Assembly: GCA_025964325.1 (NCBI GenBank) | Contig: JAOPZA010000193.1 | Location: 1 to 54,721, forward strand | DNA length: 54,721 nucleotides | From: Conexibacter sp. | GTDB lineage: Bacteria > Actinomycetota > Thermoleophilia > Solirubrobacterales > Solirubrobacteraceae | Direction of reading: 5' to 3' | Program-made: the position numbers and the translations under genes | Shown here: piece by piece, positions 1-54,721 of the stretch | Position numbering within the stretch: position 1 is the first letter of the stretch | How the letters are laid out: every line of letters begins with the position of its first letter | Notes under the pieces: generated by a model | What the model saw: the letters and a program-made list of their open reading frames with translations, nothing else | What the model was told of the DNA's origin: nothing | Databases searched by the model: none

Positions 1-162
1 GAGGGCGCGCGCGTCGTCGCGCGCGACGACGGCGCCGAGCGCCGGCTCGACCGCGTCGAGCCGCTCGAGCACGGAGGCGACGAGCTCCCGCGCGGAGCAG
101 TCGCCGCCCTCGAGGCGGCCGAGCCAGGCGACGGCGGAGGGGCGGCCGGCGGGCGCGCTCAT
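1..162 (-). CDS. Amidase-signature family protein, N-terminal fragment (cut by window edge)
   Basis: Only the first 54 codons lie in the window. They read like the N-terminal helix region of amidase-signature enzymes: a CSARELVASVLERLDAVEP stretch followed by an Ala/Val-rich strand, matching the family pattern of 'S-x-E-L ... L-x-R-I-x-x-x-x-P-x-L-x-A'. The Ser-cisSer-Lys catalytic region would lie outside the window, so activity cannot be judged. The ATG at 162 overlaps the TGA of the upstream START-fold gene (ATGA), so the two are probably translationally coupled. An amidase beside HyuAB hydantoinase-type genes fits amide or carbamoyl hydrolysis, but the substrate is unknown. Confidence 0.6.
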   Translation of the reverse strand, partial: MSAPAGRPSAVAWLGRLEGGDCSARELVASVLERLDAVEPALGAVVARDDARAL

Positions 163-611
163 GAGACTGCGAGCGCGGCCTCGTACTCGAGGCGCCCCTT
201 GATCAGGGCCACCTCGGTGTGCCACAGGTGGTAGGTCAGGTCCCACTCCGCGTCGCTCGCCGTCGCGTGGCGCCAGGTCGTGAGCGTGACGAGCGAGCGC
301 TGCTCGCCGATCCCGAGCTGGTCGCCCGGGACGATCCGCGCCTGCACGATCCAGTGCAGGTCATCCGGGTCGCTGCCGCCGTGGTAGTCGACCAGCAGCA
401 GCTCCGGATGGGCCTCGAGCCGCACGTACAGCTCCTCGAACGTGAAGCGCGAGGTGCCGACGAAGACGCCGTCGTCGAGCTCGCGGCGGTTCCAGCTGCC
501 GAGCGCCCAGTGCGTCTGCTTCAAGCCGTCGGCCATGAAGTCGAACGCGGCGCGGGCCGGCACGGCGACTTCGACGCTGGCGCAGTGCGCCGGCGGATGC
601 AGCGGGGTCAT
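159..611 (-). CDS. SRPBCC (START-fold) domain protein
   Basis: A 150-residue protein with the size and pattern of the polyketide-cyclase/START-like superfamily: an N-terminal strand (VEVAVPARAAFDFMADGL), alternating strands through the middle (SRFTFEELYVRL, LLLVDYHG) and a long C-terminal helix. Members bind hydrophobic ligands or act as cyclases or hydrolase activators; no catalytic signature is visible. The start is supported by a GAGGTGA Shine-Dalgarno six bases before the ATG. It ends by overlapping the amidase start. It probably belongs to the unit running from the GntR regulator and the CMD-like gene. A TATTTGATCACA site lies in the gap just upstream of it. Confidence 0.7.
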   Translation of the reverse strand: MTPLHPPAHCASVEVAVPARAAFDFMADGLKQTHWALGSWNRRELDDGVFVGTSRFTFEELYVRLEAHPELLLVDYHGGSDPDDLHWIVQARIVPGDQLGIGEQRSLVTLTTWRHATASDAEWDLTYHLWHTEVALIKGRLEYEAALAVS

Positions 612-648
612 CGGACGTCACCTCGGAAAATCGCTGACGTAATCTAGA

Positions 649-660
649 TATTTGATCACA
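649..660. promoter_or_regulatory. TATTTGATCACA site (possible operator)
   Basis: This 12-mer lies in the short AT-rich gap upstream of the START-fold gene. The identical 12-mer occurs at 30877-30888 upstream of the acyl-CoA ligase, and the nine-base core ATTTGATCA occurs in reverse at 18518-18526 in the ABC promoter. The core TGATCA is palindromic. The regulator is unknown. Confidence 0.35.
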
Positions 661-680
661 TGGCCGTGAGGAGCGCGAGC

Positions 681-1067
681 CTACTCCTCCGGACCGAGCT
701 CCTCGCGCAGCAGCTCCATGCCCGTCGACGCCCGCGGATAGCCGATGTAGACCGCCAGCAGCGCCATCAGCGCGTGGAGCTCGGCGCGCGTCGCGCCGTT
801 GTCGATCGCCCACCGCAGATGACCGCGCAGACGCGCGTCGACGCCGCCCTGCGTCACGAGCGAGGCGATCACGACGAGGCTCCGATCCCGCATCGAGAGG
901 TCTCTGCCGGTCCATGCCCCGGCGCCCGACTGCCACGCCTCCTCGGCCATGTGGCTGCCGAGCATCGCCGTCATGTGCTCGGCGACCTCGTCGACCGAGA
1001 GGCCGAACTGGCTGGCGTACATCGCGAGCCCGCGCGCTCTGCGCTGCTCGTCGGGGTTCTCTGTCAT
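681..1067 (-). CDS. Carboxymuconolactone decarboxylase-like (CMD) protein
   Basis: The 128-residue protein has the all-helical CMD pattern: RDRSLVVIASLVTQGG, then a RGHLRWAIDNGATRAEL helix and the C-terminal ALMALLAVYIGYPRA segment. This matches PcaC-type 4-carboxymuconolactone decarboxylases rather than the AhpD type, since no CxxC redox motif is present. PcaC acts in beta-ketoadipate ring-fission pathways, but no other gene of that pathway is nearby, so the substrate is open. It sits 69 bp upstream of the START-fold gene on the same strand, with no terminator-like hairpin between them. Confidence 0.75.
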   Translation of the reverse strand: MTENPDEQRRARGLAMYASQFGLSVDEVAEHMTAMLGSHMAEEAWQSGAGAWTGRDLSMRDRSLVVIASLVTQGGVDARLRGHLRWAIDNGATRAELHALMALLAVYIGYPRASTGMELLREELGPEE

Positions 1068-1145
1068 CGCATCCTCCGCGTCGGATCGGGCGCCGCGAGC
1101 GGCGGCGCGACTGCGGCCGGCCGGCCGCCTACGAAGCGCGACAGC

Positions 1146-1904
1146 CTACGGATCGACGCGCGCGGCGACCTGCGGCTCGAAGAAGTCGCCCGAACGGCGC
1201 AGGTGGCGCCGCATCGCGGCCGCGGCCGCGGCCGGATCGCGCTGGCGGATCGCGCCGGCGACGCCGTCGAGCGCGAACACGACGTCGGCCGCGCCGAGCC
1301 GGTCGGTCGCGCGCGCGAAGTGCCGCAGCCGCAGGACCGTCGAGGTCGTGAACCTCACGATCAGCGGGTTGTGCGTGCAGAGCGCGAGCGCGCGGTGGAA
1401 GCGCAGGTCGAGGTCGAACGCGGCCTCCGCGTCGCTCGGCAGTCCCGCGGGCTCGGCGGGCAGCACCGCCACGAGCGCGTCGAGGTCGGCCTCGGTGCGG
1501 TGGGCGGCCGCGACCTCGGCGGCCAGCACGTCCTGCACCTGGCGCACCTGCAGCAGCTGGGCGTAGTCCTCGCCGGCGGCCACGGCCGGACGGCCCAGCA
1601 CGCCGCCGCCGCGCACGCGGCCGATCGCCTCGAGCGCGTCGGGCGTGACGCGGTAGCCGCCGTTGCGTCCGCGCGCGACGCTCAGCACGTTCGCGGCCCG
1701 CAGGGCGCTGAGGCCCTGCTGCACGGTCGGGACGGAGACGCCGAAGCGCTTCGAGGCGGCCTCGACGCTCGGCAGGCGATCGCCCGGTCGCAGCGTGCCG
1801 TCGAGGATCAGATCCTCGATCGCGAACGAGATCTGCTGCGGCGCGTTGAGCACCGGCCGTTGGGCGATGGCGGCGTCGACACGGTCCGCGGAGGAAGCCG
1901 GCAC
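1146..1904 (-). CDS. GntR family regulator, FadR/FCD subfamily (copy 1)
   Basis: The N-terminal winged helix (PQQISFAIEDLILDGTLRPG, then the RLPSVEAASKRFGVSVPTVQQGL recognition region) is followed by an all-helical FCD ligand domain with FDLDLRFHRALAL and TRDP/RHL-type motifs ending in AMRRHLRRSGDFF. FCD regulators usually repress adjacent operons and respond to organic acids. The start is uncertain. The GTG at 1904 gives a length before the HTH like that of the paralogue at 11936; the ATG at 1967 is possible but would run through the palindrome at 1928-1942. It is divergent from the M24-hyuBA operon, which is its probable target. Confidence 0.85.
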   Translation of the reverse strand: MPASSADRVDAAIAQRPVLNAPQQISFAIEDLILDGTLRPGDRLPSVEAASKRFGVSVPTVQQGLSALRAANVLSVARGRNGGYRVTPDALEAIGRVRGGGVLGRPAVAAGEDYAQLLQVRQVQDVLAAEVAAAHRTEADLDALVAVLPAEPAGLPSDAEAAFDLDLRFHRALALCTHNPLIVRFTTSTVLRLRHFARATDRLGAADVVFALDGVAGAIRQRDPAAAAAAMRRHLRRSGDFFEPQVAARVDP

Positions 1905-1927
1905 CTCCGGAAACCTAAGGAATTGTG

Positions 1928-1942
1928 CGTTGAAGGTCAACG
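1928..1942. promoter_or_regulatory. Palindromic operator candidate between gntR copy 1 and the M24-hyu operon
   Basis: CGTTGAAGGTCAACG is a perfect six-base inverted repeat with a three-base centre in the divergent gap. It overlaps a plausible -35 element (TTGAAG, 1930-1935). A TCTCAT -10-like hexamer follows 17 bp later (1953-1958), seven bases before the ATG at 1966, which suggests a leaderless transcript. Binding by the adjacent FCD regulator would block this promoter. Confidence 0.5.
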
Positions 1943-1965
1943 CGCCCCATGGTCTCATCGCCGCC

Positions 1966-3123
1966 ATGACTCATCTCCCGCTCGTGGAGCGCGACCGTCG
2001 CTGGGCGCTCCTCCAGGAGCTGCTCGCCGACGAGCAGCTCGACGTCCTCGTCCTCGCGGCGAACGACTACCGCGGCCACAAGGGCCCGCTGCGCTGGGTC
2101 GGCGACCTCAACCTCGCCCACCGCTACGGCTACGCGATCGCCGCCCCCGACCGCGCCCCGCGGCTGCTGCTGCCTGTCAACCTCGCGATGAACCCGCGCG
2201 GCGCGTGGGACGTCCACGTCACCTACGCCCGGCGCGTCAGCGATGGCCTCGTCGACGAGCTGAAGGCCCTCGGCGCGGGCGGGCGGGGGCGAATCGGCGT
2301 CGCCGGCCTCGCCCAGGTGATGAAGGTCGAGGACCACGAGGCGCTGCGCGCCGCCTTCCCGCAGGCCGAGATCGTCGACGCGAGCCTCGCCTTCGAGCGC
2401 ATCCGCGCGGTCAAGTCGGCGGCCGAGCTCGAGGGCCTGCGCGAGGCGACGCGGATCGCCGAGTCGTGCTTCGAGCGCCTGCTCGAGCTCGCCGGGCCGG
2501 GCGTGAGCGAGCGGGCGGTCGGCGCCGAGCTGGCGGCGCGGGCGCTCGCGCTCGGCGGCGAGGACCTGCTGTTCCTGACGATGTACGGCCGCCCCGCCGC
2601 CGACGGCACGGTCACCGGCCACTTCGGCCAGCCGGCCGGCCGCACGCTCCAGGACGGCGACGTGCTGACGTTCTCGTTCGAGCTCGTCGGACCGCTCGGC
2701 TTCTGGATGGAGCACGCGCGGATGGTCAGCATCGGCGCGCCCGACGAGCTCCAGCAGCGCATGAACGCCGCGGTCCGGGCCGGGCTCGAGGCCGGCGGCG
2801 CCGCGCTCGTGCCGGGCGCGCTGCCCGGCGCCGCCCAGCGGGCGACCGTCGAGGCGGTCGCCGAGCACGGCGCCAGCTGCACGTACTGGTCGGGCCACGG
2901 GATCGGCCAGGACGTGATCGAGGAGCCGTGGGTCGGGCTCGACGTCGTGCAGGAGCGCGACCCCGTCCCGCCGGCGCCGCTGCTGCCCGGCATGGCACTC
3001 TCGCTGCACCCGTTCGTGATCGACGACGGCAACCGTGCGATCGGCTACATGGCCGACACGTTCGTCGTCGGAGAGGACGGCCCCCTGTCCACCGTCTCCC
3101 GCGATCTCTGGAGCGTCCGTTGA
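1966..3123 (+). CDS. M24-fold (creatinase/Xaa-Pro peptidase-like) hydrolase, probably metal-free
   Basis: A 385-residue protein with the two-domain layout of the M24 family: a creatinase-N-like domain (about 1-145) and a pita-bread domain (about 150-385). The family landmarks are recognisable: VTGHFGQP around 217-223, LQDGDVLTFSF around 228-238, SGHGIGQD around 309-316 and LLPGMALSLHPF near 339-350. Three of the five usual metal ligands appear replaced (Asp to Ser237, Asp to Glu249, last Glu to His348), while His219, His311 and Glu320 remain. Creatinase is a known metal-free member using a His at the 219-like position. The TGA overlaps the TTG start of hyuB, so the operon is coupled. Substrate unknown; an amidino- or amidohydrolase is plausible. 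Confidence 0.75.
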   Translation: MTHLPLVERDRRWALLQELLADEQLDVLVLAANDYRGHKGPLRWVGDLNLAHRYGYAIAAPDRAPRLLLPVNLAMNPRGAWDVHVTYARRVSDGLVDELKALGAGGRGRIGVAGLAQVMKVEDHEALRAAFPQAEIVDASLAFERIRAVKSAAELEGLREATRIAESCFERLLELAGPGVSERAVGAELAARALALGGEDLLFLTMYGRPAADGTVTGHFGQPAGRTLQDGDVLTFSFELVGPLGFWMEHARMVSIGAPDELQQRMNAAVRAGLEAGGAALVPGALPGAAQRATVEAVAEHGASCTYWSGHGIGQDVIEEPWVGLDVVQERDPVPPAPLLPGMALSLHPFVIDDGNRAIGYMADTFVVGEDGPLSTVSRDLWSVR

Positions 3124-4874
3124 GCGCCGATCCGATCCTCGCCTCCGTCCTGCAGCGTCGCGTGCAGGCGATCTCGCACGAGATGGCGACCGTGCTGATG
3201 CGCTCCTCGCGCTCGCCGATCTTCAACGAGATCGGCGACCTCGTGACCGTCATCTTCGACGCCCGCGGACGGACGCTCGCGCAGACCGAGTACGCGTCGA
3301 TCATCGCCAACGGCGCGCAGCCGCCGCTGGCGCGGATCATCGAGTACTTCGGCGACGACCTCCACGACGGCGACGTGATCCTGCACAACGACGTCTACAG
3401 CGGCGGCAACCAGAACGCCGACGTCGGCGTCTTCCTGCCGATCTTCCACGACGGCGCGCTCGTCGCCTGGAGCGCGAGCAAGGGCCACGTCGCCGACATC
3501 GGCGGGATGACCGCCGGCGGCTACGACCCGCGCGCCCGCGACGTCTGGCAGGAGGCGTTCCGGATCCCGCCGCTGAAGATCCACGACCGCGGCGAGCTGC
3601 GCCGCGACGTCTGGGACCTCGTGCGCGCGAACATCCGCTTCGACGTCGTGAGCGAGGACATCAACGCGATGATCGGCGCCTGCACGATCGGCAAGCGCCG
3701 CCTCGGCGAGGTGCTCGACCGCTACGGCGTCCCCGCCTTCGACGAGCACATGGACTACGTGATCGACGCCTCCGAGCGCCAGGTGCGCGCGGAGCTCGAG
3801 CGCTGGCCCGACGGCACCTACCGCGGCGAGAGCTGGATGGTCTCCGACGGCATCGACCCGACCGCGCGCTACCGCGTCGCGGTCGCGATCACGATCGCCG
3901 GCGACGAGATCACGTTCGACTTCAGCGAGACCGACGACCAGGCGCCGGGCTTCACGAACATGCCGCCCGCCTCGGCGATCGGCGCGATCCGGATCGCCTT
4001 CCTGATGCTCGTGACCGCGGGCGGCCTCTCGCTGCCGGCCAACCACGGCGTCTTCGCGCCGATCCGCACCGTCTTCCGCAGAGGCTCGCTGATCGACCCG
4101 CACTTCCCCGCCTCGACGATCTTCGGCAACCAGATGTGCGACGAGGTGCTCGAGGCGATCATGCGCGCGCTCTCCGACGTGCTGCCCGACCGCGTCACGG
4201 CCGGCTGGAACCAGTTCCTCTGCACCGCGCTCAGCGCGATCGACCCGCGCACGGGCGAGCCGTCGGTCTCGCTGACGATCTTCCAGCGCGGCGGCCCGGG
4301 CGCGATGCGCGGCGCCGACGGCTACGACGCGCTCGGCTTCACCGGCACGCCCGGCAGCATGCGCTCGCCCGACATGGAGATGTTCGAGCTCTCGACGCCG
4401 CACTTCATGCACTACTACGAGTACCTGCCCGACTCGGCGGGCGCCGGCCAGTGGCGCGGCGGCTACGGCACGCGCTCGAGCTGGAGCTTCTACGGCGAGC
4501 ACGAGGCCGGCACGACGATCGGCGACGACGTCGCGGCCGAGGGCGCCGAGCCCGCGCACGGGCTCTTCGGCGGCAGCGCGGGCGGGCTCAACGAGCTGCG
4601 GCTGCGGCTGCCGGACGGCAGCGTGCGCGACTGGGGCTCGAAGGAGATCATCGAGCAGATCCCGCCCGGGACCGTCTGCGAGTCGCTCAACGGCGGCGGC
4701 GGCGGGTACGGCGACCCGCGCCTGCGCGATCCCGAGCTGGTGCTCGCCGAGGTCCGCGACGGGCTCCTGAGCGCCGCCGCGGCGGCCGCCGAGTACGGCG
4801 TCCGGATCGGCGCGGACGGACGCAGCATCGACCACGACGCGACGCGGGTGCTGCGCGCGGAGGAGCGGGCATGA
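3120..4874 (+). CDS. hyuB: Hydantoinase B/oxoprolinase family subunit (copy 1)
   Basis: A 584-residue protein of full HyuB length. Family motifs are clear: LQRRVQAISHEMATVLMRSSRSP at the N terminus, the LHNDVYSGGNQ metal-binding-type loop, SKGHVADIGG, SASTIFGNQ, the QRGGPGAMRGADG glycine-rich segment and a C-terminal GGGGGYGDP. HyuA/HyuB pairs form ATP-dependent enzymes such as N-methylhydantoinase, 5-oxoprolinase, caprolactamase, and acetone or acetophenone carboxylases. The TTG start at 3120 is supported by a GGAG six bases upstream and overlaps the preceding TGA. The C terminus overlaps the hyuA start by ATGA. Motifs alone do not give the substrate. Confidence 0.9.
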   Translation: MSADPILASVLQRRVQAISHEMATVLMRSSRSPIFNEIGDLVTVIFDARGRTLAQTEYASIIANGAQPPLARIIEYFGDDLHDGDVILHNDVYSGGNQNADVGVFLPIFHDGALVAWSASKGHVADIGGMTAGGYDPRARDVWQEAFRIPPLKIHDRGELRRDVWDLVRANIRFDVVSEDINAMIGACTIGKRRLGEVLDRYGVPAFDEHMDYVIDASERQVRAELERWPDGTYRGESWMVSDGIDPTARYRVAVAITIAGDEITFDFSETDDQAPGFTNMPPASAIGAIRIAFLMLVTAGGLSLPANHGVFAPIRTVFRRGSLIDPHFPASTIFGNQMCDEVLEAIMRALSDVLPDRVTAGWNQFLCTALSAIDPRTGEPSVSLTIFQRGGPGAMRGADGYDALGFTGTPGSMRSPDMEMFELSTPHFMHYYEYLPDSAGAGQWRGGYGTRSSWSFYGEHEAGTTIGDDVAAEGAEPAHGLFGGSAGGLNELRLRLPDGSVRDWGSKEIIEQIPPGTVCESLNGGGGGYGDPRLRDPELVLAEVRDGLLSAAAAAAEYGVRIGADGRSIDHDATRVLRAEERA

Positions 4875-6967
4875 GCTATCGGATCGGCATCGACGTCGGC
4901 GGCACCTTCACCGACTTCCTCCTGATCGGCGAGGGCCGCCGGCTCGTCCACAAGACGAGCTCGACGCCCGACGATCCCTCGCGTGGACTCGTCGTCGGGC
5001 TGGAGGAGATCGCGGCGCAGCTCGGGCTCGAGCTGCGCGCCTTCGTCGCCCGGCTGGAGCTGATCGTGCACGGCACGACCGTCACGACGAACGCGGTCCT
5101 GACGCACCGCGGGGCGCGCACCGGCCTGCTCGTGACCGAGGGCTTCCGCGACGTGCTGGCACTGCGCGACGGCACGCGCGAGGAGCCCTACGACAACCGC
5201 CTCGCGCCGCCGACCCCGCTCGTGCCGCGCTACCGCCGCCTGCCGGTCGGCGGGCGGATCGACTACAAGGGCGACGAGGTCGAGCCGCTGCGCGAGCAGG
5301 ACGTCCGCGACGCCGCCGCGGCGCTCGCCGCCGACGAGGTCGAGGCGATCGCGATCTGCTTCATGCACTCGCCCGCGAACGCCGAGCACGAGCGCCGCGC
5401 CCGCGACCTCGTCGCCGAGCTGCTGCCGGACGCCTACGTGACCGCCTCCAGCGACCTGCTGCCGCAGGTCCGCTACCACGACCGCATGAGCACGACGGTG
5501 CTCAACGCCTACGCCGGCCCGATCATCTCGCGCTACCTGGCGGCGCTGACGGAGCGGCTGGAAGGGCTCGCGTTCGACGGCACGCTGCTGATCATGCAGT
5601 CCAACGGCGGCGTCGCGACGCCGGCCGAGATCAGCGAGCGGGCGGCGCTGTCGCTGCTGTCGGGGCCGGCCTCCGGCCCGACCGCCGGGCTCTGGCAGCT
5701 CGCCCCGCACGGGCTCGACGAGTGCATCACCGTCGACATGGGCGGCACCAGCTTCGACGCCGCGCTCGTGAAGGACGGCGCGCCGCTGCTGATGGTCGAC
5801 GGCGTCGTCGATCGCTGGCGCCTCGCGCTGCCGACGATCGACATCCACACGATCGGCGCCGGCGGCGGCTCGATCGCCTGGCTCGACGAGGGCGGGCTGC
5901 TGCACGTCGGCCCGCAGAGCGCGGGCGCCCAGCCCGGACCCGCCAGCTACGGCCGCGGCGGCGCGCTGCCGACCGTCACCGACGCCGACCTCGTGCTCGG
6001 CTACCTCGGCGAGGAGTCGTTCCGCCACGGTGGGATGGCGCTCGACCTCGGCGCCGCACGCACCGCCTTCGGGCCGCTCGCGCAGGCGCTCGGCCTGACC
6101 GTCGAGCAGGCGGCGGCCGGCGTCTACGACCTCGTGAACGTGACGATGGCGACCGGCGTGCGCGACATCAGCATCCGCCGCGGGCTCGACCCGCGCGACT
6201 TCCCGCTCGTCGTCGCCGGCGGCGCGGGACCGCTGCACGCCGCCGCGATCGCGCGCGAGCTCGACATCCCCGCGCTGCTGGTGCCGCGCGAGTCGTCGAT
6301 CTTCTGCGCCGCCGGGATGCTGATGTCGGACTTCAAGCACGACGACGTGCGCGCGTACAAGACCCCGCTCGCGACCGCGGATCCGCAGCGGCTGACGGCG
6401 CTCCTGGACCAGCTGATCGCCGCCGGCCGCGAGACGCTCGCGCGCGAGGGCGTGCCGCCCGACCGCGTCGAGCTGCAGGCCGCGCTCGACCTGCGCTACG
6501 TCGGCCAGTGGCACGAGCTGACGGTGCCGATCGCGCTGCCGTTCGACGCCGCCGCGGCCGCCGCCGGCTTCCACGTCGAGCACGACCGCCTCTTCGGCCA
6601 CAGCTCGCCGGAGGGCGCCGTCGAGCTGCTCGCCGTCCGCCTCGGCGTCGTCGGCCGCACCGAGAAGCCCGACCCGACGGCGGAGGTCGAGCTCGGCGAG
6701 GGTCCGGCGCTGGTCGGCACCCGCCCGGTCTGGTCGCCGTCGGCGCGCACGCTCGTGGAGACGCCGGTCTACGACGGCGAGGCGCTCGCGAGCGGCACGA
6801 CGATCGCCGGTCCGGCGATCGTCGAGCTGCCGAACACGACGATCGTGGTGCCCGACGGCTTCACGCTCGGCGTCGACGCCTACCGCGCGCTCGTCGTCTA
6901 CGCGGGCGAGCGGGGCGCGGCGTTCGCCGGCGGCTTGGCCGGGCTCGGGACGGAGGTCGCGCGATGA
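4871..6967 (+). CDS. hyuA: Hydantoinase A/oxoprolinase family subunit (copy 1)
   Basis: A 698-residue protein with the ASKHA-type ATPase signature of HyuA: IDVGGTFTDFLLI at residues 5-17, VHGTTVTTNAVL, VDMGGTSFDAALV and the GAGGGSIAWLDEGG segment. The subunit phosphorylates the amide or carbonyl group of the substrate in hydantoinase, oxoprolinase and carboxylase complexes, working with HyuB. The ATG at 4871 follows a GGAGGAG five bases upstream and overlaps the hyuB stop. It ends overlapping the reductase start. The four-gene chain shows no internal promoter or terminator, so one transcript is likely. Confidence 0.92.
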   Translation: MSYRIGIDVGGTFTDFLLIGEGRRLVHKTSSTPDDPSRGLVVGLEEIAAQLGLELRAFVARLELIVHGTTVTTNAVLTHRGARTGLLVTEGFRDVLALRDGTREEPYDNRLAPPTPLVPRYRRLPVGGRIDYKGDEVEPLREQDVRDAAAALAADEVEAIAICFMHSPANAEHERRARDLVAELLPDAYVTASSDLLPQVRYHDRMSTTVLNAYAGPIISRYLAALTERLEGLAFDGTLLIMQSNGGVATPAEISERAALSLLSGPASGPTAGLWQLAPHGLDECITVDMGGTSFDAALVKDGAPLLMVDGVVDRWRLALPTIDIHTIGAGGGSIAWLDEGGLLHVGPQSAGAQPGPASYGRGGALPTVTDADLVLGYLGEESFRHGGMALDLGAARTAFGPLAQALGLTVEQAAAGVYDLVNVTMATGVRDISIRRGLDPRDFPLVVAGGAGPLHAAAIARELDIPALLVPRESSIFCAAGMLMSDFKHDDVRAYKTPLATADPQRLTALLDQLIAAGRETLAREGVPPDRVELQAALDLRYVGQWHELTVPIALPFDAAAAAAGFHVEHDRLFGHSSPEGAVELLAVRLGVVGRTEKPDPTAEVELGEGPALVGTRPVWSPSARTLVETPVYDGEALASGTTIAGPAIVELPNTTIVVPDGFTLGVDAYRALVVYAGERGAAFAGGLAGLGTEVAR

Positions 6968-7872
6968 GCGCCACGCTCCCCCGCGTCGGCGTCCTCGGCG
7001 TCGGCTCGCTCGGCGCCGCGATCGCCGCACGGCTCGCCGCGCAGGGCTACGAGGTGCACGCGCACGACCTCTCGCTCGCGCGGATCGACGCGCTCGCCGC
7101 CCACGGCGTGCGGGGCGCCAGCTCGCCGCGCACGCTGGCGGCCGCGACCGACGTCGTGATCGTGCTGCTGCCCGACACGCCCGAGATCCTCGCCTGCCTC
7201 GACGGCGCGGACGGGCTCGAGGCCGGGCTGCGACGCGGCGCCACCGTCGTGATCGCGAGCACCGTAATGCCCGACACGCCGCCGCTGCTGGCGACGCGGC
7301 TCGCGCCGCGGGGCGTCGCCGTGCTCGACGCGCCCGTCAGCGGCGGGCCGGTCGTGGCGCGCCAGGGAGAGCTGACGATCATGGTCGGCGCCGGGGCCGC
7401 GGACTACGCCGCGACCGAGCCGCTGCTGTCGGCCTACGGCCGGCCGGTGCACGTCGGGCCGGTCGGTCACGGCGAGATCGCGAAGCTGGCGAACAACCTG
7501 ATGGGCGCCGTGATCGTGCTCGGGATCGCGGAGGGACTCGCGCTCGCGGCGAAGGCCGGCGCCGACCTCGATCGCGTCCGCGAGGCCGTCTCCGGCGGCA
7601 GCGGCGCGAGCTGGATCCTCAGCGACTGGATGCCGCGCACCGTCCTCTCGGGCCACATCGACGCGCACTTCGCGGTCGGCCTGATGGCGAAGGACACGCG
7701 CCTGATCGGCGAGTACGCCGCGCAGCTCGGCGTGCCGCTCGAGGCCGGCCGGCTGGCGCAGGCGACGTTCGAGGAGGTCCGCGACGCCGGCTACGGCGAC
7801 AAGGACTTCTCGGTCCTCGTCGCGCTCCGCGCAGCCGCCGCCGGCGCCCCGCTGGCGGGGATCGCGCTGTAG
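6964..7872 (+). CDS. 3-hydroxyisobutyrate dehydrogenase-family NAD(P) reductase (copy 1)
   Basis: A 302-residue protein with a Rossmann GVLGVGSLGAAIA motif at residues 8-20, the family DAPVSGGPVVARQGELTIMVG segment near 116-135 and the catalytic-Lys helix GEIAKLANNLMGAVIVLGIAEG. This family includes 3-hydroxyisobutyrate dehydrogenase and tartronate semialdehyde reductase; the residues seen do not separate them. A GGAGG five bases before the ATG supports the start, which overlaps the hyuA stop. A small beta-hydroxyacid or semialdehyde product from the HyuAB step would explain its place. A second family member follows the other hyu module. Confidence 0.88.
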   Translation: MSATLPRVGVLGVGSLGAAIAARLAAQGYEVHAHDLSLARIDALAAHGVRGASSPRTLAAATDVVIVLLPDTPEILACLDGADGLEAGLRRGATVVIASTVMPDTPPLLATRLAPRGVAVLDAPVSGGPVVARQGELTIMVGAGAADYAATEPLLSAYGRPVHVGPVGHGEIAKLANNLMGAVIVLGIAEGLALAAKAGADLDRVREAVSGGSGASWILSDWMPRTVLSGHIDAHFAVGLMAKDTRLIGEYAAQLGVPLEAGRLAQATFEEVRDAGYGDKDFSVLVALRAAAAGAPLAGIAL

Positions 7873-7990
7873 GGCGGCGCGCGGTGGCGCTCCGCGCGAC
7901 GCGGCTGTTGCGGTGCGCCGCGCCGCAGCCGGCATCGAGGGAGGGGGAGCGCCAGCGCAGCGGCGGCCAGTGCGACCGTTCGGGGATGAC

Positions 7991-8027
7991 CGTCGACCTT
8001 TGGTCGTACAGCGACCGAAAGTCGACG
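7991..8027. terminator. Long hairpin between convergent operons (bidirectional terminator candidate)
   Basis: Arms 7991-8006 (CGTCGACCTTTGGTCG) and 8012-8027 (CGACCGAAAGTCGACG) pair over 16 positions with one mismatch and one wobble pair around a five-base loop. It lies between the end of the hyuBA-reductase operon and the convergent hyuB copy 2. No T-run follows on either strand, as is common in actinobacteria. The rest of 7873-8052 shows nothing else I recognise. Confidence 0.6.
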
Positions 8028-8052
8028 CTCGTCGAGTTCGAGCCGCCGCCGC

Positions 8053-9762
8053 CTACTCGGCGAGCTCCTCGTCCGTCATCCCATAGAGCGCCCGCGCCTG
8101 CGCGGCCGAGACGACGCCGTTGCGCACGTCCTTGCGCACGCGCTCGCGGGGGCGCTCGGCGGGATCGCCGTAGCCTCCGCCGCCGCCCGCCACCTGTCGG
8201 TAGACGGTCCCGCGGGGGATGTTCGAGACGAGGTCCTTCAGCCGCGGGCGGTGCACGTGCCCGTCGGGGTAGGTGAACTGGATCTCGTTGATCGAGCCGG
8301 CCGTACCGCCGAGGATCCCGAACGCCGCCGTCTCGGGGAGGTCGCCGTCGCCGAAGATGCTCGCCTCGGCGCCGTCGTCGAGGAACTCGAGCTCGGTGAC
8401 GACGCCGAGGCCGCCGCGCCAGCGGCCGGCGCCGGCAGAGTCCGGCAGGTACTCGAAGCGCCGCAGCAGGTGCGGGTTGACGAGCTCGAACATCTCCGGG
8501 TCCTGCGCCGCGATCGCGCCGCCCGAGCCGATCAGCCCGATGTGGTCGTAGCCGTCGGCGCCGAACGTCCCGCCGCCGCCGCCCTTGCAGGCGTTCAGCA
8601 GGATGTCGACGTAGGGGCGGCCGGTGCGCGGGTCGACGCCGTTGACGGTCGACGCCAGCAGCGCGTTCCAGCAGGCCGTCACGCGCTCGGGCACGGCCTC
8701 GACGAGCGCCAGCATGATGACGGCGGCGAGCTGGTCGGCGACGTGGTTGCCGAAGCACGTCGGGGCCGGGAACGACGGGTTGACGAGGCTGCCCTCCGGC
8801 GTCAGCACCTCGATCCGCCGCAGCACGCCGTCGTTGTGCGGCAGCTCGCCCTCGGCGATCATGAAGAAGGCGATCATCACGGACGAGATCGTGACCGCGC
8901 GGGGCGTGTTGATGTACCCCGTCGCCTGGCGGTCGGTGCCGGCGAAATCGAACGTCAGGTGGTCGCCGGCGACCGTGACGGCGAGCCGGATCGTCCATCT
9001 GCCGGTGTGGTCGATGCCGTCGTCGTGGACCGTCAGCTCGGCGCGATAGGTGCCGTCCGCGATCGACCGGATCGCCTGCGCCGCCGACTGCTCGGCGGCG
9101 TCGAGCAGGCCCGCGACGGCCTGGCGGTAGCGCTCGGTGCCGTAGGCGCGCAGCAGCGCTCCCAGCTCGCGCTCGCCGACCGTGCAGGCGCCGATCATCG
9201 CTGTCACGTCGTCGGCGACGACGTCGAGCCGCACGTTGCCGAAGATCAGCTCCCAGACGTCGTCGCGCCGCGTCCCGCCGTCGTAGAGCTTGACCGGCGT
9301 GATCCGCAGGCCCTCCTGCCACATGTCGGTCGCGTGCGGGTTGTAGGTGCCCGGAACGGCGCCGCCGATGTCGGCCTGGTGGGCGACGATCACGACCCAC
9401 GCGACGTGCTCGCCCTCGTGGAAGACGGGCTTCGTCACCTTCCAGTCCGACAGCTGGTTGCCGCCCGTGTAGGGGTCGTTGTGCAGCACGACGTCGCCGG
9501 GCTTCACGCTCGCGGCGAAGCGGCGCGCGATCTCGCGCATGCCGGGCGTGGTCGCGTAGCCGAGCACGGGGATGTACTCGGTCTGCTCGACCAGCGTGCC
9601 GTCGACGTCGTAGATGCCGACCGAGAAGTCGCGGCCCTCGACGAGCAGCGGCGAGCGCGCGCTGCGCTCGACGACGACGCCCATCCGCTGACCGATCGAC
9701 TTCAGCCGGCTCGCGACGATCGAGGTCAGGATCGCGTCGTCGGCGGCGGGGGCGTCCGGCAT
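8053..9762 (-). CDS. hyuB: Hydantoinase B/oxoprolinase family subunit (copy 2)
   Basis: A 569-residue HyuB with the family landmarks LHNDPYTGGNQ, AHQADIGGAVPG, FPAPTCFGNH, a NACKGGGGGTFGADG glycine-rich loop and GGGGGYGDP near the C terminus. It diverges clearly from copy 1 (LHNDVYSGGNQ, SKGHVADIGG), so this is a distinct paralogue and not a recent duplication. The ATG shares one base with the hyuA copy 2 stop (TGATG), and a GAGGAG lies upstream. It pairs with hyuA copy 2 in a two-gene unit facing away from gntR copy 2. Confidence 0.9.
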   Translation of the reverse strand: MPDAPAADDAILTSIVASRLKSIGQRMGVVVERSARSPLLVEGRDFSVGIYDVDGTLVEQTEYIPVLGYATTPGMREIARRFAASVKPGDVVLHNDPYTGGNQLSDWKVTKPVFHEGEHVAWVVIVAHQADIGGAVPGTYNPHATDMWQEGLRITPVKLYDGGTRRDDVWELIFGNVRLDVVADDVTAMIGACTVGERELGALLRAYGTERYRQAVAGLLDAAEQSAAQAIRSIADGTYRAELTVHDDGIDHTGRWTIRLAVTVAGDHLTFDFAGTDRQATGYINTPRAVTISSVMIAFFMIAEGELPHNDGVLRRIEVLTPEGSLVNPSFPAPTCFGNHVADQLAAVIMLALVEAVPERVTACWNALLASTVNGVDPRTGRPYVDILLNACKGGGGGTFGADGYDHIGLIGSGGAIAAQDPEMFELVNPHLLRRFEYLPDSAGAGRWRGGLGVVTELEFLDDGAEASIFGDGDLPETAAFGILGGTAGSINEIQFTYPDGHVHRPRLKDLVSNIPRGTVYRQVAGGGGGYGDPAERPRERVRKDVRNGVVSAAQARALYGMTDEELAE

Positions 9763-11846
9763 CAGAGCAGCTCCTCGAGTCCCTTGCGGTGCATCACGAA
9801 GCTGCCGGAGCGGTCGACCAGCACGTCGAAGGACTCGGGCACGACGAGCGTCGTCGTGACGCCCTCGACGATCGCCGGGCCGCTCACGCGGTGGCCGGGC
9901 AGCATGCGGTCGGCGTCGAACACGTCGACCCGCGCGAGCGCCCGCCGCGAGCGCAGGTAAGCCTCGCGCGAACGGCGCCGCGGCGGCGCGGCGCCGTCGC
10001 CCGGCGGCGCGTGCAGCCGCAGCCGCGGACGCCGCCCGAGCACGGTCGCGCGCAGCGTCACGAGCTCCATGTCGCGGCCGCGCGAGCTGAAGCCGTACAG
10101 CTGCTCGTGGCGCGCGTGGAAGGCGTCCTCGATCCGCGGCAGGCCCGCGGGCGAGAGATCCTCGAGCGGGAACGAGACCGACACCTCGTGGTGCTGGCCG
10201 CGGTAGCGGATCTCGGCGGTCGCGACGGCCGAGCGGTCGGCCTCCTCGGTCCCCTCCTGCTCGAGCGCCGCCATCCCGGTCGCCACCATCTCGTCGAGGA
10301 GCGCGCGCGCGTGGGCGGGGTCGACCTCGGCCCAGCCGCGGCTGTAGCTGCGCACGTAGTCGTGGCGCAGGTCGGCCAGCAGCATCCCGAACGCGCACAG
10401 CACGGCCGACAGGCGCGGCACGAGGACGCGGTCGAGCTCGAGCTCCTCGGCGATCGCGCCGGCGTGCAGCGCGCCCGCGCCGCCGGCCGCGACGAGCAGC
10501 AGCTCGCGCACGTCGAAGCCCTGCGCCAGCGCGATGTCCTTCGTGCCGGCGGCCATCATCAGCGTGATCACCTCGAGCATCGCGGCGGCCGCAGCGACTG
10601 CGTCGAGCCCGAGCGGGTCGGCGATCCGCCGCGCGATCGCGGCGCGCGCGGCGTCCACGTCGAGCCGCATCCGGCCGCCGAGGAAGAAGTCGGGGTCGAG
10701 GTGGCCGAGCACGAGGTTGGCGTCGGTGCAGGTCGGCTCCTCGCCGCCGCGCCCGTAGGCGACCGGCCCCGGATAGGCGCCGGCGCTCTGCGGCCCCATC
10801 CGCAGCAGGCCGCCCTCGTCGAGCCACGCGATCGAGCCGCCGCCGGCGCCGATCGTCAGCACGTCGGTCATCGGCAGCGAGATCGGATGGCGGTCGATCT
10901 CGCCCTCGCGCGTCGTCTGCACCTCGCCGTGCTTGACGATCGAGGCGTCGTAGCTGGTGCCGCCCATGTCGACGACGAGGCAGTCGACGGCGCCCCGCTC
11001 GCGCGCGTGGGCGAAGCCGGCGACGGGTCCGCCGGCGGGACCGGAGAGGACGGTGCTCGCGGGCAGGCGGCTGACCAGCTCGGGCGTCGCGACGCCGCCG
11101 TTGGACTGCATCACCAGCAGCACGCCGGGAAAGCCGAGCTCATCGAGGCCGCTCACGAGCCGCTCGACGTAGCGGCGCAGCACCGGCCCGACGTAGGAGT
11201 TCATCACCGTCGTCGAGATGCGGTTGAAGAGCCGCACCTGCGGCAGCACCTCGGAGGAGACCGACAGGAACAGGCCGGGCGCGAGCCGCTCGACGATCGC
11301 TCTCGCGCGGCGCTCGTGCTCGTCGTTCGCGTAGGCGTGCATGAAGCAGACCGCGAGCGCCTCGACGCCGTCGTCGACGAGCGCGCGGACGGCGTCCTCG
11401 AGCCCCGCCTCGTCGAGCGGGATGCGGACCGCGCCGGCGGCGTCGACGCGCTCGCCCACCGGCAGGCGGCGGCGGCGCTCGACGAGCGGCGCCGGCGCGA
11501 CGTAGGTGTTGTCGTAGAGGTGCTCGCGGCTGCGCACGCCGCGGCGCATCTCGAGCACGTCGCGAAAGCCCTCGGTCGTGATCAGGCCCGTCGCGGCGCC
11601 GCGGCCGGTCAGCACCGCGTTCGTCGTCACCGTCGTGCCGTGGACGATCAGCGTCAGCTGGCGCAGGAAGTCGGCCAGCTCCAGCTCGAGCAGCGCGGCC
11701 AGCTCGCGCAGCCCCTGCAGCAGCCCCTGCGACGGGTCGGCCGGCGTGCTCGGCGACTTGTGCGCACGGTAGGAGAAGTCCTGCTCGTCGACGAGGACGA
11801 AGTCGGTGAACGTGCCGCCGACGTCGATGCCGACGAGGTAGGTCAT
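9762..11846 (-). CDS. hyuA: Hydantoinase A/oxoprolinase family subunit (copy 2)
   Basis: A 694-residue HyuA with IDVGGTFTDFVLV near the start, VHGTTVTTNAVL, VVDMGGTSYDASIV and GAGGGSIAWLDEGG: the complete ATPase fold signature. It acts with HyuB copy 2 as an ATP-dependent cyclic amide hydrolase or related carboxylase. A GAGGA seven bases before the ATG supports the start. The gene is divergent from gntR copy 2 across an 89-bp gap, mirroring how the first hyu operon diverges from gntR copy 1. Substrate unknown. Confidence 0.92.
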   Translation of the reverse strand: MTYLVGIDVGGTFTDFVLVDEQDFSYRAHKSPSTPADPSQGLLQGLRELAALLELELADFLRQLTLIVHGTTVTTNAVLTGRGAATGLITTEGFRDVLEMRRGVRSREHLYDNTYVAPAPLVERRRRLPVGERVDAAGAVRIPLDEAGLEDAVRALVDDGVEALAVCFMHAYANDEHERRARAIVERLAPGLFLSVSSEVLPQVRLFNRISTTVMNSYVGPVLRRYVERLVSGLDELGFPGVLLVMQSNGGVATPELVSRLPASTVLSGPAGGPVAGFAHARERGAVDCLVVDMGGTSYDASIVKHGEVQTTREGEIDRHPISLPMTDVLTIGAGGGSIAWLDEGGLLRMGPQSAGAYPGPVAYGRGGEEPTCTDANLVLGHLDPDFFLGGRMRLDVDAARAAIARRIADPLGLDAVAAAAAMLEVITLMMAAGTKDIALAQGFDVRELLLVAAGGAGALHAGAIAEELELDRVLVPRLSAVLCAFGMLLADLRHDYVRSYSRGWAEVDPAHARALLDEMVATGMAALEQEGTEEADRSAVATAEIRYRGQHHEVSVSFPLEDLSPAGLPRIEDAFHARHEQLYGFSSRGRDMELVTLRATVLGRRPRLRLHAPPGDGAAPPRRRSREAYLRSRRALARVDVFDADRMLPGHRVSGPAIVEGVTTTLVVPESFDVLVDRSGSFVMHRKGLEELL

Positions 11847-11922
11847 CGCGCGTCCTCGCGAGGGGGCGAGCGGAAGGGACCGGCGGCGGCGTCGAGCAGG
11901 CAGTGGAAAGGGAAACTGCGCT

Positions 11923-11928
11923 TACAAT
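11923..11928 (+). promoter_or_regulatory. -10 element TACAAT of gntR copy 2 (leaderless transcript likely)
   Basis: TACAAT ends seven bases before the ATG at 11936, so transcription would begin at or next to the start codon. There is no Shine-Dalgarno-like sequence in the space between. No good -35 hexamer is seen at 16-18 bp. The reverse strand of this site reads AATTGT, which also occurs at 1921-1926 in the other hyu/gntR gap. Confidence 0.5.
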
Positions 11929-11935
11929 TCTCGCG

Positions 11936-12655
11936 ATGGCGGTCCGTCCCCCCTCTCCCCTCGCCGGCCGGCGCGTCCAGTCGGCGCCCGAGCAGATCGC
12001 CGGGAGCATCCGCGAGTCGATCCTCGACGGCTCGCTCGCGGCCGGCGACCGGCTGCCGAGCGAGCAGGAGATGGCGACGATGTACGGCGTCAGCCGGCCG
12101 ACCGTGCGCGAGGCGCTGCGCACCCTGCGGGCCGACCACGTGCTCGTCTCCTCGCGCGGGCGCACCGGCGGCTATCGCGTCGCCGAGCTGTCGCTGCAGA
12201 TGCTCGACAGCTCCGTCGCGGAGGCGATCACGCTGTCGCTGAGCATGAAGACGCTGACCTACGCGCAGCTGTTCGCCGTCCGCTACGACCTCGAGCTGCG
12301 CAGCGCGGCGACCGCCGCGCGCCATCGGACCAGCGAGGACCTCGAGCGCCTGCGCGCCGTCCTGCCGGACGCCGACGCGCTGCCGACCGCCGCCGACGAC
12401 GTGCTGGCCTGTGACGTCGCCTTCCACCGCGCGCTCGCCGACTGCTCGCACAACCCGCTGCTGATCGGCTTCGCGGGCGCCACGACGACGGCCTTCCGGC
12501 GCTTCGGCGACGACGTGCAGCGGGTCGATCCGCCGAGCATGCTCGCGCACCTCGACGAGATCGTCGCCGCCGTCGAGGCGGCCGACGCGGCTGCCGCGAA
12601 GGAGGCGATGCGGCGCCACCTGGCCTACTTCGTGCAGTACTTCGGCATCGGCTAG
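11936..12655 (+). CDS. GntR family regulator, FadR/FCD subfamily (copy 2)
   Basis: A 239-residue paralogue of the regulator at 1146-1904. The winged helix includes ESILDGSLAAGDRLPSEQEM and YGVSRPTVREALRTLRAD, followed by RGRTGGYRV. The FCD domain contains CDVAFHRALADCSHNPLL and ends AMRRHLAYFVQYFG. The ATG at 11936 is preferred over the upstream in-frame codon because a TACAAT -10 box sits just upstream. It is divergent from hyuA copy 2 and convergent with a dehydrogenase that ends seven bases away, so it probably controls the hyuAB copy 2 unit. Confidence 0.88.
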   Translation: MAVRPPSPLAGRRVQSAPEQIAGSIRESILDGSLAAGDRLPSEQEMATMYGVSRPTVREALRTLRADHVLVSSRGRTGGYRVAELSLQMLDSSVAEAITLSLSMKTLTYAQLFAVRYDLELRSAATAARHRTSEDLERLRAVLPDADALPTAADDVLACDVAFHRALADCSHNPLLIGFAGATTTAFRRFGDDVQRVDPPSMLAHLDEIVAAVEAADAAAAKEAMRRHLAYFVQYFGIG

Positions 12656-12661
12656 GCGCAC

Positions 12662-13546
12662 TCAGACGGCCTCTCCGCGCCGCTGCGCGGCGGCGTCGCG
12701 GGCGCCGTCCCAGAGCGCCGTCAGCCGCTCGAACGTCGCCTGCGTGACCGGCATCTCGGCGTTGCGCTCGGCGACCGCGGCGATCACGGCCTTGAGGTCC
12801 TTGTCGAGGATGTCGAGCGCATTGTCGGGTTCGTACTGCTCCCACAGGCTGCGCATCCAGTCCCAGTGGGCGAGCGGCCAGCTGGCGCCGGTGCCGTCGC
12901 CGACGGCGGCGATCACCGGTCCGGCCTCGAGACCGTAGTCGGCCGCCAGCGCGAGCGCCTCGTAGGTGCCGGCGATCGCGACGGCCATCATCACCTGGTT
13001 GGCGAGCTTCGCCGCCTGGCTGAGGCCGGCCTCGTCGCCGAGCACGTGCACGCGCGCCCCGAGCCGCTCGAGCAGCGGGCGCACCCGCGCGAGCGCGTCG
13101 GCCGGCCCGGAGGCCATCACCGAGAGCGTCGCCTCCTCGGCGCCGCGCACGCCGCCGCTGACGGGCGCGTCGAGCACGGTCATGCCGTGGCCGGCGGCCA
13201 CGAACGCGAGCCGCCGCATCGAGGGCGGGTCCATCGTGCTCATCACGACGACGTCGCCGCCGGCGCCGAGCGTCGCGAGGCCGTCCTCGCCGTGCAGCAG
13301 CTGCTCGGTCTGCGCCCCGGTCCGCAGCATCGTCACGAGCGGGTCGGCGCGCTCGACGACGGCCGCGAGCGACTCGGCGGCCTCCACGCCGACCGCCGCG
13401 GCGACCTCGAGGCGCGCGCGGTCACGGTCGTATCCGGTCACGGCGTAGCCGGCGGCGACGAGGTTGGCCGCCATCGGCAGGCCCATCTCGCCGAGGCCGA
13501 TCCAGCCGACGACGGGAGGGCGCGGAGGGTCGTTGAGAGGCGTCAT
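12662..13546 (-). CDS. 3-hydroxyisobutyrate dehydrogenase-family NAD(P) reductase (copy 2)
   Basis: A 294-residue protein with GWIGLGEMGLPMAANL (Rossmann) at 15-30, DAPVSGGVRGAEEATLSVM, and the catalytic-Lys segment SQAAKLANQVMMAVAIAGTYEALA. It is closer to textbook 3-hydroxyisobutyrate/tartronate semialdehyde reductases than copy 1 (standard GLGxMG), so the two probably differ in substrate. It has its own promoter: TTGACA at 13578-13583 and GACACT at 13555-13560, 17 bp apart, with the -10 only eight bases from the ATG and no Shine-Dalgarno. An AT-rich palindrome overlaps the -35, suggesting repression. Confidence 0.88.
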   Translation of the reverse strand: MTPLNDPPRPPVVGWIGLGEMGLPMAANLVAAGYAVTGYDRDRARLEVAAAVGVEAAESLAAVVERADPLVTMLRTGAQTEQLLHGEDGLATLGAGGDVVVMSTMDPPSMRRLAFVAAGHGMTVLDAPVSGGVRGAEEATLSVMASGPADALARVRPLLERLGARVHVLGDEAGLSQAAKLANQVMMAVAIAGTYEALALAADYGLEAGPVIAAVGDGTGASWPLAHWDWMRSLWEQYEPDNALDILDKDLKAVIAAVAERNAEMPVTQATFERLTALWDGARDAAAQRRGEAV

Positions 13547-13554
13547 GGCGGGGC

Positions 13555-13583
13555 AGTGTCGTGACCGAGAACGAGACTGTCAA
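13555..13583 (-). promoter_or_regulatory. Promoter of reductase copy 2 (TTGACA-17-GACACT)
   Basis: On the minus strand a consensus TTGACA (13578-13583) is followed after 17 bp by GACACT (13555-13560). The start codon lies eight bases further on, so the mRNA should be leaderless or nearly so. The -35 overlaps the palindrome at 13581-13598. Confidence 0.55.
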
Positions 13584-13598
13584 CTAATAAATTAGTTG
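13581..13598. promoter_or_regulatory. AT-rich perfect palindrome (operator candidate)
   Basis: CAACTAATAAATTAGTTG consists of two seven-base arms around TAAA. In a very GC-rich genome such a sequence is conspicuous. It overlaps the -35 of the reductase promoter, a position typical of repressor binding. It also lies just after the end of the alpha/beta hydrolase gene, but it lacks the GC-rich stem expected of a terminator. Confidence 0.55.
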
Positions 13599-13603
13599 CC
13601 CTT

Positions 13604-14422
13604 TTACGGCCGCCGCTGGAGCGGACGCGAGGCGATGAAGCGCTCGATCGCGTCGGCCAGGTTGCCCGGCTCCTCGAGCGGCGTCGCGTGCGCGCTGGCG
13701 TGCAGCTCGGCGCGCTGCCCGTCGGGCGCGTGCGCGGCGATCCAGTCCGCCAGCGAGGTCGGGTAGTAGGGATCGAGGTCGGCGTAGGCAGCCAGCACCG
13801 GCACGCGCAGCTGCTCCACCACGCCGCGCAGGTCGAGCCGCGCCTGCGCGCGCACGATCTCGACGGCGACGTCGAGCGGCGTCTGCAGCGCGATCCCGTA
13901 GAGCAAGTCGACGAGCGGTCTCGACTGCTCGACGAGCGTCGCCTGCTGGAACTCGTACTCGCTCTCGGGCCAGCGCGCGACGAGGTCGGCGATGTAGCCG
14001 TCGAACTGCGCGGCCGGCATCGCGTGGGGGAAGTCGGGCGCCTGCGTCAGCCGCAGCGGCCCGTTCAGCAGCACCAGCCGGGCGACGCCGGCGCCGCCGC
14101 CGTGCAGGTAGCTGAGCGCGACCGTGACGCCCATCGACCAGCCGACGAGGGTCGCGTCGCGCAGCTCGAGCTGCTCGATCACGCAGCCGACGTCGGCCGC
14201 CATCCGCTCGAAGTCGTAGCCGCTGCCGGGCTTGTCCGACTCGCCCATCCCGCGCAGGTCGAATGCGACGACGCGCCGGCCGCGCTCGCGCAGCGCCAGC
14301 GTCGTCTTGTCCCACAGCCGGTGCGAGCCCTTCCAGCCGTGCACCAGCAGGACCGGCTCCGCCCCCGAACCGACGTCGCGGTAGCGCAGCCGCACCCCGT
14401 CCGGGGTGGTCACGTAGCTCAT
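13604..14422 (-). CDS. Alpha/beta-fold hydrolase
   Basis: A 272-residue protein with a complete alpha/beta hydrolase triad context: the nucleophile elbow GWSMG in TLVGWSMGVTVAL, an acidic residue in AAYADLDPYY and the late His in HASAHATPLEEPGNLADAIERF. The oxyanion region VLLVHGWKGSHRLW and DLRGMGESDKP are standard. An AAGGAG six bases before the ATG supports the start. It follows the ABC lipoprotein gene across a GC hairpin, so it may be read through or separately expressed. Esterases, lactonases and carbon-carbon hydrolases share this pattern; the substrate cannot be told. Confidence 0.85.
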   Translation of the reverse strand: MSYVTTPDGVRLRYRDVGSGAEPVLLVHGWKGSHRLWDKTTLALRERGRRVVAFDLRGMGESDKPGSGYDFERMAADVGCVIEQLELRDATLVGWSMGVTVALSYLHGGGAGVARLVLLNGPLRLTQAPDFPHAMPAAQFDGYIADLVARWPESEYEFQQATLVEQSRPLVDLLYGIALQTPLDVAVEIVRAQARLDLRGVVEQLRVPVLAAYADLDPYYPTSLADWIAAHAPDGQRAELHASAHATPLEEPGNLADAIERFIASRPLQRRP

Positions 14423-14450
14423 CGAGGCTCCTTCGGGGTTCGGCGGAGAG

Positions 14451-14474
14451 GGCGGGGCCGTCGCAGGCCCCGCC
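14451..14474. terminator. GC hairpin downstream of ABC lipoprotein gene 1
   Basis: GGCGGGGCC (14451-14459) and GGCCCCGCC (14466-14474) form a perfect nine-base stem with a six-base loop, 28 bases past the lipoprotein stop. There is no T-run. It may end the ABC transcript or protect the lipoprotein mRNA, as often seen behind abundant binding-protein genes. Confidence 0.6.
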
Positions 14475-14501
14475 CGACCATCTACCTGCGCTGCGCGCGG
14501 A

Positions 14502-15578
14502 TCAGCCCGCGGCCCCGACGAGCGGGAGGTTCTCGAGCGTGTACGGGCGCGCGTGCGGCGCGACGTATCTGGCGATGTTCGAGCTCGTCCAGAACTCGGA
14601 TCTGACGACCAGCTCTCTCGGCGGGCTGCTCATTCTCTTGGCGCCGATGTAGTCGCTCAGCAGTCTGGTCATCGCCCACCCGGTCGCGACCGGATCGGAG
14701 TCCCAGGTGCCGGTCATGCGGCCCGCTCTGACGGCGGCGATCGCGTCGGAGTCGCCGTTCTGGCCGGTGTCGATGATGCCGCTTCTGGTGGCGTCGGTGT
14801 AGACCTTCTTGTTGGCGGCGGCGATCGCGGCGGAGACGCCGAGCGCGCTCGCGTCGTTGTAGTTCCAGAAGGCGTCGACGTCCGGGTGCTTGGTCAGCAG
14901 GTCCGAGGCGATCGGCTGCGCCGCCGCCGAGCTGTCTCTCGTGTTCGCGGTCTCCGCGATGACGTTCAAGCCGGCGGTTCTGGCCGCCGCTCTGAAGCAC
15001 GTCACGTAGGCCTGGATCGAGGGCACCGGAGGACCGGCGATCACGATCACTCTGGCGCCCGCTCTCGCTCTCGCGATGTACTGCGCCGTGCGGGCGACCG
15101 GCCCGTCGGGCGTGCATCTGTTGAGCTCCCACCAGACGGTCGCGGTCACGCCCGTGCCGACGGAGTTGACGCCGATCACCGGGATGTTGGCGGACTGGGC
15201 CTGGCCGTAGGCGCCGGCCGCGGCGCCCGGGTCGAGCGTCCAGCTCGCGATGCCGTTGACCTTCTGGGTCACCATCGTGGCGATGTCGGAGACCTGCTTG
15301 TCGGCCGACAGGTTGGCGTCGAGGATCGACGAGGACCAGCCGAGGCCCTTCGCCGCAGCCTGGAAGCCGAACGCGATGTCGCGCTGACCGGGCTGCGCGG
15401 CGACGGGGCTCGAGTAGGCGATCTTCTGCGGGTCGCTCTGCGCGCCGCCCGACGTGGTGCTCGCGCCGGCGCTGGTGGATCCACTGCTGGTGGAGCCGCC
15501 GCCGCTGGAGCTGCCGCACGCCGCGACGCCGAACGCGGCTGCGAGCGTGACTGCGATGACAGGAAGCTTCTTGGACAC
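14502..15578 (-). CDS. ABC sugar transporter substrate-binding lipoprotein 1
   Basis: A 358-residue lipoprotein: a short basic N terminus, a hydrophobic stretch, lipobox ending at Cys21 (GVAAC), then a Gly/Ser/Thr linker to about residue 48. The remainder matches periplasmic-binding-protein type 1 proteins (ribose/LacI-like): paired motifs such as NIPVIGVNSVG, VIVIAGPPVPS and HPDVDAFWNYND. It would bind a sugar or similar solute outside the membrane for the permease and ATPase encoded just upstream. The GTG at 15578 follows a GAGGAGG-type Shine-Dalgarno; the upstream in-frame extension is not protein-like. Codon use is odd: 14 of 18 arginines are AGA, in a genome otherwise using CGC/CGG. Confidence 0.88.
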   Translation of the reverse strand: MSKKLPVIAVTLAAAFGVAACGSSSGGGSTSSGSTSAGASTTSGGAQSDPQKIAYSSPVAAQPGQRDIAFGFQAAAKGLGWSSSILDANLSADKQVSDIATMVTQKVNGIASWTLDPGAAAGAYGQAQSANIPVIGVNSVGTGVTATVWWELNRCTPDGPVARTAQYIARARAGARVIVIAGPPVPSIQAYVTCFRAAARTAGLNVIAETANTRDSSAAAQPIASDLLTKHPDVDAFWNYNDASALGVSAAIAAANKKVYTDATRSGIIDTGQNGDSDAIAAVRAGRMTGTWDSDPVATGWAMTRLLSDYIGAKRMSSPPRELVVRSEFWTSSNIARYVAPHARPYTLENLPLVGAAG

Positions 15579-15696
15579 TGCCCTTCCCTCCTCATGATGA
15601 TGTCGGCAACGGGGTGCGTCGCTCCGGGCCCGCCGGGATCGGGCGTGGAGATGGTGGGGTGAATCGATGGGCGGCCGCGCACGGCGGCCGGGCGCC

Positions 15697-16803
15697 TCAG
15701 CCGGCCGCGCGCTCGGCGCCGGGTGGCTCTGGCAACTTGGATGGCGCCGGCGCCCCGCGCCGCAGGCGCATGCTCCAGCCGCGGTCACGCAGCACGCCGA
15801 GGCCGACGGCGGCGATCAGGATCACGCCGCTGACGGTCCCCTGCCAGAAGGCCGAGACGTTGCTGAGCGTGAGCCCGTTCTGGATCACGCCGAGGAACAG
15901 CACGCCGATCAGCGTCCCGAAGACGCCGCCCTCGCCGCCGGTGTAGGCGGTGCCGCCGATCAGCACGGCGGCGACGACCGTCAGCAGCAGCGTCGGATCC
16001 GACTGCGAGGAGGCGCTCGTCAGGCGGCCGACCTGGACGACGCTCGCGAGCCCCGCGGCGAGTCCGGCGAGGACGTAGGCGATCAGCACGACTCTGCCGA
16101 CGTTGATGCCGTTCAGGCGCGCCGCCTCGGGGTTCGAGCCGACCGCGAACAGCGCCCGGCCGAAGCCGGTGTAGCGCAGCACGCCGCCGGCCACCAGCAG
16201 CAGCAGCACGTCGAAGACCATCAGCAGCGGGAACGGCCCGATGCTGTGGTTGACGAAGTCGCCGAGCACGTTGAAGCCCGGTCTGCCGAAGACGGTGATC
16301 GACGAGCCGTTGTAGACGACGAGCGCGAAGCTCTGGTAGATCGACAGCGTCCCGAGGGTGACGACCAGGAACGAGATCTTCAGGCGGGTGATCATCGCGC
16401 CGTTGAGGAACCCGAGGAAGAGGGCGAACGCGATCGTCACGAGCAGCGACGGGACGATCCCCCAACCGCCCTGCAGCGCGAGGCCGAGGATCATCGCGCT
16501 CGCGGTCGTCGCCGACGCGGTCGAGAGGTCGAGCCCGGCCGAGATGATCACGAACGTCGCGCCCATCGCGAGCACGAAGATCACGCTGTTGGCCTTCACG
16601 ATGTTGGTGAAGTTGCCCCACGTCAGGAACACGTCCTGCGTGATCGAGAGGTAGACGCAGACGGCGATCAACGCGACCACGACGCCGGTGTAGCGGCCGA
16701 GCGAGAGCCGCCGCCAGAACGGCAGCGGGGGCGCCTTCGGCGCGCGGGTCGTGGGGGCGTCGAGGTCGGCGGCGACCGGGGTCGCGGGTGAGTCGCTGGT
16801 CAC
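15697..16803 (-). CDS. ABC sugar transporter permease 1
   Basis: A 368-residue membrane protein of the RbsC/BPD-type-2 permease family. It starts with a polar, Pro-rich segment and then has about eight to ten hydrophobic helices. Family signatures are visible: MGATFVIISAGLDLSTAS, a FALFLGFLNGAMITRLKI loop, AVGSNPEAARLNGINV (the EAA-like cytoplasmic loop) and VVAAVLIGGTAYTGGEGG. The GTG at 16803 has a GGAG upstream and is 22 bp from the ATPase stop. It presumably homodimerises, since only one permease is present in this locus. Confidence 0.9.
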   Translation of the reverse strand: MTSDSPATPVAADLDAPTTRAPKAPPLPFWRRLSLGRYTGVVVALIAVCVYLSITQDVFLTWGNFTNIVKANSVIFVLAMGATFVIISAGLDLSTASATTASAMILGLALQGGWGIVPSLLVTIAFALFLGFLNGAMITRLKISFLVVTLGTLSIYQSFALVVYNGSSITVFGRPGFNVLGDFVNHSIGPFPLLMVFDVLLLLVAGGVLRYTGFGRALFAVGSNPEAARLNGINVGRVVLIAYVLAGLAAGLASVVQVGRLTSASSQSDPTLLLTVVAAVLIGGTAYTGGEGGVFGTLIGVLFLGVIQNGLTLSNVSAFWQGTVSGVILIAAVGLGVLRDRGWSMRLRRGAPAPSKLPEPPGAERAAG

Positions 16804-16825
16804 GAAGGTCTCCGTCCGAGGGTGG

Positions 16826-18343
16826 TCATGCGGCTTGCTCCAGTGGCGCGCCGGTGATCGCGACGTGCGCGAGGGCCTCCTCCTCGAGGCCGGCCGCGTC
16901 GAACTCGCCGCGGATCTCACCGCGGTGGAAGACGACGATCCGGTCGGCGATGCCGAGCAGCTCGGGCAGCTCGGAGGAGATGATCACGATGCCGGCGCCC
17001 TGCGCCGCGAGCTCCTGCATCAGGCGGTAGATCTCGCTCTTGGCGCCGACGTCGATGCCGCGCGTCGGCTCGCTCAGCACGTAGACGTCGAGCCCCCGCG
17101 CGAAGACGCGGCCGAGCACCACCTTCTGCTGGTTGCCGCCCGACAGCGTCGTGATTCTGCTCGCCGGCGAGGCCGTCACGACGCCGTAGCGCTCGATCGC
17201 CTCGCGCACGCGGCGGCGCTCGCCGCGGACGTCGAGGATGCCGCGGCGGGTCAGCTGGCCGGCCCAGGCGACGGAGAAGTTCTCCGCCACGCTGCGCGTC
17301 GGCAGCAGCGCCGCGCGCTTGCGGTCGTCGGGCACGAAGCCGATGCCTCCGGCGATCGCCGAGCGCGGCGTCGAGAGGTCGACCTCCGCGCCGAGGACGC
17401 TCACCGAGCCGACATTGGGGATCGCGCCGCCGAGCGCGAGGCCGAGCTCGGCCTTGCCGGAGCCGACGAGGCCGGCGACGCCGACGATCTCACCGCGGCG
17501 GAGCGTCAGCGACGACGGCTTCAGCTGCCCGTCGGCGGAGGCGAGCCCGTCGACCTCGAGGACCGTCTCGCCGGCGCTCAGGCGGCGCTTGCCGTAGTAG
17601 TCGCCGAGCTCGCGGCCGACCATCATCCGGACGAGCTCGGGCTCGGGCGTGCCCGGCAGCGGGACCTCGCCGACGAGGCGGCCGTCGCGCAGGACGCTGG
17701 CGACCGTGGCGGCGCTGTAGATCTCGGGCATGCGGTGGGTGATCATCAGGACCGCGACGCCTCTCGCCCGCTCCTGCTCGACGACCTCGAGCAGCCGCGC
17801 GGTCGCGGCCTCCGAGAGCGAGCTGGTCGCCTCGTCGAGGATCAGCAGGCGGGCGCTGGAGGAGACGGCGCGGGCGATCTCGATCTCCTGCTGCAGCTCG
17901 ACGCTGAGCTCGCCGACGGCGCGCCGCTCGTCGACGTGCACGTCGAGCTCCTCGAGGATGGCACGCGCCTGCGCGTTGAGCTTGGGCCAGTCGACGCGAC
18001 CGCCGCGGCCGCGCGGGAGGCGGCCGAGGAAGATGTTCTCGGCGACGCTGAGCGTCGGCGCGAGCGTCAGCTCCTGGCTGATCGAGACGATCCCGAGCGC
18101 GAGCGCCTCGGCCGGCGTCGCGATCGTGCGGCGCTCGCCGTCGAACTCGACGTGCCCGCCGTCGGGCTGGATCGCGCCGGCGATCAGCTTCGCGGTCGTC
18201 GACTTGCCGGAGCCGTTCTCGCCCGTCAGCGCGTGCACGACGCCGGCCTGGACGGTGACGTCGACGCGGTCGAGCGCGAGCACGCCGGGATAGCGCTTGG
18301 TGACGCCGACGAGGCGCAGCAGCGGGGCGGGGGCCGGCGTCAT
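16826..18343 (-). CDS. ABC sugar transporter ATP-binding protein 1 (two fused ATPase domains)
   Basis: A 505-residue RbsA-type protein. Domain 1 has Walker A GENGSGKST, a degenerate signature LSVELQQ, Walker B LLILDEATS and an ITHR switch His. Domain 2 has a weak Walker A (GLVGSGKAEL), an intact LSGGNQQK signature and an altered Walker B, VLSEPTRGIDVG. This asymmetry, with one good ATP site made from complementary halves, is usual for the family. The ATG at 18343 overlaps the TGA of a 30-codon leader ORF that has a strong Shine-Dalgarno, so translation is probably coupled. Permease and lipoprotein genes follow. Confidence 0.92.
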   Translation of the reverse strand: MTPAPAPLLRLVGVTKRYPGVLALDRVDVTVQAGVVHALTGENGSGKSTTAKLIAGAIQPDGGHVEFDGERRTIATPAEALALGIVSISQELTLAPTLSVAENIFLGRLPRGRGGRVDWPKLNAQARAILEELDVHVDERRAVGELSVELQQEIEIARAVSSSARLLILDEATSSLSEAATARLLEVVEQERARGVAVLMITHRMPEIYSAATVASVLRDGRLVGEVPLPGTPEPELVRMMVGRELGDYYGKRRLSAGETVLEVDGLASADGQLKPSSLTLRRGEIVGVAGLVGSGKAELGLALGGAIPNVGSVSVLGAEVDLSTPRSAIAGGIGFVPDDRKRAALLPTRSVAENFSVAWAGQLTRRGILDVRGERRRVREAIERYGVVTASPASRITTLSGGNQQKVVLGRVFARGLDVYVLSEPTRGIDVGAKSEIYRLMQELAAQGAGIVIISSELPELLGIADRIVVFHRGEIRGEFDAAGLEEEALAHVAITGAPLEQAA

Positions 18344-18432
18344 CGCAGCGGCGCTCCGCTCAGGCGGCGGGTCGCGCGAGCACGGGCTGAACGATCGATG
18401 GTGGCGGCGACATCGGCCAAGGGGCAAGGCAT
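18340..18432 (-). CDS. 30-codon leader ORF overlapping the ABC ATPase start
   Basis: An ATG at 18432 lies seven bases after GGAGGAG, the best Shine-Dalgarno in this leader, and is followed by 29 sense codons ending in a TGA that overlaps the ATPase ATG (ATGA). The predicted peptide begins MPCPLADVAAT and ends SGAPLR. It shows no similarity I recognise, and its codons are less GC3-biased than in neighbouring genes, so the act of translation may matter more than the peptide. An alternative reading is an N-terminally extended ATPase from a TTG at 18427, but that extension looks unlike the family. Confidence 0.45.
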   Translation of the reverse strand: MPCPLADVAATIDRSARARATRRLSGAPLR

Positions 18433-18488
18433 CGGGACACTCCTCCAGAAGCGTCGGGGCGACCTGCAGTCACCCGTGTTGCTCGATC

Positions 18489-18517
18489 ACTATTCCGCCC
18501 GAAGTGGATGGTGTCAA
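18489..18517 (-). promoter_or_regulatory. Promoter of ABC importer 1 (TTGACA-17-AATAGT)
   Basis: The minus strand has TTGACA (18512-18517), 17 bp, then AATAGT (18489-18494). The predicted start leaves about 50 bases before the leader ORF. A second TTGACA lies just upstream (18527-18532), flanking the TGATCA core at 18518-18523. Confidence 0.6.
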
Positions 18518-18526
18518 TGATCAAAT
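18518..18526. promoter_or_regulatory. ATTTGATCA core between tandem TTGACA boxes
   Basis: On the minus strand the sequence ATTTGATCA sits between two TTGACA repeats, directly upstream of the -35 used by the ABC promoter. It matches the core of the 12-mers at 649-660 and 30877-30888. The position suits either an activator or a repressor. Confidence 0.35.
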
Positions 18527-18552
18527 GTCAAAAACGTTGCAGATAGTGCGGC

Positions 18553-18571
18553 CGTTCGCCCTGGGCGAACG
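18553..18571 (-). terminator. Hairpin after the molybdenum-hydroxylase operon
   Basis: CGTTCGCC (18553-18560) pairs perfectly with GGCGAACG (18564-18571) around a three-base loop, starting ten bases beyond the stop of the CoxG-like gene. It has no T-run. It separates the long catabolic operon from the ABC promoter. Confidence 0.55.
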
Positions 18572-18580
18572 ACACGGCGA

Positions 18581-19039
18581 TTACGCGGATGCCGCCGGGC
18601 CAGCTCCTGCGAGCTCGTCGACCGCGGCCAGCACCAGCGCCACCTGTGCCGCGATCACGGCGCCGACGACCCGCTGGCCTACCGAGCGGATGGTACCGCT
18701 CGTCGTGCAGTCGATCGTCCAAGCCGCGAGCGTGCCAGGATCGTCGCCGAGCAGCGTGAGCTCGGTCGCGAGCGTGATCGCGTGCTCGTCGGTGCGTCCC
18801 TCGACGCGATACGCGATCGCGCCGGGACGCCCGCGCAGCGGCCACCAGGTCGTGCGGATCGGGATCTCGCCGAGCGCGATCGCGGGCCGGATCACGAGCG
18901 CGAAGGAGCCGTCCTGCGCGACGTCGGCGCCGAACGCGTCGACGTGCGGCAGTGCCTCGGCGAGGCGCCGGGGGTCGGTCAGCACGGCGCGCACCGCGTC
19001 CGGCGCGGCGGCGAGCGAGCTGCTGCCGGTGAGGATCAT
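18581..19039 (-). CDS. CoxG-like SRPBCC protein
   Basis: A 152-residue START-fold protein resembling CoxG (carbon monoxide dehydrogenase subunit G family): LAAAPDAVRAVLTDPRRLAEALPHVD at the N terminus, then strands and a C-terminal amphipathic helix (VVGAVIAAQVALVLAAVDEL). CoxG-type proteins anchor or assist molybdenum hydroxylases at the membrane. Its ATG overlaps the stop of the large molybdopterin subunit (ATGA), giving strong genomic support for a joint role. It is the last gene of the operon and is followed by a hairpin. Confidence 0.8.
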   Translation of the reverse strand: MILTGSSSLAAAPDAVRAVLTDPRRLAEALPHVDAFGADVAQDGSFALVIRPAIALGEIPIRTTWWPLRGRPGAIAYRVEGRTDEHAITLATELTLLGDDPGTLAAWTIDCTTSGTIRSVGQRVVGAVIAAQVALVLAAVDELAGAGPAASA

Positions 19040-21525
19040 CGCGAGCGCACCTCGGCGCCCTCGCGCGCGGCCGCGTCGGGCTCGTGCAGCAGCTGCCAGA
19101 CGCGCTCGGTCGGGTTGTGCGACTCGGTCACGACGACGTCCGGGCCGAGGGCGTCCTGCAGCGCGCTGCAGACGGCGTGCAGCGGACCGCCGCCGCCCTC
19201 CCCCATCCCCTTGGAGCCGGTCGGCGTGAACGGCGACGGTCTCGGCAGGTTGTCGGTCTTGAACAGCGGCGTGTCCGGGCACGAGACGACGTGGTAGTCC
19301 CAGAAGGTGCCGTTCAGCAGCTGCCCGTGCTCGTCGTACTCGAGCGTCTCCTGCAGCGCGGCCGCGATCCCGTGCGCGGCCGCGCCGTGCACCTGCCCCT
19401 CGACGATCTGCGGGTTGATCGGCGTGCCGCACTCGTCGACGATCGCGTAGTCGAGCAGCTTGGTCGCGCCCGTCTCCTCCTCGATCTCGACGACGCACGC
19501 GTGGAACTGGCTCGCGTACGTGAGCGTCAGGTGGCCGCTCTTCGTGCGCCAGTCGGGGACGCCGAACGGCGGCCGGTAGACGAAGCGGCGGTTGAGCGTG
19601 ACGGCGTCGGCGATCTCCGGCGGCAGCGCGCCGTTGTTGGCGTACACGAGGTTGGCGATCTCCGCGAACGTCATCGCACGGTCCTCGTCGCCCTCGACCG
19701 ACAGCGTCCCGCCGACCAGCAGCAGCTCCTCGGGCGCGCACTCGAGGACGCTGGTGGCGATCGCGTAGAGGTCGTCGCGCAGCGCCTTCGCGGCGCCCAG
19801 CGCGGCGCCGATCCCGGTCACCGCGAACTGGCTCGCGTAGGTGCCCGAGAAGGCGACGTAGGCGTTGCGGGCGGAGTCGGCACCGGCCAGCACGCGCACC
19901 TCGTTGGGGCTGACGCCGAGCGTGTCGGCGACCACCTGGGCGGTCGTCGTCTCGTGGCCCTGGCCCTGCGGCACGGTGCCGAGCGCGACGCTGATCTCGC
20001 CGCCGAGGTCGAGCTTGCAGATCGCGGCCTCGCCGTTGCCCGAGTACTGCAGCTCTCTGTTGATCAGCCGCGCCTGCCCGAAGTTGCTCGTGCCGGAGTC
20101 GAGCGTCGAGCCAATCCCGATCCCGATCCGCCGGCCGGACCCGCTCGCGCGCAGCTCCGCCTGGCGCTCGCGCCAGCCGTCGTAGTCGACCAGCTCGAGC
20201 ACGCGGTCGAGCGCGGCGTGGTAGTCGCCCGAGTCGTAGAGGCAGCCGTTCGGCGTCTCGTAGGGGAACTCGTGGGCGGCGATGTAGTTCCGCCGCCGCA
20301 CCGCGACGGGGTCGAGCCCGAGCTGGGAGGCGACGATGTCGACGATCCGCTCGACCATCCAGAGGTGCTGGAGGCGCGAGTAGCCGCGGTTGGGACCGAC
20401 CGGCGTCTTGTTCGTGAGCACGGTTCTGTAGTCGACCCGCAGGTGCTGGAAGCGGTAGCAGCCGGGCAGCACCTGCGAGAAGATCACGCCGCCGAGCGGC
20501 TCGTAGCGCATGAAGGCGCCGACGTCGTCGAACGCGGTCGCGGAGAAGCCGAGGATCTGGCCGTCGGCCATCACCGGCACCTCGATCCCGCGGAACGTCC
20601 GCTCGTTGCCGTGGCAGGAGCCGACCATGTGCTCGGAGCGGTACTCCGTCCACTTCGCCGGCCGGTTCGCCTTGCGCGACAGCAGCGCAATCGCCGTGAT
20701 GTTCGTGTAGCTCGTCAGCTTCAGCCCGAACGCGCCGCCGATGTCCTGCGATCTGAACTGCAGCTGGTCGGTGCGCACGCCGAGCGCGGGCGCCATGAAC
20801 ATCGCCGCGAACTGCGGCATCTGGTTGTTCGAGAGGATCTGGATCGTGTCGGTCCCCTGCTCCCAGTCGACGACCGCCGCGTTGCACTCGAGCGGCGTCG
20901 AGGAGAAGCGGTGGAAGTGCAGGTGCGGGATCCGCACGACGTGGTCGGCGTGCTCGAGCGCCCAGTCGACGTCGCCGAACTCGTAGACGCCCTCCCAGCC
21001 GATGTTCGAGCCGATCTCGCTGTGGACCAGCGGCGCGTCCGGCTGCGTCGTCGCGACGCCGTCGAGCGTGACCGGCAGCGGCTCGTAGTCGACCTCGACG
21101 AGCGCGGCGGCGTCGCGTGCCAGCTCGCGCGTCTCGGCCAGCACGACGGCGACCGGCTCGCCGGCGAAGCGCGCCTTGCCGACGGCGAGGCAGTAGTCCT
21201 TCGCGCTGCCGCCCGGCTCGGGCGCGATCTGCGGGAAGCGGTCGGTCAGGCCGCGCACCTCCTCGCCCGTGAGCGTCGCGTAGACGCCGGGCAGCGCCTC
21301 CGCGCGGCTCACGTCGATCGCGCCGATCCGCGCGTGCGCGTGCGGCGAGCGCACGAAGTGCACGTGCCCCTGGCGATGCATCCAGAGGTCGTCGGTGAAG
21401 AGCCCCTGGCCCTGCAGCAGGCGGCGGTCCTCCTTGCGCGGGATCGACTGCCCGACGCTGGGCGCCTGCGGCGCGGGCGGCGACCAGGTCGCGATCTGCT
21501 CGTCGGTGCGGGTCGGGACGCTCAC
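19036..21525 (-). CDS. Molybdenum hydroxylase large (molybdopterin) subunit
   Basis: An 829-residue protein of the xanthine dehydrogenase/CoxL family. It has the GQSIPRKEDRRLLQGQGLFTDD opening, the SHDIGGAFG-like QDIGGAFGLK motif and the catalytic-Glu loop SKGMGEGGGG with Glu776. The active-site loop reads GPNRGYSRLQ, not the AYRCSFR of true CO dehydrogenase, so oxidation of an organic substrate (aldehyde, N-heterocycle or similar) is more likely. The GTG at 21525 overlaps the stop of the 2Fe-2S subunit. Subunit order FAD, FeS, Mo, CoxG is typical. Maturation genes are not in this window. Confidence 0.92.
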   Translation of the reverse strand: MSVPTRTDEQIATWSPPAPQAPSVGQSIPRKEDRRLLQGQGLFTDDLWMHRQGHVHFVRSPHAHARIGAIDVSRAEALPGVYATLTGEEVRGLTDRFPQIAPEPGGSAKDYCLAVGKARFAGEPVAVVLAETRELARDAAALVEVDYEPLPVTLDGVATTQPDAPLVHSEIGSNIGWEGVYEFGDVDWALEHADHVVRIPHLHFHRFSSTPLECNAAVVDWEQGTDTIQILSNNQMPQFAAMFMAPALGVRTDQLQFRSQDIGGAFGLKLTSYTNITAIALLSRKANRPAKWTEYRSEHMVGSCHGNERTFRGIEVPVMADGQILGFSATAFDDVGAFMRYEPLGGVIFSQVLPGCYRFQHLRVDYRTVLTNKTPVGPNRGYSRLQHLWMVERIVDIVASQLGLDPVAVRRRNYIAAHEFPYETPNGCLYDSGDYHAALDRVLELVDYDGWRERQAELRASGSGRRIGIGIGSTLDSGTSNFGQARLINRELQYSGNGEAAICKLDLGGEISVALGTVPQGQGHETTTAQVVADTLGVSPNEVRVLAGADSARNAYVAFSGTYASQFAVTGIGAALGAAKALRDDLYAIATSVLECAPEELLLVGGTLSVEGDEDRAMTFAEIANLVYANNGALPPEIADAVTLNRRFVYRPPFGVPDWRTKSGHLTLTYASQFHACVVEIEEETGATKLLDYAIVDECGTPINPQIVEGQVHGAAAHGIAAALQETLEYDEHGQLLNGTFWDYHVVSCPDTPLFKTDNLPRPSPFTPTGSKGMGEGGGGPLHAVCSALQDALGPDVVVTESHNPTERVWQLLHEPDAAAREGAEVRSR

Positions 21526-22007
21526 GCGAGCCCCCGCCGGGCGGCGACGTCCTCGACCGCGCGCACGATGTTGACGTAGCCCGTGCAGCGGCAGATGTTG
21601 CCCTTCAGCCCGCGGCGGATCTCGTCGAGCGAGAGCTCCTCGGCCTGCTCCAACAGCGCGGTCGCCGACATCAGCATCCCCGGCGTGCAGTAGCCGCACT
21701 GGAGCGCGTGGTGGCGCGTGAAGGCGGCCTGCAGGTCGTTCGGCTCCTCGCCCGGGCCGGAGAGCCCCTCGACCGTCTCGAGCGCGCGGCCGTCGGCCTG
21801 GACCGCCAGCTGCATGCAGCTCTTGACCGCCTTGCCGTCGACGATCACCGTGCAGGCGCCGCAGTTGCCGGAGTCGCAGCCGATGTGGGTGCCGCGAAGC
21901 CCGAGCGTGTCGCGGATGAAGTGGACGAGCAGCTGGCGGCCGGGGACGACCGCCTCGTGCGGCTCGCCGTTGACGGTCAGCTCGATCGCGTGGACGCTGT
22001 CGGGCAT
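21522..22007 (-). CDS. Molybdenum hydroxylase 2Fe-2S subunit
   Basis: A 161-residue protein with both iron-sulfur clusters intact: plant-ferredoxin-type Cys44, Cys49, Cys52, Cys64 (GCDSGNCGACTV) and the alpha-helical-domain set Cys104, Cys107, Cys139, Cys141 (CGYCTPGM and NICRCTGY). It carries electrons from the molybdopterin site to FAD. The ATG at 22007 has a GGAG twelve bases upstream, but that sequence lies inside the 3' arm of a long inverted repeat, so its access may be controlled. Overlap with the large subunit indicates equimolar synthesis. Confidence 0.93.
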   Translation of the reverse strand: MPDSVHAIELTVNGEPHEAVVPGRQLLVHFIRDTLGLRGTHIGCDSGNCGACTVIVDGKAVKSCMQLAVQADGRALETVEGLSGPGEEPNDLQAAFTRHHALQCGYCTPGMLMSATALLEQAEELSLDEIRRGLKGNICRCTGYVNIVRAVEDVAARRGLA

Positions 22008-22008
22008 C

Positions 22009-22173
22009 AGATGGTCGACTCCATGAGATTCGTGGATGCGATGGGTGCGGTGGGTGGATGCCAGGCGGTGACCGGTGTCGCAGCCGATCCTGGTTGGATC
22101 GGCAAGATGCCGGGTGCCGCATGGCGCCGCCCGACGTGCACACCGCGCCGCGAGATCGTGGAATCGACCATCT
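22009..22173 (-). promoter_or_regulatory. Structured intercistronic element (long-range stem plus inner hairpin)
   Basis: In an operon whose genes mostly overlap, 164 bases separate the FAD and 2Fe-2S genes. As RNA (minus strand), the ends pair: AGATGGTCGATTCCACGA with TCATGGAGTCGACCATCT, 16 Watson-Crick pairs plus one wobble and one mismatch. The 3' arm contains the GGAG used by the 2Fe-2S gene, and the 5' arm includes the FAD-gene stop codon. Inside lies a perfect eight-base hairpin (22083-22090 with 22096-22103). It could be a translational switch, possibly sensing molybdenum cofactor, or a mobile inverted-repeat element. Confidence 0.5.
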
Positions 22174-23026
22174 AGCTCTCCTCGGTTGCGGCGCGCACGG
22201 CGCGGCGGGCCATCACGATGGCCATCTTGGTGCGGTAGGCGGCGCTCGCGTGCACGTCGCCCGGCGGATCGAAGCCCTCGCCCGCCAGCGCCGCCGCCGC
22301 GGCGATCGCCGCGGCCGTCGGAGCGCGGCCGACCAGCGCGCGCTCCATCGCCCGCTGGCGCACCGGGACGGGGCCGCAGCCGAGCGCGACGCGCGCCTCG
22401 CGGATCGTCCCGTTGCAGCGCACGAGCGCGCTCGCGCGCGCCAGCGCCCACGAGTCGGTGCCGACCTGCAGCGTCTCGTAGCCGACGCGCTGGTCGGCGG
22501 CGAGCGCGGGCAGCAGCACACTGTCGAGCAGCTCGCCGGGTGCCAGCGCGGTCATGTACGGAGCGAGGAAGAAACCGTCCGCGTCGGTCTCGCGCGCGCC
22601 GCGGGCGCCGCGCACGCGCAGGCGGGCGCCGAGCGCGACGAGCAGCGGCGGGAAGTTCGAGGTCGGGTCGGCGAGGCAGACGTTGCCGCCGATCGTGCCG
22701 CGGGCGCGCACCTGCCGGTCGACCAGCCGCGAGCCCATCGCGGCGGTGACGGGATGCGCGGCGCGCACGAGCGGCGAGGCGGCGAGCTCGTCGTAGGTGA
22801 CGGCGGCGCCTATCCGCAGCGCGCCGTCGGGCTCGTGCGCGATCTCGCGCAGCGACGGGATCCGCGAGACGTCGACGAGCACGTCGGGATGGACGATCCG
22901 CAGCTTGAGCGCGTTCAGCAGCGTCTGGCCGCCGGCCAGCACGCGCGCGTTGCGCGTCGCGCGCAGCAGCGCGACCGCCTCCTCGACCGTCTCCGGTCGC
23001 TCGTATGCGAGGCTCGGCAGCAACAC
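22172..23026 (-). CDS. Molybdenum hydroxylase FAD-binding subunit
   Basis: A 284-residue CoxM/XdhB-type protein. FAD-binding landmarks are AGGQTLLNALKLR near residue 31 and TIGGNVCLADPTSNFPPLL near 110. A C-terminal CO-dehydrogenase flavoprotein domain includes the GTDSWALARASALV strand region. It passes electrons to the external acceptor. The GTG at 23026 (Val-Leu-Leu-Pro-Ser start) follows a GAGGGG; longer in-frame starts would add an Arg-rich non-homologous segment overlapping the DUF35 gene. It is upstream of the structured 164-base spacer. Confidence 0.9.
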   Translation of the reverse strand: MLLPSLAYERPETVEEAVALLRATRNARVLAGGQTLLNALKLRIVHPDVLVDVSRIPSLREIAHEPDGALRIGAAVTYDELAASPLVRAAHPVTAAMGSRLVDRQVRARGTIGGNVCLADPTSNFPPLLVALGARLRVRGARGARETDADGFFLAPYMTALAPGELLDSVLLPALAADQRVGYETLQVGTDSWALARASALVRCNGTIREARVALGCGPVPVRQRAMERALVGRAPTAAAIAAAAALAGEGFDPPGDVHASAAYRTKMAIVMARRAVRAATEES

Positions 23027-23036
23027 TAGCGGCCCC

Positions 23037-23507
23037 TCACGAGGCGGTCCGTCCGGGGTAGTCCGACAGCGGCGCGACGATCGGGTCCGCAGCCGCGCCG
23101 TCACCCGCAGCCGCGCCGTCGCCACCGCCGGCCGCGGCGGCGCTGCCGCCGTCGCCGGCCGGTCGCGCCTCGACGACCTGTCCCGGCAGCGCGATCGCCG
23201 TGCTCGCCATCTGCGTCAGCTTCACGCGATCGCCGATCTCGACGCCGGCGGGCACGCGCGCGACGATCCGCACGCCGGCGTCGCTCTGCACGGCCGCGAG
23301 CCGCGTCTCCTCCTGGTCGAGCCAGTTGCCGGACGGCAGCTGGCGGCGCTTGGAGACGGGGCGGCGGACCGTCAGCTCGGTCACGATCCCGTTCTCGGTG
23401 AGCCGCCGCTTCCAGTCAGAGGCGGCGCAGACGGGGCAGAGGATCCGCGGCGGGTAGGCGACGTAGCCGCAGACGCGGCACTCGCTGACGGCGAACGGCG
23501 CGCTCAT
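23037..23507 (-). CDS. DUF35 / OB-fold zinc-ribbon protein, thiolase partner
   Basis: A 156-residue protein. An N-terminal rubredoxin-like zinc ribbon has CRVCGYVAYPPRILCPVC (two CxxC pairs), followed by an OB-fold to about residue 120. The last 35-40 residues are a low-complexity Ala/Gly/Asp tail unusual for the family. DUF35 proteins bind thiolase-fold partners and complete the acyl-CoA site, as in ChsH2-Ltp2 aldolase and archaeal HMG-CoA synthase complexes. Its ATG overlaps the stop of the thiolase-fold gene just upstream, supporting a complex between them. Confidence 0.82.
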   Translation of the reverse strand: MSAPFAVSECRVCGYVAYPPRILCPVCAASDWKRRLTENGIVTELTVRRPVSKRRQLPSGNWLDQEETRLAAVQSDAGVRIVARVPAGVEIGDRVKLTQMASTAIALPGQVVEARPAGDGGSAAAAGGGDGAAAGDGAAADPIVAPLSDYPGRTAS

Positions 23508-24667
23508 GCGACCCGCTCCAGGATCGCGGCGTTGTGGCTCGACCCGTGCGTGTAGAGGACCATCCCGTAGCCGGTCGCGAGCGCCAGCTCGGCGCCGTCG
23601 ACCTGCCGCTCGCCGGCCTCGCCGCGCAGCTGGCGGACCGCCTCGACGAGGCCGTGCAGGCCGCCGGCCGCGCCCGCCTGACCGGCCGACAGCTGCCCGC
23701 CGGAGGTGTTCACCGGGAAGCGGTCCTCGAGCAGCGTCTTGTGCAGGTAGCGCTTGACGTCCATCGCGGGGATCAGGCCGAGGTCGCCGAGCTGCACGAG
23801 CACCATCACCGGGTAGTCGTCGTAGATGAAGGCGGCGTCGACGTCCTCGGGGCGGACCCCGGCGGCGTCCCAGAGGCCGTCGCGGAGCTTCGCGAAGCCG
23901 GTGTTGACGCCATCGCCGTCCTGGTGGTCGTCGTTGAAGAGCGAGCGGATCGCCCGCACGCCGACGCTCGGCCGGTTCAGCTTCGCCGCGCGCTCCTCCG
24001 TCGTGACGACGATCGCGTCGCCGCCGGAGACGATCGGGACGCAGTCGTAGCGCGTCAGCGGCGGCGCGATCGGGACCGAGTCGAGGTAGTCCTGCAGCGC
24101 CATCGGCGCGCGGTAGACGGCGCCCGGGTTCCTCGTCGCCCAGTCGCGCTGGGCGAGCGGCACGCAGGCGAAGTCCTCGCGCTCGAGGCCGTGCTGACGG
24201 CCGTAGCGCTCGGTCAGGAACGCGAACAGCGCGTTCGGCCCGTTGAGCGGCAGCGGCGCCATGTAGTCGCGCGCGACACGGTTGTATCTGTCGGTCATCA
24301 GGTGGAACTCGCGCTTCTCCATGCGGTCCCCGGCGGCCAGCACGATCGTCTCGGCATCGCCGGCCTCGATCGCGCGGATCGCATGCTGCAGCATGTTGAT
24401 GCCGCTCGCGCCGCCGTTCGTGTCCTCCATCACCCAGCGGATCGTCATGCCGAGCTTCCAGGTCAGGTCGATCGCGTGGTCGGGCCCGAGCGAGAAGGAG
24501 GCGACGCCGAAGCCGTCGACCTCGTCGCGCGCGATCCCGGCGTCGCCGAGCGCGGCGACGACGGCCTCCGCGATGAACGTCTCGGTGCGGCGCTCGGTGC
24601 TCGGGTGGCGCTGGTAGGGCGTCTCCCCCGCGCCCACGATGCGCGCCCGCGTGTGCTGCTCAGCCAT
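23504..24667 (-). CDS. Thiolase-fold protein (SCP-x/Ltp2-like), lacking canonical thiolase catalytic residues
   Basis: A 387-residue protein of thiolase length and fold: the helix after NGGASGIN, SGGDAIVVTT and the C-terminal SGGQLSAGQAGAAGG segment are all alignable. The nucleophilic Cys is replaced (TNGGASG, Gly86), GHP becomes GQA (Gln330), and the second Cys region reads ATGYGMVLY (Tyr367). It cannot be a normal thiolase. Steroid side-chain retro-aldolases of the Ltp2 type share the fold, lack the Cys and use tyrosines; Tyr282, Tyr285 and Tyr367 are candidates here. The overlapping DUF35 gene supports an Ltp2-ChsH2-like complex acting on a beta-hydroxyacyl-CoA. Confidence 0.82.
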   Translation of the reverse strand: MAEQHTRARIVGAGETPYQRHPSTERRTETFIAEAVVAALGDAGIARDEVDGFGVASFSLGPDHAIDLTWKLGMTIRWVMEDTNGGASGINMLQHAIRAIEAGDAETIVLAAGDRMEKREFHLMTDRYNRVARDYMAPLPLNGPNALFAFLTERYGRQHGLEREDFACVPLAQRDWATRNPGAVYRAPMALQDYLDSVPIAPPLTRYDCVPIVSGGDAIVVTTEERAAKLNRPSVGVRAIRSLFNDDHQDGDGVNTGFAKLRDGLWDAAGVRPEDVDAAFIYDDYPVMVLVQLGDLGLIPAMDVKRYLHKTLLEDRFPVNTSGGQLSAGQAGAAGGLHGLVEAVRQLRGEAGERQVDGAELALATGYGMVLYTHGSSHNAAILERVA

Positions 24668-24733
24668 CGCTCCTGCCTTCGGAAGTCAGAACCGCGCTCG
24701 GGATCGAGCGGGCTCTGTGATCGTAGGTCGCCG

Positions 24734-25501
24734 TCATCGCATGCTCAGTCCGCCGTTGACGTCGATCGTCGCGCCGGTCACGAATCCGGCCTCCGGACTG
24801 CAGAGGTAGGCGACCGCGGCGGCGACCTCCGCGGCGCTGCCGACGCGGCCGACCGGGATCGCGTCGGCGATCTCGGCGACGCGCTCGGGGCCGAGCGCCT
24901 CGAGCGCCGGCGTCCGGATCGCGGCCGGCGCGACCGCGTTGACGGTCACGCCGTCGGGCGCCAGCTCGCGCGCGAGGATCTTCGTCAGGACGATCATGCC
25001 GGCCTTCGAGGCGGCGTAGTGGGCGCCATTGGCGACGCCGCCCTGCTGGCCGGCGATCGAGGCGATGTTGACGATCCGGCCCCAGCCGGCCTGCCGCATC
25101 GCGGGCGCGCAGCGCTGGCAGCACTGCAGGCAGCTGCGCAGGTTCGTCGCGAGCACGTCGTCCCACTCGTCGAGCGGGATCTCGAGCACGCGGCCGCCGG
25201 CGCTGCGGGCGGCGTTGTTGACGAGCACGTCCGGCAGTCCCCAAGCGGCCTCCAGCTCGGCGAGCGCGGCGTCGACCTGCGCCGGCTCGCGGACGTCGGC
25301 GCCGAGCGCGAGCGTGCGCGACGCGCCGGGGTCGAGCGCCGCCGCGCTCGCACGGGCGCCGTCGAGGTCGCGGTCGAGCAGCGCGACGCGGTGGCCGGCG
25401 TCGAGCAGCGCCGCCACGATCGCGCGGCCGATCCCCTGCGCGGCGCCCGTCACGAGGGCGCGGCGCGGCGGAGCGGCACCCGTGTCGAGCGCGTCCGCCA
25501 T
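24734..25501 (-). CDS. Short-chain dehydrogenase/reductase (SDR)
   Basis: A 255-residue classical SDR. It has the cofactor motif TGAAQGIG at 18-25, NNAAR (NNAG variant), the catalytic Ser in IVNIASIAG, the YxxxK pair in HYAASKAGM and the C-terminal TGATIDVNGG. Asp at the end of the second strand (LLDRDL) favours NAD(H). It lies between the GMC oxidase and the thiolase-fold gene, so it probably oxidises a hydroxyl intermediate of the same pathway, for example a hydroxyacyl-CoA. Substrate specificity is not evident. Confidence 0.88.
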   Translation of the reverse strand: MADALDTGAAPPRRALVTGAAQGIGRAIVAALLDAGHRVALLDRDLDGARASAAALDPGASRTLALGADVREPAQVDAALAELEAAWGLPDVLVNNAARSAGGRVLEIPLDEWDDVLATNLRSCLQCCQRCAPAMRQAGWGRIVNIASIAGQQGGVANGAHYAASKAGMIVLTKILARELAPDGVTVNAVAPAAIRTPALEALGPERVAEIADAIPVGRVGSAAEVAAAVAYLCSPEAGFVTGATIDVNGGLSMR

Positions 25502-25504
25502 GCC

Positions 25505-27496
25505 TCAGCTCGCCGCCGGCGTCTGGCGGTCGGCCGCGAGGATCCGCGTCGCGGTCCGTTCGGCCAGCGCCATGATCGTGATCATCGGGTTGACGCCGGG
25601 CGCGCTCGGCAGCGCGGCGGCGTCGCCGATCCAGACGCCGCCGACGTCGTGCAGCTGCCCGTCGCCGTCCGCGACCGCCTCCTGCGGGTCGGCGCCGAGG
25701 CGGCAGGAGCCCATCTGGTGCGCCGAGTAGGCGGTGTAGTCCTCGACGGGGGCGGCGCGCAGCTGCTCGAGGTAGGCGTCGAAGTCCTCGCCCTCGCGCC
25801 AGCGGTAGGGCTTGTAGTGGAAGGTGAAGACCTCGCGCGCCCCGGCCGCGCGGTGCAGCCGCGCGAGCTCGACGTGGGCGCGCGCGGCGACCGCGTGGTC
25901 GACGGCGTCGCCGTCCAGCGACCAGCGCACGAGCGGGTCGCCGTGCTCGTCGAGCACGATCTGGCCGGAGCCGTGGTCGTGCGAGACGCCGTGCCAGGAG
26001 GCCATGAAGGGCAGCTTGAAGAGCTCCTCACGCTGCGCGCGACCGTCCGTGAACGGCGCCTGCGACGCCCACGTGCCGGGGCTCAGCGTGAGCGACTCGA
26101 CGAGGAACCCGACGTCGCTCTCGCAGTGCGTCAGGTCGAACGAGGCGGCCGACTGGATCTGCCCGCTCCACGCCTCGACCGGCTCGTCGTAGACGCCGGT
26201 CACGAGCCACGCCGGGTGCACGCGCAGGTGCTTGCCGGCGGCCGGGCCGCCGATGCCGGAGCGCAGCAGCAGCGCCGGCGACTCGATCCCGCCCCCGGCG
26301 ACGACGACCGTCGGCGCCTCGACGCGCAGCCTGGTGGTGGAGCCGTCGGCGTTCGCGACGACGCCGGCGACCCCGACCGCGCGGCCGTCCTGCACGAGCA
26401 CCCGCTCGACCTGCGCGCCGACGAGGATGCGGGCGCCGGCGGCGGCGGCGTCCTCGAGGTAGGTCTTCAGCGTCGAGCGCTTGCAGCCGCGCAGGCAGCC
26501 GTTGTTGCAGGCGCCGCAGAAGGCGGGGTCGTCGTCGAGCGAGGCGTTGCGCGGCAGCCGCTCGTGCGCGTAGCCGAGCGCGGAGAGCCCGGCGACCATC
26601 CGCTCGGTGTTGGCGTTGAAGCGCGTCGCCTCGGTGTTGACGCCGAGGCGGTCCCAGACGAGGTCGGTGCAGCGCTCGAACTCCTCGCCGTCGAGGCCCT
26701 CGAGGCCCAGCTCGGCCCACGCCTCGCGGATCGCCTGCGGCGTTCTGAGCGAGACGAGCGAGTTGATGACGGTGCCGCCGCCGAGCGCGGAGCCGGCGAG
26801 CAGCCCGAGCTCGCCGTGCTCGGACCAGCCGAGGCCGCCGCCGAGGTACATGCGCGCGCCGCTCGCGTCGAGCGGGGCGAAGTCGGACTCGTTGTAGTAC
26901 TGGCCGGCCTCGAGCACGACCACGGACCTTCCGGCCTGCGCGAGGCGCGCGGCGATGACGGAGCCGCCGGCGCCGGAGCCGACGACGACGACGTCGGCGG
27001 CGAGCGTCGCCTCCGCGCCCTCGACGCGGGTGATCGGCAGCGTCTTCGGCGCCTCCTGCGGGCTCGGCGGCGTCGCCGTCGGGCCCGGGAAGCCGATCGC
27101 CTCCCAGACCGGGTTACGACCGTCCGCGTCGACCGCGCCGACGAGCATCCCGTAGAGCATCGTCTTCAGCTGCTTGACGGCGAAGCGCCCGTGCGGCACG
27201 TCGTCGCCCGCGGCCAGCAGGCGGGCGGTGCGCTGCTCCAGCGCCAGCGCGCCGAAGCCCTCGGCCGCGAGCTCGTCGAGCAGCCGCTCGAGCACCGCGC
27301 GCACGTGCGGGCGAAGGGTCGGGATCTGGGCGGCGACCGCCGCTGTCAGCCCGCGCTCGCGCGCGCCCAGCCGCAGGAGGTCGCCGGCCGGACCCGGGTC
27401 GCGGCTCTCGAGCGCGGGCATCAACGTGTCGCAGACGGCGTCGAGCGCGTCGGCGCGCCGCGCGTCGAGGGCGGCGGGGGCGGTGATGTCGGTCAT
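25505..27496 (-). CDS. GMC-family FAD alcohol oxidase/dehydrogenase with a cysteine cluster
   Basis: A 663-residue flavoprotein. An N-terminal helical region (1-160) is followed by the FAD dinucleotide fold VVVGSGAGGSVIA at 170-182, GGGTVINSLVS and the C-terminal active-site segments AHQMGSCRLG and VNPMITIMALAERTA. The N-terminal extension and overall length resemble long-chain fatty alcohol oxidases. Cys327, Cys330, Cys334 and Cys338 form CxxC-x3-C-x3-C, a spacing that could hold a metal or iron-sulfur cluster. It likely oxidises a primary or secondary alcohol feeding the aldehyde dehydrogenase encoded upstream. Confidence 0.88.
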   Translation of the reverse strand: MTDITAPAALDARRADALDAVCDTLMPALESRDPGPAGDLLRLGARERGLTAAVAAQIPTLRPHVRAVLERLLDELAAEGFGALALEQRTARLLAAGDDVPHGRFAVKQLKTMLYGMLVGAVDADGRNPVWEAIGFPGPTATPPSPQEAPKTLPITRVEGAEATLAADVVVVGSGAGGSVIAARLAQAGRSVVVLEAGQYYNESDFAPLDASGARMYLGGGLGWSEHGELGLLAGSALGGGTVINSLVSLRTPQAIREAWAELGLEGLDGEEFERCTDLVWDRLGVNTEATRFNANTERMVAGLSALGYAHERLPRNASLDDDPAFCGACNNGCLRGCKRSTLKTYLEDAAAAGARILVGAQVERVLVQDGRAVGVAGVVANADGSTTRLRVEAPTVVVAGGGIESPALLLRSGIGGPAAGKHLRVHPAWLVTGVYDEPVEAWSGQIQSAASFDLTHCESDVGFLVESLTLSPGTWASQAPFTDGRAQREELFKLPFMASWHGVSHDHGSGQIVLDEHGDPLVRWSLDGDAVDHAVAARAHVELARLHRAAGAREVFTFHYKPYRWREGEDFDAYLEQLRAAPVEDYTAYSAHQMGSCRLGADPQEAVADGDGQLHDVGGVWIGDAAALPSAPGVNPMITIMALAERTATRILAADRQTPAAS

Positions 27497-27539
27497 GCGC
27501 TCGGTCCCTTCTGCTCGCGCCCGCGGTGCGCGGTGTCGT

Positions 27540-29057
27540 TCATTGGCCCCACAGGTCGGGGCGCTCGGTCGAGAGGTCCACGTTGACGACCTTCGGCGCG
27601 CTGTACTCGCGCAGCGTCTCGGCGCTCAGCTCGCGGCCGAAGCCGCTGTCGCCGACGCCGCCCATCGGCGCGCCGACGGGCAGGTCGAACCAGGTGTTGA
27701 CCCAGACGATGCCGGCCTCGAGCGCGCGGGCGACGCGGTGCGCGCGTGCGAGGTCGCGCGTCCAGACGCCGGCGGCGAGGCCGTAGGGGCCCGCGTTCGC
27801 ACGAGCGATGGCGTCGTCCTCGTCGCGGAAGCGCTCGAGCACGGCGACAGGACCGAACACCTCCTCGCGCGAGCCGCTCGTGCGCCCGGCGGCGTCCTGC
27901 AGCAGCGTCGGCGCGAGGTAGAAGCCGCCGTCGAGCGGCGCCGGCAGCGCGAGCGCCGCGCCGCCGACGAGCGGACGCGCGCCCTCCGCGACGGCCCGCT
28001 CGACGCACCCGAGCACGCGGTCGCGCTGCGCGGCCGAGACGAGCGGCCCGAACTGCGTCGCCGGGTCGAGCGCGTCGCCGACGACGATGCGGCGCGCGAC
28101 GCGCGTGAAGCGCTCGGCGAACTCGTCGTGGACGTCCTCGTGGACGAGCAGCCGCGAGGCGGCGACACAGACCTCGCCGTTGGCCATGAAGATCCCCGTC
28201 AGCGCGTCGGCGACGGCGGCGTCGAGGTCGGCGTCGGCGCAGACGACCATCGCGCCCTTGCCGCCCAGCTCCATGATCGCCGGCGTCAGCACGCGGCCGG
28301 CGGCGGACATGATCTGGCGCGCGGTCGCGCTCCCGCCGGTGAACGTGATCTTCGCCACGTCGGGATGCGAGACGAGCGCGGCGCCGACCTCGGGACCGAA
28401 GCCGGTCACGACGTTGAGCACGCCGGGCGGGAGGATGTCCTGGACCAGGCGCGCGAACTCGAGCACGCTCGGTGAGGCGTACTCTGACGGCTTCACGACG
28501 ACGGTGTTGCCGGCCGCGAGCGCCGGCCCGAGCTTGTTCGCGAGCGTGATGATCGGCGAGTTCCAGGGGATCAGCGCGGCGATCACGCCGAGCGGCTCGC
28601 GCGTCGTGTAGACGAGGCTGTCGGGCCGCTCGACCGGGATCTGGTCGCCGCGCAGGTCGCGCGCGAGTCCCGAGAAGTAGCGCAGGATCGCGGCGCAGGT
28701 CGGCACGTCGGCGACCGTCGCCTCGCGGATCGGGCGGCCGTTCTCGGTCGCCAGCAGGCACGCCCAGCGGGCCGGGTCGGCCTCGACCGCGTCCGCCATC
28801 CGCCAGAGCGCCTCCTGGCGCTGCGCCGGCGACGTTCGCCGCCAGCTCGCGAACGCGCGGCGCGCGGCCTGGACCGCCTGCTCGACGTGGCCGGCGTCGG
28901 CCTGCGGGACCTCGGTCCAGGTCGCGCCCGTGCTCGGGTCGATCGCCGGGAAGCGCGCGTCCGTCGCGACCTCGTCGGCGCCGATTCGCAGCCCGTACGG
29001 CGCGTCCGGCGCGAAGGCGTCGCGCGAGGTCACGGGGGCGTGGGTCGTCTCGCTCAT
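27540..29057 (-). CDS. Aldehyde dehydrogenase
   Basis: A 505-residue NAD(P)-dependent aldehyde dehydrogenase with all the key residues: Asn166 in PWNSP, Lys189 in VVKPSEYAS, the nucleotide loop FTGGSATA, Glu263 in MELGGKG, and the catalytic Cys297 in NGEVCVAASR. EEVFGPV follows near residue 380. It converts an aldehyde, presumably from the GMC oxidase, to the acid that the acyl-CoA ligase would activate. It is 13 bases from the ligase stop and 43 bases upstream of the GMC gene. Confidence 0.93.
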   Translation of the reverse strand: MSETTHAPVTSRDAFAPDAPYGLRIGADEVATDARFPAIDPSTGATWTEVPQADAGHVEQAVQAARRAFASWRRTSPAQRQEALWRMADAVEADPARWACLLATENGRPIREATVADVPTCAAILRYFSGLARDLRGDQIPVERPDSLVYTTREPLGVIAALIPWNSPIITLANKLGPALAAGNTVVVKPSEYASPSVLEFARLVQDILPPGVLNVVTGFGPEVGAALVSHPDVAKITFTGGSATARQIMSAAGRVLTPAIMELGGKGAMVVCADADLDAAVADALTGIFMANGEVCVAASRLLVHEDVHDEFAERFTRVARRIVVGDALDPATQFGPLVSAAQRDRVLGCVERAVAEGARPLVGGAALALPAPLDGGFYLAPTLLQDAAGRTSGSREEVFGPVAVLERFRDEDDAIARANAGPYGLAAGVWTRDLARAHRVARALEAGIVWVNTWFDLPVGAPMGGVGDSGFGRELSAETLREYSAPKVVNVDLSTERPDLWGQ

Positions 29058-29070
29058 CGTGATCGGGCGC

Positions 29071-30711
29071 TCAGCGCGCCAGCACGTAGCCGGCGGCTTC
29101 GCGGTCCCATGTCGACGGGCGTACGCCGGCGTCGCGCAGGACCTGCTTGCGGACCTTGCCGTTCTCGGTCAGCGGCAGCTCGGCGACGAACTCGACGAAG
29201 CGCGGGATCGCGAAGTACGCGAGCCGCGGCTCGAGGTGCTGCGTCAGCGCGACCGGGTCGGCGCTCGCGCCGTCGGCCAGCACGATCGCGGCCATCACCT
29301 CGTCCTCCGCCATCTCGGAGGGCACGGCGAAGACGGCGGCGGCCGAGACGTCGGGGTGCTCGAGCAGCGCGCGCTCGACCTCGTAGGAGGAGATGTTCTC
29401 GCCGCGGCGCCGGATCGCGTCCTTCAGCCGGTCGACGAAGCGGATCCAGCCGTCGGGGTCGCGCACGACGCGGTCGCCGGTGTGGAACCAGAGGTTTCGC
29501 CACGCCGTCACCGTCGCCTCGGGCATCGCGAAGTAGCCGGTCGCGAACGCGTACGGATGGCGCGCGCGCAGCACCAGCTCGCCGGCGCTGCCGTCGGGCA
29601 CCGGCGCGTCGTTCTCGTCGACGACGCCGACCTCGAAGTCGCGCAGCGCGACGCCCATGAAGCCGGGGCGCTGCTGGTCGGCGGGCGCGCCGATCGTGGC
29701 GTTCGTCTCGGTCGAGCCGTAGGCCTCGATCAGCTGCACGCCGAAGCGCTCGCGGAACGGCTCCAGCAGGCTCGTCGGCGTCGCCGGCGAGAGCGCGATC
29801 CGCACGCGGTGGCGACGGTCCGCTGCGGTCGCCGGCCGCCCCCAGAGGATGTTGATCATCGCGCCGAGCAGGTACGTGACGGTCGCGTCGTTGGCGGCGA
29901 CCGTGTCCCAGAAGCGCGAGGCCGAGAAGCGCTCGCCGACGACGAACGTGGCGCCCGCGACGAGCGCCTGCACGAACGCGTTGATCGCGTTCGTGTGGAA
30001 CAGCGGCAGGCACGTGTAGAGGACGTCGTCCTCGGTCAGCTCGAGCAGCTCGCCCATGACGATGCCCCAGTGGAAGAACTGCGCCTGCGGGCACTGGACG
30101 CCCTTCGACAGCCCGGTCGTGCCGGACGTGTAGAGGATCGCGGCGGTCGTGCCCGGTCCCACGCCGCTGCGCGGCAACGGCGGGCCGTCGCCCGTCAGCG
30201 GCGGGGCGGGGGCGACCTCGACGCCGCCGGCGCGGGCCGGCAGCGGCTCGCCGGCCTCGGCGCCGGTGCGGGCGAGCACCCAGACGCGCTCGAGCGCGCC
30301 GGTCTCCTCCACCGCCGCGAGCCGCTCGAGCAGCCCGGCCTCGGTGATCAGCAGGCGGGCCTCGGAGTTGACGAGCGTGTGCTGCAGTGAGGCGGCGCGC
30401 AGAGCGGTGTTGAGCGGGACCGCGACCGCACCCAGCCAGGCGCAACCGAGCACCGTCTCGAGCAGCTCGACGCGGTTGCCGGCCAGCAGCGCCACGCGGT
30501 CGCCGGGCTCGACGCCCGCCTCGGCGAGCACGGCGGCGGCGCGCGCCGCGCCCTGGGCGACCTCGGCGTAGGAGCGCACGTCCTCGCCGAAGCGCAGCAG
30601 CGGCTTCTCGCCGTAGGCGGCCGCCTGGCGCTCGAGCAGCGCCGGCAGCGTCTGCTCGGCGACCGGGATGCCACGCAGCGGCGCGCTCGCCGCCCACGTC
30701 AGGGCGCTCAT
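29071..30711 (-). CDS. AMP-dependent acyl-CoA ligase (CaiC-like)
   Basis: A 546-residue adenylate-forming enzyme. The P-loop is YTSGTTGLSKGV, followed by the aromatic motif YGSTETN, the hinge WFHTGDRVVRDPDGWIRFVDRLKD and the C-terminal catalytic Lys in ENGKVRKQV. It resembles crotonobetaine/carnitine-CoA ligases and other carboxylic acid:CoA ligases. It activates a carboxylate to the acyl-CoA for the downstream thiolase-fold and SDR enzymes. It is the first gene of the operon. The 285-bp gap upstream (30712-30996) holds the 30881 palindrome and a short GCACGCGCGTGC palindrome at 30845-30856, with no ORF I can support. Confidence 0.92.
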   Translation of the reverse strand: MSALTWAASAPLRGIPVAEQTLPALLERQAAAYGEKPLLRFGEDVRSYAEVAQGAARAAAVLAEAGVEPGDRVALLAGNRVELLETVLGCAWLGAVAVPLNTALRAASLQHTLVNSEARLLITEAGLLERLAAVEETGALERVWVLARTGAEAGEPLPARAGGVEVAPAPPLTGDGPPLPRSGVGPGTTAAILYTSGTTGLSKGVQCPQAQFFHWGIVMGELLELTEDDVLYTCLPLFHTNAINAFVQALVAGATFVVGERFSASRFWDTVAANDATVTYLLGAMINILWGRPATAADRRHRVRIALSPATPTSLLEPFRERFGVQLIEAYGSTETNATIGAPADQQRPGFMGVALRDFEVGVVDENDAPVPDGSAGELVLRARHPYAFATGYFAMPEATVTAWRNLWFHTGDRVVRDPDGWIRFVDRLKDAIRRRGENISSYEVERALLEHPDVSAAAVFAVPSEMAEDEVMAAIVLADGASADPVALTQHLEPRLAYFAIPRFVEFVAELPLTENGKVRKQVLRDAGVRPSTWDREAAGYVLAR

Positions 30712-30876
30712 CCCCGCAGCTCCGGCCGCTCACTCGAGCTGCGCGGCCCGACCGGGCAGCGCTCACTGGGGGCGAAGGCGCTCCGGTCCGTCCACTGGTC
30801 GATCTGCGCGTCGGGCATGCGGTCCTTTGATCTGCGGAGCCGGGGCACGCGCGTGCTCCGGCCGACTCGATCGCCC

Positions 30877-30893
30877 TATTTGATCACAGATCA
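30877..30893. promoter_or_regulatory. TATTTGATCACA site within inverted repeat TGATC-ACA-GATCA
   Basis: The 12-mer at 30877-30888 is identical to that at 649-660. Here it overlaps a perfect five-base inverted repeat, TGATC (30881-30885) and GATCA (30889-30893). It lies about 170 bases upstream of the acyl-CoA ligase start, in an AT-richer patch that is the best candidate promoter region for the operon. Confidence 0.4.
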
Positions 30894-30996
30894 TGTCCTC
30901 CTTCAACGACCGAAGCGTGGGCGCGTCCGGCGACGCGGCGCGCCGAGCGCGGCCGGCGGAGAGGAACGGCGCCGGCCGCGCCGATGCGCTCCTGCG

Positions 30997-31839
30997 TCAG
31001 AACCCCCGCAGGAAGCTCAACCCGTCGCGTGCGAGCGCGTCGCCCGACACGGCGACCGGCCGCCACGTCGAGACCGCGCGCGCGATCTCCTCGATCTCGG
31101 GCGTGAACGACTCGATCACGACCTGCCCGTCGTAGCCGGCGTCGCGCAGGGCGCTCATCACGCCGTCCCAGTCGACGTTCCCGCTGCCGGGCGCGCCGCG
31201 GTCGTTCTCGCACGCGTGGAACTGCACGATCCGCCCGCCGGCCGTCCGGATCGCGGCCGCCGGATCCTTCTCCTCGATGTTCATGTGGAACGTGTCGAGC
31301 AGCAGGCCGACGTTCTCGAGCGCGATCCGATCGCACAGCTCGAGCCCCTGCTCGACCGTGTTGACGAGGTCGGTCTCGAAGCGGTTGAGCGGCTCGATCC
31401 CGAGCTTCACGCCGCGCTCGGCGGCGTAGGCGCCCGCGCTGCGCAGGCTCTCGGCCGCCCACGCGCGCTGCTGCTCGCGCTCGTCGTCGGGCAGCAGCCG
31501 CGCCTTGCCGGTCGCCGAGTACATCGGGCCGACGACGTGCGGCGAGCCGACGGCGGCCGCCAGGTCGATGCAGGTGCGCAGGTAGGCGAGCCCCGCCTCG
31601 CGCATCGCCGGGTCCTCGTGGGAGACGTCGCGGTCGGGGCCGAACGCGCCGCAGACCGAGATCGAGACGCCGGCCGCGGAGGCGGCCTCGTTCACCGCCG
31701 CGGCCGTCACGAGCGCCGGATCCTCGATGCAGACCTCGAGCACGTCGAAGCCGAGGCCGGCGGCGCGCTGTGCGAGCGCGCCGACGTCCTCGTCGCCGAA
31801 CGGCGAGCTCCAGATGAAGGTGGAGGCCCCGAAGCGCAT
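30997..31839 (-). CDS. Sugar epimerase/isomerase, TIM-barrel (ketose 3-epimerase-like)
   Basis: A 280-residue AP-endonuclease-2-type TIM barrel. Metal-ligand contexts match D-tagatose/D-psicose 3-epimerases: LGIEPLNRFE, LLLDTFHMNIEE, IVQFHACENDRGAPGSG and VVIESFTP, supplying Glu, Asp, His and Glu. These enzymes epimerise C3 of free ketoses using a divalent metal. It is the last gene of the ABC importer 2 operon and is two bases behind the next barrel gene. Three non-identical barrels in a row suggest sequential epimerisation or isomerisation of the imported sugar. Confidence 0.85.
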   Translation of the reverse strand: MRFGASTFIWSSPFGDEDVGALAQRAAGLGFDVLEVCIEDPALVTAAAVNEAASAAGVSISVCGAFGPDRDVSHEDPAMREAGLAYLRTCIDLAAAVGSPHVVGPMYSATGKARLLPDDEREQQRAWAAESLRSAGAYAAERGVKLGIEPLNRFETDLVNTVEQGLELCDRIALENVGLLLDTFHMNIEEKDPAAAIRTAGGRIVQFHACENDRGAPGSGNVDWDGVMSALRDAGYDGQVVIESFTPEIEEIARAVSTWRPVAVSGDALARDGLSFLRGF

Positions 31840-31841
31840 CG

Positions 31842-32687
31842 CTACGCGACCCCCGCCAGGCCGCGCTCGAGCTCCTTGACCCGCACGATCGCCTGCTCCG
31901 TGAAGCGATCGAAGAAGTCGTGGTGCCCGCCGGCCCGCATCACGCCGAACGGGTCCGCCGACGGCGGCAGCAGCTCGAACGTGACGTAGCCCTGGTAGTC
32001 GATCTCCTTCAGCGCGGTCAGGATCTCGCCGAAGTCGGTGTGGCCCTGGCCCGGCGCCGAGCGGTTCGAGTCCGCCAGGTGCACGTGGTTCAGCAGCGGT
32101 CCGGTGCGACGGATCGCATCCGCGATCGAGTCCTCCTCGATGTTCATGTGGAACGTGTCGCCCATCACGCCGCCGTTCGAGAGGCCGGTCTCGTTCCACA
32201 GCTCGACCGCCTGCTCGAGCCGGTTGAGGAAGTACGTCTCGTAGCGGTTCCAGCACTCGAGCGTGAGGTTCACGCCCAGCCCGGCGGCGTACTCGCCGCC
32301 GGCGCGGACGCCCTCGACCGCCCACTTCCACTCGTCCTCGCGGGCGGCCAGCGGCGCCAGGCGCCCGACCGCCGCCGGCGCGATGATCATCGTCGGCGCG
32401 CCGACCGCGGCCGCGAACTCGGCGACCTGGCGCACGTACGCCGCCGCCTGCTCGCGGATCGCGCCGTCGGGGTGCGAGAGGTCGCGCTCGGCGGTGTAGA
32501 TCGAGCAGATCGAGCCGACGGCTATGCCTGCCTGCTCGGCGCGGCGGCGCACCGCCGCCGCGTCGAACGCGTCCGGCTCGCCGGCCAGCTCGATCGCGTC
32601 GTAGCCGAAGCGCGCGAGCCGGTCGATCGAGTCCTCGACGTCCTCGCCGTAGTAGACGAGCTGGTCGTAGGAGTATCTGAAGCCCAC
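31842..32687 (-). CDS. Sugar phosphate isomerase/epimerase family TIM-barrel protein
   Basis: A 281-residue barrel related to its neighbour at 30997. It shares LECWNRYETYFLN, VMGDTFHMNIEEDSI, LNHVHLADSNRSAPGQGH and YVTFELLPP, with Glu, Asp, His and Glu positioned for a metal. The HLADSNR-PGxG motif is also found in hydroxypyruvate isomerase and ketose epimerase relatives. It starts at a GTG (32687) with a weak AGGGG upstream. It probably acts on a different epimer from the other two barrels. Confidence 0.83.
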   Translation of the reverse strand: MGFRYSYDQLVYYGEDVEDSIDRLARFGYDAIELAGEPDAFDAAAVRRRAEQAGIAVGSICSIYTAERDLSHPDGAIREQAAAYVRQVAEFAAAVGAPTMIIAPAAVGRLAPLAAREDEWKWAVEGVRAGGEYAAGLGVNLTLECWNRYETYFLNRLEQAVELWNETGLSNGGVMGDTFHMNIEEDSIADAIRRTGPLLNHVHLADSNRSAPGQGHTDFGEILTALKEIDYQGYVTFELLPPSADPFGVMRAGGHHDFFDRFTEQAIVRVKELERGLAGVA

Positions 32688-32695
32688 GCCGACCC

Positions 32696-33574
32696 CTATG
32701 CCTTCACGGCCGACCGGCGCCAGGGCGCGATGCGCGTGTTCTCCGGGTCCATGATCGAGGTCATGTACTCGTAGGCCTTGCGCGTGATGCCGTCCGGGTT
32801 CGGGTCGCGGACGGGGAAGCCGATCTCCATCGAGAGCCAGCCGTCGTAGTCGATCAGCTTCGCCTCGTCGATCACGCTACGGAAGTCCGTGTGCGTGCCC
32901 GGCGCGGCGCGGCCGACGTCGCTGATGTGGATGTAGCCGAGGCGGTCGCCGGCCTCGCGCAGCTGCGCGCGGATGTCGTCGCCGCGGTAGAAGACGTGGA
33001 TCGTGTCGAGCATGACCGTCGCGACGTCGGGGCCCGCGCCCGCCTCCTCCATCAGGCGCAGCGAATCGCCCGCGTGCTCGATCACGTCGGAGACCTCCGA
33101 GGTCGGCTCGACGACGAGCTTGACGCCGAGCGGGCGCGCCACCTCGGCGCAGCGCTGGAGCGCCTCGACGGCGTAGCTCCATGCCTCCTTGCGGACCTGT
33201 CCATAGCGCGTCCAGCCGGCGAGCCAGATCACGTTCTCGCAGTTGAGGTCGTGCGCGAGCTGGATGCAGTCCTTGATGTAGGAGAAGTTCGCGTCGCGCT
33301 CCTCCTGCTCCGGGGCCGCCGGGTTGTAGCCGTGCGAGCCGCCGAGGGCGGGGCAGAGCGCCGAGACCTCGAGTCCGCGGCTCTCGAGATGGCGGTTGAT
33401 CTGCTTGCGGCGGTCGGCGCTGAGGAAGGCCGGGTAGCCGTGCGGCGCGGCGGCCCCGATCTCGATGCCGTCGTAGCCGATCTCGGCCAGCGTGTCGATC
33501 GTGTCCTCGAGCGAGCGCGTCGGCTGCCAGCCGAACGCGGAGCCGTACAGCCAGCTGTTGAACGAGAGCTTCAC
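32696..33574 (-). CDS. Sugar phosphate isomerase/epimerase family TIM-barrel protein
   Basis: A 292-residue barrel more distant from the two downstream copies. Metal-ligand contexts are LVVEPTSEVSD, VMLDTIHVFYRGD, YIHISDVGRAAPGTHTDF and LSMEIGFPV. The C terminus (KAYEYMTSIMDP) is family-like. The GTG at 33574 is chosen because AGGAGGA lies six bases upstream; a longer reading to 33643 would overlap the spacer without homology. It is placed straight after the two permease genes. Confidence 0.83.
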   Translation of the reverse strand: MKLSFNSWLYGSAFGWQPTRSLEDTIDTLAEIGYDGIEIGAAAPHGYPAFLSADRRKQINRHLESRGLEVSALCPALGGSHGYNPAAPEQEERDANFSYIKDCIQLAHDLNCENVIWLAGWTRYGQVRKEAWSYAVEALQRCAEVARPLGVKLVVEPTSEVSDVIEHAGDSLRLMEEAGAGPDVATVMLDTIHVFYRGDDIRAQLREAGDRLGYIHISDVGRAAPGTHTDFRSVIDEAKLIDYDGWLSMEIGFPVRDPNPDGITRKAYEYMTSIMDPENTRIAPWRRSAVKA

Positions 33575-33623
33575 GGGTGCTCCTCCTGTTTTGGATGAAT
33601 TCGGGACCGGAAGGGGTGTCGGG

Positions 33624-34631
33624 TCAGGTGGATCGTCCGCCACGGCGGGCGAGCAGCGTCCCGAGCCCGACCGTCACGAAGATCAGGACGCCGTAGAGGA
33701 TCCGCATGTACGCGGGTCCCAGGTTGAGGATCGCAAGCACGCCGCCGAGGATGCTGAGCGTCAGCGCGCCGGCGATCGTGCCGAGGTAGTTGCCGGTGCC
33801 GCCGAGGATCGAGGCGCCCCCGATCAGCACGACGGCGATCGACGTGAAGAGGTAGTCGGACCCCATGTCGGGGAACGTCTGGTTCAGGTAGCCGGCCAGC
33901 AGCAGGCCGCCGAGTGCCGCGCACAGCGAGCTCACGACGTAGACCGAGACGACGGTGCGGATCACGGGCACGCCGGACATCCGCGCCGCGACCGGGTTGT
34001 TTCCGATCGCGTAGACGTGGCGGCCGAAGCGCGTCCCGGCGAGCAGCGCGACGGCGACGATCGCGATCCCGATCCAGACGAGACCCGAGACCGAGATCGG
34101 GCCGATGTGGCCGGTCGAGAGCGTACGGAACAGCTTCGCCGGCTCGCCGCCGGTCTGGCTCGTGGCGCCGTTGGTCGTGACGAGCAGGGCGCCCAGCAGC
34201 AGCGTGTTGGTGGCGAGCGTGACGACGATCGCCGGCGCCCGCAGAAGCGCGACCGAGAGGCCGTTGACGAGCCCGAGCGCGATCGCGATCGGGACGATCA
34301 GGACGAGCGCGCCGACGACGTCGCCGGTGGTCGTCCCGTGCCGTGCGAGGAGGACGCCGGAGACGCCCATCATCGCGGGGACCGAGAGGTCGATCCCGCG
34401 GCAGATGATCACGAGCGTCTGCCCCAGCCCGACGATCCCGAGGATCATCGACTGGTCGACGATCGAGCGGATGTTGGTGTTCGAGCGGAAGCCCGGCTCG
34501 AACAGGCTGACGACCACGAACAGCAGGATCATCAGGATCCATGCGAACGCGATCACGAGCTGGCGACGGCGCCAGCCGGTCTGGCCGAAGCGCGAGCGGC
34601 GCTCGCTCGCGGGTGCGGGGACGGCGGACAT
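33624..34631 (-). CDS. ABC sugar transporter permease 2b
   Basis: A 335-residue RbsC-type permease. About eight hydrophobic helices follow a short Arg-rich N terminus. Signatures are LGQTLVIICRGIDLSVPA, LGLVNGLSVALLRAP, IGNNPVAARMSGVPV and VVLIGGASILGGTGN. It is three bases from the stop of permease 2a and clearly different from it, so the importer may use a heterodimeric membrane channel. The ATG at 34631 gives the expected N terminus. Confidence 0.9.
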   Translation of the reverse strand: MSAVPAPASERRSRFGQTGWRRRQLVIAFAWILMILLFVVVSLFEPGFRSNTNIRSIVDQSMILGIVGLGQTLVIICRGIDLSVPAMMGVSGVLLARHGTTTGDVVGALVLIVPIAIALGLVNGLSVALLRAPAIVVTLATNTLLLGALLVTTNGATSQTGGEPAKLFRTLSTGHIGPISVSGLVWIGIAIVAVALLAGTRFGRHVYAIGNNPVAARMSGVPVIRTVVSVYVVSSLCAALGGLLLAGYLNQTFPDMGSDYLFTSIAVVLIGGASILGGTGNYLGTIAGALTLSILGGVLAILNLGPAYMRILYGVLIFVTVGLGTLLARRGGRST

Positions 34632-34633
34632 GG

Positions 34634-35677
34634 CTACGCCTCCTCGGCGGACGCGGGGTTGCGACGACGGATCAGCAGCTCGACGGTGGCGAACAGCAGC
34701 ACGGCGGCGAGGATCAGGATCCCCTGGACCAGCTGGCCCCAGTAGCTCTCGGCGCCGGCGAAGAACACGATCTGGGCGATCATGCTGAGGCTGCAGGCGC
34801 CGAGGATCGTGCCGATCATGTTGCCGCGGCCGCCGGCGAGGCTGGCCCCGCCGATCACGACCGCGGCGACCGACTGCAGGATGAAGGTGTCGCCCGCCGT
34901 CGGCGAGCCCGAGAACGTCAGGACGCTCGAGTAGTAGACGGCTCCGAGCGCGGTGAACAGGCCGGCGAGCGCGTAGACGAGGATCTTCGTCCGCGCGACC
35001 GGCACGCTGTTGAGCCGCGCCGAGGGCTCGCTGCTGCCGATCGCGAGCACGTTCGTGCCGAAGCGGGTGCGCCGCAGGACGAGCCAGACGACGATCACGA
35101 CCGCAGTCACGACGGCGGCCTTCGGCACGATCCAGGAGCCGCTCAGCGTGCTCGAGAGGCCGGGCGCGACGGAGCCGCCGTCGGTCGAGAGCGCGAGCAG
35201 CGCGAGGCCGGAGAAGACCGACCACGACGCCAGCGTGACGATGAACGGCTGCATCTTCGTGCGCACGATCAAGAGGCCGTTGATCGCGCCGGCGGCGAGG
35301 CCGATCAGCAGCACGAGCGGCAGCCACGTGGCGACGTCGCCGTTGTGCGTCATCTTCGTCGCGACGAGCGCGGTGACGAGGCTGAAGATGCCGCCGACGG
35401 AGAGGTCGATGCCGCCCGTCAGGACGACGAGCGTCTGCCCGAAGCCGACCAGGATCAGCGGCACCGTCGTCTCCAGCACGGTCTGCAGCAGCGAGCCGGA
35501 GAACGTCCCCTGGACGACGATCATCACGACGAACAGCACGACGAACAGCACCACCGGGACGACGGCCGTCACCTGCTGCGGGGTCACGCGGGCGCGGCCA
35601 CGCTGCTCGCCGGCCTCGGCGCGGGTCGCGGCGTCCGCGGCGACGCCCGAGGCGTGGACGGGGGGAGCTGCCGACAT
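34634..35677 (-). CDS. ABC sugar transporter permease 2a
   Basis: A 347-residue RbsC-type permease with a polar Ala-rich N-terminal tail of about 40 residues and then membrane helices starting VPVVLFVVLFVVMIVV. Signatures are FGQTLVVLTGGIDLSVGG, INGLLIVRTKMQPFIVTLAS, AIGSSEPSARLNSVPV and AAVVIGGASLAGGRGN. The ATG shares a base with the ATPase stop (TGATG), so synthesis is coupled. It pairs with permease 2b. Confidence 0.9.
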   Translation of the reverse strand: MSAAPPVHASGVAADAATRAEAGEQRGRARVTPQQVTAVVPVVLFVVLFVVMIVVQGTFSGSLLQTVLETTVPLILVGFGQTLVVLTGGIDLSVGGIFSLVTALVATKMTHNGDVATWLPLVLLIGLAAGAINGLLIVRTKMQPFIVTLASWSVFSGLALLALSTDGGSVAPGLSSTLSGSWIVPKAAVVTAVVIVVWLVLRRTRFGTNVLAIGSSEPSARLNSVPVARTKILVYALAGLFTALGAVYYSSVLTFSGSPTAGDTFILQSVAAVVIGGASLAGGRGNMIGTILGACSLSMIAQIVFFAGAESYWGQLVQGILILAAVLLFATVELLIRRRNPASAEEA

Positions 35678-37236
35678 CAGACCTTCACCTCCTCGCTGGT
35701 CGCGATCCGTCCGCTGACGGACGCCTGGACGATGTTGCGCTCGGTGATCTCGTCGCCCTCGAGCACGCAGGCGATCGTGTGGTCGAACATGACCGCTACG
35801 CGGTGGCACATGTGGATCAGCTCCATCGAGTCGCTCGAGTAGAAGACGATGCTGGTGCCGTCCGCCGTCAGCTCGCGCATCAGCGCGAAGATGTCGGCCT
35901 TCGTGCCAACGTCGACGCCGCGCGTGATGTCGGCGAACAGCAGGACCTTCGCCTCGAGCGAGAGCACCTTGCCGAGCAGCACCTTCTGCTGGTTGCCGCC
36001 GGAGAGGCTCGCGACGTCGTCCTCGAGGCTCCCGGCCTTGACGTTGAGCGACTTCGCGAGATGCTCGGCGAAGCGCTCCTCGCGCGCGGGCGAGATCAGG
36101 TTGCCGAAGCCGAGCTGGCGGCGCAGCGTCGGCAGCGTGAGGTTGTCGCGGATCGACATCTCGAGCGCGAGCCCCTGCGTGCGGCGGTCCTCGGGCACGA
36201 GCGCGACGCCCGAGCGGATCGCGCGGCGCGGCGTGCGCACGTCGATCGGCTGGCCGTCGAGCAGGACCTCGCCGTCGTGGCGAGTCCAGCCGTAGAGCGC
36301 CTGCAGGACGGCCGTCTGGCCCTGGCCCTGGAGGCCGGCGAGGCCGAGGATCTCGCCGCGGCGCAGCTCGAAGGAGACGTCGCGGACGCGGTTCTTGACG
36401 TTCAGCTCGCGCACCTCGAGGCGCACCTCGGCGGCCGCAGGCGCGGGCCGTCTCTCGGTCTCGACGCCGAGCTCGCGACCGAGCATCGCCTCGACCAGCG
36501 TCGCCTCGGTGAACTCATCGGTGGTGCCGGTCTTGGCGTCGGCGCCGTTGCGGAAGACGGTGATGCGGTCGGCCAGCTCGAAGGCCTCGCGCAGACGGTG
36601 CGAGATGAGGAAGACGGCGGCGCCCTCGTCGCGCAGCCGGCGGACGATCCCGAACAGCCACAGCACATCCTGGCGCGGCAGCGTCGAGGTCGCCTCGTCG
36701 AGGATCAGGATCCGCGGCTTGCGGGCGATCACCTTGGCGATCTCGACCAGCTGCTGCTGCGCGAGGGGCAGCGAGCCGGCGGCGCTGCGGGGGTCGATGC
36801 CCTCGATCCCGAGCTCGTCGAAGATCTCGTCGGTGCGGCGACGCGCGGCGCGACGGTCGACCAGCTTCGTGCGACCGCGCGGCTCGCCGCCGCCGATGAA
36901 CATGTTCTCGGCGACGCTGAGGTCGGGCAGCAGGCTCAGCTCCTGGAAGACGGTGCCGATGCCGTGGCGCATCGCTTCGCCGACCGAGCCGTTGCTGATC
37001 GCTCTGCCGTCGAGCAGCAGCTCGCCCGCGTCGGGGCGGACGCTGCCCGTGACGATCTTGCACATCGTGCTCTTGCCGGCGCCGTTCTCGCCGAGCAGCG
37101 CGTGCACCTCGCCGTACCGCGCCCGCAGGGTCGCGCCGTCGAGCGCGTTGACCTTGCCGTAGGACTTGCGCATCTCGAGCGCCTGCAGGTCCCAGGCATC
37201 GGTCTGCCCGCGCGCCTGGTGGGAGTCGTCTTGCAT
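35677..37236 (-). CDS. ABC sugar transporter ATP-binding protein 2 (two fused ATPase domains)
   Basis: A 519-residue RbsA-type protein. Domain 1 has Walker A GENGAGKST, a degraded signature (SLPLAQQQ in place of LSxGQxQ), Walker B LILDEATS and ISHR. Domain 2 has a non-functional-looking Walker A (GLQGQGQTAV), intact LSGGNQQK and an altered Walker B region, LLFADITRGVDVG. This departs further from consensus than ATPase 1, which has SEPTRG there. It powers permeases 2a and 2b. The upstream gap contains a GC hairpin behind the lipoprotein gene. Confidence 0.92.
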   Translation of the reverse strand: MQDDSHQARGQTDAWDLQALEMRKSYGKVNALDGATLRARYGEVHALLGENGAGKSTMCKIVTGSVRPDAGELLLDGRAISNGSVGEAMRHGIGTVFQELSLLPDLSVAENMFIGGGEPRGRTKLVDRRAARRRTDEIFDELGIEGIDPRSAAGSLPLAQQQLVEIAKVIARKPRILILDEATSTLPRQDVLWLFGIVRRLRDEGAAVFLISHRLREAFELADRITVFRNGADAKTGTTDEFTEATLVEAMLGRELGVETERRPAPAAAEVRLEVRELNVKNRVRDVSFELRRGEILGLAGLQGQGQTAVLQALYGWTRHDGEVLLDGQPIDVRTPRRAIRSGVALVPEDRRTQGLALEMSIRDNLTLPTLRRQLGFGNLISPAREERFAEHLAKSLNVKAGSLEDDVASLSGGNQQKVLLGKVLSLEAKVLLFADITRGVDVGTKADIFALMRELTADGTSIVFYSSDSMELIHMCHRVAVMFDHTIACVLEGDEITERNIVQASVSGRIATSEEVKV

Positions 37237-37275
37237 GGAAGGTGTTCCTCTCGGGAGTCGGTCGTCGCCGGCCCG

Positions 37276-37309
37276 CCGCCCCGCCCAGGAGGAGGATCGG
37301 GCGGGGCGG
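37276..37309 (-). terminator. GC hairpin between lipoprotein 2 and ATPase 2
   Basis: CCGCCCCGCCC (37276-37286) pairs perfectly with GGGCGGGGCGG (37299-37309), an 11-base stem. The 12-base loop reads GATCCTCCTCCT in the RNA sense, which resembles anti-Shine-Dalgarno sequence. Partial termination or 3'-end protection here would make the binding lipoprotein more abundant than the ATPase and permeases. Confidence 0.6.
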
Positions 37310-37330
37310 GCGGGACGATCGCGTCGAGCG

Positions 37331-38485
37331 TCAGCCGCCGAGGGCGTCCGCCGAGCTGACCGGTGACTGCTGGAGCGAGAACGGCAGCTGCGCGGTCTGC
37401 GGCAGGCCTCTCGCGGTCTTCTGCAGCTCCGCGTACGTCGTTCTCGCGAAGCCGGGGAGCGGCGCCAGACCGTTGGTGTTGTAGGCGACTCTGGGGATGA
37501 TGACCTCTCTGTCGTCGCCCCCTCTGGTGAAGCCCCACGCCGTGTCGAAGACGGGCTGCTTGTTGAGGACGGCCCAAGCCGTCTGCAGCGCCTGGCCCGC
37601 GAGCGCCGGGCCGTTCTCGGCCATCGAGAACTCGAGGCCTCTCGATCTGTTCTGATCGATCAGGTTGACGATCCGGACGCTGGTGTCGCCGTAGTTCGTC
37701 GTCGGCACCATCTTCGTGCCCGTCTCCTGGAACGCCTGGACGGCGCCGTCGACGCCGGCGATGCCGTAGACGCCGTCGATGTTCTTGGTCGACGTGAGGA
37801 GCCGCGTGACCGCCTGCTTCGACGGGCCCGGCGTGTAGTTGCCCTCGTACTTCGCGACGACCTTGATGCCCGGGTACTTCTTGAAGACCTGGTCGGCGGC
37901 CTGGAGCGCGATCTGCGAGACCGGCGAGCCCGGGAGACCCTCGTCCTCGATGATGTTGCCTCTGCCTCTGAGGGTTCTCGCGAGCCACTCGGCGTTGTTC
38001 TGGAAGAGCGCCGACTCGTCGTTGTGGACGCGGTAGGCGCACTTGTCCATCTCCGGCCCGTACTGGTCGAAGTAGACGACCGTGATGCCCATCGAGCAGG
38101 CGCGCTTGACGACCGGGTTGAGCGCGGTCGGCGAGAGCGCGTCGATCAGGATCGCGTCGGGCTTTCTGGCGATGATGTTGTTGATCGACTGGATCTGCGC
38201 CGTCGGGCTCGTCTGCGAGACGACGACGCTGAGGTCGACGTGCCCTCTGTAGGGCGCGTTCTTGCTGGCCATCGCCTTGGCCATCTGCTGCATCTCGGTC
38301 CGCCACGTGCTGACGAAGCCGTTCGACATCACGATCTTGTAGGTCTTGCCGCTGCCGCCGGATCCGCCGGATCCGCTGCTCGAGCCCGAGCCCGAACTGC
38401 TGCTCCCGCACGCGCTGAGCGCGATCGCGGCGAGCGCGACGACGGCAGCGAGACACAACGACCGAAGTCGCCACGCAGACTGCAT
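37331..38485 (-). CDS. ABC sugar transporter substrate-binding lipoprotein 2
   Basis: A 384-residue lipoprotein with signal peptide, lipobox LSAC ending at Cys26 and a Ser/Gly linker to about residue 44. The mature part is a type-1 periplasmic binding protein (KTYKIVMSNGFVSTWR start, NIIARKPDAILIDALSP, GITVVYFDQYG, GVYGIAGVDGAVQAF). It captures the sugar for importer 2 and is the first gene of its operon. AGGAGAGG precedes the ATG. Twelve of 17 arginines in the mature region are AGA, like lipoprotein 1 and unlike the other genes. A CCTGTAATTACAGG operator lies just after the promoter. Confidence 0.9.
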   Translation of the reverse strand: MQSAWRLRSLCLAAVVALAAIALSACGSSSSGSGSSSGSGGSGGSGKTYKIVMSNGFVSTWRTEMQQMAKAMASKNAPYRGHVDLSVVVSQTSPTAQIQSINNIIARKPDAILIDALSPTALNPVVKRACSMGITVVYFDQYGPEMDKCAYRVHNDESALFQNNAEWLARTLRGRGNIIEDEGLPGSPVSQIALQAADQVFKKYPGIKVVAKYEGNYTPGPSKQAVTRLLTSTKNIDGVYGIAGVDGAVQAFQETGTKMVPTTNYGDTSVRIVNLIDQNRSRGLEFSMAENGPALAGQALQTAWAVLNKQPVFDTAWGFTRGGDDREVIIPRVAYNTNGLAPLPGFARTTYAELQKTARGLPQTAQLPFSLQQSPVSSADALGG

Positions 38486-38513
38486 TGCCTCTCCTCTCGT
38501 CTCCACTTGTGCT

Positions 38514-38527
38514 CCTGTAATTACAGG
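38514..38527. promoter_or_regulatory. Operator CCTGTAATTACAGG upstream of importer 2
   Basis: A perfect 14-base palindrome centred just downstream of the -10 box, where a bound repressor would block initiation. Related sites occur at 49350-49363 and 51381-51402. The HutC-type GntR regulator encoded at 49402-50235 is the natural candidate to bind them. Confidence 0.7.
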
Positions 38528-38535
38528 ATGACGGG

Positions 38536-38565
38536 ATGCTACCCGCGATGTTTCGCGAATGTCAA
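38536..38565 (-). promoter_or_regulatory. Promoter of importer 2 operon (TTGACA-18-TAGCAT)
   Basis: On the minus strand, TTGACA (38560-38565), an 18-base spacer and TAGCAT (38536-38541) are followed by the palindromic operator. The promoter at 51403-51432 has the same -10, the same 18-base spacing and nearly the same -35. Confidence 0.65.
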
Positions 38566-38573
38566 GTGAGGAC

Positions 38574-38599
38574 GGCGCCGCGGCGACCGCCGCGGCGCC
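38574..38599 (-). terminator. GC hairpin after the sugar catabolic operon
   Basis: GGCGCCGCGGC (38574-38584) and GCCGCGGCGCC (38589-38599) form a perfect 11-base stem with a four-base loop, 11 bases beyond the SDR stop. It insulates the eleven-gene operon from the importer 2 promoter. Confidence 0.65.
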
Positions 38600-38610
38600 A
38601 TCGCCACCGG

Positions 38611-39348
38611 TCAGACGGTCAGGCCTCCGTCGACGACGAGCTCCGCGCCGGTCGTGAAGGAGCTCGCGTCGGAGGCGAGGTACAGCGCCGCCCGTGCCAG
38701 CTCCTCGACGCGGCCGGCGCGCTTGAGCGGCGCGCCGTCGATCGCGGCCGCGTTCAGCTCGGCCGTGTTCTCGGCGATCATCGTCGTGTCGGTGAAGCCG
38801 GGATGGAGCGAGTTGACGCGGATCCCGAAGGCGGCGAACTCGACCGCCGCGTTCTTCGTGATCCCGCGCACCGCCCACTTCGTCGACGCGTACGCGGCCT
38901 GGTCGGCGAACGCGCGCGTGCCCGAGATCGACGACACGTTCACGATCGCGCCCCCGCCCTGCGCGCGCATCGGCGCGAGCACCGCTCTCATGCCGAGGAA
39001 GACCCCCAGCTGGTTGACGCGGTAGTGCAGGTCGTAGAGCTCGAGCGTCGTCTCCTCGATCGACGCGCGCTTGTAGACGCCGGCGTTGTTGACGAGCACG
39101 TCGAGCCGGCCGAAGCGGTCGGTGACCGCGCCGACGAGGCGCGCCCAGCTGTCCTCGTCGCCGACGTCGTGGCGCACGAACAGCGCGGCGTCGCCGATCG
39201 CGGCCGCCAGCGCCTCGCCCTCCTGCTCGGCGAGGTCGGCGATCGCGACCTGCGCGCCCTCGGCGACGAACAGCTTCGCCTCGGCGGCGCCCATGCCGCG
39301 GGCGCCGCCGGTGATCACGGCGACCTTGCCCTCCAGCTGCCCCGCCAT
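38611..39348 (-). CDS. Short-chain dehydrogenase/reductase (SDR)
   Basis: A 245-residue classical SDR with TGGARGMG at 14-21, an Asp after the second strand (IADLAEQ) favouring NAD, NNAGVY, the catalytic Ser in VNVSSISG, YASTK for the Tyr-Lys pair, and C-terminal TTGAELVVDGG. It is the last gene of the kinase operon. The ATG at 39348 shares a base with the preceding stop. It resembles sugar-alcohol or 3-ketoacyl-type dehydrogenases; in this setting a sugar or sugar acid dehydrogenase is likely. Confidence 0.88.
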   Translation of the reverse strand: MAGQLEGKVAVITGGARGMGAAEAKLFVAEGAQVAIADLAEQEGEALAAAIGDAALFVRHDVGDEDSWARLVGAVTDRFGRLDVLVNNAGVYKRASIEETTLELYDLHYRVNQLGVFLGMRAVLAPMRAQGGGAIVNVSSISGTRAFADQAAYASTKWAVRGITKNAAVEFAAFGIRVNSLHPGFTDTTMIAENTAELNAAAIDGAPLKRAGRVEELARAALYLASDASSFTTGAELVVDGGLTV

Positions 39349-40505
39349 CAGACGCTCGCTCCGACCGGCGTGACCGTCACGTGGCGGCCGCTCTGCGCCG
39401 ACGCGTGGGAGGCCTCGCCGACGCGCGCGGCGGCGAGCCCGTCGGCGAACGTCGCGCCGTAGGGCCCGACCGGCTCGTCCTCGACGACGGCGTGGAGGAA
39501 GTGGGCCAGCATGTTGGCGTGGCCGTGCTCCCAGCCGAGGATGTGCGCGCTCGGCCACCAGGGCGCTGCCAGCACGTGGTCGGGCTCGGTCACGATCACC
39601 TCGGTGAAGCCCTGCGTCGAGCCGTTGCCGCGGCGGTGCACGTGCAGGTGGTTGAGCTGCTCGAGGCTCCAGCTCAGGCTGCCCTTCGAGCCGTTCAGCT
39701 CCCACGCGAGCATGTTCTTGCGCCCCGGCGAGACGAGCGAGGCGTCGATCGTGCCGACGACGCCGCTATCGAACTCGGCCAGGATCGCGACCGTGTCGTC
39801 CTGCTCGACGGGCTCGCCGCGGCACTCGCGGACGGGCGTCGTGACGGGGCTGGCGAAGCGCGCCGAGACGCCGGCGATCTCGCCGACGAGGAAGCGCGCC
39901 TGGTCGATCGCGTGGCAGCCGATGATGTTGAGCGCGCCGGCGGGCGCGGGCAGCTCCGCGTCGGCGTCGGTGCGCCACTCCTGCGAGTAACGGAAGCGGA
40001 CCTGGTGCAGCTCGCCGAGCTCGCCGCCCTTGACAAGCTCGTGGGCGAGCCGCACGGCCGGCATGAAGCGGTAGTTGAAGCACGTGAGGTGCTTCACGCC
40101 CGCCGCCTCGGCGGCGTCGTAGAGCCGCTGCGCGTCGGCGACCGCGAGCGCCAGCGGCTTCTCGCAGACGACGTGCTTGCCGGCCGCGATCGCCGCCAGC
40201 GTCGGCTCGACGTGCATCGCGTCCGGCCCGGCGTTGTCGAATACCTCGACCTGCGGGTCCTCGACGAGCGTGCGCCAGTCGGTCGCGTACTGCTCCCAGC
40301 CGTAGCGCGTCGCGGCCTCCGCGACGGCGGACTCGGTCCGCCCCGCGATGCCGACGAGCCGCGGCCGGCAGCCGCCGGGCCAGAACGTCGACGGCAGCTG
40401 GCGCAGCGCGTTCGAGTGCGCGCGGCCCATGAAGCCGTAGCCGAGCATCCCGATCCCGACCGCGGGCCGCTCGTCACGCGGCGCGGGCCGGTAGCCGGCG
40501 GCCAT
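39348..40505 (-). CDS. Gfo/Idh/MocA-family sugar oxidoreductase
   Basis: A 385-residue protein. It has a Rossmann motif GMLGYGFMGRAHS near 19-31, the family signature CEKPLAL near 114-120 with the catalytic Lys, and a C-terminal beta-sheet domain with GCHAIDQARFL, whose His/Asp are the usual active-site residues. Enzymes of this family oxidise or epimerise sugars and inositols through keto intermediates. It overlaps its neighbours by single bases on both sides. It is one of three such genes in the locus, each with a distinct sequence. Confidence 0.88.
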   Translation of the reverse strand: MAAGYRPAPRDERPAVGIGMLGYGFMGRAHSNALRQLPSTFWPGGCRPRLVGIAGRTESAVAEAATRYGWEQYATDWRTLVEDPQVEVFDNAGPDAMHVEPTLAAIAAGKHVVCEKPLALAVADAQRLYDAAEAAGVKHLTCFNYRFMPAVRLAHELVKGGELGELHQVRFRYSQEWRTDADAELPAPAGALNIIGCHAIDQARFLVGEIAGVSARFASPVTTPVRECRGEPVEQDDTVAILAEFDSGVVGTIDASLVSPGRKNMLAWELNGSKGSLSWSLEQLNHLHVHRRGNGSTQGFTEVIVTEPDHVLAAPWWPSAHILGWEHGHANMLAHFLHAVVEDEPVGPYGATFADGLAAARVGEASHASAQSGRHVTVTPVGASV

Positions 40506-41407
40506 CAGCGCGCGCCCCCGACCGCGTCGCCGCTGCCGGCGCGCGCGATCAGCCCGCGCAGGAAGTCGAGCGACTCGATCACCAGCTCGGGCTCCGGGCG
40601 CTCGGCCCAGGGCGCGGCGAGCAGGTCGAGCTCGACCGCCAGCGAACCGGTGAAGCCGGCCTTCGCGAGCTCCGCGACGACGCCGTCGAAGTCGACCAGC
40701 CCCTCCCCCGTCGGGCAGGAGGGGAAGAACGGGAAGCGGTCGGCCGGCGAGCCGCCCTTGCCGCCCGTCGTGATGTCCTTCGTGTGCGTCGAGACGGCGT
40801 AGGGCGCGAGCGCTCTGGCGCACGCGACCGGGTCCTCGTAGACGCGGATCGGGTTGCCGGTGTCGAGGTTGACGCGCAGGTGGTCGGAGCCGACGCCCTC
40901 GATGATCCGCAGCAGCTCCGGACCGGTGAAGTCGATGTGGTTCTCCTGCGCCAGCACGATCCCGTGCTCCTCGGCGACCTGCGCCGCCTCCTTCAGCATC
41001 CGGATCGTGTTGCGGATCTGCGTCTCGCGCTCGTCCTCGACGTAGAGCATGCTCGAGGCGACGATCCGCATGATCTTGGCGCCGAGCTTGGCGGCCCGCG
41101 GGATGTGCGCCTTGAGGTCGGCGAGCGCCTCCTCGTCGGTGCCGCCGCGCAGGCCGTCGGGATGGCCCCAGCCGAGGATCCGCTCGAGCCCCGTCTCGTC
41201 GAGGCGGTCCGCCAGCGCCTGGCAGTACGCGTCGTCGAAGACGGGGAAGAAGATCGACTCGAGCGCGACCTCGTCGACGTTCTGGGCCTCGGCGAACGGG
41301 AGGAAGTCCTCGAGCATGTCCCATCTGACGCCGGGGTCCTGCTGGAGGTCGGGGTAGACCTCGCCGAAATAGCGGTGGAAGCTGTAGCTGTCGATGCCCA
41401 ACTTCAT
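40505..41407 (-). CDS. Sugar phosphate isomerase/epimerase family TIM-barrel protein
   Basis: A 300-residue barrel starting MKLGIDSYSFHRYFG. Metal-ligand contexts are IVLAQENHIDFTG, LRVNLDTGNPIRV, VSTHTKDITTG and SLAVELDLLA. It resembles xylose-isomerase-like and inosose dehydratase/hydroxypyruvate isomerase relatives. It is the fourth AP-endonuclease-2-type barrel of the locus and the only one within the kinase operon. The ATG overlaps the end of the AroE-like gene by four bases. Confidence 0.83.
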   Translation of the reverse strand: MKLGIDSYSFHRYFGEVYPDLQQDPGVRWDMLEDFLPFAEAQNVDEVALESIFFPVFDDAYCQALADRLDETGLERILGWGHPDGLRGGTDEEALADLKAHIPRAAKLGAKIMRIVASSMLYVEDERETQIRNTIRMLKEAAQVAEEHGIVLAQENHIDFTGPELLRIIEGVGSDHLRVNLDTGNPIRVYEDPVACARALAPYAVSTHTKDITTGGKGGSPADRFPFFPSCPTGEGLVDFDGVVAELAKAGFTGSLAVELDLLAAPWAERPEPELVIESLDFLRGLIARAGSGDAVGGAR

Positions 41408-42360
41408 CGTCGTGCTCCTCCTGGGGTGGTGGTGGCGCGCAGCTCGTCGGCGATCTCGGTGAGGCCGTCGAGCTGGGCGCGAGTCAGGGCGAGGTCGAAG
41501 ACCTCCTCGATCACGGCCGTCCAGCCGTAGATGAAGTACGTCCAGCCGTCGTGGACGGTCAGGTCGCGCTGCGCCTCCTGCGCGCGGGCCTGCTGCAGGA
41601 AGTCGAGCTCGCCGCGGTAGTTCAATTCCCACGCGATGCCGTTCCGCGGGAAGACGCCATTGTCGCTGATCGGCGAGCCGGGCGTGTCCTTGCCCATCCC
41701 CGTCGCGTTGATCACGAGCGAGCCTGGCGCGAGGCCGTTCATCAGCTCGTCGTTCACGCTCGCGTCGGCGTTGCGGTGGTACTCCACCGGCACGTCGTGC
41801 TCGAGCTGCTCGAGGATCGCGCGCAGCGCGTCGAGGCGCGGCTGGCTGCGGTTCGCGACGACAATCCGCCGCGGGCGATCCTCGGGCGGGCGCGTCGTCA
41901 GCAGGTGCAGGGCGATCGCGATCGCGGAGCCGCCGGCGCCGAGGCACAGCAGCTCGCCGCCGCTCTCCCGCCAGTAGCCCTGCGCGAGCATGTCGTCGAG
42001 CGTCCTGCCGGCCGAGATCGGGTCCTTCGCGTGCGCGACCAGCCGGCCGTCGCGCTTGCTGAGGCACGACGTCTCGCCGCACAGCTGCGCCAGCGGGTCC
42101 TCCTCGTCGAACTGGTCGCGGCACGCCTGGTAGAGGTCGATCTTGTGCGTCGTGACGAGCGCGCCGAGCTCGCTCGGATCCTCCTTCAGCTGCGCGATGC
42201 GCGCACGGTAGACCTCGGCGTCCGCGTGGATCGGCAGGTCGGTGCCGTCGATCCGCACGTCGCCGAGCTCGAGATACTCGGCCCAACGCGGGAACAGGCG
42301 CATGATCATCGAGCCGCCCGTCGTGACGCCGTAGAAGGAGAACGTCCGCTGCGCGCTCAT
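41404..42360 (-). CDS. AroE-like (shikimate/quinate dehydrogenase family) oxidoreductase
   Basis: A 318-residue protein with the two-domain AroE layout. The substrate domain has GALVTTHKIDLYQ with the catalytic-type Lys73 (normal shikimate dehydrogenase reads 'NVTIPFK' here), and an HAKD in place of the usual NTD. The cofactor domain has LCLGAGGSAIAIALHL and INATGMGK. It is longer than AroE and lies in a sugar operon without other aromatic-pathway genes, so the substrate is probably a polyol or sugar acid, not shikimate. It overlaps the KDPG-aldolase-like gene by ATGA. Confidence 0.8.
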   Translation of the reverse strand: MSAQRTFSFYGVTTGGSMIMRLFPRWAEYLELGDVRIDGTDLPIHADAEVYRARIAQLKEDPSELGALVTTHKIDLYQACRDQFDEEDPLAQLCGETSCLSKRDGRLVAHAKDPISAGRTLDDMLAQGYWRESGGELLCLGAGGSAIAIALHLLTTRPPEDRPRRIVVANRSQPRLDALRAILEQLEHDVPVEYHRNADASVNDELMNGLAPGSLVINATGMGKDTPGSPISDNGVFPRNGIAWELNYRGELDFLQQARAQEAQRDLTVHDGWTYFIYGWTAVIEEVFDLALTRAQLDGLTEIADELRATTTPGGARR

Positions 42361-43013
42361 CGGCCGGCCTCCTGCGCGTGCGCGTCGAGCGCGATGCGGT
42401 AGGCGCGCGCGCGGCGCGTCAGCTCCTCGTCGTCGCCCGCGGCGATCGCGGCGGCCGGGCAGAGGTCGCCGCCGGCGCCGAGCGCGAAGGCGCCGGCTTG
42501 GAGCCAGTCGCCGACGTTCTGCGCCGAGACGCCGCCGGTCGGGACGATCCGCAGCTCCGGCAGCGGCGCCAGCAGCGCCTTCAGGTAGCCGGGGCCGCCG
42601 AGGCTCGCGGGGAACAGCTTGACGACCTCGGCGCGCGCGGCGGCGGCGACCACCTCGGTCGGCGTCAGCGCGCCGGGCAGCGCCAGCACGCCCGCCTCGC
42701 GCCCGGCGTCGAGCACCGCGTCGACGAGCGAGGGCGAGACGAGGAACGCGGCCCCGGCGGCGATCGCGTCGTCCGCCTGCGCCTCCGACAGGACCGTGCC
42801 GGCGCCGACGAACAGCTCCTCGTCGGCCGCCAGCTCGCGGATCGCGGCGGGCGCGCCGGGCGTCGTAAAGGCGACCTCGAGCGCGCGCACCCCGCCGGCC
42901 GCGAGCGCGCGTCCGGCACGCACGGCGGCGCCGGCGGAGTCGGCGCGGATGACGGCGAGCAGCCCCTCCGCCTGCAATCGCTGGTGGGCTGACTGGGTCG
43001 TCGCGGCAGGCAT
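42357..43013 (-). CDS. eda: KDPG/KHG-family aldolase
   Basis: A 218-residue class I aldolase of the Eda family. Glu46 lies in ALEVAFTTPG (usually EVTLRTP, with an Arg that is Thr here), followed by VGAGTVLS, and Lys132 in VVKLFPAS forms the Schiff base. PTGGVSAQN makes the phosphate loop. Eda cleaves 2-keto-3-deoxy sugar acids (usually 6-phosphates) to pyruvate and an aldehyde. The lost Arg may signal a different substrate. The start is the ATG at 43013, sharing a base with the dehydrogenase stop. It gives the pathway its carbon-carbon cleavage step. Confidence 0.9.
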   Translation of the reverse strand: MPAATTQSAHQRLQAEGLLAVIRADSAGAAVRAGRALAAGGVRALEVAFTTPGAPAAIRELAADEELFVGAGTVLSEAQADDAIAAGAAFLVSPSLVDAVLDAGREAGVLALPGALTPTEVVAAAARAEVVKLFPASLGGPGYLKALLAPLPELRIVPTGGVSAQNVGDWLQAGAFALGAGGDLCPAAAIAAGDDEELTRRARAYRIALDAHAQEAGR

Positions 43014-44005
43014 CAACGGCTCCTTGTGGTGGTCTCGGAGAGTGGGACGGCGTCGAGCGCGCCCTGACCGCGCAGGACGGCAAGGCAGTTCGCGAGCGCG
43101 CGGCGGCCCATCGTGCGAACCGCGCGATCGGTGTGGGCGCCGGTGTGCGGCGTCAGGACGACGGTGTCGAGCTGGCCGAGCGGGAAGCCCGCGCGCGGCG
43201 GCTCCTCGGCGAGCGCGTCGAGCGCGGCGCCGGCGAGCCGGCCGGAGCGCAGCGCGGCGACGAGCGCGTCCTCGTCGACGAGCTCGCCGCGCGCCGCGTT
43301 GACGAGGAAGGCGCCGGGCTTCATCGCCGCCAGCAGCTCGGCGTCGACGAGGCCGCGCGTCTCCGGCAGCACCGGCAGGTGCAGCGAGAGGAAGTCGCTC
43401 GTGGCGACGACCTGCGCGCGGCTCGTCAGCTCGACGCCGAGCTCGGCGGCCAGCTCGGTCGCCGGGAAGGGGTCGTAGGCGATCACCTCGCAGCCGAGCG
43501 CGCGGGCGCGGCGCGCGACCTCGCGGCCGATCGCGCCGAAGCCGAGCAGGCCGAGGACCTTGCCCTCGAGCGCGATGCCGTCGATCCGCGACCAGCTGCC
43601 GTCGCGCACGGCGCGGTCGGCGAACGGGATGCGGCGCGCGAGCGCGAACAGCAGCCCGATCACCAGCTCGGCGACGGCGCCCGCGTTCGCGCCCGGGGTG
43701 TTCGTCACGACGACGCCGTGCTCGGCCGCCGCCGCCAGGTCGACGTTGTCGACGCCGACGCCGTAGCGCGCGATCACCCGCAGCCGCGGCGCGGCCGCGA
43801 TCGTCGCGCGGTCGATCGGCTCGACGCCGGCGATCCAGCCGTCGGCGCCGGCGACGAGCCGCCGCAGCTGCTCGGCGGCGAGCTCGCCCGACTGCTGCCA
43901 GTCGACGCGCCCGACGGCGCCGTCGAGCTCGGCGCGCAGCTCCTCGTCGCCGCGCGCGAACGAGCGCGGCGTGACGAGGACGGTCTGGTCGAGCGTGCGG
44001 CTCAT
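43013..44005 (-). CDS. D-isomer 2-hydroxyacid dehydrogenase (SerA-like)
   Basis: A 330-residue NAD-dependent dehydrogenase with ARYGVGVDNVDL, the Rossmann LLGFGAIGREVA, NAARGELVDEDAL containing the substrate Arg, Glu in ALDALAEEPP and the catalytic His in LTPHTGAHT. It lacks the C-terminal ACT domain of biosynthetic 3-phosphoglycerate dehydrogenase, which fits a catabolic role such as reducing or oxidising a sugar-derived 2-keto/2-hydroxy acid. It overlaps the lactonase-like gene (ATGA) and the aldolase (TGATG). Confidence 0.9.
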   Translation of the reverse strand: MSRTLDQTVLVTPRSFARGDEELRAELDGAVGRVDWQQSGELAAEQLRRLVAGADGWIAGVEPIDRATIAAAPRLRVIARYGVGVDNVDLAAAAEHGVVVTNTPGANAGAVAELVIGLLFALARRIPFADRAVRDGSWSRIDGIALEGKVLGLLGFGAIGREVARRARALGCEVIAYDPFPATELAAELGVELTSRAQVVATSDFLSLHLPVLPETRGLVDAELLAAMKPGAFLVNAARGELVDEDALVAALRSGRLAGAALDALAEEPPRAGFPLGQLDTVVLTPHTGAHTDRAVRTMGRRALANCLAVLRGQGALDAVPLSETTTRSR

Positions 44006-45114
44006 GCGCTGCGCGCCATCGACGCGCGGGGGTCGGGGGCGGTCGCGGCGGGAGCGGTCGCGGCGGGGCCGGTCGCGGCGGGGGCGGTCGCGGCAGGGGC
44101 GGTCGCGGCAGGGGCGGTCGCGGCGGCGGCCTGCAGCCGATCGACGACGTTCGCGCCCGTCAGCCGCCGCACCTGCGCCGGGCCCGCGCCGCGGCGGCGC
44201 AGCTCGGGCGCGACGACGTCCGGCAGCCCGGCCATGCCGACCGGATCGCCGCCGAAGCGCCAGAGCGCGTGGTCGGCGAGGTCGAGCGCGCAGGCGATCG
44301 AGCGCTCGTGGCCGTCGGCCAGCAGCGCCTCCAGCAGCGGCCAGACGTTGTCGCGCGGGGCGTACTTGGGCCGCATGAAGGTGTCGTACTCGAGCAGGAA
44401 GCCGGCGCGCGCGAGCTCCGCGTGCAACCGCGCGTCGGGGCGCTTGTCGACGTGGCACAGCATCACCGAGGCGGCCGGCAGCGGCTGCTCGAGCAGCAGC
44501 GCCGCGAGCCCCTCGACGCCGGCGCCGCGCTCGGTGTGGATCACCAGCAGCGCGCCGGCGGCGTGCGCGGCGGCGGCCGCGGCGACCAGCATCCGCTCGC
44601 CGTCGCGGCCGAGCGTGCCGGCGTGCGCGGCCTTCACGACGCCGGCGCGCGCGGCCAGGCGGCCGCCGTCCGGGTCCTCCATGCCGACCGTCAGCTCGGC
44701 CGTGAAGCGGTCGACCAGGAGGTCGGCGTCGCGCGTCCAGGGCGAGTCCGCCTCGGCGTGGTAGCGGCGCAGATGGAAGCCGGTCGCCGCCACGACCGCG
44801 ACGCCGGTCTGCTCCGCGAGCCAGACGAGGCGACGGGCGTCGCGCCCGGCGCCGGGCGGCTGGCAGTCGATCGCCGCCCGCCCCCCGGCCGCCGCGAACG
44901 CGGCGAGCTCGTCGCGGATCGCGGGCGCGTCGTCGAGCACGGGCGCATCCGCCGGGCCGCCCTCGACGCGCGAGATCCACAGGTGCGCGTGGGCGTCCAC
45001 GTAAACGTTGGGGTCCACGTAAACGTGGGGATCGACGTTCGCGTGGGTGTCCACGGACGCGTCCCCGTCGAGCTCGCGCGGTCCGAGGACCGTCGTGATC
45101 GGATGCGCCGCCAT
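44002..45114 (-). CDS. Phosphotriesterase-family (amidohydrolase-fold) hydrolase, lactonase candidate
   Basis: A 370-residue TIM-barrel metallohydrolase. The HxH metal motif is VDAHAHLW (about 40-47), the bridging Lys is in AGVVKAAH, and later ligands are in LLVIHTERG, VMLCHVDK and CALDLADHALWRFGGD. Related PTE-family enzymes hydrolyse sugar-phosphate lactones, which would suit an operon with kinase, dehydrogenases and aldolase. Two oddities: the hexapeptide carrying the HxH motif is repeated four times at the N terminus, and the C terminus has an Ala-Thr-Ala-Pro-Ala repeat tail. The ATG at 45114 lies two bases after the cupin gene stop. Confidence 0.78.
   Translation of the reverse strand: MAAHPITTVLGPRELDGDASVDTHANVDPHVYVDPNVYVDAHAHLWISRVEGGPADAPVLDDAPAIRDELAAFAAAGGRAAIDCQPPGAGRDARRLVWLAEQTGVAVVAATGFHLRRYHAEADSPWTRDADLLVDRFTAELTVGMEDPDGGRLAARAGVVKAAHAGTLGRDGERMLVAAAAAAHAAGALLVIHTERGAGVEGLAALLLEQPLPAASVMLCHVDKRPDARLHAELARAGFLLEYDTFMRPKYAPRDNVWPLLEALLADGHERSIACALDLADHALWRFGGDPVGMAGLPDVVAPELRRRGAGPAQVRRLTGANVVDRLQAAAATAPAATAPAATAPAATGPAATAPAATAPDPRASMARSA
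44036..44125. repeat. Six 15-bp tandem repeats at the 3' end of the PTE-family gene
   Basis: GGTCGCGGC recurs at 44041, 44056, 44071, 44086, 44101 and 44116, exactly 15 bp apart, with slight changes between units. It encodes the five-residue Ala-Thr-Ala-Pro-Ala-type tail (one unit has Gly for Ala). The period is a multiple of three, so copy-number change would keep the reading frame. Confidence 0.85.
44995..45060. repeat. Four 18-bp tandem repeats at the 5' end of the PTE-family gene
   Basis: GTCCAC (or ATCGAC) recurs at 44995, 45013, 45031 and 45049, exactly 18 bp apart. The units encode VDTHAN, VDPHVY, VDPNVY and VDAHAH. Only the last retains the full His-x-His metal motif in the proper context. 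Confidence 0.85.
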
Positions 45115-45116
45115 GC

Positions 45117-45677
45117 TCAGCGCTCGGAGAGGACGGCGACGGCGCCGTCGCGCTCGACGACGAGCTGCGGGAAGCCGTCCGTCTCGATCGTCCCGTAGTC
45201 GTGGCCGGCGTCGCCGGGGTAGACGGCCAGGAACACGAGCGGCTCGTCGCCGGTGTTGACGGTGCGGTGGGCCCAGTACGGCGGCACGTAGGCGACGGTC
45301 GACGCCCCCATCGGCACGTCGGCGAACTCGTCGTCCTTGGCGAGCAGCAGCCGGCCCTCGCCGCTGAGGCCGTAGTACACCTCGGCGCGGTCGCGCTGCT
45401 CGTGGAAGTGGCCCTTCGTCATGAAGAACTCGTCGCCGACCTTGCCCGGGTGCAGCACGGTCGTGCAGACGACGAGCTCGCCGACGAACTCGGGCATGTC
45501 GTACTGGTAGACCTCGTAGACGAGCGCGTCGTCCTGTGCGAGCGCGGCCCGCTCCGCCTCCGCGTCGGCGTACATGCCGCGCATGTGGCTGAGGCGGCGC
45601 TCGATCGTGCTGGTCGCGGGTCTGAGCTCCCCGCGCTCGTCGACGACGAGGCTGATGGGCTTGGATGTCAGGTTCAC
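45117..45677 (-). CDS. Cupin-type glucose-6-phosphate isomerase (cPGI family)
   Basis: A 186-residue cupin. The metal-binding motif is TKGHFHEQRDRAEVYYGLSG (two His, one Glu) with a later His in YVPPYWAHRTVN. This pattern is specific to the archaeal/bacterial cupin phosphoglucose isomerases, which interconvert aldose- and ketose-6-phosphates. The GTG at 45677 has a GGAG nine bases upstream. It implies that a phosphorylated hexose or hexulose occurs in the pathway, consistent with the FGGY kinase at the head of the operon. Confidence 0.87.
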   Translation of the reverse strand: MNLTSKPISLVVDERGELRPATSTIERRLSHMRGMYADAEAERAALAQDDALVYEVYQYDMPEFVGELVVCTTVLHPGKVGDEFFMTKGHFHEQRDRAEVYYGLSGEGRLLLAKDDEFADVPMGASTVAYVPPYWAHRTVNTGDEPLVFLAVYPGDAGHDYGTIETDGFPQLVVERDGAVAVLSER

Positions 45678-45717
45678 GTGCGGCTCCGGTCGGATTGCGA
45701 GGGTCGTTGGTGACGGT

Positions 45718-46767
45718 TCACGGCTCGAGCACGACCTTCAGCTCGCGGCCGCCGGCGGCGGCGGCGAACGCCGCGCCCGCCTGCTCGAGCGGGAAGCGCG
45801 CGGTCACGAGCCGGTCGAGCGCGATGCGGCCGGAGAGGGCCAGCTCGAGCGCCTCGCGGCAGTCGTCGGTGTCGTTGGCGGTCGTGCCGGTCAGCTGCAG
45901 CTCGCGGTAGTGCACGACGTTCGCGTCGATCCGGATCGTCGACGCGTCGCGCGGCAGGCCGCCGAAGAAGTTGATGCGCCCGCCGACCGCGGCCAGCTCG
46001 AGCGACTGCTCCTGCACGGCCGGGACCGGCACCGCGGTGATCACGACATCGGCGCCGAGCTCGTCCGTCTCCTCGAAGACGCGGACCCGCAGGTCCTCGC
46101 CGCTCGGGTCGATGCCGACGTCGGCGCCGAAGGCGACCGCCTCCTCGCGCCGGCGCGCGTGCGGCTCGCTGACGAGTACCTTCGCGGCGCCGGCGGCGCG
46201 TGCCAGCAGCACGTGCAGCAGGCCGATCGGGCCGGCCCCGCACACGAGCACGCGGTCGCCCTCGCGGACGCCGACGGCCCGCTGCCCGCGCAGCACGCAG
46301 GCGAGCGGCTCGACGACCGACAGCACCGCGGGATCGGCGCCGGCCGGGACCGGCAGCAGCAGGCCCTGCTCGAGCGCCGCAGGCGGGACCGCCATGTACT
46401 CGGCGAAGCCGCCGTCGCGCGTGATCCCGAACGCCTCCGCGCTCGCGCACAGGTTGCTGCGCCCCGCACGGCAGGCGGGGCAGTGCCCGCAGCCGAGGTT
46501 CGGCGCGATGAAGACGCGGTCGCCGACCGCGAGGCCGCCGGCGCCGGCGCCGGCGCCCAGCTCGACCAGCTCGGCCGCGATCTCGTGGCCCGGCACGCGT
46601 GCGGCGCCGTCGGCATACGCGCGATGCGCGCCCTTCGCGATCCGCAGGTCGGTGCCGCAGATGCCGCAGGCGAGCACGCGCACGACCGCGCCGCCGCGCG
46701 CGGCGACCGGATCGGGACGCTGCTCGAGCTCGAGCTGCTCGGGCCCGTGGTAGACGAGGGCGCGCAT
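45718..46767 (-). CDS. Zinc-dependent medium-chain alcohol/polyol dehydrogenase
   Basis: A 349-residue MDR protein. Catalytic zinc ligands are in CGICGTDLR and GHE; structural zinc cysteines are in CGHCPACRAGRSNLC. The cofactor motif is VLVCGAGPIGLLHVLLA. It resembles sorbitol/threonine/L-idonate-type dehydrogenases that oxidise a secondary hydroxyl. The ATG shares a base with the upstream Gfo/Idh gene stop. A 40-base gap to the cupin gene contains no promoter I recognise. Confidence 0.9.
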   Translation of the reverse strand: MRALVYHGPEQLELEQRPDPVAARGGAVVRVLACGICGTDLRIAKGAHRAYADGAARVPGHEIAAELVELGAGAGAGGLAVGDRVFIAPNLGCGHCPACRAGRSNLCASAEAFGITRDGGFAEYMAVPPAALEQGLLLPVPAGADPAVLSVVEPLACVLRGQRAVGVREGDRVLVCGAGPIGLLHVLLARAAGAAKVLVSEPHARRREEAVAFGADVGIDPSGEDLRVRVFEETDELGADVVITAVPVPAVQEQSLELAAVGGRINFFGGLPRDASTIRIDANVVHYRELQLTGTTANDTDDCREALELALSGRIALDRLVTARFPLEQAGAAFAAAAGGRELKVVLEP

Positions 46768-47795
46768 CAGACGGTTGCGCCCGCCAGCTTGATCGGGCGC
46801 GCCTCCTGCCAGGAGCGGTTGGCGGCGACGACGACCTCGACGGCGCGCTTGCCGTCGATCCCGCCGGGGCCGCTCGGCTCGCCGCCGCGGGCGGCCTCGA
46901 CGAACGCGTTGATCTCGTTGACGTAGCCCCACGAGAAGCGCTCCGGCCACGTCTTGTGGACGGGGCGCATCGTGCCGCGCTTTCTGTCGAGCGCGGTCAG
47001 CAACGGCATCCCCTGCACCTCGCCGATCGAGATCAGGCCCTCCGTGCCGACGACCTCGACGCGGCCGTCGTAGCCGTACTCCGACGGGCAGACGCCGTCG
47101 ATCGCGCCGAGCGCGTCGTTCGCGAAGCGCAGCGAGACGACGGCATTGTCGTAGAAGCCCTCGGACTCGACGCCGAGCTTCTTGCCCTTGCGGTTGGCGA
47201 CCTCGGCGTAGACGCGGACGACCTCGCTGTCGGCGAGCCAGCGGACGCTGTCGAAGCAGTGGCTGTTGACCTCCGCGAGCATGCCGTTGGAGAGCGCGAG
47301 ATCGTTCGCCCAGGCGGGCGGCAGGCCGGGGCCGCGCGTGAGCGACTTGACCATCATCACCTCGCCGATCTCGCCCGCCTCGACCCGCGCCTTCGCCTCG
47401 ACGAACTCGGGCTGGAAGCGGCGCACGAAGCCGATCTGCAGGACGCGGCCGGCGGCCTGCGCGGCCTCGCTCATCGCGTCGCACTCCGCGGCCGTCAGCG
47501 CCATCGGCTTCTCGCAGAGGACGTGCAGGCCGGCGGCGAACGCCTCGACCGCGAGGTCGCGATGGGTGTGCGTCGGCGTCGCGATCACGGCCGCGTCGAG
47601 CGCGGTCGCGGCGAGCGCGTCGGCGAGCGTCGCGTAGCCGGCGCCGCCGACCTCGGCGGCGAGCGCGCGAGCACGCTCGACGTCGCCGTCGACGACGGCC
47701 AGCACCTCCGCGTCGGCCGTGTGGTTGCGGACGTTGAAGGCGTGGACAGCGCCGGCACGGCCGGCGCCGATCAGGCAGACGCGCGTCGGAGTCAT
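46767..47795 (-). CDS. Gfo/Idh/MocA-family oxidoreductase (inositol 2-dehydrogenase-like)
   Basis: A 342-residue protein with the Rossmann motif CLIGAGRAGAVHAFN at 7-21, THTHRDLAVEA, the catalytic CEKPMAL near 94-100, IGFVRRFQPEF and a C-terminal EVNSHCFDSVRWL His/Asp region. The pattern is close to myo-inositol 2-dehydrogenase (IolG) relatives. It may oxidise a cyclic polyol or pyranose. The ATG overlaps the kinase stop by four bases. Confidence 0.88.
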   Translation of the reverse strand: MTPTRVCLIGAGRAGAVHAFNVRNHTADAEVLAVVDGDVERARALAAEVGGAGYATLADALAATALDAAVIATPTHTHRDLAVEAFAAGLHVLCEKPMALTAAECDAMSEAAQAAGRVLQIGFVRRFQPEFVEAKARVEAGEIGEVMMVKSLTRGPGLPPAWANDLALSNGMLAEVNSHCFDSVRWLADSEVVRVYAEVANRKGKKLGVESEGFYDNAVVSLRFANDALGAIDGVCPSEYGYDGRVEVVGTEGLISIGEVQGMPLLTALDRKRGTMRPVHKTWPERFSWGYVNEINAFVEAARGGEPSGPGGIDGKRAVEVVVAANRSWQEARPIKLAGATV

Positions 47796-49327
47796 GAGAC
47801 GAGGTGCCTTTCGGGGGTGGTGGTCGGGTTCGGGGCCGGCGACGCCGGGGCAGTGGGGGGCGCGAGCGCCTCGACGGCGGCGGCGTAGCGGTCGACGGCC
47901 TCCGCGTAGGCGGCGTGACGGGCGGCGTCGGGGGCGGCCGACGGCGTCGTCGGCGCCGAGCCGGCGACGTCGCCGAGCGCGATCAGGCCGACGGCGGCGG
48001 CGGCCAGCAGTGCGGCGCCGCGGGTGGCGGTCTCCTCGACCGTCACGCGGTCGACCGGCAGCCCGAGCACGTCGGCCTTGATCTGGTTCCAGCCGGCGCT
48101 GCGCGCGCCGCCGCCGATCGCGCGCACGGACGTGAACGCGGTCTGCGGGTGCAGCCGCTGCATCGCGCGCATGTACGTCGCGTACTCGAACGCGATCGAC
48201 TCGAGGATCGCGCGGGCGAGATGGCCGCGCGTGTGCGCGAGGCCGAGTCCGACCCAGCCGCCGCGCATCTCCGGCGCGAACGGCGCGGTGCGCCCCTCGA
48301 GGTGCGGGACGAAGAGCAGCCCGTCGCTGCCCGGCGGCACGCGCTCGGCCTCCGCCAGCAACTGCGGCAGCGGGACGCCGGTCTGCTCGGCGAGCCAGGG
48401 CAGGCAGAGCCCGCCGCCGGCGACGTAGTTGAGCGGCAGCCACTGATCGGCGAGCACGCCGCGCATCACGATCAGCCCCTGGCGGTGGTCGGGCGCGAAG
48501 CGCTCGACGGCGCCGATCAGGACGCTGGCGGTGCCGGCCGTGTCGAGCAGCTGGCCGGGGGCGACGATCCCGGCGCCGAGCGCGCCGGCGGCCGTGTCGC
48601 CCATGCCGGCGGCGATCGGGATCCCGGCGCGCAGCCCGCAGCGCGCCGCCGCGGCGGCGCTCAGCTCGCCGATCACGGCGTCCGGCGCGACGATCGAGGG
48701 CAGCTGCGCGCGCTCGAGCGCCAGCGCGGCGAGCAGCTCGTCGGACCAGGCGCCGGTGCGCGCGTCGGCGAGGCCGGTGAAGTGCAGGTAGGTGGGGTCG
48801 ATGAAGGCGTCGGCGGCGGTCAGCCCGGCGAGGCTGCCGGCGACGTAGGCGGCGGGCATCAGCCAGGCAGCGACGCGCGCGTAGTCGGCCGGCCGCTCGT
48901 CGCGCCACCACTGCAGCTTGGGCGCGTGGTCGAGCATCGGCGGGCAGCCGGTGCGCTCGACGACGAGCTCGCCGTGCTCGGCCGCGAGCCGCCGCAGCTG
49001 CGGCGTGCAGCGGGCGTCGAGCCAGGAGTCGTACGGCGTGACCGGCTGCCAGTCCGCGTCGACGCCGAGCACGCCGGCCATCTGACCGCTGACGGCCAGT
49101 GCGGCGACCTCGCCGGGCGCCAGCCCGGCCTGCGCGACGCAGGCCGCGATCGCCTCGCAGGCGGCGTCCAACAGCTCCCGCGGGTCCTGCTCGACTTCGC
49201 CGGCGCCGCGCCGCAGCAGGCGCGTGGCGACCTGTGCGGTCGCGCATGCGCTGCCGTCGAGGCGATAGGCACCGGCCTTGGTGCTCGTCGTCCCGACGTC
49301 GACTCCGATGACGGCTGGTCCGTCCAC
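47792..49327 (-). CDS. FGGY-family carbohydrate kinase (xylulokinase-like)
   Basis: A 511-residue sugar kinase. The N-terminal phosphate motif is GVDVGTTSTKAG, followed by AVSGQMAGVLGV (substrate loop), SWLDARC, GMGDTAAGALGAG and a C-terminal adenosine segment AIGGGARSAGWNQIKADVLG. It is closest in pattern to xylulokinases, but family members act on many ketoses and polyols. The GTG at 49327 follows an AGGAGGAGAGG region. It heads the eleven-gene operon, and its promoter region contains a CCTGT-N4-ACAGG operator. Confidence 0.9.
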   Translation of the reverse strand: MDGPAVIGVDVGTTSTKAGAYRLDGSACATAQVATRLLRRGAGEVEQDPRELLDAACEAIAACVAQAGLAPGEVAALAVSGQMAGVLGVDADWQPVTPYDSWLDARCTPQLRRLAAEHGELVVERTGCPPMLDHAPKLQWWRDERPADYARVAAWLMPAAYVAGSLAGLTAADAFIDPTYLHFTGLADARTGAWSDELLAALALERAQLPSIVAPDAVIGELSAAAAARCGLRAGIPIAAGMGDTAAGALGAGIVAPGQLLDTAGTASVLIGAVERFAPDHRQGLIVMRGVLADQWLPLNYVAGGGLCLPWLAEQTGVPLPQLLAEAERVPPGSDGLLFVPHLEGRTAPFAPEMRGGWVGLGLAHTRGHLARAILESIAFEYATYMRAMQRLHPQTAFTSVRAIGGGARSAGWNQIKADVLGLPVDRVTVEETATRGAALLAAAAVGLIALGDVAGSAPTTPSAAPDAARHAAYAEAVDRYAAAVEALAPPTAPASPAPNPTTTPERHLVS

Positions 49328-49349
49328 GCTCTTCCTCTCCTCCTGTGAT

Positions 49350-49363
49350 CCTGTAATAACAGG
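49350..49363. promoter_or_regulatory. Operator CCTGTAATAACAGG upstream of the kinase operon
   Basis: A near-perfect 14-base palindrome, one step from the site at 38514. An extra half-site (CCTGT, 49342-49346) lies beside it. A weak minus-strand promoter (TTGCGT, 17 bp, TTATTA) would place the -10 inside the operator. Confidence 0.65.
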
Positions 49364-49401
49364 TTCAGTCCCGCGAACGCAAGCTCGACGCCCCGCGGGC
49401 G

Positions 49402-50235
49402 TCACGCCTGCGACCCGCGGTCGCGTCCGGCGACGAGCAGGCTCACGTCCTCCTCGCCGACCTCGCCCATCGACATCGTCCCCATCCCTTCGCTGTGCGC
49501 GCGGTGACGCTGCAGCTCGACGTCGAAGCGGCTGCGGTCGCCGCGGTGCCAGGCGAGGAAGTACTCGAGCGGGCGGCCGCCCGCGAGGAAGCCGATGCTC
49601 TTCAGCAGCAGCACGGGGGCACCCGGATCGATCCCCAGCAGCGTCGCGTGCTCGGGACCGGCGAGCGCCGACTCGATCGTCCGGCGACCGCGTTCGAGCA
49701 CGAGCCCGAGCTCGTGCTCGAGCGTCGCGTAGAGCGAGCGGTGGCGCATGTCGAGCTCGAGCAGCGGCGAGCAGAGGTCGAACGGGAGGTAGGTCGAGGT
49801 GACGACCCAGGGCTCGCCGTTGATCGAGCGGAGGCGGTCGAGGCGCACGATCGGATCGCCGACGGCGAGCGCCAGCACCTGCGTGATGTGCGCGGGCGGC
49901 TCCTGCCGCTCGAACACGAGGATCTGGTTGCGCAGCTGCTGCCCGCGCGCGCTGACCTCCTCCGCGAGGCCGATCATGCTCTGGGCGAGGTGCTCGTCGA
50001 CCTTCGGGGGCGCCACGAACGAGCCCTTGCCCTTGTAGCGGATGATCAAGCCCTCGTTCGTCAGCTCGTTGAGCGCCTGCCGCACGACCGTGCGGCTGAC
50101 GTCGTACTCGTCGCAGAGCTGCGCCTCGCTCGGCAGCTGCTCGCCGACCGCGATGCGGCCGCCGCGCATCGCCTGCTCGAGGATCTCCCGCAGCTGCTCG
50201 TAATACGGGATCCGCGAGGACTTGTCGATCGTCAT
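49402..50235 (-). CDS. GntR family regulator, HutC subfamily
   Basis: A 277-residue repressor. The winged helix (YYEQLREILEQAMRGGRI, then LPSEAQLCDEYDVSRTVVRQALNEL and RYKGKGSFV) is joined to a UTRA ligand-binding domain with LALAVGDPIVRLDRLRSINGEPW and PLEYFLAWHRGDRSRFDVEL. HutC-type regulators typically sense sugars or sugar phosphates and bind palindromes. It is cotranscribed with the Gfo/Idh gene upstream under an operator-bearing promoter, so it is probably autoregulated. It lies beside the kinase operon, whose operator is 39 bases past its stop. Confidence 0.9.
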   Translation of the reverse strand: MTIDKSSRIPYYEQLREILEQAMRGGRIAVGEQLPSEAQLCDEYDVSRTVVRQALNELTNEGLIIRYKGKGSFVAPPKVDEHLAQSMIGLAEEVSARGQQLRNQILVFERQEPPAHITQVLALAVGDPIVRLDRLRSINGEPWVVTSTYLPFDLCSPLLELDMRHRSLYATLEHELGLVLERGRRTIESALAGPEHATLLGIDPGAPVLLLKSIGFLAGGRPLEYFLAWHRGDRSRFDVELQRHRAHSEGMGTMSMGEVGEEDVSLLVAGRDRGSQA

Positions 50236-50284
50236 CCGCACCTCTGCTACCCCCAGCTCTTCCGTTCGCGCGCCGACCGCCGAC

Positions 50285-51361
50285 TCAGGCGGTGAGCGCG
50301 GTCTCCCGGGCGAGCGGCAGCTCGACCCAGTCACCGGTCCGCGTCGACTCGACCGCGCCGTAGACGAGACCGATGCTGCGGAGATTGTCATGTCCGCTCG
50401 CCTGGGGCGCACGGCCCTCGCGCTTGGCGCTCGTGAACTCGTGCAGCGTGCCGGCGCGCTCCTCGGCCGGCAGCGCCACGAGCGGCACGTCCATCACGCC
50501 GTCGCCGCGCTCGAGCGCGTCGCGCGTGTACACGGTGACGCCGAAGTTCTCCGGTGACGGGATGTACTCGACGCGGTTGTGCTGCCACACGATCGCGCCG
50601 TCGGTGCCCTGGATCTCCCAGCTGCCGTCCCAGGTCGTCTCGCGACTGCGCGAGACCCAGCTGCCGCTGTAGGCGATGCTCGCGCCCTCTGGCGTCTCGA
50701 ACTCGGCGACGGCGGCGGCGTTGCCGCCGAACCAGCTCCACGAGGGGTTGAAGCTGCGGGCGCGCACGCGGTGCGGCTCGAGCCCGAGGATGCCGCGCAG
50801 GAAGTCGAAGTGGTGGATCGCCATGTCGATGATGAGCGGCTCCTCCATCTCCTCGCGGAAGCCGCCGAAGTGCGGCGCCTTGTGGAACCGCACGTCGACC
50901 GCCTCGATCCGGCCGATCGCGCCGCGCTCGATCAGCGTCCGGACGGTCTGCGGCCCGCGCTTGAAGCGAAAGCTCTGCGTCACCATGATCGCGCGCCCGA
51001 GCTCGTCGGCGCGCCGGACGATCCGGCTCGCCTCCTCGACGCTCGGCGCGAACGGCTTCTCGATCAGGCAGTCGAGGCCGGCCTCGAGGCAGCGGATCGC
51101 GACGTCGGCATGGACCTCCGGCGGCACGACGACGAGGGCGGCATCGGCCTCGACCTGCTCGAGCGCCTGCCCGAGGTCGGCGAAGCGCCGCTCCTGGGGC
51201 ACGTCGATCGGGTCGCACGTGCGTGCGAGCGCGTCGGGGCTGACGTCGACGACCGCGGCCAGCTCGGTGTGCTCGAACGCGTCGATCTCGCGCGCCCAGC
51301 CCGAGCCCCAGAAGCCGCCGCCGACCTGGATGATCCGCGTTCTGCTGTCTCCCACTGCCAT
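50285..51361 (-). CDS. Gfo/Idh/MocA-family oxidoreductase
   Basis: A 358-residue protein. It has a Rossmann-type IIQVGGGFWGSGWA at 8-21, the signature IEKPFAP with its catalytic Lys, a TQSFRFKRGP segment, and DMAIHHFDFLRGILG with the active-site His/Asp pair. The protein shares only family features with the two other Gfo/Idh members. The ATG at 51361 has a GGGAG nine bases upstream. It is the first gene of the unit that includes the HutC-type regulator and is divergent from the isomerase gene. Confidence 0.86.
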   Translation of the reverse strand: MAVGDSRTRIIQVGGGFWGSGWAREIDAFEHTELAAVVDVSPDALARTCDPIDVPQERRFADLGQALEQVEADAALVVVPPEVHADVAIRCLEAGLDCLIEKPFAPSVEEASRIVRRADELGRAIMVTQSFRFKRGPQTVRTLIERGAIGRIEAVDVRFHKAPHFGGFREEMEEPLIIDMAIHHFDFLRGILGLEPHRVRARSFNPSWSWFGGNAAAVAEFETPEGASIAYSGSWVSRSRETTWDGSWEIQGTDGAIVWQHNRVEYIPSPENFGVTVYTRDALERGDGVMDVPLVALPAEERAGTLHEFTSAKREGRAPQASGHDNLRSIGLVYGAVESTRTGDWVELPLARETALTA

Positions 51362-51380
51362 CTCTCTGTCTCCCACCAAT

Positions 51381-51402
51381 CTTGTTACGACAGGATTACA
51401 GG
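51381..51402. promoter_or_regulatory. Operator with one full site and one half-site (CCTGT-N4-ACAGG family)
   Basis: CTTGTTACGACAGG (51381-51394) is a degraded palindrome directly followed by the half-site ATTACAGG (51395-51402). In the minus sense it reads CCTGTAAT then CCTGTCGTAACAAG. It starts right after the -10 box of the Gfo/Idh-regulator promoter. Confidence 0.6.
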
Positions 51403-51432
51403 ATGCTAGACAAGTCCAACCCGTCGCGTCAA
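51403..51432 (-). promoter_or_regulatory. Promoter of Gfo/Idh-regulator operon (TTGACG-18-TAGCAT)
   Basis: Minus strand: TTGACG (51427-51432), 18 bases, TAGCAT (51403-51408), then the operator. The match to the importer 2 promoter in -10, spacing and operator position is close. Confidence 0.65.
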
Positions 51433-51524
51433 GGACGATTGCCGCCTGCCGCCCAGGGACCGCCGGAGGAAATTTCTATAGCCTGCGAGCTCTCGGGAAA
51501 TCCGTACTACAGGAACGCACAGCC

Positions 51525-52874
51525 ATGATCCCGCGCTTGACCTTCGCCATTCCCCGCCTGCTCCCGGTGCACCTCGAGGAGCAGCCGAAGCGATCCTTCG
51601 ACCGCCAGCTCGAGCACCTGCGCCAGCGGCTCGGCCCGCTCGTCGAATGGCTCCCGCCCGCCCACATCGACACGCCCGTCCCGGCCGCGGCGAGCGCGGT
51701 CGTGATCCCGGATCTGAGCGGCGTCGCGTACCGCAAGGTCGAGTCGTTCCGCGCGATCGAGCAGCCGATCCTGATCATCACCTCGGAGTTCGCGACCGTC
51801 TCGATGTGGGACTGGGAGATCCGCGACCACCTGCGCCGGAACGGGATCGCGACGATCGCCCCGACTTCGCTCGAGGAGTCCCAGGACATCTGCCGGGCGC
51901 TCGGCGTCAAGGAGACGCTGACGAGCTCCTCGATGCTCGCCTACCAGGACGACCTCGGCGCCGGCATGCAGCCCGACATCTTCAAGCGCTTCTTCTGGTG
52001 GGAGGACGCGTGCTCGGAGCGGATGCAGGAGCGCTTCGGCATCAACGTCGAGCACCGCAGCTTCAAGGAGCTGGCGGCGCGCGCGGCGGCCGTTCCGGAC
52101 GCGCGCGTCGCGACGGCGGCGGCGGGGCTCGAGGGCCGGGTGCCGATGCCGGGCCTGACCCCGTCCGCGCGCGCCGACGCCCTGCGCCTCTACGTCGCGC
52201 TCGGCGACGACCTCGACGAGGCGGGCGGCGTCGTCGCGGCCGGCATCAACTGCCTCAACGAGTCGGCCAGCTCGACGACGACCCCCTGCCTCGCCTGGAA
52301 CCTGCTCTTCCAGGAGCGCGGCCTGATGTGGGGCTGCGAGGCCGACCTGGCGTCGATGATGACCGAGCTGCTCGTGCACAAGAGCCTCGACGTCCCGGTG
52401 ATGATGTCGAACCTGTACCCCTTCCTGATGGGCGACGCGGCGCTCAGACACGAGAGAATCCCGTACTTCCCCGAGGTCGAGAGCGAGCCGCAGAACCACG
52501 TCCTCGTCGCGCACTGCGGCTACTTCGGCGTCGTGCCGCAGGCGTTCGCGACGAGCTGGGAGCTGAAGCCGCCGGTGCTCGAGATCGTCGACGCCAACGC
52601 GCACGCGATCGACGCCCGCTTCGCCGAGGGTCCGACCACGATCGTCAAGCTGGCCAGCACGATGGACACGCTCGTGACCAGCAGATCGGTCCTGACCGGC
52701 TACGTGCAGTACGAGGACTCCGACTGCGTCAACGGCGCCGTGCTGCGCGTCGAGGACGGCTACCGCTTCGTCGAGCAGCTGCCGTCGCACCACGTGATCC
52801 TCGCGACCGGCGAGCTGACCCGCCGCCTCGACGTCGTCGCGCAGGTCCTCGACCTCACGGTGGAGCGGATCTGA
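51525..52874 (+). CDS. L-fucose/L-arabinose isomerase-family protein
   Basis: A 449-residue protein. The C-terminal two-thirds carry isomerase-like segments: VVAAGINCLNESASSTTTPCLAWN, then RGLMWGCEADLASMMTELL, where the Glu (CEADL) matches a metal ligand of fucose isomerases, and HVLVAHCGYFGV with a late His. Such enzymes convert aldoses to ketoses using Mn2+. The length is short of E. coli FucI, as for many distant homologues. Several arginines use AGA, as in the ABC lipoproteins. The ATG has no strong Shine-Dalgarno; a TATAGC (51477-51482) and a TACAGG half-site (51508-51513) lie upstream. Confidence 0.75.
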   Translation: MIPRLTFAIPRLLPVHLEEQPKRSFDRQLEHLRQRLGPLVEWLPPAHIDTPVPAAASAVVIPDLSGVAYRKVESFRAIEQPILIITSEFATVSMWDWEIRDHLRRNGIATIAPTSLEESQDICRALGVKETLTSSSMLAYQDDLGAGMQPDIFKRFFWWEDACSERMQERFGINVEHRSFKELAARAAAVPDARVATAAAGLEGRVPMPGLTPSARADALRLYVALGDDLDEAGGVVAAGINCLNESASSTTTPCLAWNLLFQERGLMWGCEADLASMMTELLVHKSLDVPVMMSNLYPFLMGDAALRHERIPYFPEVESEPQNHVLVAHCGYFGVVPQAFATSWELKPPVLEIVDANAHAIDARFAEGPTTIVKLASTMDTLVTSRSVLTGYVQYEDSDCVNGAVLRVEDGYRFVEQLPSHHVILATGELTRRLDVVAQVLDLTVERI

Positions 52875-52885
52875 AGGATCGAGCG

Positions 52886-53770
52886 ATGGGCGAGTCCCTC
52901 GATCTGCATCAGCTGATCGCGGCGAAGCTGCCCTACCTGAGCCCGGCGCTGCGGCAGCTCGGCGAGTACATGCTGAGCACGCCCGCGGCGCCGCAGACGA
53001 TGACGATCTCCGAGCTCGCGAGCGCGGCCGGCGTGGCCAACTCGACCGTCTCGCGCTTCACGCGCAAGCTCGGCCTCGACGGCTACTACGCCCTCCGCCT
53101 CGGCATCGCCGAGGCGGAGTTCGTGAGACGCGCGCAGCGCCGCGCGGCCGGACCGGCGACGTTCGTCTACGAGAACGTCGTGCGCGACGACGACGCCGCC
53201 ACCGTCCTCGACAAGCTCAGCCGCAGCAGCCGCCACGCGCTCGCGGAGACGACGCGGCAGCTGGACGTCGACGCGCTCGAGCAGGCGGTCGGGCTGGTGG
53301 AGCGGACCTCCACGCTGATCTTCGCCTGCATGGGCTCGTCGAGCATCGCCGCGGAGAACGCCGTCGGCCGCTTCACGCGCGCCGGCCGCACGTGCGTGCT
53401 GGAACGCGACCAGGCGCTGCAGACGATGACGGCGATGACGGTCGGTCCCGCCGACCTCGTGATCGGCATCAGCGACTCGGGGCACACGACGCTGGTCGTC
53501 GAGGCGCTGCGGCTCGCGCGCGAGCGCGGCGCGCCGACGCTCGCGATCACCTCCCGCCCGGACGCGCCGCTGCGCGCGCACGCGGACGTCTGCCTGCTCA
53601 CGGCCCAGGCGCCCGGCGAAGGCGTCTACGGCGAGACGGTGACCGCGAAGTGGGGCCAGCTGCTGGTGATCGACGCGCTCTACGCGGCCTACGCGGCGCG
53701 CCACTTCGACGAGACGGTCGGCTACCTGAAGGCCAGCTTCTCGACCGTGATCCAGCGGTCGCGCAGCTGA
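52886..53770 (+). CDS. MurR/RpiR family transcriptional regulator
   Basis: A 294-residue regulator. The N-terminal HTH_6 domain (LSPALRQLGEYMLSTPAAPQTM, ISELASAAGVANSTVSRFTRKLG) is followed by a SIS sugar-phosphate-binding domain with FACMGSSSIAAENAVGRF, LVIGISDSGHTTLVVEAL and APTLAITSRPDAPL. RpiR proteins sense phosphosugars. It lies 11 bases after the isomerase gene and is probably cotranscribed with it, giving the locus a second sugar-responsive regulator. No operator for it was identified. Confidence 0.9.
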   Translation: MGESLDLHQLIAAKLPYLSPALRQLGEYMLSTPAAPQTMTISELASAAGVANSTVSRFTRKLGLDGYYALRLGIAEAEFVRRAQRRAAGPATFVYENVVRDDDAATVLDKLSRSSRHALAETTRQLDVDALEQAVGLVERTSTLIFACMGSSSIAAENAVGRFTRAGRTCVLERDQALQTMTAMTVGPADLVIGISDSGHTTLVVEALRLARERGAPTLAITSRPDAPLRAHADVCLLTAQAPGEGVYGETVTAKWGQLLVIDALYAAYAARHFDETVGYLKASFSTVIQRSRS

Positions 53771-53791
53771 CCGAAGCCGCGCCGCGGCCGT

Positions 53792-54721
53792 TCACATCAG
53801 GTTCGGCGTGTGCAGCTCCGAGAGGCGGCGCGCGGTCGCGGCGTCGAAGCCGGCCGCGCGCAGCCGCCGGATGCGGTTGTCCTCCATCGTCGCGAGCAGC
53901 CCGCGCACCGCGCGCGCGCCCTCCGACAGCGCGGCGGGGCGCAGCGAGCCGGCGGCCATGATCGTCAGGCCCTCGCTCAGCAGCGGGCTGAGGCCCGACA
54001 GCTCGGTCAGCTTCGCCGCCCGCTGCTCGGCCGCCCCGACGAGCGCCGCCCGCCGCTGTGGGTCGCCGGCGAGCACGTGGCGCACGTGCGAGATGCCGAA
54101 GTGGACGTGGCGGCGCTCGTCGCGATGCGCGAGGCGGGCGGCCGCCGCCGTGGCCGCGTCGGGCGCGTGGCGCTCGACGAAGCGCAGCAGGTCGAGGAAC
54201 GTGCCCTCGCCCAGCACGTTCAGCAGCAGCGCGGCGGCGGTGAAGTCGTGCTCGTCGAGCAGCGTGCGGAGCGACAGCTCGGTCGAGGCGAGCGCGTAGC
54301 CGCTGCGGCCGCCGATCAGCGCGCGCTTCGTGAAGACCTCGACGTGGCGCGCCTCGTCGTGGACGTGGCTGGCGAGCCACAGCAGCACCTCGGCGTAGGC
54401 CGGGTGCAGCTGCGGCAGGAAGCCGGCCGGCACGTAGAGCGCGGCGTACTCGTTCTGGGCGATGAACGTCATCACCTGCGCGACCGCCTGCTCGAGCACG
54501 TCGGGCAGGCCGCGCGCCGCCTCCCACGGCACGTCGCGCGAGGCGTCCCACTGCTGGCCCGAGGCCTGCTCCGCCAGCTCCGCGACGTCGGCCGCCCAGA
54601 CCGCGTCGCGGTCGTGCAGGCGCCAGTCGAACGCCGGCCCGCCGCGCTCGGCGACGGCGCCGAGCGGGACGAGGCCGGCGCTCCGCGACACCGCGGCGGG
54701 CACCTCGCCGCCAGCGCGCCA
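53792..54721 (-). CDS. Ferritin-like diiron protein (5' end outside or at window edge)
   Basis: The reading frame is open to the window edge; a GTG at 54703 would give 303 residues. Numbered from that GTG, the protein has a full diiron set: Glu85, Glu117 with His120 (DEARH), Glu166, and Glu196 with His199 (DERRH), spaced as in ferritin-like oxygenases and oxidases. It is mostly helical with no membrane segment. Diiron proteins of this size include hydroxylases and N-oxygenases; nothing in the context fixes the substrate. It is convergent with the RpiR gene, 21 bases apart. Confidence 0.7.
   Translation of the reverse strand, partial: WRAGGEVPAAVSRSAGLVPLGAVAERGGPAFDWRLHDRDAVWAADVAELAEQASGQQWDASRDVPWEAARGLPDVLEQAVAQVMTFIAQNEYAALYVPAGFLPQLHPAYAEVLLWLASHVHDEARHVEVFTKRALIGGRSGYALASTELSLRTLLDEHDFTAAALLLNVLGEGTFLDLLRFVERHAPDAATAAAARLAHRDERRHVHFGISHVRHVLAGDPQRRAALVGAAEQRAAKLTELSGLSPLLSEGLTIMAAGSLRPAALSEGARAVRGLLATMEDNRIRRLRAAGFDAATARRLSELHTPNLM

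What the first reader, a model, noticed from the sequence alone, without database searches (positions are those of the whole stretch)
22009..22173. Structured 165-nt element inside the molybdenum-hydroxylase operon that would bury a ribosome-binding site
Genes in this operon mostly overlap, yet a 164-base spacer separates the FAD and 2Fe-2S genes. Its ends form an 18-position stem (one wobble, one mismatch) that includes the 2Fe-2S Shine-Dalgarno, and it encloses a perfect eight-base hairpin. This looks like a translational switch; molybdenum cofactor is an attractive ligand. The alternative is a mobile inverted-repeat element with arms at its ends.
Basis: partly seen in the sequence, partly recalled or inferred. 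Interest (0 to 1): 0.65.

Follow-up and report, generated by a model that had tools for sequence, protein, structure and literature searches.

The report
Mobile hairpin repeat in molybdenum operon
The 165-base structured spacer is one copy of a small, gene-less mobile DNA hairpin that is scattered through related soil actinobacteria and landed between two enzyme genes; it is not a molybdenum sensor, although the family's single-strand fold is unusually well kept across species.

Summary
Window 22009-22173 folds end to end into one hairpin (z = -6.85), fills the whole 164-base gap between the FAD and 2Fe-2S genes, and buries the 2Fe-2S Shine-Dalgarno. The riboswitch reading fails: there is no Moco RNA match, and the orthologous operons of two congeners lack the spacer. 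This is one of at least 8 complete copies (41-191 bp) in this genome, and of a family found in 24 of 61 family-level and 17 of 119 class-level genomes searched. Its ends, CTAG|ATGGTTGATTCC, are those of ~1-kb IS982-family insertion sequences in related genomes, so it is a MITE, probably moved in trans by such a transposase (none was found in this genome). Two features go beyond an ordinary MITE. (1) A homologous ~80-nt core occurs in elements with different, IS5-type ends. (2) Between lineages the hairpin shows heavy compensatory change and strand polarity (347 G·U against 36 A·C); among recent copies in one genome that polarity is absent (23 against 21). This suggests that the folded strand matters to the element's own propagation rather than to each host site. 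Any effect on 2Fe-2S translation is inferred, not shown.

The parts
22009..22173 (+). MITE copy: full-length hairpin; the strongly folded strand is plus, antisense to the operon
22009..22026 (+). left arm of the terminal stem; begins with the end motif AGATGGTCGACTCC shared with IS982-type ISs (2 differences from AGATGGTTGATTCC)
22156..22173 (+). right arm of the terminal stem (GGAATCGACCATCT), 1 difference from the IS982-type end
22052..22132 (+). conserved core of the element, shared by sequence with elements that have different ends
22083..22103 (+). apical 8-bp stem-loop GCCGATCC-TGGTT-GGATCGGC; in G006 copies CCAATGC..GCATTGG (compensatory)
22172..22175 (-). CTAG at the element edge (mRNA sense 22175-22172); supplies the present FAD stop codon TAG (22174-22172)
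22006..22009 (-). opposite flank, CTGA in mRNA sense (TCAG on plus): imperfect partner of CTAG in the putative target duplication
22019..22022 (-). GGAG, candidate Shine-Dalgarno of the 2Fe-2S gene, inside the element; A-to-G departure from the family's GGAA
22172..23059 (-). FAD-binding subunit gene (PF00941, PF03450); start codon not settled
21522..22007 (-). [2Fe-2S] subunit gene (PF00111, PF01799), start ATG at 22007-22005

Best explanation
The spacer is a MITE: a non-autonomous, gene-less mobile element whose whole length is one hairpin. It inserted precisely at the FAD stop / 2Fe-2S start junction. Shown: many dispersed copies, ends identical to those of IS982-family elements, empty orthologous sites. 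Inferred: an IS982-type transposase from a related element, no longer found in this genome, recognised the two CTAG|ATGGTYGATTCC ends and moved the element at a CTAG-like target. In this operon the insertion pushed the 2Fe-2S start codon 164 nt from the FAD stop, supplied a new FAD stop (TAG), removed the probable old SD (GAGGAG, 5 nt from ATG in the joined flanks), and left the start codon with a GGAG inside the element's terminal stem. The most likely host effect is lower or less tightly coupled 2Fe-2S translation, not ligand control. The compensatory, strand-polar evolution of the hairpin between lineages, with no such polarity among recent copies in one genome, suggests that the fold serves the element's own spread or persistence as a single strand (RNA or DNA); this step is inference.
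For: Copies in own genome: full-length matches on C77, C238 and C6 plus partials; 25 end motifs against 0 for the reversed control pattern, pairing into complete elements of 41 to 191 bp. Family: 24 of 61 family genomes and 17 of 119 class genomes by covariance model. Ends equal to IS982-family ISs of 987-995 bp in G009, G011 and G049, and also in G052, G057, G056 and G044; transposase NF033520 IS982, E 9e-51. Empty sites: the window operon in G001 and G002; the mazG-eno site of the G006 copy in six relatives. Flanks: 24 of 52 ATG-type copies have CTAG on both sides; in TNA-type copies 8 of 12 have identical 3-bp flanks; TCA/TCA twice. Constraint: 28 both-side-changed cells, 0/500 shuffles; 893 against a shuffle maximum of 302; G·U 347, A·C 36; within G013: 23 against 21.
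Against: No IS982 transposase was found in this genome and none carrying these ends in its genus; G006 has only a broken copy with other ends. The target duplication at the window copy is imperfect (CTAG on one side, CTGA on the other, mRNA sense), and only 24 of 52 copies are perfect. CTAG is a palindrome, so it cannot by itself separate a 4-bp duplication from a 2-bp TA duplication or from a terminal motif. Strand-polar covariation is not expected of a plain DDE-mobilised MITE. In the fold model a ribosome sitting on the FAD stop does not free the SD, so no coupling mechanism is supported.
Confidence: 0.9

Rival explanations
1. Translational riboswitch of the molybdenum-hydroxylase operon that senses molybdenum cofactor and exposes or hides the 2Fe-2S SD.
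For: SD buried in a very stable hairpin; abundant compensatory changes in the family.
Against: No Moco RNA match; orthologous operons lack it; the same element sits in unrelated operons; the mRNA carries the weaker strand.
Confidence: 0.02
2. The hairpin core is a strand-specific functional RNA (or single-stranded DNA) module that hitchhikes on the ends of different ISs; mobility is secondary and the fold is what is selected.
For: Core homologous across end types with IS982-type and IS5-type ends; G·U:A·C 347:36 with strand set by sequence.
Against: Within G013 recent copies show no polarity, so individual copies are not under this constraint there; no transcript data; descent from a polar ancestor explains part of the pattern.
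Confidence: 0.35
3. The insertion was kept because it usefully tunes the FAD:2Fe-2S ratio or the mRNA's stability (domesticated MITE, as proposed for ERIC elements).
For: The GGAA-to-GGAG change gives the 2Fe-2S gene a better SD within the element; G·U over A·C excess among G000 and G006 copies, 27 to 4.
Against: One substitution in one copy; no sister strain with the same insertion to test retention; SD remains paired in the model.
Confidence: 0.2

Closest known systems
RUP (repeat unit of pneumococcus) and its partner IS630-Spn1
   Same: Short gene-less repeat whose ends match a full IS that presumably moves it (PMC2229807)
   Different: The partner here is IS982 family with CTAG-like flanks; no sequence relation tested
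ERIC / IRU elements of enterobacteria
   Same: Imperfect whole-length palindrome found in transcribed regions; reported to affect flanking transcripts (PMC2229807)
   Different: Here a parent IS is identified, and the host is the actinobacterial class Thermoleophilia
Chunjie MITE of Geobacter uraniireducens
   Same: MITE inserted in an operon; copies of variable length with conserved ends (cited in PMC10969869)
   Different: Chunjie is 178-235 bp; unrelated host; no core shared between end types reported in the text read
IS982 family insertion sequences
   Same: Terminal CTAG|ATGGTTGATTCC is the same
   Different: The element has no transposase gene and an unrelated, fully palindromic interior

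Membership tests
MITE (miniature inverted-repeat transposable element) | Short, no transposase gene, multiple dispersed copies | tested here: met
   41-191 bp; at least 8 complete copies in own genome
MITE (miniature inverted-repeat transposable element) | Terminal inverted repeats shared with an autonomous element | tested here: met
   IS982-family ISs with the same ends in related genomes
MITE (miniature inverted-repeat transposable element) | Target-site duplication | tested here: inconclusive
   CTAG both sides in 24 of 52; window copy CTAG/CTGA; TNA types 8 of 12 identical
MITE (miniature inverted-repeat transposable element) | Empty orthologous sites | tested here: met
   Window operon in G001 and G002; mazG-eno in six relatives
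MITE (miniature inverted-repeat transposable element) | Demonstrated movement by the partner transposase | not testable with these tools
   Needs a mobility assay
Moco RNA motif (molybdenum cofactor riboswitch) | Match to the Rfam covariance model | tested here: not met
   No match at E up to 1 in 21500-22700, both strands
Moco RNA motif (molybdenum cofactor riboswitch) | Conserved position in orthologous molybdenum operons | tested here: not met
   Absent from the two closest orthologous operons
REP elements with RAYT transposases | 20-40 bp palindromes with a GTAG-type tag and a tyrosine (Y1) transposase | tested here: not met
   Elements are mostly 100-191 bp with symmetrical CTAG-ATGG ends and a DDE IS982 partner; Y1 transposases were not searched for
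ERIC elements | Sequence homology to the ERIC consensus | not tested
   Only architecture was compared

The most novel reading that the evidence does not exclude
The ~80-nt core is a functional, strand-specific folded module (an RNA, or a single-stranded DNA hairpin) that has been carried by at least two different transposition systems, IS982-type and IS5-type ends, across the class Thermoleophilia, and its fold is selected for the element's own propagation.
Probability: 0.35. Interest if true: 0.7.

Novelty: new variant of a known kind. Interest (0 to 1): 0.45.

Why it matters
It replaces a tempting riboswitch claim with a documented mobile element and links that element to its probable IS982 parent. 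It also gives an unusual natural data set: many dispersed hairpins in one bacterial class, with strong compensatory evolution and strand polarity between lineages but no polarity among recent copies in one genome. That contrast makes it testable whether MITE hairpins are merely tolerated or are selected as folded single strands, and whether one hairpin core can change its transposon ends.

Tried and rejected
Moco riboswitch or any other Rfam family: only plant-microRNA-type hairpin models below their gathering scores (MIR1858, 45.6 against 137 bits), a by-product of the long stem. Conserved operon leader or spacer: orthologous junctions are empty. Ribosome-driven opening of the terminal stem as a coupling device: in the fold model three of the four SD bases stay at least 90% paired. 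PF13359-type transposase: no match over the cut-off in 12 genomes. General antisense orientation: 9 of 9 in G000 and G006, but 26 against 14 over all well-called sites, p = 0.08, so not claimed. REP/RAYT repeats: considered and dropped, because these elements are 41-191 bp with symmetrical ends and the partner found is a DDE transposase. Literature: no paper in the held library combines Solirubrobacter with MITEs, and none describes this family under the other terms tried.

Full report
WHAT IS THERE. The FAD subunit gene (PF00941, PF03450; minus strand, stop TAG at 22174-22172) and the [2Fe-2S] subunit gene (PF00111, PF01799; start ATG at 22007-22005) are separated by 164 bases. The plus strand 22009-22173 folds into one hairpin along its whole length, -120.8 kcal/mol for 196 nt against -87.2 (sd 4.9) for shuffles, z = -6.85. 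The hairpin is much stronger on the plus strand, which is antisense to the operon, than on the mRNA strand (-115.9 against -89.1 kcal/mol).

IT IS A REPEAT. A search of the own genome (4.34 Mb, 251 contigs) gave further full-length matches at 82-88% identity on contigs C77, C238 and C6, plus partial ones. A search for the end motif TAGATGGTYGATTCC with up to 2 mismatches gave 25 hits against 0 for the reversed control. These pair into complete elements of 191, 189, 188, 167, 127, 122, 104 and 41 bp; the shorter ones have lost inner parts and still fold as hairpins. In the same genus, G001 has one copy and G006 at least four.

EMPTY SITES. In the closest orthologous operons the FAD stop and the 2Fe-2S start are adjacent, with no spacer (G001 CAGAAGGAGGACTGAGATGGCC, G002 AAGGAGGCTTGACGTGCCC). 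A G006 copy lies between mazG and enolase; that junction is empty in six relatives. Joining the window's own flanks gives GAGGAGAGCTGATGCCC, a good Shine-Dalgarno 5 nt from the ATG, which the insertion has pulled away from its start codon. The new FAD stop TAG belongs to the element's CTAG edge. This is common in the family: of 64 well-called gene ends pointing at an element, 29 end with exactly two bases inside it, as expected if CTAG targets often fall on TAG stops.

THE PARENT. In G009, G011 and G049, IS elements of 987-995 bp have the same ends, CTAG|ATGGTTGATTCC (or ATGATCGATTCC), as these hairpins, with 15-16 matching bases at each end. The G009 and G011 ends match the end motif with 0 mismatches. 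Their single transposase is IS982 family (NF033520, E 9e-51, 173 bits against a cut-off of 130). IS982 relatives in G056, G057, G044 and G052 carry the same ends, and those in G079 and G046 carry a variant. None was found in the window's own genome, which is a fragmented assembly. The window element is therefore a MITE whose probable mover is, or was, an IS982-type transposase supplied from elsewhere.

TARGET DUPLICATION. Of 52 ATG-type copies, 24 have CTAG on both sides and 21 on one side only. The window copy has CTAG and CTGA (mRNA sense). The G006 mazG-eno copy has TCAG and CCAG, where most of the six relatives keep CCAG (read). CTAG is a palindrome, so the length of the duplication is not settled. 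In another subtype, with ends TNA|GAACCTGTTTC or TNA|GGGTC, 8 of 12 copies have identical 3-bp flanks, and TCA/TCA, which is not a palindrome, occurs in two further loci.

A CLASS-WIDE FAMILY WITH EXCHANGED ENDS. A covariance model built from nine genus-level copies finds elements of about 150-190 nt in 24 of 61 family genomes and 17 of 119 class genomes, up to 38 matches in one genome; some matches are the weaker reverse-strand reading of the same element. The ends differ between subtypes: ATGGTTGATTCC, GAGTCTGTTGATG, GGGTCCGTGC, GAACCTGTTTC, GGGTCTATCTCGG, GAACGTCTTTC. Because a covariance model can match any long hairpin, homology of the core was tested by sequence alone: an HMM of the core from ATG-type copies scores 34 of 41 non-ATG elements above the best of 205 dinucleotide shuffles, nearly all aligned at the same place. 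Its orientation agrees with the covariance model in 70 of 70 scoreable copies. Ends of the GAACCTG and GGGCCTATCCCGG types lie beside IS5-family transposase remnants (NF033580), one terminus each. So one core appears with the ends of at least two transposase families; the IS982 link is firm and the IS5 link moderate.

CONSTRAINT ON THE FOLD. In the nine genus-level copies, 10 of 71 pairs changed on both sides, 28 such cells against a shuffle mean of 10 and 0 of 500 shuffles as high, and slid controls collapse. Over 46 copies under 80% identity, 92% of pair cells are standard against 62% in shuffles, with 893 both-side changes against a shuffle maximum of 302 (this alignment was fitted to the model, so it leans towards the structure). 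Strand polarity is the more telling point: 347 G·U pairs against 36 A·C. A double-stranded palindrome drifting without strand-specific selection should give similar numbers. Within the recent amplification of G013 the numbers are in fact similar, 23 G·U and 21 A·C changes, whereas in G000 and G006 they are 27 and 4. The simplest reading is that the lineages that persist and spread keep the fold on one strand, while many individual copies then decay. Whether the folded strand is RNA or DNA is unknown.

EFFECT ON THE HOST OPERON. The GGAG in front of the 2Fe-2S start is an A-to-G departure from the family's usual GGAATC and makes a better Shine-Dalgarno, 11 nt from ATG. In the fold model it is almost fully paired (unpaired probability 0.002 or less), and a ribosome placed on the FAD stop frees only its last base. 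Reduced 2Fe-2S translation is plausible; regulation is not shown. The review PMC2229807 reports that ERIC elements destabilise upstream transcripts in an orientation-dependent way, so an effect on mRNA stability is an equally fair guess.

COMPARISON. Bacterial MITEs with long-hairpin transcripts are a known kind; the review PMC2229807 covers Correia/NEMIS, ERIC and RUP, and PMC10969869 covers MITEs generally and cites Chunjie as inserted in an operon. The present family fits that kind by size, absence of genes, terminal inverted repeats shared with an IS, and copy number. It differs in having a core shared between elements with IS982-type and IS5-type ends, and in measured strand-polar covariation. 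No description of this family was found in the literature searched.

LIMITS. The own genome is a fragmented assembly in 251 contigs. Gene calls around copies rest on codon-position composition plus a few Pfam checks. Shuffle controls do not remove shared ancestry. No expression or mobility data were available.

Noticed in passing
G000 C6:5662-5852, C77:2598-2785, C238:7010-7198 (loci L009, L012, L015): These own-genome copies carry an extra ~21-bp mini-hairpin (AGGCTGGCGAAGCCAGCC...) near the right arm that the window, G001 and G006 copies lack: a nested insertion or a subfamily marker.
   Followed up: no
G002 mazG-eno junction (locus L279): The empty junction of G002 reads GACCATCTAGGAG, which contains the 9 terminal bases of the element: a possible footprint of a lost copy, or chance.
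   Followed up: no
G013:C18:3991 (L138) and G013:C4:8108 (L151): Elements with ATG-type ends sit directly against elements with GAG-type ends and share one CTAG, so the edge of one element serves as a target for another.
   Followed up: partly
G000 and G006 copies: All 9 copies with well-called genes on both sides lie between co-directional genes with the strong strand antisense to them; over the whole family the bias is not significant.
   Followed up: partly
L245 (G011:C91) and L208 (G049:C28): IS5-family transposase remnants next to termini TTAGAACCTGTTTC and TAAGGGCCTATCCCGG, matching other subtypes of the hairpin; the opposite termini were not found.
   Followed up: partly
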